From Xanthomonas sacchari (GTDB lineage Bacteria > Pseudomonadota > Gammaproteobacteria > Xanthomonadales > Xanthomonadaceae), in the NCBI RefSeq assembly GCF_024266585.1, contig NZ_CP100647.1, positions 4,755,001 through 4,819,000 on the forward strand: a stretch of 64,000 nucleotides of DNA. The letters are read 5' to 3'. Below, piece after piece: positions 1 to 64,000 of the stretch (within the stretch, counting starts at the first letter, position 1; each line of letters begins with the position of its first letter). The position numbers and the translations under genes are program-made. Under the pieces are notes generated by a model that did no database searches, was not told the DNA's origin, and saw only the letters and a list, made by a program, of their open reading frames with translations.

Positions 1-1
1 G

Positions 2-538
2 TGGAACGACCTGCTGCGCGATGCGCTGCAGATCATCCGCCGCGACAACCCGACCCGCACGGTGGTGGTCGGCCCGGCCAGCAGCAATGCCTTCACCGCG
101 CTCGACAGCCTGCGCCTGCCCGACGACGATGCGCACCTGCTGGTCACCGTGCACTACTACAACCCGTTCCGCTTCACCCACCAGGGCGCGTCGTGGGCGC
201 CGGCGGACATCCGCGACCACACCGGCGTGCACTGGGGCAGCGCGGCCGACCGGGTCAAGCTGTACGGCGAGTTCGACCGCATCGCGGCCTGGGCATCGGC
301 GCACCACCGGCAGGTGCTGCTGGGCGAGTTCGGCGCCTACGAACGGGCGCCGCCGGCCGATCGCCTGGCCTGGACGGTGGCGGTGGTCAACGCCGCCGAG
401 AAGCGCCATTTCGCCTGGGCCTACTGGGAGTTCGAGGGCAGCTTCGGCACCTACGACATCGACCGCGGCCAATGGGTCGCGCCGCTGCACCACGCGCTGG
501 TGGGCAGCGACAGCGCCTACGCCAGGTCCGGTAGCTGA
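2..538 (+). CDS. GH5 family cellulase (endoglucanase), C-terminal part
   Basis: This is the 3' part of a glycoside hydrolase family 5 gene; the start lies before the window. The reading frame is open from base 2 to a TGA at 536-538, giving 178 residues. Motif HYYNPFRFTHQG near residues 49-60 matches the His/Tyr strand of GH5 endoglucanases, and LLGEFGAY carries the conserved nucleophile Glu (codon about 109). AYWEFEGSFG near the end matches the last barrel strand. Known members cleave beta-1,4-glucan outside the cell and are abundant in plant-associated Xanthomonas. Substrate and the N-terminal secretion signal cannot be seen here. It converges with the HAD gene downstream. Confidence 0.85.
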   Translation, partial: WNDLLRDALQIIRRDNPTRTVVVGPASSNAFTALDSLRLPDDDAHLLVTVHYYNPFRFTHQGASWAPADIRDHTGVHWGSAADRVKLYGEFDRIAAWASAHHRQVLLGEFGAYERAPPADRLAWTVAVVNAAEKRHFAWAYWEFEGSFGTYDIDRGQWVAPLHHALVGSDSAYARSGS

Positions 539-622
539 TCGCAGCGGGCAACCAGCCGCACCCGTGCGCCTGTCGATGGCGAAGGGCCGCGGCAGGCGCC
601 GCGCCGACTGTCGCAGCGTGCG

Positions 623-1357
623 CTACCGGGCGCCGACCTCGCCGGCGCGGTCGCGGCAGCCCCAGTTGAGGATCGGCGTGCCGGACGGCAGCACGCGGCG
701 GAACATCGCCACCGCGCTGTGCTTGGGATTGACCACCACCGGCGCGGCCGCGGCCTGCAGCAGCGGCAGATCGGCGGTGCTGTCGGAATAGGCCATGGCG
801 ATCTCGCCGTAGCCCAGTTCGCGCAGCATGCGCATCTTTTCCTCGTTGTGGCAGTGGCGCGTGGCGGTGACCGCGCCCAGGCGCGGGCCGATCAGGCTGC
901 CGACCACCGGCACGTCCTGGTGCGCGACGAAGCCGAGGATGGCGCGCGCCAGTTCCGGCGGCGCGCCGGTGGCGACCACCACGCGATCGCCGGCCGCGCG
1001 GTGCCGGGCGAACACCTCCAGCGCCTGCGGCAGCAGCCGCTGGCGGATCTGCGCCTGATGCTGCAGCACGTACTGGTCGATGATGCGGTTGAACTCGCGC
1101 GCACGGCGCAGGCCGAAGCTGGCGATCCAGACGTAGCCGGAGATGCCGGTGCGCCGGGTCGGCAGCATCGCCACCAGCGGTCCCAGCAACGGGGTGGCCA
1201 GCACCGCGGCGGCCAGGCGCAGCGGATTGCGCTTGATCAGCCAGGCGAACAGGTGGCTGCCGGAATCGCCGTCGTACAGGGTATGGTCGAAATCGAACAC
1301 GACCAGCGGCGCGTCGGCGCGCGGCAGTGGGTACGGGCTGGCGTCCTGCCCGCTCAT
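623..1357 (-). CDS. HAD-IB family phosphatase (SerB/CicA-like)
   Basis: A 244-residue HAD-superfamily hydrolase. Motif I is [12 protein letters not shown], with the nucleophile and acid/base aspartates at residues 22 and 24. A basic EEKM segment and a late [11 protein letters not shown] motif supply the conserved Lys and the metal-binding Asp. Order and length fit the IB subfamily, which includes phosphoserine phosphatase and the CicA-like proteins. The true substrate is unknown. The start ATG overlaps the trpC stop by four bases (ATGA), so it is probably translated as the last gene of the trpD-trpC transcript. Confidence 0.85.
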
Positions 1358-2151
1358 GCCGCGAAGAACAGCTGCCGCAGGGCCTCGCCCGGCTCCTCGG
1401 CGCGCATGAACGCCTCGCCGACCAGGAACGCGTGGACGCCGGCGCCGCGCATCAGCGCCACGTCGTCCGGGCCGAGGATGCCGCTTTCGGTGACCAGCAG
1501 GCGGTCGCGCGGCACCGCGTCCTGCATCGACAAGGTGGTCTGCAGCGACACCTCGAAGGTGCGCAGGTTGCGGTTGTTGATGCCGATCAGCGGCGCCGGC
1601 ACCTGCAGCGCGCGCTCCAGTTCGTCGATGTCGTGCACTTCCACCAGCACGTCCATGCCCAGTTGCAGCGCCAGCGACGACAGCTCGGCCAGTTGCAGGT
1701 CGTCCAGCGCGGCCACGATCAGCAGGATGCAGTCGGCGCCGAGCGTGCGCGCCTCGTAGACCTGGTACGGATCGATGGTGAAATCCTTGCGCAGCACCGG
1801 CAGGGTGCAGGCGTCGCGCGCCTGCTGCAGATAGCGGTCGTGGCCCTGGAAGAAATCCTCGTCGGTCAGCACCGACAGGCAGGCGGCGCCGCCGAATTCG
1901 TAGCTGACCGCGATGTCGGCCGGATGGAAGTCCGGCCGGATCACGCCCTTGGAGGGGCTGGCCTTCTTGACCTCGGCGATCACCGCCGGGTCGCCGTTGG
2001 CGATGGCCGCCTGCAACGCGCGGGCGAACCCGCGGGTGGGCGGCATGGCCTCCGCGCGGGCGGCCAGCTCGGCCAGCGGCACGCGCGCGCTGCGCGCGGC
2101 GATCTCGTCGGCCTTGCGCGCGAGGATGGTGCGGAGAATGTCGCTGCTCAT
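1354..2151 (-). CDS. trpC: Indole-3-glycerol phosphate synthase
   Basis: A 265-residue single-domain TrpC, which closes the indole ring of CdRP to indole-3-glycerol phosphate in tryptophan synthesis. Visible family signatures are [11 protein letters not shown] (catalytic Lys and Glu region), VLRKDF and LLVTESGI along a TIM barrel. Translation could be extended upstream, but that extension runs through a heptamer repeat and is not protein-like. The ATG at 2151 begins [13 protein letters not shown], the usual N-terminus. It lies downstream of trpD with about 175 bases between, containing a GGACCCG array, and overlaps the HAD gene by four bases. Confidence 0.97.
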
Positions 2152-2203
2152 GCGGTTGGGATCCTGGGGGATGGCCGGATTATCGGCGATGCGGGGTAAA
2201 GAA

Positions 2204-2245
2204 GGGATCGGGACCCGGGACCCGGGACCCGGGACCCGGGACCCG
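2204..2245. repeat. Heptanucleotide tandem array (GGACCCG)5
   Basis: Five perfect GGACCCG units (2211-2245) preceded by one GGGATCG variant lie between trpD and trpC. The 7-bp period and GG-A/T-NC-CG pattern relate it to the CGAATCC arrays at 22632-22659 and 40621-40705. It may form hairpins, because GGGACCC is nearly self-complementary, and it sits in the presumed trpD-trpC transcript. Confidence 0.9.
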
Positions 2246-2327
2246 CAACAGCCTATGCGGTCAGGGAAGGAGTGCAACCGACGGCTCGTGCGGGCGGACA
2301 CGACTGGCGCATGCCGTCCAGTTGCGC

Positions 2328-3365
2328 CTACCGGGCCCCGACAAGCTGCTGCGTACACGCCACATACGCCTCCAGCTTCGCCCGGGCGCGGCCGTCGGCG
2401 ATGGCCGCGCGCGCCAGGGCGATGCCGGCGCCGATATCGTCGGCCAGGCCGGCCACGTACAGCGCCGCGCCGGCGTTGAAGGCGACGATGTCCAGGGCCG
2501 GGCCGGGCACGTTGTCGAGCACGGCGCGTAGCATCGCCATCGACTCGGCGGCGTCGGCGACCTTGAGGTTGCGGCTGGCCGACATGGCGATGCCGAAATC
2601 CTCCGGGTGCACCTCGTACTCGCGGACCTGGCCGTCGCGCAGTTCGCCGACCAGGGTACCGGCGCCGAGCGAGAGCTCATCCATATCGTCGCGCCCCCAC
2701 ACCACCAGCGCGCGCTCGGCGCCCAGTTCCTGCAGCACGCGCGCCTGGATGCCGACCAGGTCGGGATGGAACACGCCCATCAGGATGTTCGGCGCGCCGG
2801 CCGGATTGGTCAGCGGGCCGAGGATGTTGAAGATGGTGCGCACGCCCATCTCGCGCCGCACCGGCGCCACCACTTTCATCGCCGGATGGTGCACCGGCGC
2901 GAACATGAAGCCGATGCCGGTGGCCTCCAGCGCCTGCGCCACCTGCTCGGGCTGCAGCTCGATCGCCGCGCCCAGCGCCTCCAGCGCGTCGGCACTGCCG
3001 GACTTGGAGGAGACGCTGCGGTTGCCGTGCTTGGCGACCTTGGCGCCGGCCGCCGCCGCGACGAACATCGCGCAGGTGGAGATGTTGAAGGTATGCGAGC
3101 CGTCGCCGCCGGTGCCGACGATGTCGACCATGTGGGTGCGGTCGGCGACCGGCACGGTGCGCGAGAACTCGCGCATCACCACCGCCGCGCCGGCGATCTC
3201 GCCGACCGTCTCCTTCTTGACCCGCAGGCCGGTGAGGATGGCCGCGGTCATCATCGGCGAGACCTCGCCGCGCATGATCTGCCGCATCAGCCCGACCATC
3301 TCGTCGTGGAAGATCTCGCGATGCTCGATGGTGCGTTGCAAGGCTTGCTGGGGGGTGATGGTCAT
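2328..3365 (-). CDS. trpD: Anthranilate phosphoribosyltransferase
   Basis: A 345-residue TrpD, which transfers phosphoribose from PRPP to anthranilate. The PRPP loop [15 protein letters not shown] is at about residues 85-100. The [15 protein letters not shown] motif and the anthranilate-site arginine region [19 protein letters not shown] follow in the right order. Length is canonical and there is no fused amidotransferase, consistent with a separate trpG. The start at 3365 gives [19 protein letters not shown], as usual. It is on the same strand as trpG and trpC, with a flavin reductase gene between trpG and trpD. Confidence 0.97.
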
Positions 3366-3417
3366 GAGGGAAGGATCTGCTCGTAGGCTGGAATGGGAAG
3401 CGACGTGCCTGACGCGC

Positions 3418-4056
3418 TCAGCGCCTCTGCGTCGGCCGCGGCATGCGCAGGCGTCCTTGCGCCAGCACCTCGAAGTAGTCGGCCGGGCCGCCGGCGCGCA
3501 GCAGGGTGGCGACCGCGGCCGGGTCGTAGATCCCGTCCTGCAGCGCGTGCTCGGCGATGTGCACGCCGACCACCTCGCCCAGCACCAGCCAGGTCTGGAT
3601 CGGCTCGCCGCGCGCGCTTTGCAGCGGCAGCAGCTGGCTGAGCCGGCACTCGAAGCTCACCGGGCTGGCGGCCACCCGCGGTGCGCCGATCAGGCGCGAG
3701 GGCGCCGGCGTGAGACCGGCCAGGACGAACTCGTCGACCTCCGGCGCCACCGCCGCGGAACTGGCATTCATCGCCTCGGCCAGCGGCCGCGTGGCCAGGT
3801 TCCAGGTGAACTCGCCCGTGGCCTCGATGTTGCGCACGCTGTCCTTCCAGCCGATGCTGGCGAAGCCGACGATCGGCGGGACGTAGTTGAAGGCGTTGAA
3901 GAAGCTGTAGGGCGCCAGGTTGGCGACGCCGTCGGCGCTGCGCGAGCCGATCCAGCCGATCGGCCGCGGCCCGACGATGGCGTTGAACGGATCGTGCGGC
4001 AGGCCGTGGCCGTTGGCCGGCTCGTAGAAGTGGAAGGCGTCGGTGCGATCGTGCAT
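3418..4056 (-). CDS. Flavin reductase-like FMN-binding protein
   Basis: A 212-residue protein of the flavin reductase-like, FMN-binding split-barrel family. The N-terminal [17 protein letters not shown] motif, the [20 protein letters not shown] stretch and the TGEFTWN segment are typical of this group, which binds FMN and often uses NAD(P)H. The natural substrate is unknown. It lies between trpG and trpD on the same strand, with gaps of about 50 bases either side, so it is probably co-transcribed, but there is no known step for it in tryptophan synthesis. Confidence 0.88.
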
Positions 4057-4105
4057 TGGCAGGGTCCGGCGGTGACGGAAGGCGGGCGGCGCCGGCGCGG
4101 CGCGC

Positions 4106-4684
4106 TCAGCGCTCCAGGAAGTTCTTCAGCAAGGCGTGGCCGTGCTCGGTGAGGATGGACTCCGGGTGGAACTGCACGCCCTCGACCGGGAACTGGCGAT
4201 GGCGCAGGCCCATGATCTCCTCCACCGTGCCGTCGTCGTGTTCGGTCCAGGCGGTCACTTCCAGGCAATCGGGCAGCGTGGTCTTCTCCACCACCAGCGA
4301 GTGGTAGCGGGTGGCCTCGTAGCGGTCCGGCAGGCCGGCGAACACGCCGCGGCCCTCGTGGCGGATGCGCGAGGTCTTGCCGTGCATGATGGTGCCGGCG
4401 CGCACCACCTGCCCGCCGTAGACCTGGCCGATGCTCTGGTGGCCCAGGCACACACCCAGGATCGGCGTGCGCTGGCCCAACCGCTCGATCAATTGCAGCG
4501 ACACCCCGGCCTCGTTCGGCGTGCACGGCCCCGGCGAGATGACGATGCGCTCGGGCGCCAGGCGCTCGATCTCGTCCACGCTGAGCGCGTCGTTGCGCAC
4601 CACCTTGACCTCGGCGCCGAGCGCCTGCAGGTACTGCACGAGGTTGTAGGTAAAGCTGTCGTAGTTATCCAGCATCAGCAGCAT
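4106..4684 (-). CDS. trpG: Anthranilate synthase component II (glutamine amidotransferase)
   Basis: A 192-residue class I glutamine amidotransferase that supplies ammonia to TrpE, and possibly also to PabB since the subunit is often shared. The catalytic triad is visible as Cys79 in [10 protein letters not shown] and His173/Glu175 in [26 protein letters not shown] is the standard TrpG/PabA N-terminus. It lies ten bases after the SIMPL gene and is separated from trpE by two unrelated genes, although the two products form one enzyme. Confidence 0.96.
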
Positions 4685-4694
4685 GGCGAAGGAC

Positions 4695-5459
4695 TCATTG
4701 CGCGATCAGGAAGACCGCATAGACGTTTTCGGAAAGGGCGAGGGTGCCGGCTTCGAGGGATTCGGCGGCGGACGGCGGCATCGGGAGTGGCGTAGGCGGG
4801 GATTTCCCGCTGAAGAGATCTTGGCGACGCGATTCCGATGGCCAATGGCCAGCCTGGATGCCATAAGCGAAGTCCGGCGCCACTTCCGAAATGGTGTAAA
4901 GGCCACCCAGACGCACGCCGTAGGCGTTTGCCAGCGCTTGCGCCGACGCTCGGGTCTGTTCGGCAGCTTGGCGCTTGAGCTCGGCACGCAGCGCGACTTC
5001 GCCGCTATAGTGCGGTGCGAGGCCGGACACTTGCAGTTCTTCGCTGGTCCTGAGCGTGCCGAGCAAGCCACGCACATCGTCCAGCGTTCCGAAATCAGCA
5101 GACAAAGTTCGCTGCACGCGGGTCCCGCTGAAGATTTGCTTGTCGTCTTCGTAGCGCTGCTCTGGCTCGATCGACAGCGTCGTCGCCTGCACGCTATCGG
5201 CGAGCGCGTGCTGTTGCTTGAACGCAAGCAGCACGTTCGCCGCATTGGTCTGCACACGCTTGCGCGCCGCATCTGGATCGGCATCCACTGCGCTCAGCGT
5301 GATCTTGACCCCGAAGCGGTCCGGCACCACCTCGCGCTGCGCCTCACCCTTTACCAACAAGTGCGGCTGCGACGGCAGACTGTTGACCTGCGCGCTGGCG
5401 AACGCCGGCAAGGCCAGCACGGCGGCAAAGGCCCAGGCAACGAGCGTACGGCTTTTCAT
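4695..5459 (-). CDS. SIMPL domain (DUF541) periplasmic protein
   Basis: A 254-residue exported protein. A signal peptide ends near ALPAFASA (residues 17-24), and the rest is one SIMPL/DUF541 domain like E. coli YggE, with the usual [14 protein letters not shown] start and repeated aligned Ala/Arg helices. YggE-type proteins have been linked to oxidative stress, but their biochemical role is unclear. AAGGAGAGGAAG lies directly before the ATG, a strong ribosome site. The gene is visibly less GC-rich and less biased at third positions than trpE or trpG, suggesting later insertion into the cluster. Confidence 0.88.
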
Positions 5460-5480
5460 CTTCCTCTCCTTGGTTAGATA

Positions 5481-6551
5481 TCAGCCGGCCGCACGCTGCG
5501 TGCCGGACCGGGTCAGCGCAGCGAAATCCGCGATCAACGCATCGACCGCCGCGTCCTGGGTGGCCCACGAGGTGACGAAGCGGATCACCCAACGGCCGTC
5601 GCCCAGCCGTTGCCAGCGCTCGAAGTCGTAGCGCTGCGCCAGCGTCTCGACCGCGGCGGCGGGCAGGATCACGAACAGCTGGTTGGTCGGCGAATCCGAG
5701 GCGAACTGCGCGCCGGCCGCGGCCAGCCCGTCGCGCAACCGCACGGCCATGCGGTTGGCGTGCGCGGCCAGTTGGTAGAACAGGCCGTCCTCGAACAGCG
5801 CGGCGAACTGGGTGCCCAGCACCATGCCCTTGGCCAGCAGCGCCCCGCGCTGCTTGAGCAGGTAGCGGAAATCCGCTTGCAAGGCCGGGTTGAGGATCAC
5901 CAGCGCCTCGCCGAGCAGCGCGCCGTTCTTGGTGCCGCCGATGTAGAACGCATCGGTCAGCGCGGCGATGTCGGCCATGCGCAGGTCGTTGCCTTCGGCG
6001 GTGAGTGCGCTGCCGATGCGCGCGCCGTCCAGGAACAGCAGCAGGCCGTGCGCGTCGCAGAACGTGCGCAGCGCCTGCAGTTCGTGCCTGCGATACAGCG
6101 TGCCGACCTCGGTGGTGTTGGACACGTAGACCAGCCGCGGCTGCACCATGTGCTCGTTGCCGTGCTCGGCCAGCAGCGGCGCGATCCGCTCCGGGGTGAG
6201 CCGGCCATCGGCCGCCTCCACAGTGAGCACCTTGTGCCCGGTGGCCTCGATCGCGCCGGTCTCGTGGGTGGCGATATGGCCGGAGGTGGCGGCGATCACC
6301 GCCTGGTGCGGGCGCAGGAACGCGGCGATGGCGGTGAGGTTGGTCTGGGTGCCGCCGACCAGCAGGTGCACGTCGGCGTCGGCGCAGCCGATCTCGGCAC
6401 GGATCAGTTCCGCGGCGCGTGCGCTGTGCCGGTCCAGGCCGTAACCGGCGTTCTGCTCGGTGCTGGCGGCGGCCAGCGCGGCCAGCAGGCGCGGATGCGC
6501 GCCTTCGCTGTAGTCGTTGCGGAAGCCGATCCGCGGCGCGACGGCGCTCAC
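5481..6551 (-). CDS. Low-specificity threonine aldolase family PLP enzyme
   Basis: A 356-residue PLP-dependent enzyme of the threonine aldolase/beta-eliminating lyase family, which splits L-threonine or allo-threonine to glycine and acetaldehyde. FLDGARIG (Asp near residue 175) and FYIGGTKNGALLGEA with the Schiff-base Lys near 208 are characteristic. The start is a GTG at 6551 that overlaps the trpE stop in a GTGA junction, implying translational coupling to trpE. No typical place for this enzyme in tryptophan synthesis is known. Glycine and serine metabolism is the likely role. Confidence 0.9.
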   Translation of the reverse strand: MSAVAPRIGFRNDYSEGAHPRLLAALAAASTEQNAGYGLDRHSARAAELIRAEIGCADADVHLLVGGTQTNLTAIAAFLRPHQAVIAATSGHIATHETGAIEATGHKVLTVEAADGRLTPERIAPLLAEHGNEHMVQPRLVYVSNTTEVGTLYRRHELQALRTFCDAHGLLLFLDGARIGSALTAEGNDLRMADIAALTDAFYIGGTKNGALLGEALVILNPALQADFRYLLKQRGALLAKGMVLGTQFAALFEDGLFYQLAAHANRMAVRLRDGLAAAGAQFASDSPTNQLFVILPAAAVETLAQRYDFERWQRLGDGRWVIRFVTSWATQDAAVDALIADFAALTRSGTQRAAG

Positions 6552-8023
6552 AGCCCCTTCGCCGCTTCGGCGACCGCGCGGAACAGCGCGCGGCCCTTGT
6601 TCATCGTCTCGTCCCATTCGGTCTGCGGATCGGAGTCGTAGACGATGCCGGCGCCGGCCTGTACGTGCAGGCGGCCGTGCTTGATCACCGCGGTGCGGAT
6701 GGCGATGGCGGTATCGGCGTCGCCGTGCCAGCCGAGGTAGCCGATGCTGCCGGCGTAGACGTTGCGCTTGATCGGCTCCAGCTCGCGGATGACTTCCAGC
6801 GCGCGGATCTTCGGCGCGCCGCTGACGGTGCCGGCAGGGAAGGTGGCGCGCAGCACGTCGGCATAGCTGAGCCCGGGCAACAGGGTGCCGGTGACTTCGC
6901 TGACGATGTGCATGACGTGGCTGTAGCGCTCGATCACGAAGCGCTCGCCGACGGCGACGCTGCCGGCCTGCGAGACGCGGCCGGCATCGTTGCGGCCCAG
7001 ATCGATCAGCATCAGGTGCTCGGCACGCTCCTTCGGATCGGCGAGCAGTTCCGCCTCCAGCGCCTGATCCTCTTCCGGCGTCTTGCCGCGCGGGCGGGTG
7101 CCGGCGATCGGGCGCACGGTGACCTGGCCGTTCTCCAGCCGCACCAGGATTTCCGGCGAGGAGCCGACCACCTGGGTGTCGCCGACGTCGAGGAAATACA
7201 TGTACGGCGACGGGTTCAGCGCACGCAGCGCGCGGTACACGTCCACCGGGCGCGCATTGAACGGCACGCTCAGGCGCTGGCTCAGCACCACCTGGAAGAT
7301 GTCGCCGGCGCGGATGTAGTCCTTGGATGTTTCCACCGCGGCGATGAAGCCCTCGCGGGTGAAGCCGGAGACGAAGTCGCTCTCGTCGAGCACGTCGCGC
7401 GCCAGCGGCGCGGGGTAGCCGGCGCCGGGCTGGCGCAGCGTGGTGGTCAGCGCATCCAGGCGCGCCTGCGCGCGCTCCCAGGCGTCGGCCTCGGCCGGGT
7501 CGGCATGCACGATCAGGTACAGGCGGCCCTTGAGGTTGTCGAACACCGCCACTTCCTCGGACAGCATCAGCAGGATGTCCGGGGTGTCCAGTTCGTCGCG
7601 GGCGACGCCGCCGGCCAGGCGCGGCTCGATGTAGCCGATGCATTCGAAGCCGAACCAGCCGACCAGGCCGCCGGTGAAGCCGGGCACGCCCGCCAGCTTG
7701 GGCACCACGTGCTGGGCGCGCAGCGCCTCGACTTCGGCGAAGGGATCGGCGACCTCGCGGCGCTCGATCAGCGCGCCATGGTCGCGCACCTCCAGGGTGT
7801 GCCCGCGGAAGGTGTACACGCGGCGCACCGGCAGGCCGATGATCGAGTAGCGACCGAAGCGTTCGCCGCCTTCGACCGATTCGAACAGATAGGTATGCGG
7901 GGCGTCGGCGAGCTTGAGGTAGACCGACAGCGGCGTGTCCAGGTCGGACAGCACTTCGCGGACGACGGGGATGCGGGTGTGACCTTCAGCGGCGTAGCGC
8001 TGGAACTGCTCGCGGGTAATCAA
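6548..8023 (-). CDS. trpE: Anthranilate synthase component I
   Basis: A 491-residue chorismate-utilising enzyme that makes anthranilate with TrpG. The N-terminal ESVEGGERFGRYSIIG motif belongs to the tryptophan feedback site. RPIAGTRPRGKTPEED, DLGRNDAGRVS and FPAGTVSGAPK are the chorismate-binding signatures. The start is inferred as TTG at 8023 (LITREQFQRYAAEGHTRIPV), preceded by GGAAGGAAAGCCGTC. A longer reading upstream enters the leader and is not conserved-looking. The first gene of the cluster, it is followed with a four-base overlap by the threonine aldolase gene. Confidence 0.96.
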   Translation of the reverse strand: MITREQFQRYAAEGHTRIPVVREVLSDLDTPLSVYLKLADAPHTYLFESVEGGERFGRYSIIGLPVRRVYTFRGHTLEVRDHGALIERREVADPFAEVEALRAQHVVPKLAGVPGFTGGLVGWFGFECIGYIEPRLAGGVARDELDTPDILLMLSEEVAVFDNLKGRLYLIVHADPAEADAWERAQARLDALTTTLRQPGAGYPAPLARDVLDESDFVSGFTREGFIAAVETSKDYIRAGDIFQVVLSQRLSVPFNARPVDVYRALRALNPSPYMYFLDVGDTQVVGSSPEILVRLENGQVTVRPIAGTRPRGKTPEEDQALEAELLADPKERAEHLMLIDLGRNDAGRVSQAGSVAVGERFVIERYSHVMHIVSEVTGTLLPGLSYADVLRATFPAGTVSGAPKIRALEVIRELEPIKRNVYAGSIGYLGWHGDADTAIAIRTAVIKHGRLHVQAGAGIVYDSDPQTEWDETMNKGRALFRAVAEAAKGL

Positions 8024-8167
8024 GACGGCTTTCCTTCCGGGACTCGGTGACAGGGCGGACGACGGCTGCAGGCCACCATCGCCACGCACGGCGAGCGGAA
8101 GTGAAGGAACGCGGGGTCGTCAGGCTGGACACGGCGGCTACTTTACCGCAACTGCGGCGACTGGCAA
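8024..8167 (-). promoter_or_regulatory. trpE promoter and leader with Trp codon cluster
   Basis: Read on the minus strand, TTGCCA (8167-8162) and TAAAGT (8145-8140) are spaced 16 bases and make a plausible sigma-70 promoter about 115 bases before the trpE TTG. Inside the leader, one frame reads Trp-Arg-Trp-Trp (codons at 8073-8084). In another frame an ATG opens a 19-codon ORF whose TGA overlaps the trpE TTG (TTGA). No terminator hairpin with a U tract is visible, so classical attenuation is not shown. Confidence 0.45.
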
Positions 8168-8197
8168 CGGTTGCAGACGCCACCATTTGATCCGGGT

Positions 8198-8813
8198 CAG
8201 GAACGCGGCGAGCGTGTCGCGTCGGGACTGAAGTCCCTCCCACAGGGGAGCGGTCGCCTTCGGGCGTAGCGCGGAACCCGAGCTGCGCGCTCCGGACCTC
8301 GCACGCGCATGCGCGATCGAGCCGGCTCGTCGCCACATCGTCACACCGTCGTAGGACCCCGGCGAGCGTGTCGCGTCGGGACTGAAGTCCCTCCCACAGG
8401 GGCGCGGTCGCCTTCGGGCGTAGCACGGAACCCGAGCTGCGCGCTCCGGACCTCGCACGCGCATGCGCGATCGAGCCGGGTCGGCGCCACATCGTCACAC
8501 CGTCGTAGGAACCCGGTGAGCGTGTCGCGTCGGGACTGAAGTCCCTCCCACATGGGAGCAGTCGCCCTCGGGCGTAGCGCGGAACCCGAGCTGCGCGCTC
8601 CGGACCTCGCACGCGCATTCGCGATCGAGCCGGGTCGGCGTCACATCGTCACACCGTCGTAGGAACCCGGCGAGCGTGTCGCGTCGGGACTGAAGTCCCT
8701 CCCACAGGGGAGCGGTCGCCTTCGGGCGTAGCGCGGAACCCGAGCTGCGCGCTCCGGACCTCGCACGCGCATTCGCGATCGAGTCAGGTCATCGCCACAT
8801 CGTCACCCCGCGC
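8198..8813. repeat. Four tandem 154-bp repeats
   Basis: The anchor GTCGGGACTGAAGTCCC recurs at 8221, 8375, 8529 and 8683, an exact 154-bp step each time, and the intervening sequence is nearly identical between copies. Each unit holds the hairpin GGGACTGAAGTCCC followed by TCCCACA, a GC-rich GAACCCGAGCTGCGCGCTC block and a CATCGTCACACCGTCGTAGG end. 154 is not a multiple of three, so the long frames crossing it are not proteins. Single copies of the hairpin module occur at 45744-45767 and 58767-58790. The array lies upstream of the trpE promoter. Confidence 0.95.
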
Positions 8814-8878
8814 AGGAGCGGCTTCCGCCGCGACCGGGCCTTCCCGGTAACGCCCGTCGCGGCGGAAGCCGCTCCTAC
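8813..8878. repeat. REP-like inverted repeat (GTAG family)
   Basis: A 66-bp palindromic element: an AGGAGCGGCTTCCGCCGCGAC arm, a short loop, then the reverse complement ending CCGCTCCTAC. Members recur at 22586, 35577, 44190, 45827 and 58891. They resemble the GTAG-headed REPs described in Stenotrophomonas. Position is between the 154-bp array and the lipid kinase gene stop, where it could act as a transcript end. Confidence 0.85.
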
Positions 8879-8911
8879 GACGGCAGACAGATGGTGTTCG
8901 CTGCCGGTCGC

Positions 8912-9850
8912 CTAGCGCCGCCGCGCCTGCAGCAACGGCGACTCCGGCGGCAGATGCATGCGCAGGCGGCCGGGCACGCAGTCGATGCGGAAGTGGCGCG
9001 AGGTTTCCGGCTCGCCGTCCAGGTTCAGGGTCAGCGGCTGCGCCGCCTCGATCCGCAGCCACGGCAGGCGCGCGCGCACCGCCACCCGCTCCAGCGCGGC
9101 CTGCTTGCCGGCGGTGACCAGGGTGCCCAGGGTCGCGGCGACCTCGCCGGTCAGCTCCGGCACCAGGGTCAGGTCGAGCAGGCCGTCGTCGAGCAGCGCG
9201 TCCGGGCACAGCACCTGGCCGCCGCCGGCCTGGCGGCCGTTGCCCAGGCCGAGCGCGATGAAGTCGCCTTCCCAGGAAAAGTCCGGCCCCGCGAAGCGCG
9301 CCCGGATCGGATCGATCCGGCCCAGCCGGCTCATGCCGGTGACCAGGTAGGCCAACCCGCCCAGCATCTTCTTCAGGCCTTCGTCGGTCTCCACCGTGAC
9401 CTGGGTGCCGAAGCCGCCGCTGGCGACATTGGCGCACCAGTGCGGACCGTGCTCGGCCTCGATGCGCAGCAGGTCGATCGGCAGCGCCGGCGTGTGCGCG
9501 ATCAGCTCCAGCGCCTGCAGCGGCGGCAGCGGAATGCCGGTGGCGGTGGCGAAGTCGTTGGCCGTGCCCAGCGCCACCAGGCCCAGGGCCGGCAGCGCCG
9601 CGGCCGGCTCCTGGCGATGCGCCAGCGCGCTGGCGACCTCGCTCAGGGTGCCGTCGCCGCCGGCGGCGACGATGCAGGCGGCCGCGTCGGCCACCGCCTC
9701 GGCCACGTAGCGTTCGGCATCGCCCTGCTCCCAGGTGACCCGCACCTGCAGCGGCACGCCGCGCGCCCGCATGGCCATGACCGCCTCGCGCAACGCCTCG
9801 TCGCCGGCCGACTTGCCGTTGAGGATCAGACGCCAATGCGCTGCAGCCAT
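8912..9850 (-). CDS. YegS-like lipid kinase
   Basis: A 312-residue diacylglycerol kinase catalytic-domain protein related to Yeg[18 protein letters not shown] opens the nucleotide fold, [16 protein letters not shown] is the glycine-rich nucleotide loop, and LGTANDFA and NLDGEPE are later family motifs. YegS phosphorylates lipids such as phosphatidylglycerol; the substrate here is unknown. I chose the ATG at 9850 ([14 protein letters not shown]) because it matches the family N-terminus. ATGs at 9859 and 9895 are alternatives. Neighbours show no obvious lipid pathway. Confidence 0.9.
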
Positions 9851-9924
9851 GCGAACCATCCCGGGGTGAGGCGCCCACGCTAACGGGCGCGGCATGCGCG
9901 ATGCGTGAATCCGGCCGCGGGCGT

Positions 9925-10051
9925 TGTCATACGCACGTCACCGAGCGTCCGGAACATGGAAGGCCATAGCAAGGAAGACGGATGGAGGCAGGATCAGCCT
10001 CCGATTGATCTCCCAGGGGCCGCACCGGCGACGGTGCGGTTCTTTCTTTTT
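9925..10051 (+). ncRNA. Candidate small RNA ending in a Rho-independent terminator
   Basis: Between two minus-strand genes, the plus strand has GGAGGC-N7-GCCTCC (about 9984-10002) followed by the hairpin CCGCACCG-GCGA-CGGTGCGG (10020-10039) and TTCTTTCTTTTT. The U tract is on the plus strand, so it cannot end either flanking gene. That implies a short plus-strand transcript. No convincing promoter or ORF is visible, so the 5' end is a guess. Confidence 0.4.
10020..10051 (+). terminator. Rho-independent terminator, plus strand
   Basis: An 8-bp perfect GC-rich stem CCGCACCG/CGGTGCGG with a four-base loop is followed directly by TTCTTTCTTTTT. It is correctly oriented only for plus-strand RNA, although both flanking genes are on the minus strand. 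Confidence 0.75.
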
Positions 10052-10071
10052 AGCCGCCCCGCCGGCGCCGC

Positions 10072-10557
10072 TCAGCCGCCGGCCGCGAACCTGGCCAGCG
10101 CTTCGCCCTGCAGCCGGTACACGGTCCACTCGTCCTGCGCGCGGGCGCCGACCGCTTCGTAGAAGTCGATCGCCGGCTGGTTCCAGTCCAGCACCGACCA
10201 TTCGAAGCGACCGCAGCCCTCGGCCACCGCCTGCCGCGCCAGATGCTGCAGCAGCGCCTTGCCGGCGCCGACGCCGCGGTGCGCCGGGTCCACGTACAGG
10301 TCTTCCAGGTACAGGCCGTTGCGGCCCAGCCAGGTGGAGTAGTTGTAGAAGTACACCGCGTAGCCGACCGGCTGGCCGTCGGCCTCGCAGATCAGCGCAC
10401 GCGCGCGGGCGTCGGCGCCGAACAGGCTGGCGCGCAGGCCGGCCTCGTCGGTCTGCACCGCGTCCTCGGCGCGCTCGTAGCGCGCCAGGTCGCGGATCAG
10501 GCGCAGGATCAGCGCCGCGTCGTCGGCCACCGCCGGGCGGATGTGCAGGGCCGCCAT
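10072..10557 (-). CDS. GNAT family N-acetyltransferase
   Basis: A 161-residue GNAT enzyme. The acetyl-CoA loop is [17 protein letters not shown] (about residues 90-106). YLEDLYV before it and [19 protein letters not shown] after it match the SAT1/thialysine acetyltransferase group, so a diamine or amino-acid-like acceptor is plausible but not proven. The ATG is one base after the rpe stop, so its ribosome site lies inside rpe and expression is probably coupled to it. The C-terminus is normal. Confidence 0.88.
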
Positions 10558-10558
10558 C

Positions 10559-11227
10559 TCAGCGCGCCGCCACCGCCGCGCGCATGCGCGCGATCACCTC
10601 GGCGTAGTCCGGCGCATTGAAGATGGCCGAGCCGGCGACGAAGGTGTCGGCGCCGGCGGCGGCGATCGCGGCGATGTTGTCCGGCTTGACCCCGCCGTCG
10701 ATCTCCAGCCGGATCGGCTTGCCGCTGGCGTCGATGCGGGCGCGGATCGCGCGCAGCTTGTCCAGCGCCGAAGAAATGAAGGCCTGGCCGCCGAAGCCCG
10801 GGTTGACCGACATCACCAGCACCAGGTCCAGGTCGTCCAGCACCCAGTCCAGGATGTCCACCGGGGTGGCCGGGTTGAGCACCAGGCCGGCCTTGCAACC
10901 GTGCGACTTGATCAGCTGGATGCTGCGGTGCACGTGGCGGCTGGCCTCGGGATGGAAGCTGATGATGCTGGCGCCGGCCTCGGCGAAGTCCGGGATCAGC
11001 CGGTCCACCGGCTCGACCATCAGGTGCACGTCGATCGGCGCGGTGACGCCGTGCTTGCGCAGCGCCTGGCAGACCATCGGGCCGATGGTCAGGTTCGGCA
11101 CGTAATGGTTGTCCATCACGTCGAAGTGGATCCAGTCGGCGCCGGCGCGCAACACGGCATCCACTTCCTCGCCGAGGCGGGCGAAATCGGCGGACAGGAT
11201 GGACGGGGAGATGAGGTAGTCGGACAT
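10559..11227 (-). CDS. rpe: Ribulose-phosphate 3-epimerase
   Basis: A 222-residue TIM-barrel epimerase interconverting ribulose-5-phosphate and xylulose-5-phosphate. [45 protein letters not shown] and [10 protein letters not shown] carry the metal-binding His/Asp residues and phosphate site in order. Length is standard. It is followed one base later by the GNAT gene and preceded by the J-domain gene, all on one strand with tiny gaps. Confidence 0.96.
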
Positions 11228-11236
11228 GGCGGGATC

Positions 11237-11569
11237 TCAGCGCTTGCGCAGGGTGCGGATACGGTCGTAGGCGGTGTTGAGCTGGCTGGCCTTCTTCTCG
11301 GCGCGGGCGCGCAACTCGGGGCTGGCGCTGGCGACCTTGTCGGGGTGGTACTGGGACATCAGCCGGCGGTAGGCCAGTTCGATCTCGGCGTCGGTGGCGT
11401 CGCGGGTCAGGCCCAGCTCCCGGTACGGATCCTCGCGCTGGGCCAGCTTGAACCAGTCCGCGTCGAAGGCATGCCCGATCACCAGTCCGATCAGCGCGCC
11501 CAGCACCGGCGTGGGCCGCAGCAGCAGGGCCCCGGCGATGGCGCCGAGCAGTTTTCCGTACCAGGGCAT
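11237..11569 (-). CDS. Membrane-anchored J-domain protein (short DjlA-like)
   Basis: A 110-residue protein. [17 protein letters not shown]...[11 protein letters not shown] (residues 1-36) is a Gly-rich membrane segment like the N-terminus of DjlA, and the C-terminus is a J domain with the HPD motif in YHPDKVAS. The central TerB-like domain of DjlA is missing. It should anchor at the inner membrane and recruit DnaK, but clients are unknown. The start at 11569 is favoured over 11623 because it gives the DjlA-like MPWYGK opening. It ends ten bases before rpe. Confidence 0.85.
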
Positions 11570-11710
11570 GGGCAAGAGCGGGCGCGGCGTCAGGGCCGGC
11601 CATTTTACGGCACAGTGGGGCATTCCGGCCGTACACTACGCGGCCCGCCGTCCGCCGCGGGCCCGCCGGGTCCCGGGACGGTCGCCATTGCGAAGTCCGT
11701 AGGAGTGCCT

Positions 11711-12637
11711 GTGTCCACCACGCTGTTGCAATCCGATCTGCCTGGCCTGCCCTTGCGCCACCGCGGCAAAGTCCGCGACGTGTTCGACCTCCCCCGCGAG
11801 CGCCTGCCGGCCGACGCGCCGCCCGGCGACTACCTGCTGATGGTCGCCACCGACCGCCTGTCCGCCTTCGACGTGGTACTGCCCGACCCGATCCCCGGCA
11901 AGGGCGAGATGCTGTGCCAGGTCTCCAACTTCTGGTTCAAGAAGACCGAACACCTGATGCCCAACCACCTCACCGGCATCGACGTGGCCGCGGTGCTGCC
12001 CGAGGGCGTGGACAAGGCGCTGTACGCCAAGCGCGCGGTGGTGACCCGCAAGCTCAAGCCGGTGCCGGTGGAAGCCATCGCCCGCGGCTACCTGATCGGC
12101 AGCGGCTGGAAGGACTACCAGCGCACCGGCAAGGTCAGCGGCATCGAATTGCCCGACGGCCTGCGCCAGGCCGAGAAACTGGCCGAACCGATCTTCACCC
12201 CCTCGACCAAGGCCGCCGTCGGCGACCACGACGAGAACATCGACTTCGACGCCATGGTCAAGACCGTGGGCGCCGAACTGGCCGAGCGCGTGCGCGACGC
12301 CACCCTGCGCATCTACCGCTTCGCCGCCGACTTCGCCGCCGAGCGCGGCATCCTGCTGGCCGACACCAAGTTCGAGTTCGGCACCGACGCCGACGGCCGC
12401 CTGTACATCATGGACGAGATGCTGACCCCGGACTCCTCGCGCTACTGGCCGGCCGACCAGTACGACGTCGGGACCAGCCCGCCGAGCTACGACAAGCAGT
12501 TCGTGCGCGACTACCTGGAGACGCTTGACTGGGGCAAGACCGCGCCCGGCCCGCGCCTGCCGCAGGACGTGATCGACCGCACCCGCGCCAAGTACGCCGA
12601 GGCGCTGCAGCGGCTGGCGGGGATTTCGGTCGACTGA
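11711..12637 (+). CDS. purC: Phosphoribosylaminoimidazole-succinocarboxamide synthase
   Basis: A 308-residue SAICAR synthetase, step 8 of de novo purine synthesis, joining CAIR and aspartate with [53 protein letters not shown] and [13 protein letters not shown] are all present. It is the longer form rather than the about 240-residue E. coli type. GTG at 11711 is preceded by AGGAG at five bases. An in-frame GTG at 11705 overlaps that site and is less likely. It is transcribed divergently from the J-domain/rpe operon. Confidence 0.96.
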
Positions 12638-12806
12638 GTGTGGTGCCCTGCGCCGGGTGGCCGGCGCGGGGAGATGATCGCCCACGGCGGCCACCTTGCG
12701 GTCCCGCCCCGCACCTTCAGCCGCGCCGTCACCCGATCGCCCCGGCCGACTAGACTGTCGGCATCCGCGCGAGCGCGGGTTCGTCCGACCCGATCAGGAG
12801 GATCCG

Positions 12807-13487
12807 TTGGCCAGTTCGCCCCCGCTTTTTACGGCCCTCGCACTTTGCATGGCGCTGGCCGCCTGCACACCCCAGCAGGCCGACGTCGCACCCGCCGCAG
12901 ACCCCGTCGCTGCGGCCCCTGCTCGCGCGGCGCCTCCGGACAAGGCCACATCTGCTCGCACGTCCGCCGAACCACAGACTGCTCGCCAGGAGGACGGCGT
13001 TGCCGCCCTGGCCGCGTCCTTGCACCTGCGTTGTGACACGGCGTCCAAGGGCAGCGGCTGCGTGGCAGGCAACATGGATGCTGGCGATTTCTACGATGTC
13101 GAGGTGTCTCCAAGCTGCAGCGCAGACGGCAACTTCGCAGGCGTGGCCGAACGCGACGCCGTACTTCTGGATGCATTGCCGGTGACCGGCAGCAAGGCGC
13201 AGGTGGCCGCCAGGCTGTCGGATGGGCAATTCGTCTGCATCCTCGCCACTGCGCGCGCAGGCCAACACGTCGCGTACTACTACGTGGTCGCCCTCCCCCC
13301 TGCGAGCGTCGGCGCATGCCGGGGCAAGCCGATCTGCGATCAGTATGGTGAGCGTCCGATCGACTTCGTGGCGCAGCGCAAGCAGGGCCGACATTGCATC
13401 CTTACAGGCGATGCACGTCCTGAGGGCGACTGTGCGCAGGGATGGATCGAACCGCAAACGCTGGATGTCTTCTCGAACGGGCTGTAA
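12807..13487 (+). CDS. Lipoprotein of unknown function, TTG start
   Basis: A 226-residue predicted lipoprotein not recognised as a known family. The start is TTG at 12807, six bases after AGGAGG, giving a short hydrophobic signal and lipobox LAACT (Cys near residue 20). An Ala/Pro-rich linker follows, then a Cys-containing domain (CDTASKGSGCVAG, FVCILATA, CRGKPICDQYG, HCILTG). Conserved cysteines suggest a disulfide-bonded periplasmic domain. The leader CGACCCGATCAGGAGGA is almost identical to that of the next gene. Confidence 0.7.
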   Translation: MASSPPLFTALALCMALAACTPQQADVAPAADPVAAAPARAAPPDKATSARTSAEPQTARQEDGVAALAASLHLRCDTASKGSGCVAGNMDAGDFYDVEVSPSCSADGNFAGVAERDAVLLDALPVTGSKAQVAARLSDGQFVCILATARAGQHVAYYYVVALPPASVGACRGKPICDQYGERPIDFVAQRKQGRHCILTGDARPEGDCAQGWIEPQTLDVFSNGL

Positions 13488-13683
13488 TCCGTCGCGAGAC
13501 CAAACTCGTCAAGCAATGCAAGGCGTTCGGCGAAAGTCCGCGCGTCGCGTACGGTCCTGGCACACTGGACGCTCGTGGATACTGCGCAAGTGCCCCGCCT
13601 GGTTTCACGACGCAGTGATCCTGCTGAATTAGTCTCACTCGCCCGAAGGGCGATCGCCTACCCGACCCGATCAGGAGGACCCC

Positions 13684-14166
13684 TTGGCGACTGCACGCCA
13701 CATTCTGATGTCCCTGGCACTGGCGGCGGCCCTGGTCGCGTGCAAGGCGCAACCGGCCGGCTCCACGGTCGCTGCGGCGACGGCCGCGCCCTCGCGGACC
13801 GCGCCCGCCGCAGCCGCCCCGCGCTGCCAGGATGCCGATTTCGATGGCTTCCTCACGCGTTTCAGCGCCGATATCGCGGTCCAGGAAAAGGCCACTGCCG
13901 ATCCGTTGACGATGATCCACATCGACCCGGACGCGCAGCCGGAACCTGCGCCGGTCACCCGCAACGTGCCGCTGGCCGAGGTGGAGTGGCCGGTGATCCC
14001 GAATCTGGAGGCGGCCCGCAAGGGCGGACGCGAGGTCGTGGTGACGCGGATCGCCGAAGGCCGACAGGTCATGGTGCGCACCCCCGATACCGGCGACCAG
14101 CAGGTCTACCAGTTCGCGCAGAAGCCGTGCTGGACGCTGGTGAAAGTGGACGATCAGACGTTGTAG
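13684..14166 (+). CDS. Small lipoprotein of unknown function, TTG start
   Basis: A 160-residue predicted lipoprotein starting with TTG after AGGAGGACCCC. Residues 1-19 are hydrophobic and end in lipobox LVACK. An Ala-rich linker is followed by a compact domain with RCQDADFDGFLTRFSADI, an IPNLEAARKGG stretch and a C-terminal FAQKPCWTLVKVDDQTL. Two cysteines remain in the mature part. Homology was not recognised. The -17 to +1 region matches that of the 12807 gene, suggesting duplication of the 5' region or a shared translation signal. Confidence 0.7.
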   Translation: MATARHILMSLALAAALVACKAQPAGSTVAAATAAPSRTAPAAAAPRCQDADFDGFLTRFSADIAVQEKATADPLTMIHIDPDAQPEPAPVTRNVPLAEVEWPVIPNLEAARKGGREVVVTRIAEGRQVMVRTPDTGDQQVYQFAQKPCWTLVKVDDQTL

Positions 14167-14687
14167 CCGAGCCTGCAGGCGACGCCGCATGGAGGCTTCT
14201 TCGCTAGCGCACCGCCATCCCGGACATCGCGCGACAAACGCTCGCCTTCCATCCGACCCTCGCGCCCGGTAGCGGCCCAGGCGTCCTGTCTCTGTCCACA
14301 TCGCCGGGTGGGAATTGAACCTAGCAGAGGAAATGCACGTGCATTTCCTGAAACTCGCAGCGAAAGGGCGCCTCTCGTAGCCTGCATCCGGCACTATAGA
14401 ACCGGATGCAAGCCGCTCCCACAGGACACGTCCCGAAGTCTTTAGAAGAGGTGCCCGAAAGGCCGCTCCGCTGGCGGGGACCGCCTGCGTGCTGCGCTGG
14501 GTGAGGACCTGCACGGTATCGGCACGACCGGCGAACGGGAAAGGCGTCCGTGCTGCACGCAACGGCCGTCCACTCCGCCGAATCGCCGCGGAAGCCCGCA
14601 CCACCGCGATGGCCGCACTCCCGCCGCACAGTGTCTCCGCATCGCATCGACGATGGCGCTATGCTGAGCCGGTTCCTGGGAGGGAAG
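14167..14687. other. Intergenic region without a supported gene
   Basis: 520 bases after the second TTG lipoprotein hold no convincing ORF. The region contains the 22-bp palindrome at 14328-14349 and a GCATCCGG-loop-CCGGATGC hairpin (14384-14409) followed by AGCCGCTCCCACAGG, a decayed relative of the GTAG repeats. The immediate upstream region of 14688 has a strong GGGAGGGAAG ribosome site. Confidence 0.5.
14328..14349. promoter_or_regulatory. Perfect 22-bp palindrome
   Basis: The half site AGGAAATGCAC is followed with no spacer by its exact reverse complement GTGCATTTCCT. It is AT-richer than the surroundings and does not match the repeat families elsewhere in the window. It could be an operator for a dimeric regulator or a hairpin. 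It lies about 340 bases upstream of 14688 and 160 after the previous stop. Confidence 0.5.
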
Positions 14688-15170
14688 ATGGATACCACCG
14701 CCTACGCGCGCCCGATCGACCGCTATTTCGCCAGTTATTCCGACGATCACCGCAATGTCGCCAACCAGCGCATTCATGTGGTCGCGGTGCCGGCGATCCT
14801 GTGGTCGGTGGTGGCGCTGCTGTGGTGCATCCCGGTCGGCGGCAGCTGGTTCCAGAGCGGGCTGTGGGCGGCGCTGGGCATGTTCGCGGCGTGGATGTAC
14901 TACAACCGCCTGTCGCGCCCGCTGGGTTACGGCATGCTGGCGGCGTTCTTCTTCTGCGGCTGCCTGTGCCGGCTGCTGGAAGCGCACCTGGGCCTGCAGG
15001 GGCTGCTGTGGCTGGCGATCGGCGTGTTCGTGGTGGCCTGGATCGCGCAGTTCATCGGGCACGCGCTGGAAGGCCACCGGCCGAGCTTTCTCACCGACCT
15101 GACCTATCTGCTGATCGGCCCGGCCTGGGTGCTGGCCAAGCTGTACCGGCGCATGCACTGGCGCTACTGA
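14688..15170 (+). CDS. Mpo1-like (DUF962) membrane protein
   Basis: A 160-residue membrane protein of the Mpo1/DUF962 family; yeast Mpo1 is a 2-hydroxy fatty acid dioxygenase. The N-terminal IDRYFASYSDDHRNVANQRIHVVAVP contains the conserved His pairs, and the second conserved His lies in AQFIGHALEGHRPSF. Four hydrophobic segments lie at about residues 28-50, 55-70, 80-100 and 105-125, with a further one near the C-terminus. GGGAGGGAAG precedes the ATG, which makes this start better than upstream ATGs. The bacterial substrate is not known. Confidence 0.85.
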   Translation: MDTTAYARPIDRYFASYSDDHRNVANQRIHVVAVPAILWSVVALLWCIPVGGSWFQSGLWAALGMFAAWMYYNRLSRPLGYGMLAAFFFCGCLCRLLEAHLGLQGLLWLAIGVFVVAWIAQFIGHALEGHRPSFLTDLTYLLIGPAWVLAKLYRRMHWRY

Positions 15171-15294
15171 GCGCGGCCGGCCACACGGCTGCCAAGCCGC
15201 CAAGCGGACACGAGCGCTACGCGGAATCTTCCCCTCCCTCGTCCATCAAGGTCCCTGCGCGCCATTGCACCCGGCTGGCGCGCGCGACGCGGCG

Positions 15295-16230
15295 TCAGCC
15301 CTGCTGCGTCGCGTCCCCGGCCTCCAGGCCCAACATCGCCGCATCCGGCGCGAAGGCGCGCGGCGCGTAGCCGAAATCCTGCCGGGCCGGCTGCAGATCG
15401 AACGCCAAGTCCTCGCGCATGCGCTGCAGCGCCGCCCGGTTCATGCCGTGCAGGCGGCCGCAGGCGTGGGCCAGGGCCAGCGCCGATGCGAACAGCGCGT
15501 GCGGCAGCGTCAGCAGCCGCGCCGGCGGCCGCAGCACGGCCAGCACCCGTCGCACCATGTCGCGGTAGCTGAGCGCCTCGCCGCCACCGAGGGCGTAGCT
15601 GCGCCCGTGCGTGGCCGGATGCGCGAGCACCGCCAGTGCCGCATCGGCCAGGTCCTGCACGTGCACCGGCTGGCGCAGGCCGCTGGCGCTGCGCGGCAGC
15701 ACGAACCAGCCGGTACGCCGCGCCAGCGCCGCGATCGCGCTGAGGGTGCGGTCGCGGCCGGCGCCGTAGACCAGGGTCGGCCGCAACACCGTCGCCGCCG
15801 CGCCGCGCTCGGCGGCGACCGAGAACACGGTGGCCTCCGCCTCGCGCAGGCGCCGGGCGACGTCGCGTTCGGCGGCATCCAGCGAGTCGCGCTTGACCTC
15901 CAGGCTGGTGGAGCCGAAGGCGACCACGCGCGCTGCGGCGACCGGCGCGCGCCGGTACCAGTCGGCGAAGGCATCCAGCGGGCCGCAACTGAACACCACG
16001 TCGGCGGCCACCGGCGGCGCCTGCAGCGCGCTGAGTTCGCCGGCATGCCAGTGCAGGCCGGGTCGCGGCGCGCGCGCCTCCCGCGAGTAGGCATGCACCT
16101 CCCACCCGGCGGCCAGCAAGCCATGCAGCAGGCGCTCGCCGATCTGGCCGCTGCCGCCGAACACCAGCGCGATGCGCGGCGACACAACGGATGGAGGGGC
16201 AGCGGATGCAGCGGCAGGCGAATCGGTCAT
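15295..16230 (-). CDS. NAD(P)-dependent epimerase/dehydratase family protein
   Basis: A 311-residue Rossmann-fold protein. The nucleotide site VFGGSGQIGERLLHGLL lies near residues 22-38, after an Ala/Ser-rich start. LRPTLVYGAGRDRTL and VHVQDLADAALAVLAHP match extended short-chain (NmrA/SDR-a) members, while the classic YxxxK is not evident, so it may be an atypical SDR that acts in regulation or electron transfer. The ATG at 16230 gives MTDSPAA. Upstream extension is possible but not protein-like. It converges with the Mpo1-like gene. Confidence 0.8.
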   Translation of the reverse strand: MTDSPAAASAAPPSVVSPRIALVFGGSGQIGERLLHGLLAAGWEVHAYSREARAPRPGLHWHAGELSALQAPPVAADVVFSCGPLDAFADWYRRAPVAAARVVAFGSTSLEVKRDSLDAAERDVARRLREAEATVFSVAAERGAAATVLRPTLVYGAGRDRTLSAIAALARRTGWFVLPRSASGLRQPVHVQDLADAALAVLAHPATHGRSYALGGGEALSYRDMVRRVLAVLRPPARLLTLPHALFASALALAHACGRLHGMNRAALQRMREDLAFDLQPARQDFGYAPRAFAPDAAMLGLEAGDATQQG

Positions 16231-16661
16231 CGGCACAGGATAGTGCGTGCGCCGCCGTTTGCGGCCGGGTCCACGCGGGATCGGCCTGCGCACGGCCGGC
16301 CACGGCCAGTGGAGGCGGGCAAGGCAAGGCGATGCGCGGCGCCGGCATCCGCAGCCGCCGACGATCGACCATGCGCACCGGGGACCTCGCCCATGCCACA
16401 CGCAGCCTTGTCCACATCGAGGACGAGGCGCATCTGCGCACCAGCGCGCGCCCGCACAGGGTGATGAGGGCGCCAAACGCAGGCGCACGCCACGCCGCGC
16501 CGACGTTCGCCATCTCCCCTCCCACGCGCACTCGCAAGCGCATCACCCGCCCGCCGCTACGCTGTCGCCATGACCGTGCACGCCTCTCGTTTCCGCGCCG
16601 GCCACCGCCGTGACGCGCCTGTTACACTCGGGCTCCTGCTCGCGAATCTCGTATTCCCTGC
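16231..16661. other. Promoter region of the Mrp operon, otherwise empty
   Basis: 430 bases between the epimerase and mrpA start codons contain no supported gene. CCTGTTACACTCGG at about 16619-16632 gives a TACACT -10-like box roughly 35 bases before the mrpA ATG. The matching -35 is not clear. Confidence 0.4.
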
Positions 16662-19493
16662 ATGATTCCCGCCCTCGACATCCTGCTGGCCTTGCCGTTC
16701 CTGATGGCGGCGGCCGTGGTGGCCCTGCGCCACCGCTCGCGCGCCACCCTGGCCTGGGCGGCGGCGCTGGCGCCGTTGGCGGGATTGGCGGTGTTGGGCG
16801 CGCTGACGCCGACGGTGCTCGAAGGCGGCATCGTCCGCGCCGACCACGCCTGGCTGCCGCAGATCGGCCTGCAGTTCTCGCTGCGCCTGGACGGGCTGGC
16901 CTGGATGTTCGCCGGCCTGGTGCTGGCGATCGGCGCGCTGGTGGTGATGTACGCGCACTACTACCTGAGTCCGCGCGAGAACGCCGCGCGCTTCTATGCC
17001 TATCTGCTGCTGTTCATGGGCGCGATGCTGGGCATGGTGATCGCCGGCAACCTGTTGCTGCTGATGGTGTTCTGGGAGCTGACCAGCATCAGTTCGTTCC
17101 TGCTGATCGGCTTCTGGTCGCACCGCCAGGATGCGCGCGACGGCGCGCGCATGGCGCTGGTGATCACCGGCGGCGGCGGCCTGGCGCTGCTTGGCGGCGT
17201 GCTGCTGCTGGGGCGCATCGTCGGCAGCTACCAGCTCGACGCGGTGCTCGCCGCCGGCGACGCGATCCGCGCCAGTGCGCTGTATCCCTGGGCGCTGGGG
17301 CTGATCCTGCTCGGCATCTTCACCAAGAGCGCGCAGTTCCCGTTCCATTTCTGGCTGCCGCACGCGATGGCCGCACCCACCCCGGTGTCGGCCTACCTGC
17401 ACTCGGCGACGATGGTGAAGGCCGGCGTGTTCCTGCTGGCGCGGCTGCATCCGGCGCTGGCCGGCAGCGACCTGTTCTTCTACACGGTCAGCGGCATCGG
17501 TGCGATCACCCTGCTCACCGGCGCCTGGTTCGCGATCTTCCAGCACGACCTCAAGGGCCTGCTGGCGTATTCGACGATCTCGCACCTGGGCCTGATCACC
17601 ATGCTGTTCGGGCTGTCCACGCCGATGGCGGTGGTGGCCGGGGTGTTCCACATCCTCAACCACGCGGTGTTCAAGGCCTCGCTGTTCATGGCCGCCGGCA
17701 TCATCGACCACGAGACCCATACCCGCGACATGCGCCGGCTCGGCAACCTGCGCCGCTGGATGCCGGTGACCAGCGCGCTGGCGATCACCGCCTCGCTGTC
17801 GATGGCCGGCATCCCGCTGCTCAACGGCTTCCTGTCCAAGGAGATGTTCTTCGCCGAGGCGCTGGGCGCCGACGGCCCGGCGGCGATGCGGATCTTCACC
17901 GCCACCTCGGCGTTGCTGGCCGGCGTGTTCGGCGTGGCCTACAGCCTGCGCTTCGTCTACGAGACGTTCTTCGGCAAAGGCCCGCGCGACCTGCAGACGA
18001 TGCCGCACGAGCCGCCGCGCTGGATGAAGATTCCGGTGGAGATCCTGGTACTGGTGTGCGTGGCGGTCGGCATCGTGCCGGCGCTGACCGTGGCGCCGGT
18101 GCTGCGCAGCGCCGCCGGCGCGATCCTCGGTAACGCCCTGCCCGACTACAGCCTGGCCATCTGGCATGGCTGGAACGCGCCGCTGGCGATGAGCATCGCT
18201 GGCGTGGTCGGCGGCGTGGCGCTGTATTTCGGCCTGCGCCGGCTGACCGCGCTGTACACCGAAGTGCGGCGGTCGCTGGGCAAGCGCGTGTTCCACTGGC
18301 ATGTGCAGACCCTGTTCGGCGTGGCCACGCGCTTCACCCGCGCGCTCACCAACGGCAGCCTGCAGCGCAGCCTGCGCTGGCTGGTGCTGGCCGCGGTGGT
18401 GGTGGTGGCCGCGCCGCTGCTGCAGGCGCCGCCGCTGTGGCAGCAGTGGCCGGCGCCGCAGGGCATGCCGCTGCTGGGCTGGGGCCTGTGGCTGCTGATC
18501 CTCAGTTGCGCGTTGTCCACGCTGTTCCTGTACCGGCAGCGGCTGCTGGCGGTGCTGGTGCTGGGCGGCAGCGGGCTGGGCGTGAGCCTGGTGTTCGTGT
18601 TCCTGTCGGCGCCGGACCTGGCGCTGACCCAGTTGCTGGTGGAAATGGTCACCCTGGTGCTGATGCTGCTGGGCATGAACTACCTGCCCAAGGCCTCGCC
18701 GCCGGAACCGCGGCGCTGGCGCCGCTGGCGCGATGCGACGCTGGCGATCGTCGCCGGTGGCGGCATGGCGCTGCTGGCGTATTCGGTGATGACCCGGCCG
18801 GCGACGACGATGGCCGGCGAGCTGCTGCAGCGCGCGCTGCCGGAGGCCTACGGCCGCAACGTGGTCAACGTGATCCTGGTGGACTTCCGCGGCTTCGATA
18901 CCTTCGGCGAGATCACCGTGTTCGGCATCGCCGCGCTGGTGGTGCACGCGCTGCTGCGGCGCGCGCGGATGGCGCCGGAGAAGGTGATGCCGGGGCCGCC
19001 GATCAAGCTGCCGGTGCCGGCCGACCTGGCGCAGCTGATGTTCCCGCTGACCCTGACCGTGTCGATCTTCCTGTTCCTGCGCGGGCACAACGCGCCCGGC
19101 GGCGGCTTCATCGCCGGGCTGGTGCTGGCGGTGCCGCTGCTGATGCAGTACGTGATCCAGGGTGCGGCCTCGGTGGAGTCGCGCTTCGGCTTCGACTACA
19201 TCCGCTGCATCGGCCTGGGCCTGCTGCTGGCCACGTTCGGCGGCATGACCTCGATGCTGTTCGGGGTGCCGTTCCTGACCAGCGGCCATCTCGACCTGGA
19301 ACTGCCGCTGATCGGCAGCGTGCCGCTGGCCAGCGCGCTGGGCTTCGATACCGGCGTGTACCTGGTGGTGTTCGGCGGCACCATGCTGACCCTGTCGATG
19401 ATGGGCACGATCAAGCCCTCGCGCACCCGCGACTCGCAGCGCGGGCAGATCGACCCGACGCGGCGTTCGGCCATCACCGGGGAGATGCCCTGA
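16662..19493 (+). CDS. Mrp/Pha-type cation:proton antiporter subunit A (fused A+B)
   Basis: A 943-residue multi-pass membrane protein. The first half is a NuoL/MrpA-type proton channel: HFWLPHAMAAPTPVSAYLHSATMVKAGVFL and FHILNHAVFKASLFMAAGIIDHE carry the conserved Lys and His. The last third, from about residue 620, contains the MrpA C-terminal domain and a complete MrpB-like part (FDTFGEITVFG, FLRGHNAPGGGFIAGL). No separate B gene exists, which matches the six-gene PhaAB group 2 layout. The complex exchanges Na+ or K+ for protons at the inner membrane. It heads a six-gene operon. Confidence 0.95.
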   Translation: MIPALDILLALPFLMAAAVVALRHRSRATLAWAAALAPLAGLAVLGALTPTVLEGGIVRADHAWLPQIGLQFSLRLDGLAWMFAGLVLAIGALVVMYAHYYLSPRENAARFYAYLLLFMGAMLGMVIAGNLLLLMVFWELTSISSFLLIGFWSHRQDARDGARMALVITGGGGLALLGGVLLLGRIVGSYQLDAVLAAGDAIRASALYPWALGLILLGIFTKSAQFPFHFWLPHAMAAPTPVSAYLHSATMVKAGVFLLARLHPALAGSDLFFYTVSGIGAITLLTGAWFAIFQHDLKGLLAYSTISHLGLITMLFGLSTPMAVVAGVFHILNHAVFKASLFMAAGIIDHETHTRDMRRLGNLRRWMPVTSALAITASLSMAGIPLLNGFLSKEMFFAEALGADGPAAMRIFTATSALLAGVFGVAYSLRFVYETFFGKGPRDLQTMPHEPPRWMKIPVEILVLVCVAVGIVPALTVAPVLRSAAGAILGNALPDYSLAIWHGWNAPLAMSIAGVVGGVALYFGLRRLTALYTEVRRSLGKRVFHWHVQTLFGVATRFTRALTNGSLQRSLRWLVLAAVVVVAAPLLQAPPLWQQWPAPQGMPLLGWGLWLLILSCALSTLFLYRQRLLAVLVLGGSGLGVSLVFVFLSAPDLALTQLLVEMVTLVLMLLGMNYLPKASPPEPRRWRRWRDATLAIVAGGGMALLAYSVMTRPATTMAGELLQRALPEAYGRNVVNVILVDFRGFDTFGEITVFGIAALVVHALLRRARMAPEKVMPGPPIKLPVPADLAQLMFPLTLTVSIFLFLRGHNAPGGGFIAGLVLAVPLLMQYVIQGAASVESRFGFDYIRCIGLGLLLATFGGMTSMLFGVPFLTSGHLDLELPLIGSVPLASALGFDTGVYLVVFGGTMLTLSMMGTIKPSRTRDSQRGQIDPTRRSAITGEMP

Positions 19494-19858
19494 TGGAACT
19501 GGCACTGGCGAGCGCGATCGGGGTGCTGACCGCGGTGGGCGTGTACCTGCTGCTGCGCGCGCGCAGCTTCGACGTGATCCTGGGCATGACCGTGCTGTCC
19601 TACGCCACCAACCTGCTGATCTTCGCCGGCGGCCGGCTGGTGCAGGGCAAGGCGCCGGTGCTGCGCGACGGCATCGCCCCGACCCTGGCCGAGCACGCCG
19701 ACCCGCTGCCGCAGGCGCTGGTGCTGACCGCGATCGTGATTGCCTTCGCGATGACCGCAGTGAGCATCGTGCTGGCGATGCGCAGCCGCGGCGACAACCA
19801 CAGCGACCACGTCGATGCGCGCCCGGACCCGGGCGACGGCGAAGGCGAGGCGCCATGA
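19493..19858 (+). CDS. Mrp/Pha antiporter subunit C
   Basis: A 121-residue NuoK-like subunit. Three helices are visible; RARSFDVILGMTVLSYATNLLIF and DPLPQALVLTAIVIAFAMTAV match MrpC/PhaC, with the conserved PLPQALVLTAIVI motif. The ATG shares one base with the subunit A stop (TGATG), and the gene overlaps subunit D by four bases, so translation is coupled. The hydrophilic tail is short and acidic. Confidence 0.94.
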   Translation: MELALASAIGVLTAVGVYLLLRARSFDVILGMTVLSYATNLLIFAGGRLVQGKAPVLRDGIAPTLAEHADPLPQALVLTAIVIAFAMTAVSIVLAMRSRGDNHSDHVDARPDPGDGEGEAP

Positions 19859-21417
19859 CCCATCTGCTGATCCTGCCGATCCTGATCCCGCTGCTCGGCG
19901 CGGCGCTGTCGCTGTTCGTCGAGCACCGCCGCTACGGCCGCCAGGTGCGCCGCGCGGTGGCCTGGACCGCGATGGCGGTGCTGGCCGCGGTGGTGCTGGC
20001 GCTGTGCGTGCAGGTGAACGACGGCCAGGTCCACGTCTACCTGCTCGGCGACTGGCCCTCGCGGCTGGGCATCGTGCTGATGGCCGACCGCCTGTCGGCG
20101 TGGATGCTGGCCACCACCACCCTGCTCGCCGGCGCCTGCCTGCTGCACGCCTGCGCCGGCTGGGACCGGCGTGCGCCGCATTTCCATGCGCTGTTCCAGT
20201 TCCAGCTGGTCGGCCTCAACGGCGCGTTCCTGACCGGCGACGTGTTCAACCTGTTCGTGTTCTTCGAGGTGATGCTGATCGCCTCCTACGGCCTGTTGCT
20301 CAGCGGCGGGCGCGGCCTGCGCCTGCGCGTGGGCTTCCACTACGTGGTGTTCAACGTCACCTCCTCCACCGTGTTCCTGATCGCGCTGGGCCTGCTGTAC
20401 GGGTTGCTCGGCTCGCTGAACATGGCCGAGCTGTCGCAGCGCGTGGCGCAGGCGCCGCCGCAGAACGTGCCACTGATCAAGGCCGCGTTCGGCTTGTTGC
20501 TGCTGGTGTTCTGCGCCAAGGCCGCGCTGCTGCCGCTGTACCTGTGGCTGCCGGAGACCTATGCGCGCGCGCCGGCGGCGGTGGCGGCGCTGTTCGTGAT
20601 CATGACCAAGGTCGGCCTGTACGCGGTGCTGCGGGTGAGCACGCTGATCCTCGGCAGCCAGGCGCAGGCGCTGGACGGCTACGGCCGCGACTGGCTGTTG
20701 TGGCTGGGCCTGGCGACGCTGCTGCTGGCCGCGCTGGGGGTGCTGGCGGCGGTGCGCCTGCGGGTGCTGATCGGCTACCTGGTGATCGTGTCGGCGGCGA
20801 CGCTGTTCGTGGCCTTCGCGCTGGACGCGCCGGGCACGCTCGGCGCCGGGCTGTACTACCTGGCGCACAGCAGCTTCGTCGCCGCGGCGCTGTTCCTGAT
20901 CGCCGACCTGATCCGGCGCCGCCGCGGCGGCGCCAGCGACCGCAAGGAGATCATCGCGCCACTGCCGGGCAAGACCGTGCCCGGCGTGCTGTTCCTGATC
21001 GCGGCGATCTCGGTGGCCGGGCTGCCGCCGCTGTCCGGCTTCCTGGCCAAGGTGGCGATCCTCAGCGCGACGCCGGCCGGGCTGACCGCACCGGTGTGGG
21101 CGGCGGTGCTGCTCAGCAGCCTGATGGTGATCATGGGCCTGACCCGCGGCGGCGTGCGCCTGTTCTGGCGCGTGCCCGGCGACCAGGACACGGCCGAGGA
21201 CGGCACCGTGGAGGTGACGCGCCCGGCGCCGCGCAAGGCGCCGGCGCGGCCGCTGGAAACCGCCGCCACCGTGCTGCTGCTCGGCTACGGCGTGGCGATG
21301 ACCGTGGCCGCCGGGCCGCTGCTGCGCTACAGCGAGGCCGCCGCCGCGCAACTGCTGCGCCCGGCCGACTACACCACCCAACTGCGCGCCACCGCGCCGA
21401 TCCTGCGGGAGCCCTGA
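19855..21417 (+). CDS. Mrp/Pha antiporter subunit D
   Basis: A 520-residue NuoM/N-like membrane subunit. GDVFNLFVFFEVMLIASYGLLL carries the conserved Glu in helix 5, and AKAALLPLYLWLPETYARAPAAVAALF the conserved Lys and proline-rich motif. About 14 helices are predicted. Together with subunit A it would provide proton translocation. It overlaps subunit C by four bases and is followed by subunit E after one base. Confidence 0.95.
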   Translation: MTHLLILPILIPLLGAALSLFVEHRRYGRQVRRAVAWTAMAVLAAVVLALCVQVNDGQVHVYLLGDWPSRLGIVLMADRLSAWMLATTTLLAGACLLHACAGWDRRAPHFHALFQFQLVGLNGAFLTGDVFNLFVFFEVMLIASYGLLLSGGRGLRLRVGFHYVVFNVTSSTVFLIALGLLYGLLGSLNMAELSQRVAQAPPQNVPLIKAAFGLLLLVFCAKAALLPLYLWLPETYARAPAAVAALFVIMTKVGLYAVLRVSTLILGSQAQALDGYGRDWLLWLGLATLLLAALGVLAAVRLRVLIGYLVIVSAATLFVAFALDAPGTLGAGLYYLAHSSFVAAALFLIADLIRRRRGGASDRKEIIAPLPGKTVPGVLFLIAAISVAGLPPLSGFLAKVAILSATPAGLTAPVWAAVLLSSLMVIMGLTRGGVRLFWRVPGDQDTAEDGTVEVTRPAPRKAPARPLETAATVLLLGYGVAMTVAAGPLLRYSEAAAAQLLRPADYTTQLRATAPILREP

Positions 21418-21418
21418 C

Positions 21419-21922
21419 ATGTCCGCCCGTCCCTGGTCGCGCCGCCTGTTCCCGTCCTGGCCGCTGAGCCTGACCGTCATCGCGTTCTGGCTGCTGATGA
21501 GCGACAGCTTCAGTCTCGGCCAGTTGCTGCTGGGCGCGGTGCTGGGCGTGGCGGTGCCGCTGTTCGCCGCGCGCCTGGACCGCGAGTTCGCGCGCATCGG
21601 CTCGCTGCGCTCGGTGCCGAAGATGCTGTGCGTGGCGGCGTGGGACATCGTGCGCTCCAACGTGGTGGTGGCGCTGCAGGTGCTGGGGCCGGAGAAACGG
21701 ATCCACCCCGGCTTCATCTGGGTGCCGCTGGACATCGCCAACATCCACGGCATCGCCGCGCTGACCAGCATGATCACCCTGACCCCGGGCACGGTGTCGG
21801 CGGCGCTGTCGGACGACCGCAAGTACCTGCTGGTGCACGTGCTGCACCTGGACGACGCCGAGACCGTGATCCGGCAGATCAAGACGCGCTACGAGGCGCC
21901 GTTGATGGAGATCTTCCCATGA
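21419..21922 (+). CDS. Mrp/Pha antiporter subunit E
   Basis: A 167-residue MnhE/PhaE-type protein. There are two or three N-terminal helices (LTVIAFWLLMSDSFSLGQLLLGAVLGVAVPL), then the family motif LTSMITLTPGTVSAALSDDRKYLLVHVLHLDD (about residues 115-146) on the cytoplasmic side. The start lies next to the subunit D stop, and the stop overlaps the subunit F start by four bases. Confidence 0.94.
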   Translation: MSARPWSRRLFPSWPLSLTVIAFWLLMSDSFSLGQLLLGAVLGVAVPLFAARLDREFARIGSLRSVPKMLCVAAWDIVRSNVVVALQVLGPEKRIHPGFIWVPLDIANIHGIAALTSMITLTPGTVSAALSDDRKYLLVHVLHLDDAETVIRQIKTRYEAPLMEIFP

Positions 21923-22203
21923 CCAGCCACATGTTCATCGAGACCACGATCGTCGTGTGCATGCACGTGGTGGCGCTGGCGATGCTGCTGGCGCTGTGGC
22001 GGCTGCTGCGCGGGCCGACCGTGCCCGACCGCATCCTGGCGCTGGACACGCTGTCGGTGACCGCGATCGCCGAACTGATGCTGTTCGGCATGTACCTCGA
22101 TTCGCCGGTGTACTTCGAGGCGGCGCTGATCATCGCCATGCTCGGTTTCGGCAGCACCGTGGTGCTGAGCAAGTTCGTGCTGCGCCGGGACATCGTCGAA
22201 TGA
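21919..22203 (+). CDS. Mrp/Pha antiporter subunit F
   Basis: A 94-residue three-helix protein. RLLRGPTVPDRILALDTLSV is the signature stretch of MrpF/PhaF. It overlaps subunit E and subunit G by four bases on each side. It is needed for assembly in studied Mrp systems. Confidence 0.93.
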   Translation: MTSHMFIETTIVVCMHVVALAMLLALWRLLRGPTVPDRILALDTLSVTAIAELMLFGMYLDSPVYFEAALIIAMLGFGSTVVLSKFVLRRDIVE

Positions 22204-22571
22204 TCGGCGTGCTGCAGGTCGGGCTGTCGCTGCTGCTGATCGTCGGCTGCTTCTTCATCCTGATCGGCGCGCTGGGGCTGGTGAAGCTGTCGGACTTCTT
22301 CAAGCGCCTGCACGCGCCGACCAAGGCCAGCACCCTGGGCGTGGGCTGCGTGCTGCTGGCTTCGGTCGGCTACCACCTGTTCCTGGGCCAGGATCCGCAG
22401 CCGCGCGAATTGCTGATCACCGCGTTCCTGTTCATCACCGCGCCGATCAGCGCGCACATGATGGCCAAGGCGGCGCTGTCGCTGATGCTGGAACAACGCC
22501 CGCAGGTGCCCGGCAGCGACCACGCCGACCAGGAAGGCCTGCCGCCGCCGGAGCAACCGGAGGAGCGCTGA
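22200..22571 (+). CDS. Mrp/Pha antiporter subunit G
   Basis: A 123-residue protein with three N-terminal helices. LIGALGLVKLSDFFKRLHAPTKASTLGVG is the PhaG/MnhG signature. The C-terminal 25 residues are hydrophilic and Pro/Glu rich. This last gene of the operon is followed 15 bases later by a compact GTAG-type hairpin (22586-22610), a possible transcript end. Confidence 0.93.
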   Translation: MIGVLQVGLSLLLIVGCFFILIGALGLVKLSDFFKRLHAPTKASTLGVGCVLLASVGYHLFLGQDPQPRELLITAFLFITAPISAHMMAKAALSLMLEQRPQVPGSDHADQEGLPPPEQPEER

Positions 22572-22585
22572 GCGCCAGCTTTCCG

Positions 22586-22610
22586 CAGGAGCGGCTTCAG
22601 CCGCTCCTAC
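22586..22610. repeat. Short REP-like hairpin after the Mrp operon
   Basis: AGGAGCGGC-TTCA-GCCGCTCCT is a 9-bp stem with a four-base loop, the minimal form of the GTAG repeat family. It sits between the convergent Mrp operon and exchanger gene and could end transcripts from both sides, though no U tract is present. Confidence 0.8.
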
Positions 22611-22631
22611 GACCGAGACCAGCCGCTTTTT

Positions 22632-22659
22632 CGAATCCCCAATCCCGAATCCCGAATCC
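22632..22659. repeat. Heptamer array CGAATCC x4
   Basis: Four 7-bp units (CGAATCC, CCAATCC, CGAATCC, CGAATCC) end eight bases before the exchanger stop codon. This is the same class as the arrays at 2204-2245 and 40621-40705. Confidence 0.85.
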
Positions 22660-22666
22660 CAGCCAC

Positions 22667-23617
22667 TCAAGCCACCAACGCCAGCTCCAGCCCCACCCAC
22701 GCCAGGAACGCCACCAGCAGCACCGCCCCTTCGCCGCGGCTCAACCGCATGTCCCCGCGCAGCATCGGGTACAGCACCACCGCCAGCGCGATCGCCGCCG
22801 GCAGTTCCAGGCGCACGAACGAGGCCGGCAACGGCAGCGGCCGCAGCGCCGCCATGCCGCCGATCACCACCAGCAGGTTGAACAGGCTCGAGCCCAGCAC
22901 GTGGCCGACCACCATGTCGCCCTGGCCACGGCGGGCGGCGGCCACCGCGGCGGCCGCTTCCGGTAGCGCGGTGCCGATCGCCACCGGCAGCAGGCCCACC
23001 AGCAGCGGCGACAGGCCCCAGGCCGCGCCCAGCCGTGGCGCGTGTTCCACCACCAGGTAGGCGCCGGCGTTCAACAGCACGAGGGCGATCAGCAGGCGCA
23101 GCAGGTTCAGCGCCAACCCGGTGCGGGTCACCGCGTAGCCGGACACGCCGAGCTGGCGCGCGGCCGGCTCGTGACGCGCGCGCAGCAGCAGGAACGCGAC
23201 CACGCCGACGAAGGCCAGCAGCAGCACCATGCCTTCGACGCGCGAGATCGCGCCATCCAGGCCGAAGCCGATCAGCGCCAGCGTCGCCAGGGTCAGCACT
23301 ACCAGCAGCGGCGGCAGCAGGCGCGTGCGCAGCAGCAACGGCGCCGCCAGCGCGGCCAGGCCCAGGGTCAGGCCGAGATTGGCCAGGTTGCTGCCGACCG
23401 CGTTGCCCAGCGCCAGGTCCTGCGCGCCGGTCGCGTAGGCGCGCGCATTGACCGCCAGTTCCGGCAGCGAGGTGCCGAAGGCCACCAGCAGCAGCCCGGC
23501 CACGAACGGCGAGGCGCCGCAACGCTGCGCCAGGCCGGAGGCCGCCTTCACGATCGAGTCCCCGCCCAGCGCCAGCAACGCCAGCCCCAACACCACCCAA
23601 CCGATCACACCTGCCAT
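22667..23617 (-). CDS. Calcium/sodium exchanger, CaCA family (YrbG-like)
   Basis: A 316-residue CaCA antiporter with about ten helices. Two inverted alpha repeats are clear: AFGTSLPELAVNARAYATGAQDLALGNAVGSNLANLG (about residues 47-83) and AIGTALPEAAAAVAAARRGQGDMVVGHVLGSSLFNLL in the second half. The G-T-S/A-x-P-E and G-N/H-x-x-G-S-N/S residues bind the ion. It exports Ca2+ or exchanges Na+ in relatives. It converges with the Mrp operon; both systems affect cation balance. Confidence 0.92.
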   Translation of the reverse strand: MAGVIGWVVLGLALLALGGDSIVKAASGLAQRCGASPFVAGLLLVAFGTSLPELAVNARAYATGAQDLALGNAVGSNLANLGLTLGLAALAAPLLLRTRLLPPLLVVLTLATLALIGFGLDGAISRVEGMVLLLAFVGVVAFLLLRARHEPAARQLGVSGYAVTRTGLALNLLRLLIALVLLNAGAYLVVEHAPRLGAAWGLSPLLVGLLPVAIGTALPEAAAAVAAARRGQGDMVVGHVLGSSLFNLLVVIGGMAALRPLPLPASFVRLELPAAIALAVVLYPMLRGDMRLSRGEGAVLLVAFLAWVGLELALVA

Positions 23618-23824
23618 CGCCGATGTCCCTGCCCGCCAAATGCGGCGATTCTATGCGTAGCGCCGATGACGCCGCCGTGGTGATGCCCGCCCGCCATGGC
23701 CCGCTGCGGTGGCCGGCCGCGCGCGGGCCGACACCACTGCACTGCGTTCATGCCCGAACGTGTCTGCTAGCGCCTGCCACGCGCCAGACCGTGTTCCTCC
23801 CGCCGCCGCCACAGGAGCCGCCCC

Positions 23825-24922
23825 ATGTCCCGACCCGATCCCACGCCGCCGCGCCGGCGGCCCTGGCTGCCGCTGGCCGGCATCGCCGCGATCGCCGCCG
23901 TGCTCGCCGCCGCCTTCGCCTGGAGCGCCGGCTGGCTGGGCGGCCCGCAACGGCTGACCGCGCAGCGCATGACCGACGCCATCGAAGCCGGCGGTCCGCC
24001 GCATCCGGGCTTCCGCCGCGCGCACAGCAAGGGCGTGTGCGTCAGCGGCCATTTCGAGGGCAACGGCCAGGGCAGCGCGCTGTCCTCGGCGCGGGTGTTC
24101 GCGCAGGCCTCGGTGCCGGTGCTGGGCCGCCTGTCGATCGGCGGCGGCGACCCGCACGGCGCCGACGGCGCCGCCCGCGTGCGCAGCATGGCGCTGCAGT
24201 TGCGCAGCGACGATGGCCAGGAATGGCGCACGGCGATGAACAGCTTCCCGTTCTTCGTGGTCGCCAGCCCCGAGGGCTTCATGGCGCAGACGCTGGCCGC
24301 GCGGCCGGATCCGGCCACCGGCAAACCGGACCCGGCGAAGATGGCCGCGTTCCTGCAGCGCTACCCGGAAGCGAAGAAGTTCCAGGAGTGGGCCAAGACC
24401 GCGCCATGGTCGGACAGCTGGGCCAACACCCAGTACAACGGCGTCAACGCGTTCCGCTTCACCGCCGCCGACGGCAGCACGCATGCGGTGCGCTGGTCGA
24501 TGCGCCCGCAGACCCCGTTCGCGCCGCTGTCGGCCGAGCAGCGCGCCAAGGCCGACGCCGATTTCCTCAGCGAGGACCTGCAGGCGCGGCTGGCGCGCGG
24601 CCCGCTGCGCTGGGACCTGGTGCTGACCGTGGCCGCGCCCGGCGACCCGGTCGACGACCCGTCGCAGCCGTGGCCGCAGGATCGGCGCCAGGTGGTCGCC
24701 GGCACCCTGGTGCTGGACCATGCCGAACCGCAGGCCACCGGCCCCTGCCGCGACCTCAACTACGATCCGCTGATCCTGCCGCACGGCATCGCCGGCTCCG
24801 ACGACCCGATCCTGGCCGCGCGCTCGGCGGTGTACTCGCAGTCCTTCAACCGCCGCGAGCACGAGATCGCCCGCGGCCAGGCGCCCGACGCCACCGGCAC
24901 GCCGCACGGAAGTGCGCAATGA
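23825..24922 (+). CDS. Membrane-anchored catalase-related peroxidase (SrpA-like)
   Basis: A 365-residue protein with one N-terminal helix (about 15-37) followed by a small catalase-fold domain. RRAHSKGVCVSGHFEGNG contains the distal His, and DDPILAARSAVYSQSFNRREHE the Arg/Tyr that ligate heme from the proximal side. The family, typified by SrpA, is shorter than true catalases and acts as a peroxidase in the periplasm. GGAG lies eight bases before the ATG. It overlaps the cytochrome b561 gene by four bases; this pair is conserved in many proteobacteria and suggests electron supply from the membrane. Confidence 0.9.
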   Translation: MSRPDPTPPRRRPWLPLAGIAAIAAVLAAAFAWSAGWLGGPQRLTAQRMTDAIEAGGPPHPGFRRAHSKGVCVSGHFEGNGQGSALSSARVFAQASVPVLGRLSIGGGDPHGADGAARVRSMALQLRSDDGQEWRTAMNSFPFFVVASPEGFMAQTLAARPDPATGKPDPAKMAAFLQRYPEAKKFQEWAKTAPWSDSWANTQYNGVNAFRFTAADGSTHAVRWSMRPQTPFAPLSAEQRAKADADFLSEDLQARLARGPLRWDLVLTVAAPGDPVDDPSQPWPQDRRQVVAGTLVLDHAEPQATGPCRDLNYDPLILPHGIAGSDDPILAARSAVYSQSFNRREHEIARGQAPDATGTPHGSAQ

Positions 24923-25485
24923 ACCGCAACGACCGCTCCGCGCACTTCAACCTGCTCGCACGCGTGCTGCACTGGCTGATGGCGGCGATGATCCTGACCA
25001 TGCTGTTCGTCGGCGTGGGCATGGTCGCCTCGGTGTCGCAGCGGCCCTGGCTGCTGGACCTGCACCGCCCGCTGGGCATCGCGATCCTGCTGCTGGTGCT
25101 GGTGCGCCTGGGCAACCGCCTGCGGCACCGGCCGCCGCCGCTGCCGGCCGACCTGCCGCGCTGGCAGCAGGCCGCCGCGCACGCCTCGCACTGGCTGCTG
25201 TACGCGCTGATGCTGGCGATGCCGCTGCTGGGCTGGTCGATGCTCTCGGCCGGCGGCTACCCGATCGTGCTGTGGCCCGGCCTGCAGTTGCCGCCGATCG
25301 CCCCGCACAGCCCGGTGCTGTACGCCTGGCTGCGCAGCGCGCACGGCTGGCTGGCCTACCTGCTGTTCGCCACGGTGCTGGCGCACCTGTGCGCGGCCCT
25401 GTTCCACGCCTGGGTGCGCCGCGACGGCGTGTTCTCGAGCATGGCACGCGGCCCCGCGGCGGACGCGCGCCGCGAGCAGGCGTAG
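24919..25485 (+). CDS. Cytochrome b561
   Basis: A 188-residue di-heme b-type cytochrome with four helices. Heme-binding His residues appear in LARVLHWLMAAMI, LDLHRPLGI, AAHASHWLLYALM and LRSAHGWLAYLL, in the family order. It probably takes electrons from quinol and passes them to the catalase-like protein encoded just upstream, with which it overlaps by four bases. Confidence 0.92.
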   Translation: MNRNDRSAHFNLLARVLHWLMAAMILTMLFVGVGMVASVSQRPWLLDLHRPLGIAILLLVLVRLGNRLRHRPPPLPADLPRWQQAAAHASHWLLYALMLAMPLLGWSMLSAGGYPIVLWPGLQLPPIAPHSPVLYAWLRSAHGWLAYLLFATVLAHLCAALFHAWVRRDGVFSSMARGPAADARREQA

Positions 25486-25855
25486 TCCCGCAGCGACGCG
25501 TCGGCGCGGCACGCACGGGCGCCACGCGCGCTGGCCCCGCCACGCGCACATCCGCCGGGCGGTGTCGCCCCGCATCCGGGCCGCGCCAGGGCGTTTGTGT
25601 CGGTGCCGCCATGGCCGCGGCCCCGCGCCGCCGTTACACTGGGCGGCGGACGGGCGCGCTCGTCCGTCCCCGTTCTTCCGCGCAGCGTCTGCTCCCCAGG
25701 GAATCCGGCGCCGCGACCGCGCCAGCCAGCGCCGTTGTTCCGCAGCCCGCCACGCCGGCTGCCGGTCCCGCGCGCCAAGCCAGCTCACCATCCGATCGTC
25801 GTCCGGCGCTGCGTCAGCGCCGGCGATGGCCATGCCTGCTGCCTTGGAGTCCGCG
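25486..25855. other. Upstream region of the TonB receptor
   Basis: 370 bases with no supported gene. CCGTTACACTGGG at about 25630 gives a TACACT -10-like box far upstream of the receptor start. No AT-rich Fur-box-like palindrome is visible, which is notable for a siderophore receptor. A GGAG lies seven bases before the ATG at 25856. Confidence 0.4.
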
Positions 25856-28021
25856 ATGCACCGTGTTGCCCCCACCTGCCGTTTCCCGCGCCGTTCGGCC
25901 CTGGCCGTGGCCTGCCTGCTGGCCGCGCTGCCGGCGTTCGCCGCGACAGCGGCCACGGCCGCGGCCGACAGCGTCGACGACACCGAGCGCGACGTCACCA
26001 CTCTCGACAAGATCAGCGTCAAGGGCGAGCGCGCCGAAGGCTACAGCGTGCGCAAGACCAGCGCCGGCACCCGCTTCGAGCTGGCGCCGCGGGAGATTCC
26101 GCAGTCGGTGAGCATCATCAGCCACCAGCGCATCGAAGATCAGGGCCTGGACGACATCATCGACGTGCTGGAGAACACCACCGGCGTGTCCAGCACGCGT
26201 TCGGACAGCGAACGCTTCGAGTTCTACGCACGCGGCTTCTACATCGACAACTACCAGTTCGACGGCATCCCCACCACGATGGTGCAGAACTGGAGCTACG
26301 GCGATTCGGCGCTGGACCTGGCCCTGTACGACCGCGTGGAAGTGGTGCGCGGCGCCACCGGCCTGCTGACCGGCGCCGGCAACCCGTCGGCCTCGGTCAA
26401 CCTGATCCGCAAGCACGCCGACAGCGCCGAGCTGACCGGCAGCGTCACGGTCAGCGCCGGCAGTTGGGGCCGCACCCGCTCCACGGTCGACGTCACCACC
26501 CCGCTCAACGCCAGCGGCACGGTGCGCGCCCGGGTGATCGGCAGCTACCTGGACACCGATTCGTACGTGCAGCGCTACAGCCAGCGCAAGTGGCTGGGTT
26601 ATGCGGTGATCGATGCCGACCTGACCCCGGACACGCAGCTGAGCGTGGGCTACGACTACCAGAACAAGCACTCCGGCGGGGTCACCTGGGGCGGCTTCCC
26701 GCTGTGGTATGCCGACGGCAGCCGCACCGACTACCCGCGCTGGTTCAACCCGGCGGCGGACTGGACGTTCTGGGACACCACCAGCAAGCGCGCCTTCGCC
26801 ACCCTGCAGCATGCCTTCGGCAATGGCTGGCAGCTCAAGCTCAACGCCACCCACGACCAGACCGACGTCACCGACAAGCTGTTCTACCCGTACTACACGA
26901 TCTACGGCTTCGACCGGCAGACCGGCGCCGGCGTGGTGCCGTACTCGGGTTACTACATCACCGGGCGCAAGGTCGACGGCCTGGACGCCTACGCCGAAGG
27001 CCCGTTCCAGCTGGGCGGGCGCGAACACGAACTGATGGCCGGCGTCAGCTACAACCGCCGCCGCTACGTGAACACCGGCGCCTTCGACTTCCCCGGGCCG
27101 CTGCCCAGCTACCTGAACTGGACCGGCGCGTATCCGGAGCCGGCCTGGTCGCCGATCAGCGAGTTCAGCCGCGGCACCGTCACCCAGAAGGCCGGCTATG
27201 CGGCGCTGCGGCTGTCGCTGGCCGATCCGCTGAAGCTGATCCTGGGCGCGCGCTACACCGACTGGAAGGTGGACGGCAGCGAGAGCGGGGTGGGCTACGT
27301 GCTGCACCAGGAGAAGACCACGCCCTATGCCGGCCTGGTGTACACGCTCGACGACGTCTGGTCGGTCTACGCCAGCTACACCGACATCTTCCAGCCGCAG
27401 ACCGCGCGCACCGCCAGCGGCACCTACCTGGACCCGGTGATCGGCAAGAGCTACGAGGCCGGGGTCAAGGGCGCCTGGTTCGACGACCGCCTCAACGCCG
27501 CGCTGTCGGTGTTCCGCATCGACCAGGACAACGTCGCCCAGGCCACCGCCGGCTTCGTGCAGGGCACCACCGAGACCGCCTACGTCGCCGCGCAAGGCAC
27601 GGTCAGCCGCGGCGTGGAGTTCGAGCTCAACGGCGAGCTGGCGCCGGGCTGGAACGCCACCTTCGGCGCCTCGCGCTACGTCGCCAAGGACGCCGCCGGC
27701 GCGGACATCAACAGCCAGCTGCCACAGACCACGCTCAAGCTCTACAGCAGCTACACCCCGCGCAGCCTCAGCGAGCTGACCTTCGGCGGCGGCGTCAACT
27801 GGCAGAACCGCATCTACTATGTCGATGCCACCTACGGCCGCTTCGAACAGAGCGGCTACGCGCTGGTCAGCGCCTTCGCCCGCTACCGCCTGTCGCCGGC
27901 GTTCTCGGTGCAGCTCAACCTCAACAACCTGCTGGACAAGCGCTACTACGCGCAGATCTACGGCTACGGCGCCTGGGGCGAGCCGCGCAACGGCACGCTG
28001 AGCTTCAGCTGGTCGTTCTGA
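25856..28021 (+). CDS. TonB-dependent siderophore receptor
   Basis: A 721-residue outer membrane receptor. Signal peptide: MHRVAPTCRFPRRSALAVAC...LPAFA. The TonB box and plug follow from residue 45: ISVKGERAEGYSVRKTS, PREIPQSVSIISHQRIEDQG, YDRVEVVRGATGLLTGAGNPSASVNLIRK. The 22-strand barrel ends in SWSF with a terminal Phe for Bam insertion. FpvA/FhuE-like motifs suggest a ferric hydroxamate or similar siderophore; the ligand is unknown. No STN signalling domain is present, so it is a transporter only. The start at 25856 was chosen for its ribosome site and signal peptide; ATG 25826 is an alternative. Confidence 0.92.
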   Translation: MHRVAPTCRFPRRSALAVACLLAALPAFAATAATAAADSVDDTERDVTTLDKISVKGERAEGYSVRKTSAGTRFELAPREIPQSVSIISHQRIEDQGLDDIIDVLENTTGVSSTRSDSERFEFYARGFYIDNYQFDGIPTTMVQNWSYGDSALDLALYDRVEVVRGATGLLTGAGNPSASVNLIRKHADSAELTGSVTVSAGSWGRTRSTVDVTTPLNASGTVRARVIGSYLDTDSYVQRYSQRKWLGYAVIDADLTPDTQLSVGYDYQNKHSGGVTWGGFPLWYADGSRTDYPRWFNPAADWTFWDTTSKRAFATLQHAFGNGWQLKLNATHDQTDVTDKLFYPYYTIYGFDRQTGAGVVPYSGYYITGRKVDGLDAYAEGPFQLGGREHELMAGVSYNRRRYVNTGAFDFPGPLPSYLNWTGAYPEPAWSPISEFSRGTVTQKAGYAALRLSLADPLKLILGARYTDWKVDGSESGVGYVLHQEKTTPYAGLVYTLDDVWSVYASYTDIFQPQTARTASGTYLDPVIGKSYEAGVKGAWFDDRLNAALSVFRIDQDNVAQATAGFVQGTTETAYVAAQGTVSRGVEFELNGELAPGWNATFGASRYVAKDAAGADINSQLPQTTLKLYSSYTPRSLSELTFGGGVNWQNRIYYVDATYGRFEQSGYALVSAFARYRLSPAFSVQLNLNNLLDKRYYAQIYGYGAWGEPRNGTLSFSWSF

Positions 28022-28040
28022 GCAGGCGCTCCGCGCCCGG

Positions 28041-28071
28041 GCGCATGCCGCGAGCGCGGCGCGGCATGCGC
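28041..28071. terminator. Hairpin between convergent genes
   Basis: A 12-bp perfect stem GCGCATGCCGCG/CGCGGCATGCGC with a seven-base loop lies 20 bases after the receptor stop and before the diguanylate cyclase stop. There is no U tract, so it may be a transcript 3' end rather than an intrinsic terminator. Confidence 0.55.
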
Positions 28072-28091
28072 GACGACGGAGATGACCCGGC

Positions 28092-29783
28092 CTAGGCCCC
28101 GGCCACGCGCAGCGGCACGTCGCCGGCGGCGGCGACCCGGTTGCGGCCGCCGCGTTTGCCGCGGTACAGCGCCGCATCGGCGCAGCGCAACAGGTCCTCG
28201 GTGCTGCGGCCGTGGTCCGGATAGGCGGCCACGCCGATCGACACGGTCACCGCCGGCAGCGCCTGCCCCTGGTGCTGCACCTGCAGCGCCGCCACCGCGG
28301 CGCGGATCTGTTCGGCGCGGCGCCGCGCCACGTCGGCGGCGGCGCCAGGCAGGATCACCGTGAACTCCTCGCCGCCGTAGCGGCAGGCGATGTCTTCCGG
28401 CCGCACCAGTCCGGCCAGCGACTGCCCGAACGCCGTCAGCAAGGCATCGCCGGCGGCATGGCCGAAGCGGTCGTTGAGCATCTTGAAGTGGTCCAGGTCC
28501 AGCATCATCAGCGCCAGCGGCTGGTCGCGGCGCTCGCAACGCGCCAGTTCGCGCAGCAGCGATTCCTCCAGGTAGCGGCGGTTGTACAGCCCGGTCAACG
28601 GATCGCGGATCGACTGCGTGCGCAGGCGCTGGCGCAACTGCAGGTTGTGCAGCGCCATCGCCAGCTGTTCGGCCACCACCTCGACCAGGTGCAGGCGTTC
28701 GAGCACGGTCGGGTCGCGACTGGAGAGGTGGATCAGGCCCAACGGCTCGTCCTGCACCAGCATCGGCACGCAGGTGCCGTGCCGCGCCGCGCCGGCGGCA
28801 TGCGCGCAGGCCGGCGCCTCGCCGGGCCGCTGCACCTGGGTGACGCGGCGGCGCAGGCCTTCGCAGCCGCTCAGCGACAGCGACGGCACGCACACCGCCT
28901 CCTCGCCCCAGTGCGCCACGCAGACCGCCTGTTCGCCGGCCGCGTCGGTGCAGTACACGCTGCAGCCGGTATCGCCGAGCAAGCGTTCCAGCGCCTGCCG
29001 CGCGACCTCCACCGCCTCGTCCTGCTGCACGCAGCTCTGCAGTCCGCGGCTGCAACGGTTGAGCGTCCGCAGGTCCTGCTCGGTGCGCTGCATCTGCTGC
29101 ACCGTGCCCACCAGCAGCGCATTGGCCTGGTGGCCGCGCTGCTCGGCCTGGCTGCGGCGGCCGATCTCCCGGCGCAGCAGCAGGTACAGGCACAGGGTCA
29201 GCGCGCAGACCGCGGGAATGCCGACCACGGCCAGCCTGCGCAGCAGGTCGGCGTTGGCGGCGGTGGCGCGGGCGCTGCTGGCCAGCGCCGCGCGCTCGCT
29301 GCGCACCATGGTGTCGGTGTTGCGCCGGATCGCCTGCGACATCTCGCGGCCGCGGCGCGCGCGCTCGGGGTCCGGCGTGAGCGTGCCCGCCCCCTTGCCC
29401 TGGAAGCGGGCCACCGCGCGCGCGCTGTCGCGCATGCGCGTCTGGATCTGGACCTGGACCTCCTGCAGCCGCCGCTGCTGGGCAGGATTGCCCTGCAGCA
29501 GCGCGGCCAGGTGCTGCAGCCGCGGCGGCAGCGCGCGCTGGCAGGCCTGGAAGTCGGCCAGGTGCTCGCGGCTGTCCAGCAGCAGGACGCCGCGCAGGGA
29601 GGCATCGCAGTCGGCGAGGTTGAGCTGCAGGCCGTTGATCTCGGCGATGACCTGGTGGCTGCGCTGCACCGCGGTGGCGGCGGCGAGGAAGCGCTCGCTG
29701 CCCACCAGCACGCCGCCACTGATGCCCAGCAGCAGCAGCAAGGCCAGCGGCACGCCATAGCGGTTGATCGTGGTGGAGGGCAT
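28092..29783 (-). CDS. Membrane GAF-GGDEF diguanylate cyclase
   Basis: A 563-residue sensor enzyme. Helices at about 9-30 and 185-206 flank a periplasmic four-helix CHASE3-like domain. A GAF domain spans about 235-370, and a GGDEF domain follows from about 405. The active site is RYGGEEF, and RPED five residues before it is a product-inhibition I-site, so c-di-GMP synthesis with feedback is expected. LTGLYNRRYLEE and DLDHFKMLNDRFGHAAGD are intact. ATG 29783 fits the membrane start MPSTTINRYGV; 29861 is an upstream alternative. Confidence 0.9.
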   Translation of the reverse strand: MPSTTINRYGVPLALLLLLGISGGVLVGSERFLAAATAVQRSHQVIAEINGLQLNLADCDASLRGVLLLDSREHLADFQACQRALPPRLQHLAALLQGNPAQQRRLQEVQVQIQTRMRDSARAVARFQGKGAGTLTPDPERARRGREMSQAIRRNTDTMVRSERAALASSARATAANADLLRRLAVVGIPAVCALTLCLYLLLRREIGRRSQAEQRGHQANALLVGTVQQMQRTEQDLRTLNRCSRGLQSCVQQDEAVEVARQALERLLGDTGCSVYCTDAAGEQAVCVAHWGEEAVCVPSLSLSGCEGLRRRVTQVQRPGEAPACAHAAGAARHGTCVPMLVQDEPLGLIHLSSRDPTVLERLHLVEVVAEQLAMALHNLQLRQRLRTQSIRDPLTGLYNRRYLEESLLRELARCERRDQPLALMMLDLDHFKMLNDRFGHAAGDALLTAFGQSLAGLVRPEDIACRYGGEEFTVILPGAAADVARRRAEQIRAAVAALQVQHQGQALPAVTVSIGVAAYPDHGRSTEDLLRCADAALYRGKRGGRNRVAAAGDVPLRVAGA

Positions 29784-29886
29784 GGCGTCGACGTGTGGGA
29801 GGGAAGAAGACCGTGCGCGCCACCAACTGCGCTGCGCAGTCAAGCGCAGGAGACCTTGCAAGTTCCGGACCGAACGGCGCGCCGGT

Positions 29887-30489
29887 TCACAGCCAGCCCT
29901 TCTGCCGCGCCAGCCGCGCCGCCTCGATGCGGTTGCCGACGCCCAGCTTGCCGATCGCTTCGGACAGGTAATTGCGCACCGTGCCCGACGACAGCCCCAA
30001 CTGCGCGGCGATGTCGCCGGCCGAGGCGCCCTCGCCGGCCAGGCGCAGCACCTGGCGCTCGCGGTCGTTGAGCGGGTCGGCCTCGGACCAGGCCTCCAGC
30101 GCCAGTTCCGGATCGATCGCGCGGCCGCCGCGGTGCACCTGGCGGATCGCCTCGATCAGCCGCTGCGGCGGCGCGTCCTTGAGCAGGTAGCCGCCGACCC
30201 CGGCGTCCAGCGCGCGCCGCAGGAAGCCGGGGCGGGCGAAGGTGGTGACGATGATGACGCGCACCGGCAACTGCTGGCGCTGGATACGCTGGGCCAGTTC
30301 CAGGCCGCTGAGGCCGGGCATCTCGATGTCGGTGACCAGCAGGTCCGGCGCATGCGCCTGCAGCGCGCGCCAGGCGGCCTCGCCGTCGGCCGCGCTGGCG
30401 ACCACGTCCAGATCCGCTTCCAGGCCCAGCAGTGCGCCCAGCGCCCCGCGCACCATCGCCTGGTCCTCCGCCAGCACTAAACGAATCAC
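29887..30489 (-). CDS. LuxR-type response regulator (DesR-like)
   Basis: A 200-residue NarL/FixJ family regulator. The receiver has acidic LVLAEDQ and phospho-acceptor Asp in LLVTDIEMPG, with Lys in LLKDAPP. The C-terminal HTH is LNDRERQVLRLAGEGASAGDIAAQLGLSSGTVRNYLSEAIGKLG. GTG at 30489 (VIRLVLAED) matches relatives; a GTG at 30513 adds eight residues. It pairs with the kinase gene 51 bases upstream and the ABC transporter beyond it. Confidence 0.93.
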   Translation of the reverse strand: MIRLVLAEDQAMVRGALGALLGLEADLDVVASAADGEAAWRALQAHAPDLLVTDIEMPGLSGLELAQRIQRQQLPVRVIIVTTFARPGFLRRALDAGVGGYLLKDAPPQRLIEAIRQVHRGGRAIDPELALEAWSEADPLNDRERQVLRLAGEGASAGDIAAQLGLSSGTVRNYLSEAIGKLGVGNRIEAARLARQKGWL

Positions 30490-30540
30490 GGCGCCCCCCG
30501 GTCCTTTGGGCACATTGTAGTGCCCGGCCCGCGCCCGCGC

Positions 30541-31740
30541 TCAGCCGAGCGCGGCGTCCCGGTCCGCCGGGGCCGGCACCCGCGCCGCCGGGGCGGCCTC
30601 CGGCATCGCCGCCTCGACCCGCGGCAGCGGCGCGGCGGCGACCAGGCAGGTGCCCAGGCCGCGCTCGGAGGCGATGCGCAGGCTGCCGCCCACCGCCTCC
30701 AGCCGCTCGCGCATGCTGCTCAGCCCGGTGCCCGGCTGCAGCGCCCCGCCGCGGCCGTCGTCGCGCAGCTCCAGCAGCGCCTGGCCGCGCTCGCACCACA
30801 GCCGCAGCTGCGCGTTGCGGGCACGCGCGTGGCGCTGGATGTTGGTGGCGGCCTCGCGCAGCACCAGCGCGAACACCGTCTCCAGCTGCGGGCACGGCGG
30901 CAACGCCTCGACCTGATAACGGAAGGTGACCCCCGACGATTCCAGCAGCAGCTTGGCCGCGGCGATCTCCGCCGCCAGTTGCGCGGCGCGGATGCCGCTG
31001 ACCGCGCGCCGCACCTGGCTCAGCGCCTCGCGCGCAACCTGCCCCACCTCCTCCATCTCGCGCTGCGCCGCGGCGGCGTCGTGGGCGAGCAGGCGCGTGG
31101 CCAGGTCCGACTTCAGCGCCACCAGCGACAGGGTGTGGCCGAGCAGGTCGTGCAGGTCGCGGCCGATGCGCTCGCGCTCGGCCACCGCCGCCAGGCGCCG
31201 CACTTCCTCGTGGCTCAGGCGCAACCGCGCCTCGCCGCGCACACGACGCTCGAAACTGATGTTCATCAGCCCCACCGACAGGCCGACCACCACCGCGCTG
31301 ACCATGTACAGCGGCGACCAGCCGCGCATCGTCCAGGCCAATGCGAACGAGGCCAGCACCAGCAGCATCGCCGCCACCGCCCGCACCGGCTCGAAGCAGA
31401 ACGCCAGGAACGCGCAGGCATAGATGATGTAGCACTGCGCACCCGGGTTGTACGGCAGCACCACGAACGCCAGCGCCGTCATGCCGGCCACGCACCACGG
31501 CAGGTAGCGCCGGTGGCGGTAGTAGGCCACGTAGTACAAGGCCAGGAACATCAGATAGCTGGCCAGCGTCGGCGGGAACCAGTTGCGGAAGTAGTACGGT
31601 TCGTACAGCGGGGTGACGAACAGCCAGATCGACCACACCAGCGACAGCCACACGAACCAGTGGGTGCTGGGCTTGGCGGAGGTCCAGCCGATGCGGCGGG
31701 CGATCAGCGAGTCGGGCGAGGCGTGCAACAAGGCAATCAC
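30541..31740 (-). CDS. DesK-like sensor histidine kinase
   Basis: A 399-residue HisKA_3 family kinase. Five or six N-terminal helices cover residues about 30-170. The phospho-acceptor His is in ERIGRDLHDLLGHTLSLVALK, followed by ATP-site motifs REAATNIQRHARA, DDGRGG and GTGLSSMRERLEAVGG. The Ala/Pro-rich tail has no known role. GTG at 31740 follows GGGAGCCCGAC; an ATG at 31761 would add seven residues. Like B. subtilis DesK, it probably senses membrane state, and its genes follow the ABC transporter it likely controls. Confidence 0.92.
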   Translation of the reverse strand: MIALLHASPDSLIARRIGWTSAKPSTHWFVWLSLVWSIWLFVTPLYEPYYFRNWFPPTLASYLMFLALYYVAYYRHRRYLPWCVAGMTALAFVVLPYNPGAQCYIIYACAFLAFCFEPVRAVAAMLLVLASFALAWTMRGWSPLYMVSAVVVGLSVGLMNISFERRVRGEARLRLSHEEVRRLAAVAERERIGRDLHDLLGHTLSLVALKSDLATRLLAHDAAAAQREMEEVGQVAREALSQVRRAVSGIRAAQLAAEIAAAKLLLESSGVTFRYQVEALPPCPQLETVFALVLREAATNIQRHARARNAQLRLWCERGQALLELRDDGRGGALQPGTGLSSMRERLEAVGGSLRIASERGLGTCLVAAAPLPRVEAAMPEAAPAARVPAPADRDAALG

Positions 31741-31840
31741 GTCGGGCTCCCAGGGCGGCACGGCCGCCGCGGCGCATAGCTTAGCGAAGGCGGCGGCGCG
31801 CGGAACCGCGCGGCGGCGCCGGGATCGGCACGGTACGCCA

Positions 31841-32629
31841 TCAGCCGCGCCGCAGGCGCCGCTGCGCCAGTGCGTAGCACACCACCGTCACCGCCAGCAG
31901 CGCGGCGACATGGCCGGCGGCGCTGCCGTGTCCGTCGCCCTGCCCGACCACGCGCAGCGCAAGCTGACCGAGGTGGTAGGACGGCCACAGCGGCGCCAGC
32001 GTGGTCAGCCATGCCGGCAGCAGTTGCAACGGAATCCACAGCCCGGACAGGAACGCCATCGGCAGGTAGATCAGGTTGACCAGCGCCGGCGCACCGCTGC
32101 CGCCGGCATAGGCGCCCAGCGCCAGCCCGATCGCGCAGAACGGCAGCGTGCCCAGCACGTCCACCAGCAGCAGCCAGAGCCGCTGGCCCGGGGCCAGCGC
32201 GACCCCGCCGAGCAACGCCGCCAGCGCCTGCAGCAGCACCCCGATCGCCAGCGCGAACGCCATCGCCAGGGCGGTCCGCGCCAGCAGCAGCGCCAGCGGC
32301 GGCACCGGCATCGCCCGCTTGAGCGCCAGCAGGCCGCGCTCGCGGTCCAGGGCCAGGCCGACGCCGAACCCGAACAGCGCCGGCGCCATCACCCCGAACA
32401 CGCTGTAGCTGGCCATCAGGTACACCGCCGCGTCGTGGCGCCCATGATTGAGCAGCACGCCGAACAACAGGTAGAACAGCGGCGGAAACAGCAGCGTGGG
32501 CAAGGCGAACGACGGCGTGCGCAGCCAGCGCAGCACCTCGTAGCGGATCTCGCGCAGCAGCAGCGCGAGCTGGTCGCGCAACGACCAGGCGGCCGCCGGC
32601 GAGGCAACGGAAAGATCGATCGGGTTCAT
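31841..32629 (-). CDS. ABC-2 type transporter permease
   Basis: A 262-residue ABC-2 permease with six helices. LREIRYEVLRWLRTPSFALPTLLFPPLFYLLFG is the typical opening, and LVNLIYLPMAFLSGLWIPLQLLPAWL the conserved late loop. It overlaps the ATPase gene by four bases. Substrate is unknown; the association with a DesKR-like system suggests lipid or drug export. Confidence 0.92.
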   Translation of the reverse strand: MNPIDLSVASPAAAWSLRDQLALLLREIRYEVLRWLRTPSFALPTLLFPPLFYLLFGVLLNHGRHDAAVYLMASYSVFGVMAPALFGFGVGLALDRERGLLALKRAMPVPPLALLLARTALAMAFALAIGVLLQALAALLGGVALAPGQRLWLLLVDVLGTLPFCAIGLALGAYAGGSGAPALVNLIYLPMAFLSGLWIPLQLLPAWLTTLAPLWPSYHLGQLALRVVGQGDGHGSAAGHVAALLAVTVVCYALAQRRLRRG

Positions 32630-33528
32630 GCGGCCTCCGCACGGGTGATGGCGAGAAAGGCATCGGCCAGGCCGGCGCGGCGGACTTCCAGCGCCGTCAG
32701 CGCCGGATCGCTGGCGAGCAGGCGCGCCACCACCGGCTCGGCCGGCTCGGCGACCACCTCCAGCACGCCGTCGCGGCTGTCGGCGCGGCGCACCTGCGGC
32801 CACTGCGCCACCTGCGCCGCCGGCAGCGCGCTGCGGCAGCGGATCGTGCATTGCTCGAAGCGCGCGCGCAGTTCGGCGACGCCGCCCTCGGCGATCAGCG
32901 TGCCGCGCTGCAGCACCGCCACCCGGTCGGCCAGCGCCTCGGCCTCTTCCAGATAGTGCGTGGTCAGCAGCACCGCGCAGCCGTCGGCGACCAGTTCGCG
33001 GATCCCGCGCCACAGGCCCTGCCGCGCCTCGATGTCCAGGCCGGTGCTGGGCTCGTCCAGGAACAGCGCCCGCGGCCGCCCGCAGATCGCCATCGCGAAC
33101 TGCACGCGTCGCTGCTGGCCGCCGGACAGTTGGCCGTAGCGGCGCGCCATCAACCCGTCCAGACCGGCCAGCGCCACGCAGTCGGCGACGCTGCGCGGCT
33201 GCGGGTAGTAGCCGCGCGCCTGCAACAGCAGTTCGCCCACGCGCAGCGTCTCCGGCAGCCCGGCGGTCTGCAGCATCGCCCCGGCCTGGCGGCGCGCCGC
33301 CAGCGACCGCGGATCCTGCCCGCACAGGCGCGCGCTGCCGGCGTCGGGCGTCTGCAGCCCGAGCAGCAGGCCCACCGCGGTGCTCTTGCCGGCGCCGTTG
33401 GCGCCCAGCAGCGCCAGCACCTGGCCGCGGCGCAACTGCAGGTCGACGCCGTCGAGCGCGACCAGCGCGCCGTAGCGCTTGTGGACGCCGCTGAGCTGCG
33501 CCAGCGGCAACGCATCGTGATCGTGCAT
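32626..33528 (-). CDS. ABC transporter ATP-binding protein
   Basis: A 300-residue ABC-2 type ATPase. Walker A GANGAGKST, signature LSGGQQRRVQFAM and Walker B RALFLDEPSTGLD are complete, with switch His in LLTTHYLEE. A C-terminal extension of about 80 residues, typical of drug/lipid export ATPases, follows. It is the first gene of an ATPase-permease-kinase-regulator operon, the order seen for yvfRSTU in Bacillus. Confidence 0.94.
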   Translation of the reverse strand: MHDHDALPLAQLSGVHKRYGALVALDGVDLQLRRGQVLALLGANGAGKSTAVGLLLGLQTPDAGSARLCGQDPRSLAARRQAGAMLQTAGLPETLRVGELLLQARGYYPQPRSVADCVALAGLDGLMARRYGQLSGGQQRRVQFAMAICGRPRALFLDEPSTGLDIEARQGLWRGIRELVADGCAVLLTTHYLEEAEALADRVAVLQRGTLIAEGGVAELRARFEQCTIRCRSALPAAQVAQWPQVRRADSRDGVLEVVAEPAEPVVARLLASDPALTALEVRRAGLADAFLAITRAEAA

Positions 33529-33595
33529 GGGACATTCCGGTGGTGGCGGGGAGTGCCTAGGCTGCGCCGCAGCGCGGCCATCGCCCAGTGCGGCG

Positions 33596-33624
33596 CGTCA
33601 ACTGCAGCGGATGACATCTGTCAC
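33596..33624 (-). promoter_or_regulatory. Candidate response-regulator operator and -35 box
   Basis: ATGACA-TC-TGTCAC (33611-33624) is an imperfect inverted repeat with a two-base spacer. A TTGACG -35-like box for the minus-strand ABC operon lies just downstream of it (33601-33596), so the palindrome is in an activator position about 85 bases before the ATPase start. A clear -10 is not visible. It also lies in front of the divergent efflux operon. Confidence 0.4.
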
Positions 33625-33778
33625 TGGCAGCCCCCGCACGATTGCCGCATGCTGCGGTCCACGCCGAGGGGCGGCGTTCTCCCGCTACAGCGCATCGCAG
33701 AAAGTGACTTCCGGCCATGCCCACCGCGACCGGGTACTCGCACACTGCAGCGCGCCGACCGTTTCGTTCAAGGACACG

Positions 33779-35023
33779 ATGAGTACTTCCTCCGACCTGC
33801 TCAAGGAACTCCGTATCGACCGCAAGGCGCCGCCGAGCGAGCCGCCGTCGCGGCGCGGGCTGTGGATCGCCGTGGTGCTGCTGGTGCTGCTCGCCCTGGG
33901 CGCCGGCGCCTGGCTGCTGTTCGGCCGCAGCAAGCCGCTGGAGGTGCGCACCGCCGCGGTGGTGGCGATCGCCCCCGGCAGCAGCAGCGCCTCGGTGCTG
34001 GACGCCAGCGGTTATGTGGTGGCGCGGCGCATGGCCACGGTCTCGGCCAAGATCACCGGCAAGGTCCGCGAGGTGCGCATCGAGGAAGGCATGCGCGTCG
34101 AGCAGGGCCAGGTGATGGCGACGCTGGACCCGATCGATGCCAACGCGCAGCGGGTGCTGTCGGCCTCGCAACTGGAGGCGGCGCGCAGCCTGGTCGCCAA
34201 CATGCAGGCGCAGGTGCGCCAGGCCGACGCCGATGCGCAGCGGCTGCAGACCCTGGTCGGCCAGCAACTGGTCTCGCGTTCGCAGTACGAGCAGGCGGTG
34301 GCGCAGCGCGACGCGCTGCGCGCGCAGCTGCAGAACGCGCAGCGCAACGTGGCGGTGGCCGGCAACCAGCTGTCGATCTCCGACCTCAACGTCGACAACA
34401 CCATCGTGCGCGCGCCGTTCTCCGGCGTGGTCACCGCCAAGGCGGCGCAGCCGGGCGAGATCGTCTCACCGCTGTCGGCCGGCGGCGGTTTCACCCGCAC
34501 CGGCATCGGCACCATCGTCGACATGGATTCGCTGGAGATCGAGGTTGAGGTGGGCGAGTCCTACATCGGCCGGGTCAAGCCGGGCATGCCGGTGGAAGCG
34601 GTGCTCAACGCGTATCCGGACTGGAAGATCCCGGCCGAGGTGATCGCGATCATTCCCTCCGCCGATCGCGGCAAGGCGACGGTGAAGGTGCGGGTGGCGC
34701 TGAAACAGAAGGACGCGCGGATCGTGCCGGAGATGGGGGTGCGGGTCAGTTTCCTGGAGGCGCCGCAGCCGCAGGCGCAGAACACGCCGCAGGGCGTGCG
34801 GGTGCCGGGCGCGGCGATCGTCAAGCGCGACGGCCAGGACGTGGCGTTCGCGGTGCAGGAGGACAACACGGTGGCGCAGCGCGCGCTGAAGACCGGCATC
34901 GCCCTGGGCGACGACCGCCAGGTGCTGTCCGGCCTGGCTGCGGGCGACACGGTGGTGCTGGATCCGCCGGAGACCTTGCATGCGGGCATGCAGGTGAAGA
35001 CGGCGGAGGCGGCCGCGCAGTAG
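33779..35023 (+). CDS. Efflux periplasmic adaptor (MacA/HlyD-like)
   Basis: A 414-residue membrane fusion protein. One helix at about 26-48 is followed by a beta-barrel and lipoyl part (ASGYVVARRMATVSAKITGKVREVRIEEGMRVEQGQVMATLD), a coiled-coil hairpin (about 120-190), and a second lipoyl half (NTIVRAPFSGVVTAKAAQPGEIVSP). It should bridge an inner membrane transporter and an outer membrane channel. Its partner ABC genes come only after a kilobase of repeats, at 36064. AAGGACACG precedes the ATG. Confidence 0.92.
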   Translation: MSTSSDLLKELRIDRKAPPSEPPSRRGLWIAVVLLVLLALGAGAWLLFGRSKPLEVRTAAVVAIAPGSSSASVLDASGYVVARRMATVSAKITGKVREVRIEEGMRVEQGQVMATLDPIDANAQRVLSASQLEAARSLVANMQAQVRQADADAQRLQTLVGQQLVSRSQYEQAVAQRDALRAQLQNAQRNVAVAGNQLSISDLNVDNTIVRAPFSGVVTAKAAQPGEIVSPLSAGGGFTRTGIGTIVDMDSLEIEVEVGESYIGRVKPGMPVEAVLNAYPDWKIPAEVIAIIPSADRGKATVKVRVALKQKDARIVPEMGVRVSFLEAPQPQAQNTPQGVRVPGAAIVKRDGQDVAFAVQEDNTVAQRALKTGIALGDDRQVLSGLAAGDTVVLDPPETLHAGMQVKTAEAAAQ

Positions 35024-35119
35024 CGCGACGCACGATGGGTGCTGCGCATTGCGCCGGTGTTTCCACGTCGCACTTGCCGGTAGTCGGTTTTTCCAGCTGC
35101 GCCCCCACCGTAGCCACAT

Positions 35120-35315
35120 TGCTCTAGCTCTAGCTCTAGTTGCAGTTGCAGTTGCAGTTGTTATTCCAGTGTTTGTGCTTCTGCTTCAGCGGCTTCCTCG
35201 GTTCAGTAGCCATGAGGAACGAATTCCCGAAGGGCGCTGTTGCCTCTGCTTTTTGCAGTTGCTTTTGCTTTTGCTTTTGCAGTTGCAGTTGCTGTTGCTG
35301 TTGCTCTACCGGGTT
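35120..35315. repeat. Simple hexamer repeats, left flank
   Basis: TAGCTC units (35120-35138) run into TTGCAG units (35139-35160). After a gap, TTGCTT/GCTTTT, TTGCAG and TTGCTG units follow (35251-35315). Period is six with gradual change of unit, typical of slippage. Open frames across it are artefacts of the six-base period. Confidence 0.85.
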
Positions 35316-35317
35316 CC

Positions 35318-35917
35318 CTTCCGCAGCGGCGGATGGACCGGGGAAAAACCCGAAGGGCGGCGCACATGGATGTGCGCCGTTCGCGGCAGGGGCAGGATGC
35401 CCCTTCCGCGAATCCCCGGTGCATCCGCGGACCCGGAGCGCGCAGCGCGGAGGGCGCAAGGCAGGGCGCGCTTTCTTTTGGTTACTTTTCTTTGCGCGAG
35501 CAAAGAAAAGTAACTCGCCCGTTAGGGCGAAAGCCTTTGCTGTTGCTTGAAGTTTGCGTGTCAGACGAGAAGGTCTGTAGGAGCGGCTTCAGCCGCGCCC
35601 CACATGATCGGTAATGCATGTCGCGGCTGAAGCCGCTCCTACGATCTAGCGATCGCCACCGCAACAGCAAGAGCAAGAGCAAGAGCAAAGCTTTCGCCTG
35701 ACGGCGAGTTACTTTTCTTTGCTTGTGCAAAGAAAAGTAACCAAAAGAAAGCACACCCTGCCTACGCGCCCTCCGCGCTACGCGCTCCGGGTCCGCGTCC
35801 AGCACGGGGATCCGCGGAAGGGGCATCCTGCCCCTGCCGCGGACGGCGCACATCCATGTGCGCCGCCCCTTCGGGGTTTTTCCCCGCACTGGCCGCCGCT
35901 TCGGAAGGGAACCCAGT
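35318..35917. repeat. Large imperfect inverted repeat within the efflux operon
   Basis: The left arm at about 35318-35545 and the right arm at about 35690-35917 are reverse complements at roughly nine bases in ten. They surround a GTAG-type REP. Both arms hold nested hairpins: GGCGCACAT-GG-ATGTGCGCC, GGGGCAGGATGCCCC and ACTTTTCTTTG-loop-CAAAGAAAAGT. The right arm is followed by CAACAG/CAGAAG simple repeats to about 35970. No gene is supported in 35024-36063. The element splits the adaptor gene from the ABC genes of the same operon. Confidence 0.85.
35577..35642. repeat. GTAG-type REP element at the centre of the inverted repeat
   Basis: GTAGGAGCGGCTTCAGCCGC, a loop with CATGATCGGTAATGCATG, then GCGGCTGAAGCCGCTCCTAC. 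It occupies the middle of the larger inverted repeat and is the most symmetric member of the family in this window. Confidence 0.9.
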
Positions 35918-36063
35918 AAATCAAAAGCAAGAACAACCGCAACGGCAGAAGCAACAGCAACAGCAACAACTGCACCGAAACTGCACCACATCCGCAACGG
36001 TAATCCCCTCGCCGCCAGCGGCGACACATCGCCTCCACCTCGTCCACCGCCAGGAACACCACC

Positions 36064-36753
<690 letters not shown>

Positions 36754-36766
36754 GCGAGGCGATGCC

Positions 36767-37924
36767 ATGAAGTATTTCTCGTTGATCTGGGCACAACTGT
36801 TCCGCAGCAAGACACGGACGCTGCTGACCCTGTTCTCGGTGATCGTCGCGTTCCTGCTGTTCGGCCTGCTCGACTCGGTGCGCGTGGCGTTCACCGCCGG
36901 CGGCTCGGTGGAAGGCGTCAACCGCCTGGTCGTGGCCTCGCGCCTGTCGATCACCCAGTCCCTGCCGGTGCGCCTGGAAGCGCAGATCCGCAACGTGCCC
37001 GGCGTGCGCGACGTGACCTATGCGATGTGGTTCGGCGGCATCTACAAGGACCCCAAGGACTTCTTCCCCAACTTCTCGGTCGCGCCGAACTTCTTCGACC
37101 TGTACAGCGAATACGTGGTGCCGCCGGAACAGCTCAAGGCGTTCCGCGAAACCCGCACCGGTGCGGCGGTGGGCGAGGCCTTGGCGAAGAAGAACGGCTG
37201 GAAGGTCGGCGACGTGATCCCGCTGCAGGCCACCATCTTCCCGCGTGGCGGCAGCAACGACTGGCCGCTGGAGCTGAAGGCGATCTTCCGCGCCAAGGAC
37301 CGCGCCAACGTGCAGGCCGAGAACCAGTTGATGATGAACTGGAAGTACTTCGACGAGAGCAACGACTACATCAAGGGCCGGGTCAGCTGGTACACGGTGC
37401 GGCTGGACAACCCCGAGCATGCTTCGCGCGTGGCGCAGGCGATCGATGCGCTGTCGGCCAACTCCGACCACGAGACCAAGTCGCAGACCGAGTCGGCGTT
37501 CCAGCAGGCGTTCGTGAAGCAGTTCGCCGACATCGGCCTGATCGTCACCTCGATCATGGGCGCGGTGTTCTTCACCCTGGTGCTGCTGACCGGCAACACC
37601 ATGGCGCAGGCGGTGCGCGAGCGCATCCCCGAGCTGGCCACGCTCAAGACCCTGGGCTTCCAGGACCGCACGGTGCTGACCCTGGTGATCGTGGAGTCGG
37701 TGCTGCTGATCGTGCTCGGCGGCCTGCTCGGCATGGCGCTGGCGTCGGTGGCGATCCCGGTGCTGGCCAGCGCCAGCCGCGGTGCGCTGCCGGTGCATGC
37801 GGTGCCGATGCAGACCTGGCTGATCGGCATCGCGCTGATGCTGGTCATCGGCCTGGTGGTCGGCCTGCTGCCGGCGCTGCGCGCGCAGCGGCTGAAGATC
37901 GTCGACGCCCTGGCCGGGCGCTGA
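36767..37924 (+). CDS. FtsX-like ABC transporter permease (first)
   Basis: A 385-residue MacB-type permease. A first helix at about 18-38 is followed by a large periplasmic domain (about 45-250) and three C-terminal helices with the family stretch ERIPELATLKTLGFQDRTVLTLVIVESVLL and the end LVVGLLPALRAQRLKIVDALAGR. It has no ATPase domain; the ATPase is separate and 13 bases upstream. It forms a likely heterodimer with the second permease. Confidence 0.92.
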   Translation: MKYFSLIWAQLFRSKTRTLLTLFSVIVAFLLFGLLDSVRVAFTAGGSVEGVNRLVVASRLSITQSLPVRLEAQIRNVPGVRDVTYAMWFGGIYKDPKDFFPNFSVAPNFFDLYSEYVVPPEQLKAFRETRTGAAVGEALAKKNGWKVGDVIPLQATIFPRGGSNDWPLELKAIFRAKDRANVQAENQLMMNWKYFDESNDYIKGRVSWYTVRLDNPEHASRVAQAIDALSANSDHETKSQTESAFQQAFVKQFADIGLIVTSIMGAVFFTLVLLTGNTMAQAVRERIPELATLKTLGFQDRTVLTLVIVESVLLIVLGGLLGMALASVAIPVLASASRGALPVHAVPMQTWLIGIALMLVIGLVVGLLPALRAQRLKIVDALAGR

Positions 37925-37988
37925 GCCCGCCGCTTCTCTCCAGAACATCACGGCCACGGACGGCGACGCAGACCCGAGGAACAACGCA

Positions 37989-39299
37989 ATGAAGATGCAA
38001 TGGTTATGGAATGTCCTGGCGATCGCGGCGCTCGCGCTGTGCCTGGGCGTGTGGATCGCCCTGCCCTGGTTCCTGGTGCTGGCGCTGGTGGCGGTGATCG
38101 TCGTGCTGCTGCTGGTCACCCGCAGCGGCCGGCTGTCGCTGGCGGCCGCGCGCATCGGCATCGCCAGCCTGCCGCAGCGCTGGGGGGCCAGTTCGGTGAT
38201 CGTGGTCGGCATCGCCGGCGTGGTCGGCGTGCTGGTGGCCATGCTGGCGATGGGCCAGGGCTTCCAGGCCACCCTGGACAGCACCGGCGACGACACCACC
38301 GCCATCGTCCTGCGCGGCGGCTCGCAGGCCGAGACCAACTCGGTCATCACCCGCGACCAGGTGCCGCTGATCGCCAGCCTGGCCGGCGTGGCGCGCGGCG
38401 CCGACAACCGCCCGCTGGTCTCGCCGGAACTGTCGCAGGTGGTGAACCTGCAGTCCAAGTCCGACGGCAGCGACGTCAACGCGCAGTTCCGCGGCGTCGG
38501 CGAGCAGGGCTGGGCGGTGCACGACAAGGTCAGGCTCGTGGAGGGCCGGCGCTTCAAACCCGGCCTGCGCGAGATCGTGGTCGGCAAGGGCGCGCAGTCG
38601 CAGTTCCGCGGCCTGCAGCTCGGCCAGACCCTGACCCTGGGCAACCAGGCCTGGACCGTGGTCGGCGTGTTCGCCAGCGGCGATGCCCACGACTCGGAGC
38701 TGTGGACCGACACCCAGACCCTGGCCACCACCTACAACCGCAGCGCCTACCAGTCGATCAGCGTGCGGACCCAGGGCCAGGACGGCTACCGCCAGTTCAA
38801 GGCGGCGATGGACGCCGACCCGCGGCTGAAGTTGGACGTGTTCACCACCCGCGAGTACTACCGCAAGCAGGGCGGCAACCTCAGCAAGGTGCTGGAGGTC
38901 CTCGGCACCTTCATCGGCACCATCATGGCGATCGGCGCGGTGTTCGGCGCGCTCAACACCATGTACGCCGCGGTCGCCACCCGCGCCCGCGAGATCGCCA
39001 CGATGCGCGCGCTGGGGTTCCGCGGGCTGCCGGTGGTGGTGGCGGTGATGCTGGAGACCATGCTGCTGGCGCTGCTCGGCGGGGTGCTGGGCGGGCTGAT
39101 CGCCTGGGCCATCTTCAACGGCTACAGCGTCTCCACCCTGGGCAGCAACTTCAGCCAGGTGGTGTTCCAGTTCAAGGTCTCCCCGCCGCTGCTGTGGACC
39201 GGGCTGAAGTGGGCGCTGGGCATCGGCCTGGTCGGCGGCCTGTTCCCGGCGCTGCGCGCGGCGCGGCTGCCGATCACCACCGCCCTGCGCGCGCTGTAG
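37989..39299 (+). CDS. FtsX-like ABC transporter permease (second)
   Basis: A 436-residue MacB-type permease. Unlike the first, it starts with two helices (about 7-38) before a region resembling the usual TM1 (SSVIVVGIAGVVGVLVAMLAMGQGFQ). The periplasmic domain follows, then RAREIATMRALGFRGLPVVVAVMLETMLLALLGG and LVGGLFPALRAARLPITTALRAL. Paralogous to the first permease, and the last gene of the efflux operon; a GC hairpin lies 15 bases after the stop. Confidence 0.92.
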   Translation: MKMQWLWNVLAIAALALCLGVWIALPWFLVLALVAVIVVLLLVTRSGRLSLAAARIGIASLPQRWGASSVIVVGIAGVVGVLVAMLAMGQGFQATLDSTGDDTTAIVLRGGSQAETNSVITRDQVPLIASLAGVARGADNRPLVSPELSQVVNLQSKSDGSDVNAQFRGVGEQGWAVHDKVRLVEGRRFKPGLREIVVGKGAQSQFRGLQLGQTLTLGNQAWTVVGVFASGDAHDSELWTDTQTLATTYNRSAYQSISVRTQGQDGYRQFKAAMDADPRLKLDVFTTREYYRKQGGNLSKVLEVLGTFIGTIMAIGAVFGALNTMYAAVATRAREIATMRALGFRGLPVVVAVMLETMLLALLGGVLGGLIAWAIFNGYSVSTLGSNFSQVVFQFKVSPPLLWTGLKWALGIGLVGGLFPALRAARLPITTALRAL

Positions 39300-39314
39300 C
39301 ACCGGCGCCACGGT

Positions 39315-39339
39315 GCCGGGCCGGAACCACCGGCCCGGC
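39315..39339 (+). terminator. Hairpin after the efflux operon
   Basis: GCCGGGCCGG-AACCA-CCGGCCCGGC, a 10-bp perfect stem beginning 15 bases after the last permease stop. No U run follows, so it is a putative 3' stabiliser or factor-assisted end. Confidence 0.5.
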
Positions 39340-39443
39340 CCAATGGCCGCTGACGCGTCATCGTTTCGTCATCGAAACGCGGTAGAACGGCCGCCGCCGA
39401 GGCGCTAGCCTGCGCGGCCATTTGGTTCAACGCCGCCCCGTCC

Positions 39444-40586
39444 ATGTCCTCGCGCCTGCGCCTGTTGCTCGTCCTCTGCGCCAGCCTGTGGCTGAGCGGC
39501 TGCTCCTCCACCTCGCTCAGCGACCGCCTGGTCGCGCCGGGCGGCGTGTCGCCGCTGATGGACGAGGAACGCATCCAGAGCCTGCTGGCGACCCTGCCCA
39601 ACCGCAGCGGCCACGTGGTGGTGCCGGGCGGCATCCCGATCTTCTGGCGCGCCATCGACCCGGGCGACTACCACATGCGCTACCGCTACGAGCACGCCGG
39701 CCGCGACGCCAGCGGCCGCGAGCATGCCGACTTCGCCATGGAGGTGGCGACCCCGGCGCCGGCCACGCGTGTCGCCCCGCGCGGCACCGTGGTGCTGCTG
39801 CACGGCTGGATGATGGACGGCGACTCGCTGCTGCCGTGGTCGCTGGACCTGGCCCAGGCCGGCTACCGCAGCATCAGCATCGACCTGCGCAACCACGGCC
39901 GTTCCGGCGGCGGCCCGGCCGGCTACGGCACCCGCGAGTCCGACGACGTGGTCGCGGTGATCCGCGCGCTGCGCGCCAGCGGCGAGGTGCAGGGCCCGGT
40001 ATACCTGTTCGGCGTGTCCTACGGCGCGGCCACCGCGCTGTTCGCCGCGCAGAAGCTCGGCGACCAGGTCGACGGCGTGGTCGCGATGGAATCCTTCGCC
40101 AACGCCGGCCGCGGCATCCGCGACATGATCCCGCACATGCTCGCCAGCCACCCGCGCGGCTGGATGGCCAGCGCGGCGATGGACCTGGCGCGCTGGCGCT
40201 ACGGCGGGCAGAACCTGGACGCGGTGATCGCCAGCGCCAACCAGCGCCTGGCGCTGAACCTGGACCAGGTCGACGTCACCGCCGCCGCGCGCGCCGCGCC
40301 GGCCTGCGTGCTGTTGCTGCACGGCAGCGCCGACCAGCACATCCCGGTGGCGCATGGCCGCCTGCTGGCGCTGGACGCGCCGCGCGCGCACTACTTGGAG
40401 ATGCCCGGCGAAAACCACCTGAGCCTGCCGATGCGGCTGGACCTGCTGGGGCCGACCGTGGAGGACTGGTTCGCCGACCTGCAGTCGCCGAGCCACGGCG
40501 GCCGCTGCCCGCAGCCGCTGCCACCGCGTGCGGATCCCGATCTGCAACTGACCGGTGGGCCGGCGGCGAGCGGTAGCCGCGGCTGA
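39444..40586 (+). CDS. Alpha/beta hydrolase lipoprotein
   Basis: A 380-residue predicted lipoprotein hydrolase. The signal ends in lipobox LSGCS (Cys about 20). The core has TVVLLHGWMMDGDS (oxyanion region), nucleophile elbow FGVSYGAA, acid Asp in LHGSADQHIPVAHG and His in MPGENHLSL. The N-terminal 65 residues and a Pro-rich tail are extra. Substrate is unknown; esterase, lipase or peptidase activity is possible. Location is probably the outer membrane or periplasm. Confidence 0.85.
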   Translation: MSSRLRLLLVLCASLWLSGCSSTSLSDRLVAPGGVSPLMDEERIQSLLATLPNRSGHVVVPGGIPIFWRAIDPGDYHMRYRYEHAGRDASGREHADFAMEVATPAPATRVAPRGTVVLLHGWMMDGDSLLPWSLDLAQAGYRSISIDLRNHGRSGGGPAGYGTRESDDVVAVIRALRASGEVQGPVYLFGVSYGAATALFAAQKLGDQVDGVVAMESFANAGRGIRDMIPHMLASHPRGWMASAAMDLARWRYGGQNLDAVIASANQRLALNLDQVDVTAAARAAPACVLLLHGSADQHIPVAHGRLLALDAPRAHYLEMPGENHLSLPMRLDLLGPTVEDWFADLQSPSHGGRCPQPLPPRADPDLQLTGGPAASGSRG

Positions 40587-40620
40587 GCCGGGATGACCAG
40601 CCATTCGGCTGTGGAAAGCC

Positions 40621-40705
40621 GGGAGTCGGGATTGGGGATTCGTAACGGCGGACTGCGCTGCTGCTTTTACCAATCCCGAATTCCTAATCCCTAATCCCTA
40701 ATCCC
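40621..40705. repeat. Heptamer arrays in inverted orientation, overlapping the rarD end
   Basis: GGAGTCG, GGATTGG, GGATTCG units (about 40622-40642) face CCAATCC, CGAATTC and three CTAATCC units (40670-40704). The right array provides the stop codon and final residues (GIRD) of the rarD gene on the minus strand. The two arrays can pair with each other. Confidence 0.85.
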
Positions 40706-41608
40706 CGCTCGCCGCCACACGCCCGACCGCCACAAGCTCTCACCGGCGAACAGCAACAACCCGATCCAGATCGCGGCAAAGCCGATGGCCTTGCCGGCAT
40801 CGAACGGCTCGCGGAAGAACCACACGCCCAGCAGCAGTTGCAGGCTCGGCGCGATGTACTGCAGCAGGCCCACCAGCGACAGCGGGATGCGCCGCACGCC
40901 GTATGCGAAGCCGATCAGCGGCACCGCGGTCACCACGCCGCCGAACGCCAGCAGCAGATCGTTGCGCCAGCCCCAGCCGCCGGTAAAGCCGCCGCCGTGG
41001 CCGGCCTCGCCCCACAGCACGAAGCCCAGCGCCGGCAGGAACAGGTACAGGCTCTCCACGCCAAGCCCGGCCACCGCATCCACCTGCACCAGCTTGCGCA
41101 GCAGGCCGTACAGCCCGAACGAGCCGGCCAGGCCCAGCGCGATCCACGGCAGCGTGCCGGCATCGACCGTCAGCCAGGCCACGCCGAGCGCAGCGCAGGC
41201 CACCGCCAGCCATTGCAGCGGACGCAGCCGCTCGCGCAGCACCAGCACGCCCAGCAGCACGTTGACCAGCGGATTGATGAAGTAGCCCAGGCTGGTCTCG
41301 ATCACGTGGCCGGCATTGACCGCCCAGATGTACAGGCCCCAGTTGAAGGCGATCGCCACACTGCTCAGCGCCAGCGTGGCCAGCGCGCGCGGCTGCGCGG
41401 CGATGCGCCGCCACCACTGCAGGCGCGCGCTGTACACCAGCCAGGCCACCACCAGCAGCGTGCTCCAGATGATGCGGTGGGCGATGATGTGCGGCGACGG
41501 CACCGCCTGCAGCAGGTGCCAGTACACCGGCACCACGCCCCACAGCGCGAAGGTCGCCGCGGTGATCCACAGGCCGCGCCGCGCGTCCTGCCCGGCGGCC
41601 GCGGTCAT
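40691..41608 (-). CDS. rarD: EamA-family transporter RarD
   Basis: A 305-residue drug/metabolite superfamily exporter with ten helices. RGLWITAATFALWGVVPVYWHLLQAVPSPHIIAHRIIWS is the RarD signature, and ETSLGYFINPLVNVLLGVLVLRERL the first EamA repeat end. The ATG overlaps the upstream yedA-like gene by four bases. The C-terminus (GIRD, TAG) is coded by heptamer repeat DNA, so the end of the protein has been set by repeat insertion. Substrate is unknown. Confidence 0.92.
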   Translation of the reverse strand: MTAAAGQDARRGLWITAATFALWGVVPVYWHLLQAVPSPHIIAHRIIWSTLLVVAWLVYSARLQWWRRIAAQPRALATLALSSVAIAFNWGLYIWAVNAGHVIETSLGYFINPLVNVLLGVLVLRERLRPLQWLAVACAALGVAWLTVDAGTLPWIALGLAGSFGLYGLLRKLVQVDAVAGLGVESLYLFLPALGFVLWGEAGHGGGFTGGWGWRNDLLLAFGGVVTAVPLIGFAYGVRRIPLSLVGLLQYIAPSLQLLLGVWFFREPFDAGKAIGFAAIWIGLLLFAGESLWRSGVWRRAGIRD

Positions 41609-42501
41609 CGCCGGGTCCTCGCCAAGGTGATCACCACCACGCCGGCCAGGATCACTGCCATCGCACCGAAATCGCTGGCGCTGAAGCGTTCGCTGCCGAG
41701 CCAACTGCCCAGCGCCACCGCGATCACCGGATTGACGTAGGCATAGCTGCCGGCCAGCGCCGGGCGCACGTTCTGCAGCAGCCACACGTAGGCGGTGAAG
41801 GCGACGATCGAGCCGAACACGCACAGGTAGGCCACCGCCAGCATCCCCTGCGCGCTCGGCAGGGCGTGCAGGCGTTCGCCGCTGAGCAGGCCGATCGCCA
41901 CCAGCATGGCGCCGCCACACAGCATCTGCCCGGCCGCGGCCATGAACGGCATCGGCAGGTCGCGCCCGCGCGACCACACCGAGCCGAATGCCCAGCCGAT
42001 CGGCGCGATCAACAGCAGCACCAGGCCCAGCGGGCTGGCAGTGAGGCTACTGCCGGCATTGAGCCACACCACCCCGGCGAAGCCAACCACGATGCCCAGC
42101 CATTCGCCGCGGCTGGCGTGGTGGCCGCGCAGCGTGCCGAACAGCGCCATCCACAGCGGCACCGAGGCCACCGCCACCGCCGCCAGCCCCGAGGACACCT
42201 GGCGCTCGGCCAGCACCACCAGGCCGTTGCCGCAGACCAGCATCAGCGCGCCGAGCATGGCCAGCGGCCGCCACTGCGCGCGCGTGGGCGCGGCCACGCC
42301 GCGCCAGCGCAGCACCGCGTACAGCACGCTGCCGGCGATCACGAAGCGGGTGCCCGACACCACGCTCAGCGGCGGCGCACCGCCTTCCAGGGCGAAGCGG
42401 ATCGCCAGATAGGTCGAACCCCAGACCACATAGACCAGGAACAGAGCGAGAACGACGAAGCCGCCGCGCGCAGGCGCGGCAGCGACAGGAGCGGAAGGCA
42501 T
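41605..42501 (-). CDS. EamA-family transporter (YedA/RhaT-like)
   Basis: A 298-residue ten-helix exporter with two EamA repeats. LVYVVWGSTYLAIRFALEGGAPPLSVVSGTRFVIAG is the typical YedA start, and ALAGSYAYVNPVIAVALGSWLGSE the end of the second repeat. It overlaps rarD by four bases, and two EamA genes in tandem suggest a duplicated export function. The start at 42501 (MPSAPVAAAP) was chosen over an upstream in-frame codon in non-coding-like sequence. Confidence 0.9.
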   Translation of the reverse strand: MPSAPVAAAPARGGFVVLALFLVYVVWGSTYLAIRFALEGGAPPLSVVSGTRFVIAGSVLYAVLRWRGVAAPTRAQWRPLAMLGALMLVCGNGLVVLAERQVSSGLAAVAVASVPLWMALFGTLRGHHASRGEWLGIVVGFAGVVWLNAGSSLTASPLGLVLLLIAPIGWAFGSVWSRGRDLPMPFMAAAGQMLCGGAMLVAIGLLSGERLHALPSAQGMLAVAYLCVFGSIVAFTAYVWLLQNVRPALAGSYAYVNPVIAVALGSWLGSERFSASDFGAMAVILAGVVVITLARTRR

Positions 42502-42624
42502 CGGGCGGTCCCAGAGACAGCGGGGGGCGGCTATTCTAGAGCACCTGCTCTGCGCGCACGCCGGATCACCCGCGCGTTCTCGCCGCCGCGGCGCGCAGGT
42601 CACTCGTCGAGAAAGGAGTCGCGT

Positions 42625-43038
42625 ATGGCATCACACCGCACCTGGCTCGCGCTGCCCTTGCTGGCCGCGCTCAGCAGCAACAGCGCAGCACGCCCGCCGG
42701 CTGCCCCCTGGGACTTGAACGGACACCAGTTGCTGGAAGCCCCGCTGGACGGCTCCCTGGCGGCCGACCTGGGCCCGCAGCAACCGCAGGAACTGCGGGT
42801 CATGGTGTCCTCGCGCACGGCGGCGGCATACATGCTCGGCATCGCGGCCGGCAGCGAGGGCACGCGATGGTGCCGACCGGCCGGCCAGTCCGGCCCACCA
42901 GATATCCAGGCACTGGTCGCCGATCTCGCCGCGCTGCCCGACGCACGCCTGGACGCGCGCGCCAGCGACCTGGTCGTGCAGGCCTTGGCCAAACGGTATC
43001 CCTGCAAAGCCACCACGCCGCGCCGTCCGTCGCGCTGA
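42625..43038 (+). CDS. Rap1a/Tai immunity-domain protein
   Basis: A 137-residue exported protein. A short signal peptide (MASHRTWLALPLLAALSSNSAA) is followed by a domain with AAAYMLGIAAGSEGTRWCRP, an Ala/Asp-rich helix and LVVQALAKRYPC. Paired Cys (WC...YPC) and the GxxxG-like spacing match the Rap1a/Tai family, which contains T6SS amidase immunity proteins but also many non-immunity secreted proteins. No effector gene adjoins it. GGAG lies nine bases before the ATG. Confidence 0.65.
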   Translation: MASHRTWLALPLLAALSSNSAARPPAAPWDLNGHQLLEAPLDGSLAADLGPQQPQELRVMVSSRTAAAYMLGIAAGSEGTRWCRPAGQSGPPDIQALVADLAALPDARLDARASDLVVQALAKRYPCKATTPRRPSR

Positions 43039-43480
43039 GGCGCCCGACTGCCTGCGGGGTCGCGTCGGCGCGGCGAGACCGTGATTCGCCACAGCTGGCA
43101 CGATAACCGTAGTGGGTGCCGGCAGGTCATTCACCGTGGCAGCACAGCCGGCCGCCACCCGCCGCAGCGGCGCCCGGCGTTCCACCCGCACCACCAGGCC
43201 GGTGTTGCAGGCCAGTACGAGCGCGCCGCGTCGCGTCAGTGGCCGCCCTGTGCGCGGCCGTCCCGCGCTGCGCTCCCGCGGAGGAAACGCGATCGGTCTC
43301 GCGCAAGGACTGTGCTGCTCAATGCAGTTCCGGCACTGACGTCTTCGCCGATCAATGGACGTCCATGCCGACGCGGCTGGCACCTGCTCCGGCGCTTCGC
43401 GGTCACCCGAAATACCTAAGAGACGGTTCAGCCGCACGGGCGTATCTGTACGCACATACACCTGCTCGCCGAGCACCGCC
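43039..43480. other. Region without a supported gene
   Basis: About 440 bases between two small secreted or unknown genes show no ORF with protein-like composition on either strand, no repeat of the families seen elsewhere and no clear terminator. It presumably contains the promoter for 43481. Confidence 0.4.
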
Positions 43481-44095
43481 ATGGCCATCGATACCGCACT
43501 GTCGCCGCTGGGCACCGTCACTCCGTATGGGGCCTCGCCGTATGGTTTTTCCAGCCCCGGCGCCTCCAGCGACGCGGCCCAGGCCGGCAATCCGGTCGTC
43601 AGCAGCAACGACCCGGCCGCCGTGCAGCAGGCCGTGGAACTGTCCGGCGACGCCTCGGTGATCTTCGGCCTCGGCGGCCTCGCGGGGACCATCCCGGCCG
43701 ACATGGGCCTGACCTACAACGCAGCCGGGCTGTTCAACAGCATCGTCAGCGCGGGCCCGAGCGACGCGCGTTCGACCACGACCACCGGCACCTCCGGGTC
43801 CAGCACCGATCCCTCGACGTCGACCAGCGGCACCGGCACCGCGACCTCGACGACCACCTCGCCGTATCCCACCCTCGACCAGGCCACCCAGACGTACGAC
43901 CAGGGCCTGCTCGGGACCATCAGCGCGCCGCCGTCGATGCCCGGCTTGTACAACGCCAATGGTGTCTTCAGCAGCCAGGGCCTGACCCCGCAGCTGTCGT
44001 CCCTGCTGCAGTCCAACCCCAGCCTCAGCGGCACGGTGACCGGCGACCTGCTCAATCAGGGCATCGTCGGCGGATTGATCGATACCACTGCCTGA
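43481..44095 (+). CDS. Ser/Thr-rich protein of unknown function
   Basis: A 204-residue protein I do not recognise. There is no signal peptide. Residues 1-90 are Gly/Ala/Pro/Ser rich (YGASPYGFSSPGASSDAAQ), 90-130 are a Ser/Thr/Gly low-complexity linker, and 130-204 have PTLDQATQTYDQGLLGTISA and SSLLQSNPSLSGTVTGDLLNQGIVGGLIDTTA. A leaderless, linker-containing protein could be a secreted effector or structural protein, but nothing here proves export. The ATG was chosen as first in frame near a normal start context. Confidence 0.55.
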   Translation: MAIDTALSPLGTVTPYGASPYGFSSPGASSDAAQAGNPVVSSNDPAAVQQAVELSGDASVIFGLGGLAGTIPADMGLTYNAAGLFNSIVSAGPSDARSTTTTGTSGSSTDPSTSTSGTGTATSTTTSPYPTLDQATQTYDQGLLGTISAPPSMPGLYNANGVFSSQGLTPQLSSLLQSNPSLSGTVTGDLLNQGIVGGLIDTTA

Positions 44096-44189
44096 GCGCT
44101 GAGCGGCGGCCGCCCTGCAGCGCCAGCGTGCGTCTGACCGGTCAGTGGCCCTTCTCGTCACGACTCGCCCGACAGCGCATCGTCCCCCC

Positions 44190-44255
44190 GTAGGAGCGGC
44201 GTCAGCCGCAACAGGCGTGACCGGTAACGCCCGTCGCGGCTGAAGCCGCTCCTAC
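44190..44255. repeat. GTAG-type REP element
   Basis: GTAGGAGCGGCGTCAGCCGC arm, loop with GTGACCGGTAACGCCCGTC, and the arm GCGGCTGAAGCCGCTCCTAC. One mismatch separates the two arms. It lies about 95 bases after the 43481 gene. Confidence 0.88.
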
Positions 44256-44414
44256 GGATGACCCTGCAGCACTATTGGGAAGTCCCTTCTGCCGCGACAC
44301 CCAGCACAACCGTGCGCGTCGGCGGCCATCGCCAACAGGCGCCAGCACTGCGCAACCGACTTGCCGTGGTGGCCAGCGTGCCTCAGACCCGGCATCGTCT
44401 TCCTGCAAAATCGC

Positions 44415-44582
44415 TCAGCCCGGCATCGCCGGGCCACGGCCTTCAGAGGCGTCGCACGCCGCCGGCAATGCATGCCGCTCCAGTGCGTCGGCGTCGCCGC
44501 CCGTCTCGCCAGCCAGTGCATCGTTGGCCGCCTGTGCCGCATCTCCCATGAACAGGGAAGCGGACAGCAGCAACATGCGCAT
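44415..44582 (-). CDS. Possible small exported protein
   Basis: A 55-codon frame starting MRMLLLSASLFMGDAAQA, which looks like a signal peptide, followed by ANDALAGETGGDADALERHALP. The stop codon lies in a GCCCGGC-GAT-GCCGGGC hairpin followed by a TTTT, resembling a terminator. A GTG at 44591 is an alternative start. There is no recognised homologue and no strong ribosome site, so this is tentative. Confidence 0.3.
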   Translation of the reverse strand: MRMLLLSASLFMGDAAQAANDALAGETGGDADALERHALPAACDASEGRGPAMPG

Positions 44583-44689
44583 CGGGTTCACGGTCACGAC
44601 CTGGCAACAAGCGGGCCGCACAGTGTAGAGAATGGCGTCGCGCCGAGACAGCGCGGCGACGTTTTCGCGTGCGCGAGGCGAGGTGCCGT

Positions 44690-45622
44690 TCAGCGCACGG
44701 GGCGGTCCAGCCAGCAGGCCAGGCCCTGCGCGTTGAGCTCGATGTCCATGTGCAGCACGCGCTCCACGCCGGCATCGTCCAGCCGACAGCCATGCAGCCG
44801 CGCGCGCTCCAGATACAACGCGGTCAGCGCCGCGACCAGGCAACGATGGCGGTCGGAGCGGCCGTCGCAGCCGCGCGCGATCGCCACCATCGCCTCCAGT
44901 TGCTCCTGCAATTCGGCCGCCAGCGTGTCGGCGCCCTCCACCGGACCGTAGTGGGTGAGATACAGCGTCTGCGGCGCGTAGCCGAGCATGCGCTGGATCG
45001 ACGCCTGCATCGCCCCCGGTTCGAACTGCACCGGCGATGAGGTCGGGATCGCGAACGCGCCGCGCGCGCTGTCCAGTTCGCGGTAGGACAGGCCGAAGGT
45101 GTCGCCGCTGAACCAGCTGCGGCTGCGCGCGTCCCACACGCACAGGTGATGGCGGGCGTGGCCCGGAGTGTCGATGCACAGCAGCTCGCGCGCGCCCAGC
45201 GACACGCGATGGCCGTCCTCGGCCACCACCACGCGCGCGGCCGGCACCGGCACGATGCGGCCGTAGCTGCGTGCCATCTCCGCCTCGCCGTACACCGCGG
45301 TGGCGCCGGCGATCAGCCGCGCCGGATCGATCATGTGCGGGGCACCGCGCGGATGCACCAGCAGCCGCGCATTCGGCAAGTGCTGCAGCAGCGCGCCGGC
45401 GCCGCCGGCGTGGTCCAGGTGCACGTGGGTGAGGATCAACCAGTCCACCTCGCCCGGCGCCAGGCCGGCGTTCGCCACTGCGTCCAACAGCACCGGCACG
45501 GCGTGGCTGGTGCCGCAGTCGACGAAGGCGCCGCGCCCGTTCTCCACGATCAGGTAGGCGGCATCGAACTGCGCGCGCTGGAAGCCGGTATCGACAAGAT
45601 GGATGCTGGAGTCGCGTGGCAT
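44690..45622 (-). CDS. MBL-fold metallo-hydrolase
   Basis: A 310-residue metallo-beta-lactamase fold protein. The metal motif is THVHLDHAGG (about residues 75-84), and downstream ligands are in DTPGHARHHLCVWD and FSGDTFGLSYRE, with the last His in YLTHYGPV. The C-terminal helical part (LQEQLEAMVAIARGCDGRSDRHRCLVAALTAL) resembles hydrolases of the glyoxalase II-like group. Substrate is unknown. The start at 45622 (MPRDSSIHLVDTGF) fits the family. Confidence 0.88.
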   Translation of the reverse strand: MPRDSSIHLVDTGFQRAQFDAAYLIVENGRGAFVDCGTSHAVPVLLDAVANAGLAPGEVDWLILTHVHLDHAGGAGALLQHLPNARLLVHPRGAPHMIDPARLIAGATAVYGEAEMARSYGRIVPVPAARVVVAEDGHRVSLGARELLCIDTPGHARHHLCVWDARSRSWFSGDTFGLSYRELDSARGAFAIPTSSPVQFEPGAMQASIQRMLGYAPQTLYLTHYGPVEGADTLAAELQEQLEAMVAIARGCDGRSDRHRCLVAALTALYLERARLHGCRLDDAGVERVLHMDIELNAQGLACWLDRPVR

Positions 45623-45743
45623 GGCGCAGAAGCGTGGCTGGGCGAGGCTCCATTCTAGGCGGTATGGAGGGCGCCGCCAGTCCCGGGCGGCAAGGGCCGG
45701 ATGAGGACGAATGCCGGAACCGCCGCAGACCGTGACAGCCCAG

Positions 45744-45767
45744 TGTGGGAGGGACTTCAGTCCCGAC
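45744..45767. repeat. Single copy of the GGGACTGAAGTCCC hairpin module
   Basis: TGTGGGAGGGACTTCAGTCC followed by CGAC on the plus strand is the reverse complement of the module found in each 154-bp repeat at 8198-8813 and again at 58767-58790. It lies between the MBL gene and a GTAG-type repeat. Confidence 0.8.
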
Positions 45768-45826
45768 TGCATGCGACCAGCAAACACGCGCGCTTCGGAT
45801 GTCGCAATGGAACGCGTCGTTTGTCT

Positions 45827-45888
45827 GTAGGAGCGGCTTCAGCCGCGACGCTTCAACGCCAAAGCGTCGCAGCTGAAGCCGCTCCTAC
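45827..45888. repeat. GTAG-type REP element
   Basis: GTAGGAGCGGCTTCAGCCGC, loop, then GCAGCTGAAGCCGCTCCTAC. The loop region carries its own GACGCTT/AAGCGTC pairing. It lies 20 bases after the trpS stop and may end that transcript. Confidence 0.88.
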
Positions 45889-45909
45889 GACGGACCACCG
45901 TGCGAGCGC

Positions 45910-47202
45910 TCAGCCCGCCTCGCGCAACCGCGCCAGCGCCGCCAGCACCGTCTCGGCCGATGCTTCCAGGGTCACCGGCGCCGCCTGCAGCGCCTCGGCC
46001 TGCGCGGCCCGCTTGAGCGCGGCGATGGTCTGCCCGGCATCGCGCGGCGAGGCGAAGCCGCCGCTCTGCAGCAGCAGCGTGCCTTCGCCATCGAGCAGCT
46101 TGAAATAGAACTGGCCGTCGGCCTCGCGGTACTGCTTGAAGCTCGGCAGCGCCGGCTTGGCCGTCGTCGCTGCGGCAGCGTCGCCGGCCTGCGCCGCCAG
46201 GTCGCGCAGGCCCACCGCGTGCCGCAGCTCGGCCAGGAACGGGATCGCATAGCGTTCGCGCAGGCGCTGCGCGTTGTCGCGCAGGATCGCCTCGATATCC
46301 TGCGGGCGCGCCATCAGCGCCTCGTAGCGCCCCCGCATCGGCGCGATCTCGGCATCGATGCGCTCGAACAACTGCTGCTTGGCCTCGCCCCAGCCGATGC
46401 CGGCGGCGAACGCCTGCGCGAACGCGGCGGTCTCCTCGGCGCTGGCGAAGGCCTGGTACAGCTGGAACAGCGCCGAGCCTTCGGTCTCCTTCGGCTCGCC
46501 GGGCGCGCGCGAATCGGTGACGATGGCGAACACCCGCTTCTTCAACTCCTCGCGCGGAGCGAACAGCGGAATGGTGTTGTCGTAGCTCTTGCTCATCTTG
46601 CGCCCGTCCAATCCGGGCAACGTCGCCACCTGCTCGTCGATCAGCGCGTCGGGCAGGACGAAGTGCTCGCGGCCGTAGACGTGGTTGAAGCGCTGCGCGA
46701 AATCGCGCGCCATCTCAATGTGCTGGATCTGGTCGCGGCCCACCGGCACCTGCTGCGCCTTGAACAGCAGGATGTCGGCGGCCATCAGCACCGGATACAT
46801 GAACAATCCGGCGGTGACCCCGGCATCGTCGTCCTCGCCCTCGGCGCGGTTCTTGTCCACCGCCGCCTTGTAGGCGTGCGCCCGGTTGAGGATGCCCTTG
46901 CCGGCGACGCAGGTCAGGAACCAGGTCAGCTCGTTGGTCTCCGGCACGTCCGACTGACGGTAGAACCACACCTGCGCCGGGTCCAGGCCCGCCGCCAGCC
47001 ACGTCGCCGCGATCTCCAGGGTCGAGCGCTGGGTGCGCGCCGGGTCCTGCGCCTTGATCAGGCTGTGCAGGTCCGCCAGGAAGAAGAAACTCTCGATGCC
47101 GGGGCGCCGGCTGGCCTGTAGCGCGGGGCGAATGGCGCCGACGTAGTTGCCCAGGTGCGGCGTGCCGGAGGTGGTGATGCCGGTGAGAACGCGGGTGGTC
47201 AT
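45910..47202 (-). CDS. trpS: Tryptophanyl-tRNA synthetase with C-terminal extension
   Basis: A 430-residue class Ic synthetase charging tRNA-Trp. TTSGTPHLGNYVG holds the HIGH-equivalent motif and GRKMSKSYDN the KMSKS loop. The catalytic unit ends near residue 335, as in about 334-residue bacterial enzymes. The remaining roughly 90 residues include FKQYREADGQFYFKLLDGEGTLLLQSGGFASPRDAGQTI, resembling the YegP/DUF1508 fold, which is unusual for TrpS. It is preceded by no obvious leader and is far from the trp genes. Confidence 0.96.
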   Translation of the reverse strand: MTTRVLTGITTSGTPHLGNYVGAIRPALQASRRPGIESFFFLADLHSLIKAQDPARTQRSTLEIAATWLAAGLDPAQVWFYRQSDVPETNELTWFLTCVAGKGILNRAHAYKAAVDKNRAEGEDDDAGVTAGLFMYPVLMAADILLFKAQQVPVGRDQIQHIEMARDFAQRFNHVYGREHFVLPDALIDEQVATLPGLDGRKMSKSYDNTIPLFAPREELKKRVFAIVTDSRAPGEPKETEGSALFQLYQAFASAEETAAFAQAFAAGIGWGEAKQQLFERIDAEIAPMRGRYEALMARPQDIEAILRDNAQRLRERYAIPFLAELRHAVGLRDLAAQAGDAAAATTAKPALPSFKQYREADGQFYFKLLDGEGTLLLQSGGFASPRDAGQTIAALKRAAQAEALQAAPVTLEASAETVLAALARLREAG

Positions 47203-47310
47203 GCGGAAGGGACAGTCTGGGGGAAACCCGGCGAGTTTACCCGCTGCGCGCCAACCCCGTTCCGGCGCGTGGGTCGTTCAATCCAGCGTCCCCGTCCTGG
47301 AGTCCCCGCG

Positions 47311-48255
47311 ATGCATGCTCTTGCTACGTTCCTGCCCCGCCGTTGCCTCGCCGTACTCGCCTTCGCCCTGCTGTGCATCGGCGGGCTGTGCGGCTTCCGT
47401 CCATGGTCTGCGCCGCCCGCCTCGGCGCCGGCGGTGCAGTTGCAGGTGATCGATCGCGATGCCGACGATGCGCCGCTGCCCGCGCACGCCTGGCGCGGCG
47501 AGCGCTGGATCGCCGCCACGCCCGGCCATCGCTATGCGCTGCGCCTGACCAACCTGACCGGCGCACGGGTGCTGGTGGTGCTGTCGGTGGACGGTGTCAA
47601 CGCAGTCAGCGGCCAGACCGCGGCCAGCGACCAGCGCGGCTATGTGCTGGCGCCGTGGCAACGTACCGAGATCGCCGGCTGGCGCAAATCGTCCGAGGAC
47701 GTGGCGCAGTTCGTGTTCACCGACCTGGACGACAGCTATGCCGCACGCACCGGGCGCCCGCGCAACGTCGGCGTGATCGGCATGGCGGTATTCGACGAGG
47801 CGCGGGCGTGGCCCGATGTCGCCCTGGGCGAGGCGAGCGTCGACGCCGCGCGTGCGGCCGCCGCGACCGCACGCGCGGCCACGCCGGGCGCCCCGCCCGC
47901 GGAGGCGATGCCTGCACCGGCAGCGGCCGCCGGCACCCCGGAGCGCAGCGCAGCCGCGTCGCTCGCCGCGGCACCGGCGGCCGACGCGCGGGCGTATGCA
48001 CGCGAGGGCAACCCCGCTGCACACGTGCGGCAACGTCTGGGCACCGGCCACGGCGCGCGCGAATGGTCGCCCTCGCGCGTGACCGACTTCCAGCGCGCCA
48101 GCGACGTGCCGATGCAGCGGACCCAGCTGCGCTACGACAGCCGCGCGCGGCTGATCGCACGCGGCGTGCTGCCGCGCGACCTGCCGCCGCCGCGTGTGGC
48201 GGTCGCACCGAATGCCTTCCCCGGCGACTACGTGTCCGACCCGCCGGCGCGCTGA
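47311..48255 (+). CDS. Exported or membrane-anchored protein of unknown function
   Basis: A 314-residue protein with an N-terminal hydrophobic segment (CLAVLAFALLCIGGLCGF). A conserved-looking domain follows, VLVVLSVDGVNAVSGQTAASDQRGYVLAPWQRTEIAGWRKSSEDVAQFVF, then an Ala/Pro-rich linker (about 175-225) and a basic C-terminal part (WSPSRVTDFQRASDVPMQRTQLRYDSRARLIARGVLP). Function is not known to me. GGAG lies nine bases before the ATG. Confidence 0.75.
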   Translation: MHALATFLPRRCLAVLAFALLCIGGLCGFRPWSAPPASAPAVQLQVIDRDADDAPLPAHAWRGERWIAATPGHRYALRLTNLTGARVLVVLSVDGVNAVSGQTAASDQRGYVLAPWQRTEIAGWRKSSEDVAQFVFTDLDDSYAARTGRPRNVGVIGMAVFDEARAWPDVALGEASVDAARAAAATARAATPGAPPAEAMPAPAAAAGTPERSAAASLAAAPAADARAYAREGNPAAHVRQRLGTGHGAREWSPSRVTDFQRASDVPMQRTQLRYDSRARLIARGVLPRDLPPPRVAVAPNAFPGDYVSDPPAR

Positions 48256-48269
48256 GCCAGCACACGCGC

Positions 48270-48299
48270 AAAAACGCACGGGCCGCAATGCGGCCCGTG
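48270..48299 (-). terminator. Rho-independent terminator of the CsbD gene
   Basis: On the minus strand, a 10-bp perfect stem CACGGGCCGC/GCGGCCCGTG with a three-base loop is followed by CGTTTTTGC. It lies 27 bases after the CsbD-like gene stop, on the correct strand. Confidence 0.8.
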
Positions 48300-48325
48300 T
48301 CGGCGACGCTGGCGCGGTGCGCGCC

Positions 48326-48541
48326 TCAGTCGCGGTATTCCTTGTCCAGGCTGTCGCGGAAGGCATGCACTTCCTTCTCGGCGCGGTCGCGCGCCCAGCC
48401 ATAGCGCTCCTGCAGCTTGCCGGCCAGGTACTGGGTGTTGCCCTCGGCGACGTCGAAATCGTCGTCGGTGAGGTCGCCCCACTGCGCCTTGATCTTACCC
48501 TTGAGCTGGGTCCACTTGCCGGCAATGATGTCTTTGTTCAT
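48326..48541 (-). CDS. CsbD family stress protein
   Basis: A 71-residue protein. [48 protein letters not shown] is the full CsbD domain. Members are general stress proteins with no known enzyme activity. The start at 48541 matches the family start. A clear intrinsic terminator follows. Two entericidin-like genes, also stress associated, are next upstream on the same strand. Confidence 0.93.
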
Positions 48542-48676
48542 GGCATCTCTCGTGATGTGTGTGCGGCGCCGTACGCCGCCCACGCAGCTTCGCGCAGCCA
48601 GCGTCGCGGACCGATCAATGCAGCGTCAGGGAGGCATGAGCATCGTGAACCGTTACGCCGCGGCCGGCGGCCGCGC

Positions 48677-48706
48677 AAAAAAAAACGGGCCGGCAAGCCG
48701 ACCCGT
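48677..48706 (-). terminator. Rho-independent terminator with nine U
   Basis: On the minus strand, ACGGGTCGGC-TT-GCCGGCCCGT (one mismatch) is followed by nine T. It lies about 20 bases after the stop of the 44-residue entericidin-like gene. Confidence 0.85.
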
Positions 48707-48726
48707 TTTCCTCACCGAGACGAGGC

Positions 48727-48861
48727 TCAGTTCTTGGCGGCGTCTTCGACCTTCTCGCCCGCCTTCTGCACGTCCTTGCCGGCACCGGCAACGGTGTTGC
48801 AACCGGCCAGCAGGCCCACCGAGAACATCGCCAGCAGCATCCACGCAAACGTACGCTTCAT
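48727..48861 (-). CDS. Entericidin-like lipoprotein, 44 residues
   Basis: A small lipoprotein. The signal and lipobox LLAGCNTVAGAGKDVQKAGEKV are the hallmark of EcnA/EcnB entericidins, small membrane-active stress lipoproteins. It ends in EDAAKN. It is paralogous to the 50-residue protein encoded immediately upstream (48952). Whether they form a toxin/antidote pair like EcnB/EcnA is uncertain, because both look like the EcnB type. Confidence 0.88.
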   Translation of the reverse strand: MKRTFAWMLLAMFSVGLLAGCNTVAGAGKDVQKAGEKVEDAAKN

Positions 48862-48951
48862 AGGTTCACTCCTTCATGATCATGGAACGCGGCCACGTGG
48901 ACCGCGCGAAACATTCGGCTCGGTCTTTCGCCAGGCGATCGACCGCGGCGA

Positions 48952-49104
48952 TCAGCACTTGCCCGCGCTGCAATCCTTCGCCGTGTCTTCCACCTTCTCG
49001 CCGGCCTTCTGCATGTCCTTGCCGGCGCCGGCGACGGTGTTGCAGCCGGTCAGCACGCCAGCGCAGAACAGGGTCAGCATCAACAGGGTGGTCAGTCGCT
49101 TCAT
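48952..49104 (-). CDS. Entericidin-like lipoprotein, 50 residues
   Basis: A small lipoprotein nearly identical in its core to the downstream paralogue: lipobox LTGCNTVAGAGKDMQKAGEKVED. The C-terminus CSAGKC adds two cysteines not present in the shorter paralogue. The start at 49104 is chosen because it begins the signal peptide MKRLTTLLMLTLFCAGVLTG. The gap of about 90 bases to the next gene suggests separate or joint transcription with it. Confidence 0.88.
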   Translation of the reverse strand: MKRLTTLLMLTLFCAGVLTGCNTVAGAGKDMQKAGEKVEDTAKDCSAGKC

Positions 49105-49248
49105 CGTGGTCGTCCTCGGCAATCGCAGGTGGTCGGGGTGGGCGGCGATAGGCGTCGCCGCGCTACCGTCTGGCGGTGAATCTGCCGTTACGGCTGTGGA
49201 TTTCACGTGAATGAACCCGCACCCCATTCAGGCTGGCACGATCGCCGA

Positions 49249-50178
49249 TCAGTCCCGCATCAGCGTCGACTTGCCGAACAGGCTTTCCACCAGGTCCACG
49301 GCCAGTTCCGCGGTCAGGTTGCGGTGGTCCAGCACCGGATTCAGCTCCACGATGTCCAGCGAGGCCATGCGCCCGCTGTCGGCGATCATCTCCATCACCA
49401 GTTGCGCCTCGCGGTAGTTGGGGCCGCCCGGCACGGTGGTGCCGACGCCCGGGGCGATGCTGGGGTCGAGGAAGTCGACGTCGAAGCTGACGTGCAGATG
49501 GGTGTCGGCATCCAGTCCGTCCAGCGCCGCCTCCATGGTCCGCTTCATGCCCATCTCGTCGATGTAGCGCATGTCGTACACGTCGACGCGGTGCTGCTTG
49601 ATCAGCCGCTTCTCGTCCGGATCGACCGAACGGATGCCGATCTGCCGCACCTGCTCCGGGCGCAACGCCGGCGCGCTGCCGCCCAGCTCGGTCAGCGCCT
49701 TCGGCCCCAGCCCGCACAGGCAGGCCACCGGCATGCCATGCACATTGCCCGACGGGGTGACCTCGCTGGTGTTGAAGTCCGAGTGCGCATCCAGCCACAG
49801 CACCCGCAGCTTGCGGCCCTGCTCACGGCAATGCCGCGCCACCGCGGTGATCGAACCGATGCCCAGGCAGTGGTCGCCGCCGAGCACGATCGGCATGCGG
49901 CCGTCGCGCAGCTCGGCGTAGCTGGCCTCCATCAGCGCGCGGTTCCAGGCCACCACCTCGGCCAGGTGGCGGTAGCCGTCGACCGGCGCCTGCCAGGGAT
50001 TGCGCGGGCCGTCGATGTTGCCGACGTCGCGCACCTCCACGCCGCGATTGGCCAGCGCCTCGTGCAGGCCGGCGATGCGCAGCGCCTCCGGTCCCATGCG
50101 CGCGCCGCGATGACCCGCACCGATGTCGGTGGGAACGCCGATCAGGGACACCGGCAAAAAGGACGACCTCATGCGCAT
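49249..50178 (-). CDS. Arginase
   Basis: A 309-residue ureohydrolase. Metal motifs GGDHCLGIGS, LWLDAHSDFNT and SFDVDFLDP with the neighbouring VHGMP are the arginase set, and DSGRMASLDIVELNP closes the domain. It hydrolyses arginine to ornithine and urea. ATG at 50178 is followed by another in-frame ATG at 50172, which has the better spaced GGAG. No other arginine gene adjoins it. Confidence 0.94.
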   Translation of the reverse strand: MRMRSSFLPVSLIGVPTDIGAGHRGARMGPEALRIAGLHEALANRGVEVRDVGNIDGPRNPWQAPVDGYRHLAEVVAWNRALMEASYAELRDGRMPIVLGGDHCLGIGSITAVARHCREQGRKLRVLWLDAHSDFNTSEVTPSGNVHGMPVACLCGLGPKALTELGGSAPALRPEQVRQIGIRSVDPDEKRLIKQHRVDVYDMRYIDEMGMKRTMEAALDGLDADTHLHVSFDVDFLDPSIAPGVGTTVPGGPNYREAQLVMEMIADSGRMASLDIVELNPVLDHRNLTAELAVDLVESLFGKSTLMRD

Positions 50179-50570
50179 ACGCTCCAGCGAAAAGTGGGCG
50201 CCAGTCTAACGACTCCGGCACGACACGACCCGCCGCGTCGCAGCAGGCGACAGGCGCGCGCAGGCGCGGGTGTGTTGGATGCAGCGTCGGCGAAAGGTGG
50301 ACGCCGATGGGTGTGCTGATGCGAGAAACCAGGGACCGCGTCTGCAGAAACCACACTCCAATGCAGACGCCAACAACGCGAGCATCCAAGGGCTTGGGCC
50401 GCCGTATCGCGCGCCGCGTCGCGCGGTCCTTTCCGGAGGGCTGCGCAGGCCTGCCTGAATCTTGTGGCGAAGGCCGCGCACTGGAGGCCTGCAATCGCCT
50501 GCACACGGCATGCGGTTGGACGTCGACGGCGGCGGCTGGCTAAGCTGCGCCGCCGCCAGTGGAGATCGCC
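50179..50570. other. Region without a supported gene
   Basis: About 390 bases between the divergent arginase and 50571 genes show no protein-like frame and none of the repeat families. The sequence just before 50571 carries GGAGATCGCC, a ribosome site. Confidence 0.4.
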
Positions 50571-51005
50571 TTGAAAAAGCCCTTGATCGTCACCTTGGAG
50601 GCCGCGTTCGCCGGACTGACGTTCCTTCCCTGGTTCGCGTGGGCGCACAACAGCCTGAACCCAAGACTGGTCCTGCACGCGGACCACGTGGAGTATCGCG
50701 TGCTGCGCACGCGCACCCGTCCCTACCGCGAGATCGCCAGGGTGGACTACCGAAAGGCATGGGGAACCGAGAACGTGGTACTGGAGTTCCAGCGGGCGAA
50801 GACGACCTTCATCGCCAACACCGGGCTGCTCCGGCGAACACGAGAGGCCATCGCCGTGTTGCACCGGCACGGTTGGGCGCGAACGCCATCGTTTCCCGGA
50901 CGTGTTTCCCTCGGATCTGCCGCGGTCGCTGCGGCTTGCGAATCATGGGCTTGGCATCGCGCCACCCACCGATGGAATGTCGGGCGGTTGACTTCAGTTG
51001 TTTAA
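50571..51005 (+). CDS. Small membrane-anchored protein of unknown function
   Basis: A 144-residue protein with one hydrophobic segment near the start (LIVTLEAAFAGLTFLPWFAWA). A PH-like pattern follows (LVLHADHVEYRVLRTRTRPYREIARVDYRKAWGTENVVLEFQ). The TTG at 50571 follows GGAG at eight bases; a GTG at 50559 is less well placed. The last 45 residues are atypical, lying close to the change in base composition at 51000, and may have been altered there. Confidence 0.5.
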   Translation: MKKPLIVTLEAAFAGLTFLPWFAWAHNSLNPRLVLHADHVEYRVLRTRTRPYREIARVDYRKAWGTENVVLEFQRAKTTFIANTGLLRRTREAIAVLHRHGWARTPSFPGRVSLGSAAVAAACESWAWHRATHRWNVGRLTSVV

Positions 51006-51060
51006 TTTAATTACACTAAATTCACTATCCCGGCAGCAGTTCACACAGGACATTAGAGAT

Positions 51061-51330
51061 ATGGGAAAGAAGAAGTCCACTGAAAGCCTGATTGCGGAAG
51101 CAGTTGCCAAGCTCGCGCAGGCTCAAGAGCAGATCCGCTCTGACGTGAATCGTCACGAGAAGATACTTGCAGTTCAGTCACTGCAGATCGATACGCTAGA
51201 ACGGAATGTGATGGAACTGCGGAACGCGGCCATCGCTGCGGAGTTGCGCCTTGGCACTCCCAACAAGGATGTGGCGGCAAAGTACGGTCTGTCTGCTGGG
51301 CGAATCTCTCAGATCAAGAGAGACCAATAG
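51061..51330 (+). CDS. Small coiled-coil/HTH protein
   Basis: An 89-residue acidic/basic protein. Residues 5-60 form a long helix, probably coiled coil (LIAEAVAKLAQAQEQIRSDVNRHEKIL). The C-terminus TPNKDVAAKYGLSAGRISQIKRDQ looks like a sigma-70 region 4-type HTH. No family is recognised. It follows an AT-rich promoter-like stretch (TTTAATTTAATTACACT) at the border of the low-GC segment. It is probably a regulator carried by the element. Confidence 0.65.
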   Translation: MGKKKSTESLIAEAVAKLAQAQEQIRSDVNRHEKILAVQSLQIDTLERNVMELRNAAIAAELRLGTPNKDVAAKYGLSAGRISQIKRDQ

Positions 51331-51365
51331 TCGACTGAGGCGGGGAACTGAAGGCCGTAGGGCTT

Positions 51366-51966
51366 TCAGCTCCCTCGGTTGACGCTGCCATGCTCGCGCC
51401 GCCCCTCGTACTCCTGCGACATGCGCTCCCAGGTCTCGGCGTCCAGGCGCGGCACCGGGCCGATGCAGGTCATCTCGCTGCGTCGGGCCAGGGCGTCGCG
51501 CCCGCCCATCGCCTGGACCGCATCGGGCGGCGACCGACGATCCACTCCTGGCCGAGGTAATGGCCGTCGCCCATACACCAGTCGATGAACTCCTGTCGGC
51601 CTTCGCCATCGGTGGCAAAGTGGCAGGCCATCATCAGGTCGCGCCAGCGATCGTGCTGCTTTTCGCCGAAGTCGCACGGGTCGAGTTGCGCCAGGGTCTC
51701 GGCCAGCTGTTCAGGCGTCAGCTCGCCCGCGCCGATCGCCTGCTTCTTGGCGCGATCCGCCCTGCGCGCCTCAGCTTCGGTCCGACGCGGATGTACTTCG
51801 GGCCACCGCCGCGGCAGCGATACCACGCCAACGTGGCGCGCTTCAGCCGCAGGAGCGCGGCGGCTTCCTCAGGCTTGACCATCGCCTCGTCGGGAAGCGC
51901 GTGCAGTTCGGCCAGCTCTTCGGGGTTGAGCTTCTTGGGTTCGGGGTAGTCACAGGCGTGCTCCAT
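51366..51966 (-). pseudogene. Frameshifted phage-type HTH/primase C-terminal remnant
   Basis: Read on the minus strand, an AlpA/HTH_17-like start (KPEEAAALLRLKRATLAWYR, frame from 51966) changes frame near 51770 into LTPEQLAETLAQLDPCDFGE and HDRWRDLMMACHFATDGEG, which resembles a PriCT primase C-terminal domain. It changes again near 51540 into DAVQAMGGRDALARRSEM and ends at 51366. Two frame changes and mixed domains show a decayed fusion of two phage replication genes. Confidence 0.6.
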
Positions 51967-52351
51967 CTCCAAGTTCCCATGGAGGCGGAATGCCGCCGGG
52001 GGACTGGGCCTGCTGTGCGTCGCAGAGATGGACTGCTCAGTTCGTCACTCTGGGCTGGCCTCGGCTGTTCTTGCCACCGAAAGCACTTCTGATCGCCATA
52101 GCCATTGCCGGCGATCCCGGACGGCCCGCGCGCTGATACCAGCACTTCGTCCAAGCTCCCCGGTGAGTCCGTGTCGCCCGATTCGGTCCGGGCTGCTCGG
52201 CATCAAGTCGCACGATCCGGGACGCGATACGGGCTGCCTGGCGAGCCTGTGCAGTCTTAATCGCTGCGACGCAGCAAGAGCAGACTTTTGACTTCGGACC
52301 TCCCGTCCCTGAATATCCATTCAGGAATGCCAACACACGGGGAAATGGATA
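51967..52351. other. Degraded accessory segment
   Basis: 385 bases between the remnant and the two-gene operon show no supported gene. Several short frames exist on the minus strand (for example GELGRSAGISARAVRDRRQW near 52150) with a hint of an HTH, but they lack starts and consistent composition. A promoter for the 52352 operon must lie here; no clear boxes. Confidence 0.4.
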
Positions 52352-53296
52352 ATGCCAGCAGACCAAACCACCAAGACGGTCTACTACCTACGCGCCAGAC
52401 GCGACGACCAGCCTTTTGACCTTCAGTCGATCGCAAAAAAGGCGCGAAGGAAAAAGAGCACCTGCGATGCAACCGAGATCGAGCTCGGCGGCGGAGACGT
52501 GGTGCGGATTCAGCACTTCAGCAATTCTAATGGGCGTACGCTGATGCACCTCACGCGATATGTTCCTGGCGTGCAGGCATCAACGCTCCAGCCCAAGGCG
52601 ACTACCGCCGAAGATGACGAAGGCGCCCAGCCGCCTCCGAGAGGCAAAGAATTCAAGGACGGAGACTGCTTCCTGCTACTGAAAGAACACCATGTCCTTT
52701 ATTGCGGGCACGGTATCAGCAAGAGCAAAGCGTCGCTGTACTTGTCCCAGCTTTTCAGGGAAGCAGAGCTTCATGATGAGTCCAGCGGCTTCGATCTGGT
52801 TCCTGCGAGCAACTTGGACAAGTTGCAACTGATCCAGGATCACGGCGTCAAGTCCATCCAACTGGCCGTGAGCGCCTTCGACCTGAGCTTGCCGAAGGCG
52901 CGCCGTACAAGTTGGATAGCAAAGTCTCTCGGTTCTCTCGGCGATGAGCTTGGCGCGCTAGTAAGCAAGGACCAGTCGCTGACCAAACAGAAGGCGCTGG
53001 AGGACCTCATCGTGAATGTTGAGGTCAAGCTGGACGGCAACACCCGTGCGATCCAGAGCTCTAAGGACTTTATCGAGGATCTCGCGGAGACGGTACTTGA
53101 TGACGACACCGAGACACCCGTAAGCGAGTTCACGATCATCACCCAGAAGAACGAACGCATCACTTCCGGGGAAATCCGACTTCAGACGGGCGTGAAGGTG
53201 GAAACGAAGGACAATTCCGTCAGTCACACCAGCGTATGGGGTGAGATGGGAATCTACTTTGACCAGATAACGCAGGGGAACCTGCTGGAGCAATGA
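52352..53296 (+). CDS. Soluble protein of unknown function, first gene of a two-gene operon
   Basis: A 314-residue protein I do not recognise. The N-terminal part is basic (IAKKARRKKST near 27-36), followed by GGGDVVRIQHFSNSNGRTLMHLTRYVPGVQ. An acidic/Pro linker (about 84-98) precedes FKDGDCFLLLKEHHVLYCGHGISKSKASLYLSQLF. A basic amphipathic stretch and a C-terminal beta-rich part, ETPVSEFTIITQKNERIT and VWGEMGIYFDQI, follow. No signal peptide, helix or nuclease motif is visible. It ends one base before the GTG of a membrane protein gene. Codon use is visibly less GC-biased than in core genes. A defence role is inference only. Confidence 0.75.
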   Translation: MPADQTTKTVYYLRARRDDQPFDLQSIAKKARRKKSTCDATEIELGGGDVVRIQHFSNSNGRTLMHLTRYVPGVQASTLQPKATTAEDDEGAQPPPRGKEFKDGDCFLLLKEHHVLYCGHGISKSKASLYLSQLFREAELHDESSGFDLVPASNLDKLQLIQDHGVKSIQLAVSAFDLSLPKARRTSWIAKSLGSLGDELGALVSKDQSLTKQKALEDLIVNVEVKLDGNTRAIQSSKDFIEDLAETVLDDDTETPVSEFTIITQKNERITSGEIRLQTGVKVETKDNSVSHTSVWGEMGIYFDQITQGNLLEQ

Positions 53297-53297
53297 C

Positions 53298-53795
53298 GTG
53301 CGTCCCCTCGAAGTTGACTGGAGCCGAATCGGGCTGTTCGCCGCGATCACCGCCGTTTCGGCGGTGATCGGTTGGTATGGGCAGCCATTCGTCCACGGTA
53401 ACGACGAAGCCCGCGGCGTCATCGTCAACGTATTCTCGATCCTGGCTGGCTTTCTCATCACAGTGATGACCCTTCTGGGCGAGCCCGGCCTATATCGAGG
53501 GCGCACGTGGCGTTCGGACGCCGTCAAGCGGAGCAACGTTTACCAGCGGCTCGTACGCCATAAGTGGCTCTTTATCTCCTACTTGATTGTGCTTGCGTTG
53601 GTCTTTCTGACGACCATCGTGGCCAAACGCGAGCCGGACGGACGACTGGTCACCTGCTTGGAAGCGCTTTATCTCGGCTTCGCTGCCTTCGCATTCATGT
53701 ACTCACTGATGCTTCCAAGCCGATTGCTGAATCTCCAGCTAGCGCGCTTCGACGAACTCGTGGAATCAAGGCGTAACGGTCAGAAGTCCGAATGA
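53298..53795 (+). CDS. Four-helix membrane protein, second gene of the operon
   Basis: A 165-residue protein with predicted helices at about 11-27, 41-61, 90-109 and 120-140, separated by a basic cytoplasmic loop (YRGRTWRSDAVKRSN) and followed by a C-terminal FDELVESRRNGQKSE. The GTG start is one base after the previous stop, with GGAG nine bases before, so the two proteins are coupled. No family is recognised by eye. The pair resembles in size the KwaA/KwaB proteins of Kiwa, but order is reversed and no shared motif was seen. Confidence 0.72.
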   Translation: MRPLEVDWSRIGLFAAITAVSAVIGWYGQPFVHGNDEARGVIVNVFSILAGFLITVMTLLGEPGLYRGRTWRSDAVKRSNVYQRLVRHKWLFISYLIVLALVFLTTIVAKREPDGRLVTCLEALYLGFAAFAFMYSLMLPSRLLNLQLARFDELVESRRNGQKSE

Positions 53796-53836
53796 TGATT
53801 CGGGAGGCGCAAGGCGCCTCCCGTTTAGTGGAGGTG

Positions 53837-54301
53837 CTACAGGCAAGCGCCAACCCATGCGTCCGCCACATTGTCCCGCCCCTCAAGGATGACGCTCTTT
53901 CCACCCGACACGAAGCGCCGGAAGCCTGTGTACCCTCCTAACTCGTTCTTGGCGTTGACCCAGCCACAGGCGACCACGCCGAACTCCTCGGTGTAGTTGG
54001 CACGCACGTCCCGGAACTGCGCGGCGTCCGGGTCCTTCAGCTCGTCCCTCACCGCGCGCTCGGCAGCCACGACCGTCTCGGCGCCGAACCACTTCTCCTG
54101 CTGCACCTTCTTCTCCGCGGCTGTTATGGGGCGCTCCGGCTCGGGCTTCGTTGCCTCGGGCTGCTGGGCCAGCTTCTGCTGCACCCCGGCTACTACTGCG
54201 GGCGCGGCGGCGGCGACAGCGGGCTCGCTGCGCGGCACTAGCTTCGACCCGACCCAGGCCAGGACCACCAGGACGACCAGAAAAACCCCTATCCGCTTCA
54301 T
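53837..54301 (-). CDS. Membrane-anchored protein with CGxVNAKN domain
   Basis: A 154-residue protein with one N-terminal helix (MKRIGVFLVVLVVLAWVGSKL), an Ala/Pro/Glu linker and a C-terminal domain (DPDAAQFRDVRANYTEEFGVVACGWVNAKNELGGYTGFRRFV) found in many phage and plasmid-borne periplasmic proteins. No catalytic role is known. Strong ribosome site GGGGGGGAG lies before the ATG. It converges with the two-gene operon. Confidence 0.75.
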   Translation of the reverse strand: MKRIGVFLVVLVVLAWVGSKLVPRSEPAVAAAAPAVVAGVQQKLAQQPEATKPEPERPITAAEKKVQQEKWFGAETVVAAERAVRDELKDPDAAQFRDVRANYTEEFGVVACGWVNAKNELGGYTGFRRFVSGGKSVILEGRDNVADAWVGACL

Positions 54302-54316
54302 GCACTCCCCCCCACG

Positions 54317-54490
54317 CAAACCTTCGTATCCAAGTGCGAGCGCGGGGAGAGGCGCATCGACGCCGTGGAACTGGTCGAGTTCGCCGAGGCGCTCGGCGTG
54401 CCGCCGCTCGGGCTGCTGGGCGAGTACCTGGAACAGCGTGCGGCCAGGCTGCAGCCGAAGTCCAGAAAGAGCAGCGCAAAGCGGCGCTAA
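54317..54490 (+). pseudogene. C-terminal fragment of an XRE-family regulator
   Basis: Plus-strand codons from 54317 read QTFVSKCERGERRIDAVELV then EFAEALGVPPLGLLGEYL, the end of a Cro/C1-type HTH and its usual following helix, ending in AKRR and TAA. The first two helices of the HTH are missing; upstream codons (ALPPT) are unrelated. It is therefore a truncated gene, ending ten bases before the tRNA-Thr 3' end. It overlaps the promoter of 53837. Confidence 0.7.
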
Positions 54491-54500
54491 CTAGGAGAGA

Positions 54501-54576
54501 TGGTGCCGCTTGTCCGAATCGAACGGACGACCTACTGATTACAAATCAGTTGCTCTACCGACTGAGCTAAAGCGGC
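54501..54576 (-). tRNA. tRNA-Thr (UGU)
   Basis: A 76-base gene including CCA: acceptor GCCGCTT pairing with AAGCGGC, D-arm GCTCAGTCGGTAGAGC, anticodon stem CTGAT/ATCAG around the anticodon TGT, T-arm GTCCG-TTCGATT-CGGAC. A TAGACTGC element (54626-54619) about 43 bases upstream may be its promoter -10. Its 3' end faces the low-GC segment. Confidence 0.97.
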
Positions 54577-54695
54577 GATGTCGTACTTCTCTTGCTCAAA
54601 CCGTGTCCGGCTTGCCCCGCAGTCTACGCGCTGACGAGCCTAAAGCCTTGCCGCGCTTAGCCTTCCAGCCGGTCACCACAACAACCGCGTCCGAG

Positions 54696-54733
54696 TTACA
54701 AGACAGTTGCTCTACCGACTGAGCTAAAGCGGC
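54696..54733 (-). pseudogene. Half tRNA-Thr (5' half, through the anticodon loop)
   Basis: The same 5' sequence as the intact tRNA-Thr (GCCGCTTTAGCTCAGTCGGT...) runs through AGAGCAACTG, then TCTTGTAA and stops matching. A TAGACTGC promoter-like box lies 32 bases upstream. The 3' half is absent. It sits 119 bases upstream of the intact gene and marks either an old integration junction or a decayed tandem duplicate. Confidence 0.85.
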
Positions 54734-54835
54734 AAGATCGACGACGCCCGCGGGTGGGCCCGGGGCAGTCTAACCTGCTGGCGCGGGCCTCGACACGCCT
54801 GCCGGCGCGGCCTGCGCACCGGCAGGCGCGGCATT

Positions 54836-55666
54836 CTAGCGCAGCGTGGCGCAGTCCACGCTGCGCTGGTGCGCGGCGCCGAGCTGGCGGCGCAGGGCAG
54901 CGGCCTGCGCCGCGGAGTCGGCGCGCAGGTCCAGCCACCAGCGCGACTGGCCGCTGCCGCCGTTGGGGATCAGGTCGGCGTTGAAGCCGGCACGGGCCAG
55001 TTCCGCGCGGCGGCGCTCGGCTCCCTCGCGGCTGCGGTACTGGCCCAGGGCGATGGCATTGCCGGTCTCGCCCTGGCGCAGTGGGTAGTAGTCGTGGATG
55101 CCGGCGGCGACGATGCGCTCGGTGGCCTGCTTGAGGCCGTCCTCGCCGCCGATGGTCGGCAAGATCACGCGGAAGCTGGCGGCATTGCTGTCGGCGGCCT
55201 CGCGCAGCCGCGGACGCGGCGTTCCCGGCGCCAGCGCGGCGACGGCCGCCTGGGCGGCGTCGCGGTCCGCGTACGGTCCCAGGCTCAGGCACACCGCGGT
55301 GCCGGCGGCGGGCTTGGCCGCAGGCTCGGCCTGGGCCTCGGTTGGCGCGGGCGCAGGGGCGGCCGGCAGTGCGGGTTCGGTTGCCGGCGCGGCGGTCGTG
55401 GTGGCGGCCGGCGCGCTGGCCGATGCCGGGGCGGACCCGGCCGCATCGGCGGCGACGGCACTGTCCTGCGCCGCGACAGGCGCGGCCGGCGGCGGCGTTG
55501 GCGCAGCGGCCGCTGCCGGCGCCTCGTTGACCAGTTGCAGCGTCACCACCCCGGCCGGCACCGCCGGCATCGGCACCGACGGCGAGGTCGGCGGCTGCAT
55601 CGCCCACCACACCGCGACGCCGAGGTTGAGGATGGTCAGGACGACGAGCAGGGCGCGAACGAGCAT
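54836..55666 (-). CDS. SPOR-domain protein
   Basis: A 276-residue protein with one N-terminal helix (ALLVVLTILNLGVAVWWAM), a long Ala/Pro linker (about 45-120) and a C-terminal SPOR domain (LSLGPYADRDAAQAAVAAL to GLKQATERIVAAGIHDYYPL, IALGQYRSREGAERRRAELARAGFNADLIP). SPOR domains bind denuded peptidoglycan at the septum. It follows coaX-birA on the same strand. Confidence 0.88.
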   Translation of the reverse strand: MLVRALLVVLTILNLGVAVWWAMQPPTSPSVPMPAVPAGVVTLQLVNEAPAAAAAPTPPPAAPVAAQDSAVAADAAGSAPASASAPAATTTAAPATEPALPAAPAPAPTEAQAEPAAKPAAGTAVCLSLGPYADRDAAQAAVAALAPGTPRPRLREAADSNAASFRVILPTIGGEDGLKQATERIVAAGIHDYYPLRQGETGNAIALGQYRSREGAERRRAELARAGFNADLIPNGGSGQSRWWLDLRADSAAQAAALRRQLGAAHQRSVDCATLR

Positions 55667-55771
55667 GGCCGGATTCTAGTGCGTGCGATGCGCCTTGGGA
55701 GAGCCAGTGGCCTTCGCGCGGGCGCAGCGTCCGCGCGGACGCGCCGCATCACGGCGGCCATCGTCGCCCCC

Positions 55772-56509
55772 TCAGGCACCACCGGCCGCGGCATGCGCCT
55801 GCGCCCACAGCGCCAGTCCGTCCAGGACCAGCGCGGGGCGCTGCTCGGCTGGCGGCAGCGCGTGCAGCAGCGGCGGCACGCCGCCGCCATGCAGCAGCAG
55901 GCGCGGTCGCCGTCCCAGCAAGGCCTCGCCCTGCTGCAGGCTGCGTTCGATCAGCGCCACCGCGGCACCGTCGCAGCCGGAGGCCAGCGCGTCGGCGGTG
56001 TCGGCGGCGAACTCGTGGTAAGCGCCGCCCTCGGCCGGCAGCTGCGCCGCCTTCTGCTGCAGGGCCTGGCGCATGACCGTTGGCGACGGCGCGATGCGGC
56101 CACCGTGGTGCAGGCCGTCGCGGTCGAGCAGGTCCACGGTCAGCGCCGTACCCACCCCCACCACCAGCACGTCGCCGCCGCCATGCGCGGCGAGCAGGGC
56201 CAAGAAGCGGTCCACGCCGAACGCCTGCGGTCGCGCATAGGCGATGCGCACGCCGGCGCACGCCGCTTCGGTGCGCGCCACCTGCACCTGCGCGAAGCGG
56301 TTGCGCAGCGCCTCCAGCACGGTCGCGGTCAGGGCCGGCGCGGCGACGCTGGCGACGTAGGCGGTGCCGCCCTGCGGCAGCGCCGCGACCGCCGCCGCGT
56401 CCATGGCCTCGGCGCCATGCGGCCAGGCCTGCACCGCACCGACCTGGCCGTTCTCCAGCGCGGCGAACTTGAAGCGCGAATTGCCCAGGTCGAACAGCCA
56501 GTCGCTCAT
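55772..56509 (-). CDS. coaX: Type III pantothenate kinase
   Basis: A 245-residue CoaX, the first step of CoA synthesis using ATP. LFDLGNSRFKF is the phosphate-1 motif, FGVDRFLALLAAH and GVGTALTVDLLD follow, and GGRIAPSPTVM and the late LHGGGVPPLL complete the fold. It overlaps birA by four bases, the common birA-coaX order. Confidence 0.95.
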   Translation of the reverse strand: MSDWLFDLGNSRFKFAALENGQVGAVQAWPHGAEAMDAAAVAALPQGGTAYVASVAAPALTATVLEALRNRFAQVQVARTEAACAGVRIAYARPQAFGVDRFLALLAAHGGGDVLVVGVGTALTVDLLDRDGLHHGGRIAPSPTVMRQALQQKAAQLPAEGGAYHEFAADTADALASGCDGAAVALIERSLQQGEALLGRRPRLLLHGGGVPPLLHALPPAEQRPALVLDGLALWAQAHAAAGGA

Positions 56510-57483
56510 GCCGCCCTCACGCTGACGTCGCCCGCATGCACGGGCTGCTCGCCATCGGCGAACGCCACCCGCAGCGCACCGTCCTCGGCCAGGCCCAGGG
56601 CCGTGCCTTCGCGCACCTGGCCGCCATCGTCGATGCGCACGGCGCGTCCGGCCAGCAGATCCAGCGCGGCGTAGCGCGGCAGGAACGGCGCCAGCCCTTC
56701 CGCGTCGAACAGCGCCAGCGCCGGCAGCAGGTGCGACAGCACCGCCGCGGCGATCGTGTTGCGCGACACGGGGCCAGCGGCCAGCCGCGTCAGGTCGGTC
56801 CACGGCTGGCCGATGTCCGCGGCACTGGCCGCCGGCATCGCCACGTTCAGGCCCAGGCCGATCACCGCCCGCGCCGGCCCGGCGAACTCGCCGCCGCCTT
56901 CCACCAGCAGGCCGCCCAGCTTGCGCCCGTCGGCCAGCAGGTCGTTGGGCCACTTCAGCCCGACCGTGGCGAATCCGGCCGCACGCAGGGCTTCGGCCAC
57001 GGCCACGCCGGCCGCCAGGCTCAGGCCGCCCAGCCGGCCCAGCCCGCCCTGGAAGCTGCGCGCCACCGACAGGTACAGGTGCGCCGCCAGCGGCGAGGCC
57101 CAGACCCGGCCGCGGCGGCCGCGGCCGCCGGTCTGGCGCTCGGCCAGCAGGACCTCGCTGCCCTGCGCGGGCGCCGGGCGCTGTAGCAGGGTGGTATTGC
57201 TGGAGACCAGGCTCCAGGCGATCTCCAGCCCGGCCAGTTCGGCGCGCGCCGGCGCATTCAGCCCGGCCCGGATCGCCGCGGCGTCGAGCAGTTCCAGCGG
57301 CCGCGCCAGGCCATAGCCCTCGCCGGCCCGGCCCTCGATCTCCACCCCGGCCGCGCGCAGCGCCTGAATGCGCTTCCACACCGCCGCCCGGGTCAGCCCG
57401 CAGGCACGCGCCAGGGCATCGCCGGACAGGGGGCCCTTGCTGAGCCTGGCCAACAGTTCGCGCTCGTCCAACGCCGGTTCCAT
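56506..57483 (-). CDS. birA: Biotin-protein ligase / biotin operon repressor
   Basis: A 325-residue BirA. The N-terminal HTH is GPLSGDALARACGLTRAAVWKRIQALRAAG, the central ligase has GGRGRRGRVWASP (biotinyl-AMP loop) and KWPNDLLADGRKLGGLL, and the C-terminal SH3-like domain ends in VHAGDVSVRAA. It attaches biotin to carrier proteins and may repress bio genes. The start at 57483 (MEPALDERELLARL) is used; an upstream extension to 57516 is possible. Confidence 0.95.
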   Translation of the reverse strand: MEPALDERELLARLSKGPLSGDALARACGLTRAAVWKRIQALRAAGVEIEGRAGEGYGLARPLELLDAAAIRAGLNAPARAELAGLEIAWSLVSSNTTLLQRPAPAQGSEVLLAERQTGGRGRRGRVWASPLAAHLYLSVARSFQGGLGRLGGLSLAAGVAVAEALRAAGFATVGLKWPNDLLADGRKLGGLLVEGGGEFAGPARAVIGLGLNVAMPAASAADIGQPWTDLTRLAAGPVSRNTIAAAVLSHLLPALALFDAEGLAPFLPRYAALDLLAGRAVRIDDGGQVREGTALGLAEDGALRVAFADGEQPVHAGDVSVRAA

Positions 57484-57625
57484 CGCCTCGTTTCGCCCCT
57501 GGGCGCGCCGCGGCACGCCCTCGTAAACCGAAAAGTATGCGGCAACCTCCCCCGGGCGCCCAGCGCCTGGCCCTGCAGCCGGCGAAAACCGCGTTAGAAT
57601 CGGGATTCACCGCCGCTCGCCCTGG

Positions 57626-57910
57626 ATGCCGACGATGCGCCGTTCCCTGTCCTGCCTGCTCCTGTTGCTGCTGCCGCTGGCTGCCGCCCACGCGTCCAAC
57701 GTGCTGGCGGAGAAGCCGCACACCGACTGCGCCTACGGCGACGCGGCCGATGTCGACGGCACCCCGACGCGGCCGCCCGCGACGCTGCATGCGCCCGCCT
57801 CCACCGGCAAGCCCGCCACGACCACCACTGGCGGCGGCAGCGACAGCGACCTGGTGCCGCGCATGCGCATGCCCAAGTGGCACAGCTTCCTGCCGGGGAT
57901 GTTCCGCTGA
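57626..57910 (+). CDS. Small exported protein of unknown function
   Basis: A 94-residue protein. A signal peptide (MRRSLSCLLLLLLPLAAAHA, start at 57626 or 57635) is followed by an Ala/Pro/Thr-rich mature part with one Cys and a conserved-looking end VPRMRMPKWHSFLPGMFR. No family is recognised. Its stop lies in the first codons of the MtfA-like gene, so both are probably co-transcribed. Confidence 0.6.
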   Translation: MPTMRRSLSCLLLLLLPLAAAHASNVLAEKPHTDCAYGDAADVDGTPTRPPATLHAPASTGKPATTTTGGGSDSDLVPRMRMPKWHSFLPGMFR

Positions 57911-58665
57911 TCCCACGCTGGTTGCGCTGGCTGTGGCCGACGCCCGCCGCCATCGATGACGCGACCTGGCATGCCGTGCGCGCCGGCTGCGCCTGGGTCG
58001 CCGCCCTGGATGCGCCGCGCGAACAGCGCTTGCGCGCACTGGCTAACGAGTTCCTGCACCGCAAGACCATCTCGCCGCTGGGCGGCCTGCAATTGGATGC
58101 CCGCCGGTGCGCCCTGCTCGCCGCACTGTGCTGTCTGCCGCTGCTGGAATACGGCGTTGGCGGCATGAGCGGCTGGTCGCAACTGCTGGTCTACCCGGAT
58201 GCGTTCCGCGTGCAGCGCAGCCATGTCGATGCGGCCGGCGTCCTGCATGAGTGGGAAGACGAACTGATCGGCGAGTCGTGGGGCAGTGGCCCGTTGATCC
58301 TGTCCTGGGCCGACGTACAGGCCGACCTGGACGATCCGCATGCCGGCTACTGCGTGGCGGTGCACGAGATGGCGCACAAGCTCGACGCGCTCGACGGCGT
58401 CCTCGACGGCACGCCGCTGCTGCCGCGCGAATGGCAGCGGCAATGGGCCGCCGATTTCCAGCGCAGCTACGACGCCTTCTGCGCGCGCGTGGACCGCGGC
58501 CGCGCCAGCGAGGTCGACGCCTACGCCGCCGAGGCACCGGAGGAATTCTTCGCCGTGGTCAGCGAGTACCACTTCTCCGCGCCGGATCGCCTGCAGCGCG
58601 AGATGCCCGAGGTGGCTGCGCATCTGGCGCGGTTCTATGGGCCCTCGCCGTTCTCTGCGGCCTGA
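57877..58665 (+). CDS. Zinc-dependent peptidase (MtfA/M90 family)
   Basis: A 262-residue M90 metallopeptidase. The zinc motif AVHEMAHKLDALDG lies at about residues 160-175, and EFFAVVSEYHFSAPDRL holds the third ligand Glu. LSWADVQADLDDP precedes it as in MtfA, which in E. coli binds Mlc. The GTG at 57877 is the first usual start. A CTG at 57907 overlapping the previous stop (CTGA) would give LIPRWLRWLWPTP and is an attractive alternative. Peptidase targets are unknown here. Confidence 0.88.
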   Translation: MAQLPAGDVPLIPRWLRWLWPTPAAIDDATWHAVRAGCAWVAALDAPREQRLRALANEFLHRKTISPLGGLQLDARRCALLAALCCLPLLEYGVGGMSGWSQLLVYPDAFRVQRSHVDAAGVLHEWEDELIGESWGSGPLILSWADVQADLDDPHAGYCVAVHEMAHKLDALDGVLDGTPLLPREWQRQWAADFQRSYDAFCARVDRGRASEVDAYAAEAPEEFFAVVSEYHFSAPDRLQREMPEVAAHLARFYGPSPFSAA

Positions 58666-58766
58666 ACCGCGAACGCATCTCGAGCCATCGCTTCCGTTGC
58701 ACGGAACGGTTGCCGCCGCGATGAACGCGACAAAGCACGCGGTACGCGGAGCCGAGCGTGGAACGC

Positions 58767-58790
58767 GTCGGGACTGAAGTCCCTCCCACA
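58767..58790. repeat. Single copy of the GGGACTGAAGTCCC hairpin module
   Basis: GTCGGGACTGAAGTCCCTCC followed by CACA is the same sequence as in each 154-bp unit at 8198-8813, here alone. It shows the module moves or duplicates independently of the long repeat. Confidence 0.85.
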
Positions 58791-58890
58791 GTGCACTCGC
58801 CATGCAGGCCGCGCGCGCCTGTGGGAGCGGCTTCCGGACGCATCCAACACTCCGCATCCGCCGCTATCGAGCCGGATGCAGGTTGCCGCG

Positions 58891-58956
58891 CAGGAGCGGC
58901 TTCAGCCGCGACGGGGCATTCCCGGCAAAGCCCGCCGCGGCTAAAGCCGCTCCTAC
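58891..58956. repeat. GTAG-type REP element
   Basis: CAGGAGCGGCTTCAGCCGCG, loop with GGGCATTCCCGGCAAAGCCC, then CGGCTAAAGCCGCTCCTAC. One mismatch. Same family as at 8813, 22586, 35577, 44190 and 45827. Confidence 0.88.
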
Positions 58957-59143
58957 GGGACATTTCCCACATGGGTGCCCTTCGTCGCGACGAACGAAGT
59001 CTGGAATTGCGACCGGTCCTGGCAGGGTTGGCTGAAACGCGCGCCGTGCGCCGGCTCGGCGCGCGTCCATCGCGAGAGCGACTTCAGCCACGAAGAAGCC
59101 TCCCGCTGCCGCAGCGAACGACGTGGCAGCCAGGAGGAACGCC

Positions 59144-60334
59144 TCACACCAACTTCAAATCCCGCGCATGCGCCTGCGGGAACACCTTCTGCAGTTGCGT
59201 CGGCGACAGGCCCCACATGCGCCCGAGCAGGCCGGCGAACATGTCGCGGTAGTTGGTCAGCACCGGGTAGTCGCGGTCCTGGAACAGCTTGTCCTTGCTC
59301 ACCGCCACCTGCTCGCCGGCGATGCGGCCGCCATTGACCCCGCCGCCCAGCACCCAGTACGTGGTGCCATGGCCGTGGTCGGTACCCTTGTCGCCGTTCT
59401 CGCGGAAGGTGCGGCCGAACTCGGACAGCACCACCACCACGGTGTTGCGCCACTCCGGTCCCAGCGCCTCGGCATAGGCCGACAGCCCCTCGGACAGGTT
59501 GGCCAGGTTGTTGGCCAGCGCGCCGTCGGTGCTGCCCTGGTTGACGTGCGTGTCCCAGCCGCCGACATCGACGAAGCCGAGCCGGTAGCGCTCGCGCATC
59601 AGCGTAGCGATGCGGCGGGTCTCGTCGGCGAAGGTGCGCGCACTGGCGGCGCCGCGGTTGGCCTGCTGCATCTCGTCGCGCAACGCCTGCGAGACCTGCT
59701 GGCGCAGTGCCAGGCCGTCGTGCGCGGCGCTGGCCAACTGCGTGTCGTGGTACATGCCGGCGAGGATGTCGGCCTGGCGCTGGTCGAAGGCCGGGGTCGG
59801 ATTGCGCTTGAGCGAGAGATTGGGAATGTCGCCGCCGCCCTGGAAGCTCAGCGGCAGCGAATCGGTGAAGGCGATCGACGGCGTGCCGGTGGCCACCTGC
59901 GACAGCCGCGCCAGGAAACCGGTGCGGTAGTCGCTGCGCTGCCCGGCAGGCTGCCCGGCCTCGATGCTGTCCTGGGTTTCGAAGTGGCTGCGCGACAGGT
60001 CGTCGGTGCCGGCGAAGGGCACGAACGCCAGTTGCTTGTCGCTCCACAACGGCAGCAGCGTGTCGCGCAGCCGCGGGTTCAGGCCCCACTGCGTGTCCAG
60101 CGCGATGGCGCTGTTGGGATTGGCCGGATCCGGCTTGGCGATCGCCAGGCTCGGCCGCGAGGCGTAGTAGAAATCGCTCGCGTACGGGACCAGCAGGTTG
60201 TTGCAGTCGTAGCCGCCGCGCAGGAACACCACCAACAAACGCGGCGACGGTGCCGGTGCGGCGAACAGGCGCCCGGCAAACGGCAGGCTGGCCGCGGCGG
60301 CGGCGGAGGCGAGCAGGAAGCGGCGACGGTGCAT
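59144..60334 (-). CDS. DUF1501 protein
   Basis: A 396-residue exported protein. MHRRRFLLASAAAAASLPFAG carries a twin-arginine-like motif and a signal peptide, so Tat export is likely. RLLVVFLRGGYDCNNLLVPY, VPFAGTDDLSRSHFETQDSIE, DVGGWDTHVNQGS and VVLSEFGRTFRENGDKGTDHGHGTTYWVLGG are the family motifs, in an alkaline-phosphatase-like fold. Activity is not known. It is followed upstream on the same strand by the DUF1800 gene, with which it is regularly paired. Confidence 0.9.
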   Translation of the reverse strand: MHRRRFLLASAAAAASLPFAGRLFAAPAPSPRLLVVFLRGGYDCNNLLVPYASDFYYASRPSLAIAKPDPANPNSAIALDTQWGLNPRLRDTLLPLWSDKQLAFVPFAGTDDLSRSHFETQDSIEAGQPAGQRSDYRTGFLARLSQVATGTPSIAFTDSLPLSFQGGGDIPNLSLKRNPTPAFDQRQADILAGMYHDTQLASAAHDGLALRQQVSQALRDEMQQANRGAASARTFADETRRIATLMRERYRLGFVDVGGWDTHVNQGSTDGALANNLANLSEGLSAYAEALGPEWRNTVVVVLSEFGRTFRENGDKGTDHGHGTTYWVLGGGVNGGRIAGEQVAVSKDKLFQDRDYPVLTNYRDMFAGLLGRMWGLSPTQLQKVFPQAHARDLKLV

Positions 60335-60363
60335 GACGGATCTCCGTGCGGCGAAGGCCGCGA

Positions 60364-61950
60364 TCAGCGGTAATTGAAGTCGGGGGAGGCCAGCAGGTAG
60401 CCGTTCCACTCCTGCTGCGAGCGCGCCTGCGCCAACGCCTGGCGCGTGGCATCGCTCAGTTGCGGCGCGATCGCCTGGTAGTACAGCGGCGTGCTCAGTT
60501 GCGGAAAACCGCCGCGCTGCTGCCCGTCGACGGTGAACAGCTGGGTGTTGCCGTTGCCGATCGCGCGCGCGATCTCGAAGCGCTGCGCCATCTGCCCCGA
60601 ACTGTTCCAGGCACTGGACTGCAGCGACCAGCCATCCGGGGTGATCCGCCCGAAGCTCGGCTCGCCCATCTGGTTCAACCAGCCCAGCAGCGGCTGCGGA
60701 TTGACGATGGTCTGCCCGTCGTAGGCCAGGCGCAGCGCCGAGACCAGGAAGCGGTACGGGTCCTTGAACTTGTGCGGCGCGCCGGCGGCCATCTCCGGCG
60801 CGGTGAACATCACCTGCAGCACCGCAGCGATGTCGCCATCGCTACGCTGGAACGTGCGCGCCATCTTCTCCACCAGCGCCGGCGGCGGCTCGTCGGCGAC
60901 GAAGTAGTCGGCCAGCTGCTGCGATATGAAGTGCGCACACGCCGGCTGGCGCACGATCAGCTGCACCGCGCGCTCGACCTCGTCGAAACCGCCGCCGACG
61001 ATGCGCTGGCCGAGCAGGGTCTTGTCGCCGGGCTCGTGCCGGGCGGGATTGAACTCGAACGCGCCGCGGCGCAGGTACTGCGCCTGCAGTGCCGGCGGCA
61101 ACTTCGGCGGGCCGTCGCGGTCGACCGGCGCGATGCCGACGCCGGTGAGGATCAGCGCCAGTTGCTGCACGTCCTTCTGCGTGTAGCCGGCATTGACGCC
61201 GAGGGTATGCAGCTCCATCAGCTCGCGCGCGTAGTTCTCGTTGACCTTGCCCTTGGCGTTCTGCGCGTTGTCCAGGTACTCCAGCATCGCCGGGCTCTGC
61301 AGCGTCGCCATCACCAGGTCGGAGAACTTGCCCAGCGCATGCGGGCGGATCGCATTGTCGGCGTAGTCGGCCACGGTCCAGTGCACGCGGCCCTTGTCGG
61401 CGAACACGCTGAAATGGTTGAGCCAGAACCACACCATCTGCTCGCGCAGCTGGTCCGGCGCGTAGATCGCGCGCAGCAGCTGCGCCTGGCGCGCCTGGTT
61501 CAGCAGCAGATCGCCGCGCTGCTGCGCGGCCTTCTTCGCCGCGACCTTGGCGTCGCCGTCGGGCATCGCCTTGATCGCCTGCTGCGCGGCGGCCTGCTGC
61601 TTGAGCAACTCCTGCACCGGCGTGTGCAGCGCCTCGTAGCCATCCAGTTGTGCGCGCACCGGCGCCGGCAGGTCGGCGTCGCCGACGTCGTCGGCCTGCA
61701 GCTGCTCGCGCAGGAAGCGCTTGCGGCCGTCGCGCTGGAACTGCGCCACGCTGGCGCTGTCCAGGCCGATGGTCATCGACTGCAACCAGCGGGCGTCGTC
61801 GCGCTTGATCACCTTGTCGGTGGCGGCGATGGCGGCGACGGTGAACAGCACCAGCAGCAACGACAGCAGCAGCCGCTGGGTGTTGCGCCACACACGCCGG
61901 CCGTGCACGCGCAGGCGTGCGGCGGCAGGACGATGCCGGGATTCGGACAT
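60364..61950 (-). CDS. DUF1800 protein
   Basis: A 528-residue protein with one N-terminal helix (LLLSLLLVLFTVAAIAA). Family motifs include LREQMVWFWLNHFSVFADKGRV, VNENYARELMELHTLGVNAGYTQKDVQQLALILTG and FKDPYRFLVSALRLAYDG. Function is unknown; it is paired with DUF1501 29 bases downstream, as in many bacteria. It lies about 200 bases downstream of phoQ, on the same strand, and could be part of that transcript. Confidence 0.9.
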   Translation of the reverse strand: MSESRHRPAAARLRVHGRRVWRNTQRLLLSLLLVLFTVAAIAATDKVIKRDDARWLQSMTIGLDSASVAQFQRDGRKRFLREQLQADDVGDADLPAPVRAQLDGYEALHTPVQELLKQQAAAQQAIKAMPDGDAKVAAKKAAQQRGDLLLNQARQAQLLRAIYAPDQLREQMVWFWLNHFSVFADKGRVHWTVADYADNAIRPHALGKFSDLVMATLQSPAMLEYLDNAQNAKGKVNENYARELMELHTLGVNAGYTQKDVQQLALILTGVGIAPVDRDGPPKLPPALQAQYLRRGAFEFNPARHEPGDKTLLGQRIVGGGFDEVERAVQLIVRQPACAHFISQQLADYFVADEPPPALVEKMARTFQRSDGDIAAVLQVMFTAPEMAAGAPHKFKDPYRFLVSALRLAYDGQTIVNPQPLLGWLNQMGEPSFGRITPDGWSLQSSAWNSSGQMAQRFEIARAIGNGNTQLFTVDGQQRGGFPQLSTPLYYQAIAPQLSDATRQALAQARSQQEWNGYLLASPDFNYR

Positions 61951-62080
61951 GCGACGCTCCTGACGAGAAATCGGCGTGAAGACGGGCGCAGTATCGCCAG
62001 CTGGGCGCCTGCCGCGTTAAGCCACTGTCGGAAAGGCGGCTGACATTTGCACGGGATTCACCTGGGGCGGTGGCCCGGGG

Positions 62081-62100
62081 GCGGGCCAGCGCTGGCCCGC
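62081..62100. repeat. Perfect 20-bp palindrome after phoQ
   Basis: GCGGGCCAGC followed directly by its reverse complement, 48 bases after the phoQ stop and between phoQ and the DUF1800 gene. It could form a hairpin 3' end. There is no U run. Confidence 0.6.
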
Positions 62101-62148
62101 CATGCGGCGTGACGCCGGTCGCAGACCGGCACGGGGGCGCTGCTGCGC

Positions 62149-63564
62149 CTACAGCCCCGGCGGCAGGGTGACCAGGAAGCGCGCCCCGCCCAGTTCCTCG
62201 GAGCGGCTGACCTGCAGTTCGCCGCGGTAGCCCTTGACCAGGTCCTGCACGATCGCCAGGCCGATGCCGTGGCCATGCACGCGCTCGTCGCCGCGCACGC
62301 CGCGCTGCAGGATATGCGCCACTTCCTCCGGGGCAATGCCGGGACCGTCGTCTTCCACCGCGATGATCAGGCCGGCACGGCGGCTGCCGGCGGCCGGTTC
62401 CGGCCGCACGCTCAGCAGCACCCGCCGGCGCGCCCACTTGAACGCGTTCTCCAGCAGGTTGCCGAGCAGTTCCTGCAGGTCGCCGGGCTCGCCGTGGAAG
62501 CGCGCGCTGGGCTCGATGTCGAACTCGCACAGCACGCCCTTGGCCGCGTAGACCTTCTCCAGGCCGCGCACGATCTCCTCGGCATTGGGTTCGATCGGCA
62601 GCGGCGCGGCGAACAGCTTGTGGCCGCTGGAGGCGGCGCGCGCCAGCTGGTAGGACACCAGGTTGTTCATGCGCCGCAGCTGCACGTCCAGCTCTTCGCG
62701 CAGCTCCGGTCCCTGCGCGCCGCTGTCGAGCTGGGTACGCAGCACCGCCAGCGGCGTCTTCAGGCTGTGCGCCAGGTCGGCCAGGGTGTTGCGCTGGCGC
62801 TCCAGGTTCTCGCGCTCGCTCTCGATGAAGGCATTGATGCTGTCGGTCAGCGGTTCCAGCTCGCGCGGATGGCGATCGCCCATGCGCAGGGCTTCGCCGC
62901 GCTGCACCTTGGTCAGTTCGTTGATCACCCGCCGCAGCGGGCGCAGGCTCCATTGCAGGATGAAGGCCTGCAGCACCAGCAGGATCAGGCCGGCGCCACC
63001 GAGGTTGAACCACACCCGGCCGCGGAACACGCGCAGCTGCGCGCCCAGCGCGCGGGTGTCCTCCATGATGTAGATGGTGACCGGGGTTTCCTTGTCGCGG
63101 CGCACGTAGGCCAGGCCGATGCCGTAGCGGTAGACCTCGCCCTGGCTGCCGTCGATCTGGGTTATCGGCCAGGGGCCGTCGAAGGTTTCCTGGCGCGGTT
63201 CGAGCATGCCGCCCGTGGGCAGCAGCGGACCCTCGCTGGACATCGAGACCCAACGTTCGTTGGGCAGCACGATCTGCGCGTACAGGCCGCTGCCCGGCCG
63301 GTCGAAGTGTGGATCCGGCGGCGGCTTGTCGTAGTTGATGTACAGCGAGCCGTCGCGCGCCACGTCGACGTTGTTGGCGTAGGCGGTGGCGTAGCTCTTC
63401 AGGCGCTCGCGCAGGTTGCTCAGCGCGGTGTCGGCGAAGGCCTGGTCCAGCGCGTAGCCAGCCGCGGCCAGGAACGCCAGCAGGCTCAGGCTGGCGGCAA
63501 GCAGCTGGCGGGCCTGCAGCGAACGCGGGCGCCAGCGCTTGTACCACCTGGGTCGTGCCGCCAC
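62149..63564 (-). CDS. phoQ: PhoQ-like sensor histidine kinase
   Basis: A 471-residue sensor. Helices at about 22-42 and 192-212 surround a periplasmic domain (about 43-190), then HAMP-like PLRRVINELTKVQRGEALRMG, H-box LADLAHSLKTPLAVLRTQ, N-box NLLENAFKWARRR, and G-boxes VEDDGPGIAPEE and GHGIGLAIVQDL. The acidic periplasmic patch of enteric PhoQ is not obvious. GTG at 63564 follows GAGGAAGC. It is paired with phoP, 37 bases upstream on the same strand. Confidence 0.92.
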   Translation of the reverse strand: MAARPRWYKRWRPRSLQARQLLAASLSLLAFLAAAGYALDQAFADTALSNLRERLKSYATAYANNVDVARDGSLYINYDKPPPDPHFDRPGSGLYAQIVLPNERWVSMSSEGPLLPTGGMLEPRQETFDGPWPITQIDGSQGEVYRYGIGLAYVRRDKETPVTIYIMEDTRALGAQLRVFRGRVWFNLGGAGLILLVLQAFILQWSLRPLRRVINELTKVQRGEALRMGDRHPRELEPLTDSINAFIESERENLERQRNTLADLAHSLKTPLAVLRTQLDSGAQGPELREELDVQLRRMNNLVSYQLARAASSGHKLFAAPLPIEPNAEEIVRGLEKVYAAKGVLCEFDIEPSARFHGEPGDLQELLGNLLENAFKWARRRVLLSVRPEPAAGSRRAGLIIAVEDDGPGIAPEEVAHILQRGVRGDERVHGHGIGLAIVQDLVKGYRGELQVSRSEELGGARFLVTLPPGL

Positions 63565-63601
63565 GCGGTCGCTTCCTCGGTGTGCTCGCCGGCGCCTGCG
63601 A

Positions 63602-64000
63602 TCAGCCTTCGGTGCGCGGAATCGCGAACCGGTAGCCGCGGCCGCGCACGGTCTCGATCGGCTTCAACTCGCCGTCCGGGTCCAGCTTCTTGCGCAGGCG
63701 GCCGATGAACACCTCCAGCACATTGGAATCGCGGTCGAAATCCTGCTGGTAGATGTGCTCGGTCAGGTCGGCCTTGGAGACCAGTTCGCCGGCATGCATC
63801 ATCAGGTACTCGAGCACCTTGTACTCGTAGCTGGTCAGGTCGACGTTGCTGCCGCTGACGCTGACGGTCTGCGCCGCCAGGTCCAGCGCGACCGGGCCGC
63901 ATTCCAGGGTCGGCTTGCTCCAGCCGGCGGCGCGGCGCAGCAGCGCGTTGACGCGCGCCAGCAGCTCTTCGACATGGAACGGCTTGACCAGGTAGTCGTC
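63602..64000 (-). CDS. phoP: PhoP-like response regulator, C-terminal part
   Basis: An incomplete gene at the window end. The frame is open from 64000 and reads DDYLVKPFHVEELLARVNALL (end of the receiver, with the conserved Lys), then the OmpR-type winged helix LTSYEYKVLEYLMMHAGELVSKADLTEHIYQQ and DRDSNVLEVFIGRLRKKL, ending ETVRGRGYRFAIPRTEG. The receiver Asp lies outside the window. It is immediately upstream of phoQ. Confidence 0.9.
   Translation of the reverse strand, partial: DDYLVKPFHVEELLARVNALLRRAAGWSKPTLECGPVALDLAAQTVSVSGSNVDLTSYEYKVLEYLMMHAGELVSKADLTEHIYQQDFDRDSNVLEVFIGRLRKKLDPDGELKPIETVRGRGYRFAIPRTEG

Follow-up and report, generated by a model that had tools for sequence, protein, structure and literature searches.

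Two adjacent genes on the plus strand, here called A and B, were analyzed within a 64,000-nucleotide stretch of Xanthomonas sacchari DNA (the window). Gene A (52352-53296) starts with ATG and encodes a soluble protein of 314 aa with a predicted RexA-like fold, and gene B (53298-53795) starts with GTG and encodes a four-helix membrane protein of 165 aa, which occupies the RexB position. An earlier note on this DNA had described two open reading frames of these sizes one base apart, with a GGAG before the second start, and all of these features were present. The ribosome-binding-site-like GGAG lies at 53287-53290 (plus strand), within the 3' end of A and 7 bases 5' of the GTG of B, and inspection of the sequence revealed a GGGGA at 52339-52343, 5' of A. 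No sigma-70-like promoter was found in 52100-53900. The pair had also been said to be lower in GC than its neighbors, and this was borne out by values of 0.556-0.586 across the A-B patch (six 500-base intervals with starts from 52250 to 53500) versus about 0.65-0.79 in most flanking intervals; a second low-GC stretch (0.57) was apparent in two intervals spanning 50750-51499. The designation of the pair as unrecognized still applies, as A and B of the window matched no Pfam, NCBIfam or PADLOC family.

To the left of A is a primase fragment (51470-51826, minus strand), a remnant of the carrier element with a match to PriCT_2 above the cut-off (Pfam E 8e-5), and a short ORF (51718-51972, minus strand), a probable remnant of the same element. 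Of the broken primase/HTH remnant that had been proposed here, the primase stands, but the helix-turn-helix match of the short ORF is weak (HTH_17, Pfam E 6e-4, below the cut-off). The tRNA-Thr (TGT) expected beside the pair was located by ARAGORN and Rfam at 54501-54576 on the minus strand. The pair of Luteimonas sp. BDR2-5 (L041 in our numbering of loci) is 98.6% identical in DNA to that of the window and has the same tRNA on the same side; upstream of A-B, this locus encodes an integrase with Arm-DNA-bind_3 and Phage_integrase domains, and a primase of 674 aa (Prim-Pol/PriCT_2/AAA). Since blastn similarity to L041 in the region left of A (50872-52120) consisted of four separate pieces only, and since the L041 integrase had no blastn match within the window, we read the carrier as a satellite-like element that has probably decayed in the window. 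Searches with exact 14- or 15-mers revealed no att-like copy of the tRNA region on the left side of the element, either in the window or in L041. The 5' half of the tRNA-Thr gene is repeated at 54697-54735, some 120 bp right of the intact gene, and no left-side copy was found. Two other ORFs nearby were recorded. One (50998-51330, plus strand, 110 aa) lies in the second low-GC patch, had a weak match to sigma-70 region 4 (E 8e-4, below the cut-off) and its region had no blastn match to L041. The other (53837-54319, minus strand, 160 aa) is convergent with B and lipoprotein-like by eye, with no Pfam family at E <= 0.01, and its DNA matches L041 and L042.

Far from failing to co-occur in other genomes, the two genes proved to be tightly linked and mobile. 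From viral contigs, genomes and plasmids, searches with B recovered 87 loci, of which 85 had A immediately upstream in the same orientation; A was counted as upstream if there was a profile match on the same strand with a frame end no more than 330 bases from the B frame. In the remaining two (L051 and L083) the contig ends before A would begin. The 87 loci leave out L001, L039 and L040 (the genome of the window itself and a duplicate of the L037 contig), and they include some contigs twice, reached via different collections. In the reciprocal direction, an alignment of A recovered 14 loci, six on known contigs and eight new, all with B downstream (14/14), and these included versions of B with FAILAG or MTVFAG in place of the FSILAG motif. 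Based on the presence of A upstream in 85/87 loci found with B, and of B downstream in 14/14 found with A, the linkage of the two genes is more than chance. The distances among A proteins and among B proteins also co-vary (Mantel r 0.904, with none of 2000 permutations as high) across 71 distinct full pairs, which are what remained of the 76 of 88 loci (window included) with both ORFs called and A of at least 280 aa after five duplicates were removed. A was incomplete at or near contig ends in L058, L070, L074 and L089, and was shortened in L006, next to a phage head gene, and in L047. In L006 (1960-2704) an intact B follows an 84-codon piece of A right after a Mu-F-like head gene, an arrangement that is a product of recombination or truncation, and in L047 (Paenochrobactrum, 788-1764) A is down to a 147-aa ORF next to an open and conserved B.

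Both genes are under purifying selection despite the decay of the surrounding element. In the comparison of the window with L042 (92% DNA identity), non-synonymous changes numbered 10 in A and 5 in B, against 37 and 43 synonymous ones (dN/dS 0.07 for A and 0.03 for B), and relative to L041 there were 1 non-synonymous and 5 synonymous changes in A and 0 and 7 in B. The range of dN/dS for B was 0-0.04. This selection implies that the pair is probably still of use.

Searches with B alignments found 34 IMG/VR loci and 50 loci among 84,980 species genomes. The genome loci are mostly from Pseudomonadota; the others include two Thermoanaerobaculia MAGs (L085 and L087, Acidobacteriota) and small numbers from Desulfobacteraceae, Desulfuromonas and further MAGs. 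In PLSDB, window A found pairs on plasmids of Ketogulonicigenium and Sinorhizobium, and B found these and Shinella as well, giving five records altogether, of which three were fetched. The 71 distinct full pairs extend from Pseudomonadota to Acidobacteriota, and the carriers of the family include Mu-like phages, an integrase- and primase-bearing element and plasmids. The family is sparse. One of 397 genomes of the order (A query) and one of 369 genomes of the class (B profile) carried it, in both cases the window's own, and in the genus of the Pseudomonas genome of L086 it was present in 3 of 298 genomes, two of them already known; the A sequence of L086, used alone as a query, had no match among viral contigs.

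Carriage by temperate phages and prophages is supported by the 34 IMG/VR loci and by phage structural and regulatory neighbors. In a Mu-like prophage (L026) the pair sits between a minor head protein and a head maturation protease, with portal, head protein and protease near it (PHROGs), and both neighbor clusters recur in L006, L031-L033, L076, L078 and L084. By PHROG matches there are terminase, endolysin and regulator genes near the pair in L021 and a regulator in L012, and regulator, endolysin and terminase clusters are near it in L021-L023 and L066. Further regulators near the pair were assigned by eye or by cluster in L010, L013, L049, L022 and L066, and in many loci none was seen directly beside it. 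A large ORF that by eye is a tail tape-measure gene follows the pair in L017, L024, L038 and L055. Defence-type neighborhoods were single cases (L002 and L073), and in K. vulgare an annotated type I restriction cluster is about 1.4 kb from the pair. In L073 (Leisingera, 1697-12341) the pair is flanked on one side by a 1445-aa helicase, next to which is an uncharacterized protein of 745 aa, and on the other by a toxin-antitoxin pair of the AbiEi/AbiEii type; this region is possibly a defence island.

The structure predicted for A has the two-domain fold of RexA and RdgC, in which a central domain (about residues 152-264) is enclosed by a globular domain split into two segments (about residues 1-150 and 265-312). 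Superposition of the model on RexA gave an rmsd of 16.4 Å over the whole chain, so that the match requires reorientation of the domains, and RexA was not among the 50 best Foldseek matches of the model. At the sequence level, window A matched no Pfam family at E up to 10 and no PADLOC family, and its only PHROG matches at E up to 1 were phrog_26543 and phrog_3482, both of unknown function. RexA was likewise absent from the 21 Pfam and 2 PADLOC families matched by 34 members of the A family at E up to 1, and from the 25 listed of the 30 PHROGs that they matched; in control runs the PADLOC and PHROG RexA models did match lambda RexA. In hhalign, A versus RexA scored a probability of 0.2, with 25 of 100 shuffles as high, against a shallow RexA alignment (8 sequences, Neff 2.4), and the C-terminal halves alone gave an E of 0.13. 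A place for A in the lambda-type RexA sequence family was rejected, as the RexA models of Pfam, PADLOC and PHROGs did not match it. DUF4747, to which a weak HHpred link is reported for phages CarolAnn and Sbash, was not among the 21 Pfam families matched by the 34 A members; its model matched 0 of 143 genomes, but 0 of 14 controls too.

The four-helix nature of B, proposed from its sequence, is reproduced by the AF2 model, which has helices at residues 8-32, 36-61, 71-111 and 116-164 (mean pLDDT 88.9). Nine residues (F46, S47, I48, L49, G51, L53, Y95, S136 and P140) were invariant among 58 sequences, six of them in the motif of helix 2, where B has the conserved FSILAG, but S47 and other invariant positions vary in loci found later. 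The loop between helices 2 and 3 of window B is basic (7 K/R, 2 D/E), compared with 0 K/R and 2 D/E between helices 1 and 2, 2 and 2 between helices 3 and 4, and 4 and 4 at the C-terminus, and by the positive-inside rule these charges would place both ends of B in the cytosol. The sequence similarity of B to RexB appears marginal. In hhalign the probability was 2.8 (E 0.016), with a score of 20.7, in register, versus a maximum of 20.5 in 100 column shuffles. In hmmsearch with the B profile, 3 of 500 window-shuffles equaled or exceeded CarolAnn gp43 and 16 of 500 equaled or exceeded lambda RexB, whereas two other RexBs were matched or beaten by 490 and 446 of 500 shuffles and the two KwaA controls by 500 and 385. 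The stretch GVLLALCTL of CarolAnn gp43 resembles helix 2 of B; a loose pattern fits it and three RexBs (e.g. GFLAAIITV and AILIAALTF) and neither KwaA, and a related loose pattern fits 55 of the 58 B sequences, with both patterns chosen after looking and to be taken as a lead only.

RexAB was the first abortive-infection system to be tied to phage defence. In phage lambda, RexA is a DNA-binding sensor that is thought to switch on the membrane protein RexB, shutting down the infected cell. Lambda RexAB (Pfam RexA PF15969; PADLOC PDLC02339/PDLC02340; phrog_12654/phrog_14878) resembles A-B in having a soluble upstream gene, a membrane gene directly downstream and carriage by a temperate phage, and RexA shares with the predicted structure of A a two-domain fold with a split globular domain. 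Unlike the lambda proteins, A has no detectable profile similarity to RexA, the likeness of B to RexB is marginal, the PHROGs are different, and in many loci the pair is not beside a CI repressor. Other systems were compared from published accounts (PMC12894663, PMC11077077, PMC12904381, PMC6426606 and PMC7542560). Five RexAB-like systems are described according to PMC12894663, and the RexA paper adds some further homologs in actinophages; the A-B family was not named in the titles or abstract openings of the literature surveyed. The Pseudomonas putida pair RexABpp (PP_5643/PP_5644) is, like A-B, a cryptic-prophage pair with a four-helix partner, its likeness to RexA was found by HHpred and fold and not by BLAST, and RexApp-His (37.5 kDa) is similar in size to A (PMC12894663). 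Using the seven residues of RexBpp named in that article, the best gapless fit among the B proteins checked was 4/7, in L063, which is not from a Pseudomonas. In PMC12894663, phage defence is reported to require both P. putida genes; DNA binding is reported for the RexA-like protein, which when overexpressed causes growth arrest and, through the membrane partner, membrane leakage. The same article indicates that this damage occurs only in a small subpopulation, that two-hybrid assays did not show binding between the two proteins and that putting back the first gene did not restore defence. The P. putida pair (PMC12894663) is without direct CI-repressor adjacency, as are the pairs of Sbash and Butters. 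The RexAB-type pairs of Gordonia phage CarolAnn (gp44/gp43) and, from the papers, mycobacteriophage Sbash (gp30/gp31) also have a four-pass membrane partner, but both have actinobacterial hosts, and the CarolAnn proteins are in other PHROGs (phrog_36224 and phrog_38328) and matched no PADLOC model.

With a RexA/RdgC-type fold predicted for A and a membrane protein of four predicted helices directly downstream at the frequencies given above (85/87 and 14/14), A-B fits the wider RexAB-type class in structure and operon layout. The pair is real, conserved, mobile and under selection, its family is unnamed in the libraries searched, and it is most likely of the RexAB type. In full, this reading is that A-B is probably a two-gene phage-exclusion (abortive infection) module, cargo of temperate phages and mobile elements, that was kept after its carrier decayed. 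Behind it are the observed conservation, carriage and selection of the pair, together with the predicted folds and the RexA-like match of the modeled structure. In such a module A would be the sensor and B the membrane effector. A may wait in the cytosol as a clamp with the predicted RexA/RdgC fold that, judging from RexA, would be dimeric and bind DNA, and published Rex systems suggest that it could be activated by replicating or recombining phage DNA, by a phage protein or by a protein-DNA complex. The strict pairing, the co-divergence and the RexAB precedent are consistent with A then engaging B, and we speculate that B would open or assemble a pore, causing the membrane to depolarize or leak and growth to stop before phage progeny are made. 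We counted against the RexAB-type reading the lack of a sequence link between A and RexA, the marginal RexB similarity, the rmsd of 16.4 Å, the absence of RexA from the 50 best Foldseek matches, the lack of a sigma-70-like promoter in 52100-53900 and the frequent absence of a regulator, as well as the negative two-hybrid result and the damage in a small subpopulation given for RexABpp, the nearest system to have been tested (PMC12894663).

The main alternative within the RexAB-type class is a reversal of roles, with A as the antiviral effector and B as a membrane anchor that keeps A inactive until infection. It is modeled on mycobacteriophage Butters, in which gp30, a RexA-like protein, is sufficient to block phages and is countered by the four-pass gp31 (PMC7542560), and the strict pairing of A and B would also fit an effector and its restrainer. 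However, the lambda, Sbash, CarolAnn and P. putida systems are described as needing both genes and as having the membrane protein as effector (PMC12894663), and in L047 and L006, each a single case, it is A that is shortened and B that is open. We consider this reversal unlikely. The proposal that the pair is a candidate anti-phage or membrane-disrupting system gains support from the predicted fold of A and from the operon anatomy, which point to RexAB, but the comparison with Kiwa that accompanied it did not hold up. In a Kiwa-like mode of action B would sense phage at the membrane, as KwaA, and A would bind phage DNA and block its replication, as KwaB, with no pore and no arrest of the host. 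The anatomy is shared, since both systems combine a four-helix membrane protein with a soluble protein of about 300 aa (about 315 in A) that binds DNA, or in the case of A is a candidate to do so, and Kiwa does act through membrane sensing and a DNA-binding replication block, according to PMC12904381. Nevertheless, the PADLOC KwaA and KwaB models, which matched a fetched Kiwa locus as a control, matched neither A and B of the window nor the 34 A sequences, and hhalign gave probabilities of 0.1 for A versus KwaB and 0.2 for B versus KwaA (two Kiwa sequences each). The two reservations made in the earlier note were correct: no KwaB (DUF4868) match was seen in Pfam or PADLOC for window A or the 34 A sequences, and the gene order differs, with the membrane gene first in the fetched Kiwa loci (L091 and L092) and second in the window. 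Membership in Kiwa was rejected, as the models were unmatched and the order kwaA-then-kwaB was not found; a functional analogy is possible, but that A-B works as Kiwa does is very unlikely.

It is similarly improbable that A-B is a phage housekeeping pair, such as a lysis/holin helper or a virion component, and not a system of defence or exclusion. A few members of B had weak PHROG matches to holins (the best being phrog_3428, in 3 of 33 members, E 5e-4), and in the Mu-like prophages the pair is inside the head gene cluster. Against a housekeeping function, the pair is inserted at various places (flanked by the minor head protein and the head protease, ahead of a probable tail gene, close to regulators, on plasmids), some pairs are beside AbiE or type I restriction genes, others are in plasmid and chromosome stretches without obvious phage nearby, and four A queries found no match in 50,697 phage records.

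If A-B is of the RexAB type, as we favor, then the at least 71 distinct Gram-negative pairs would provide variation with which to map the sensing surface of A, and would also help to locate the part of B that damages the membrane and the interface at which the two proteins meet. The pair would fill a gap in the PADLOC defence catalogue, whose models match neither protein. Its novelty would drop if RexABpp were in the same sequence family. More tentatively, RexAB may be a single branch within a broad and modular class that couples a DNA clamp of the RexA/RdgC/CHL4 type to a four-helix membrane effector, both parts having drifted beyond sequence recognition; A-B would be a widespread branch of this class that often lacks the lysogeny repressor found with lambda Rex. 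In Foldseek comparisons, BFVD A0A8S5S8L2 and four other uncharacterized phage proteins matched the model of A with E down to 4e-13, and these are possibly further proteins of its fold in uncharacterized tailed phages.
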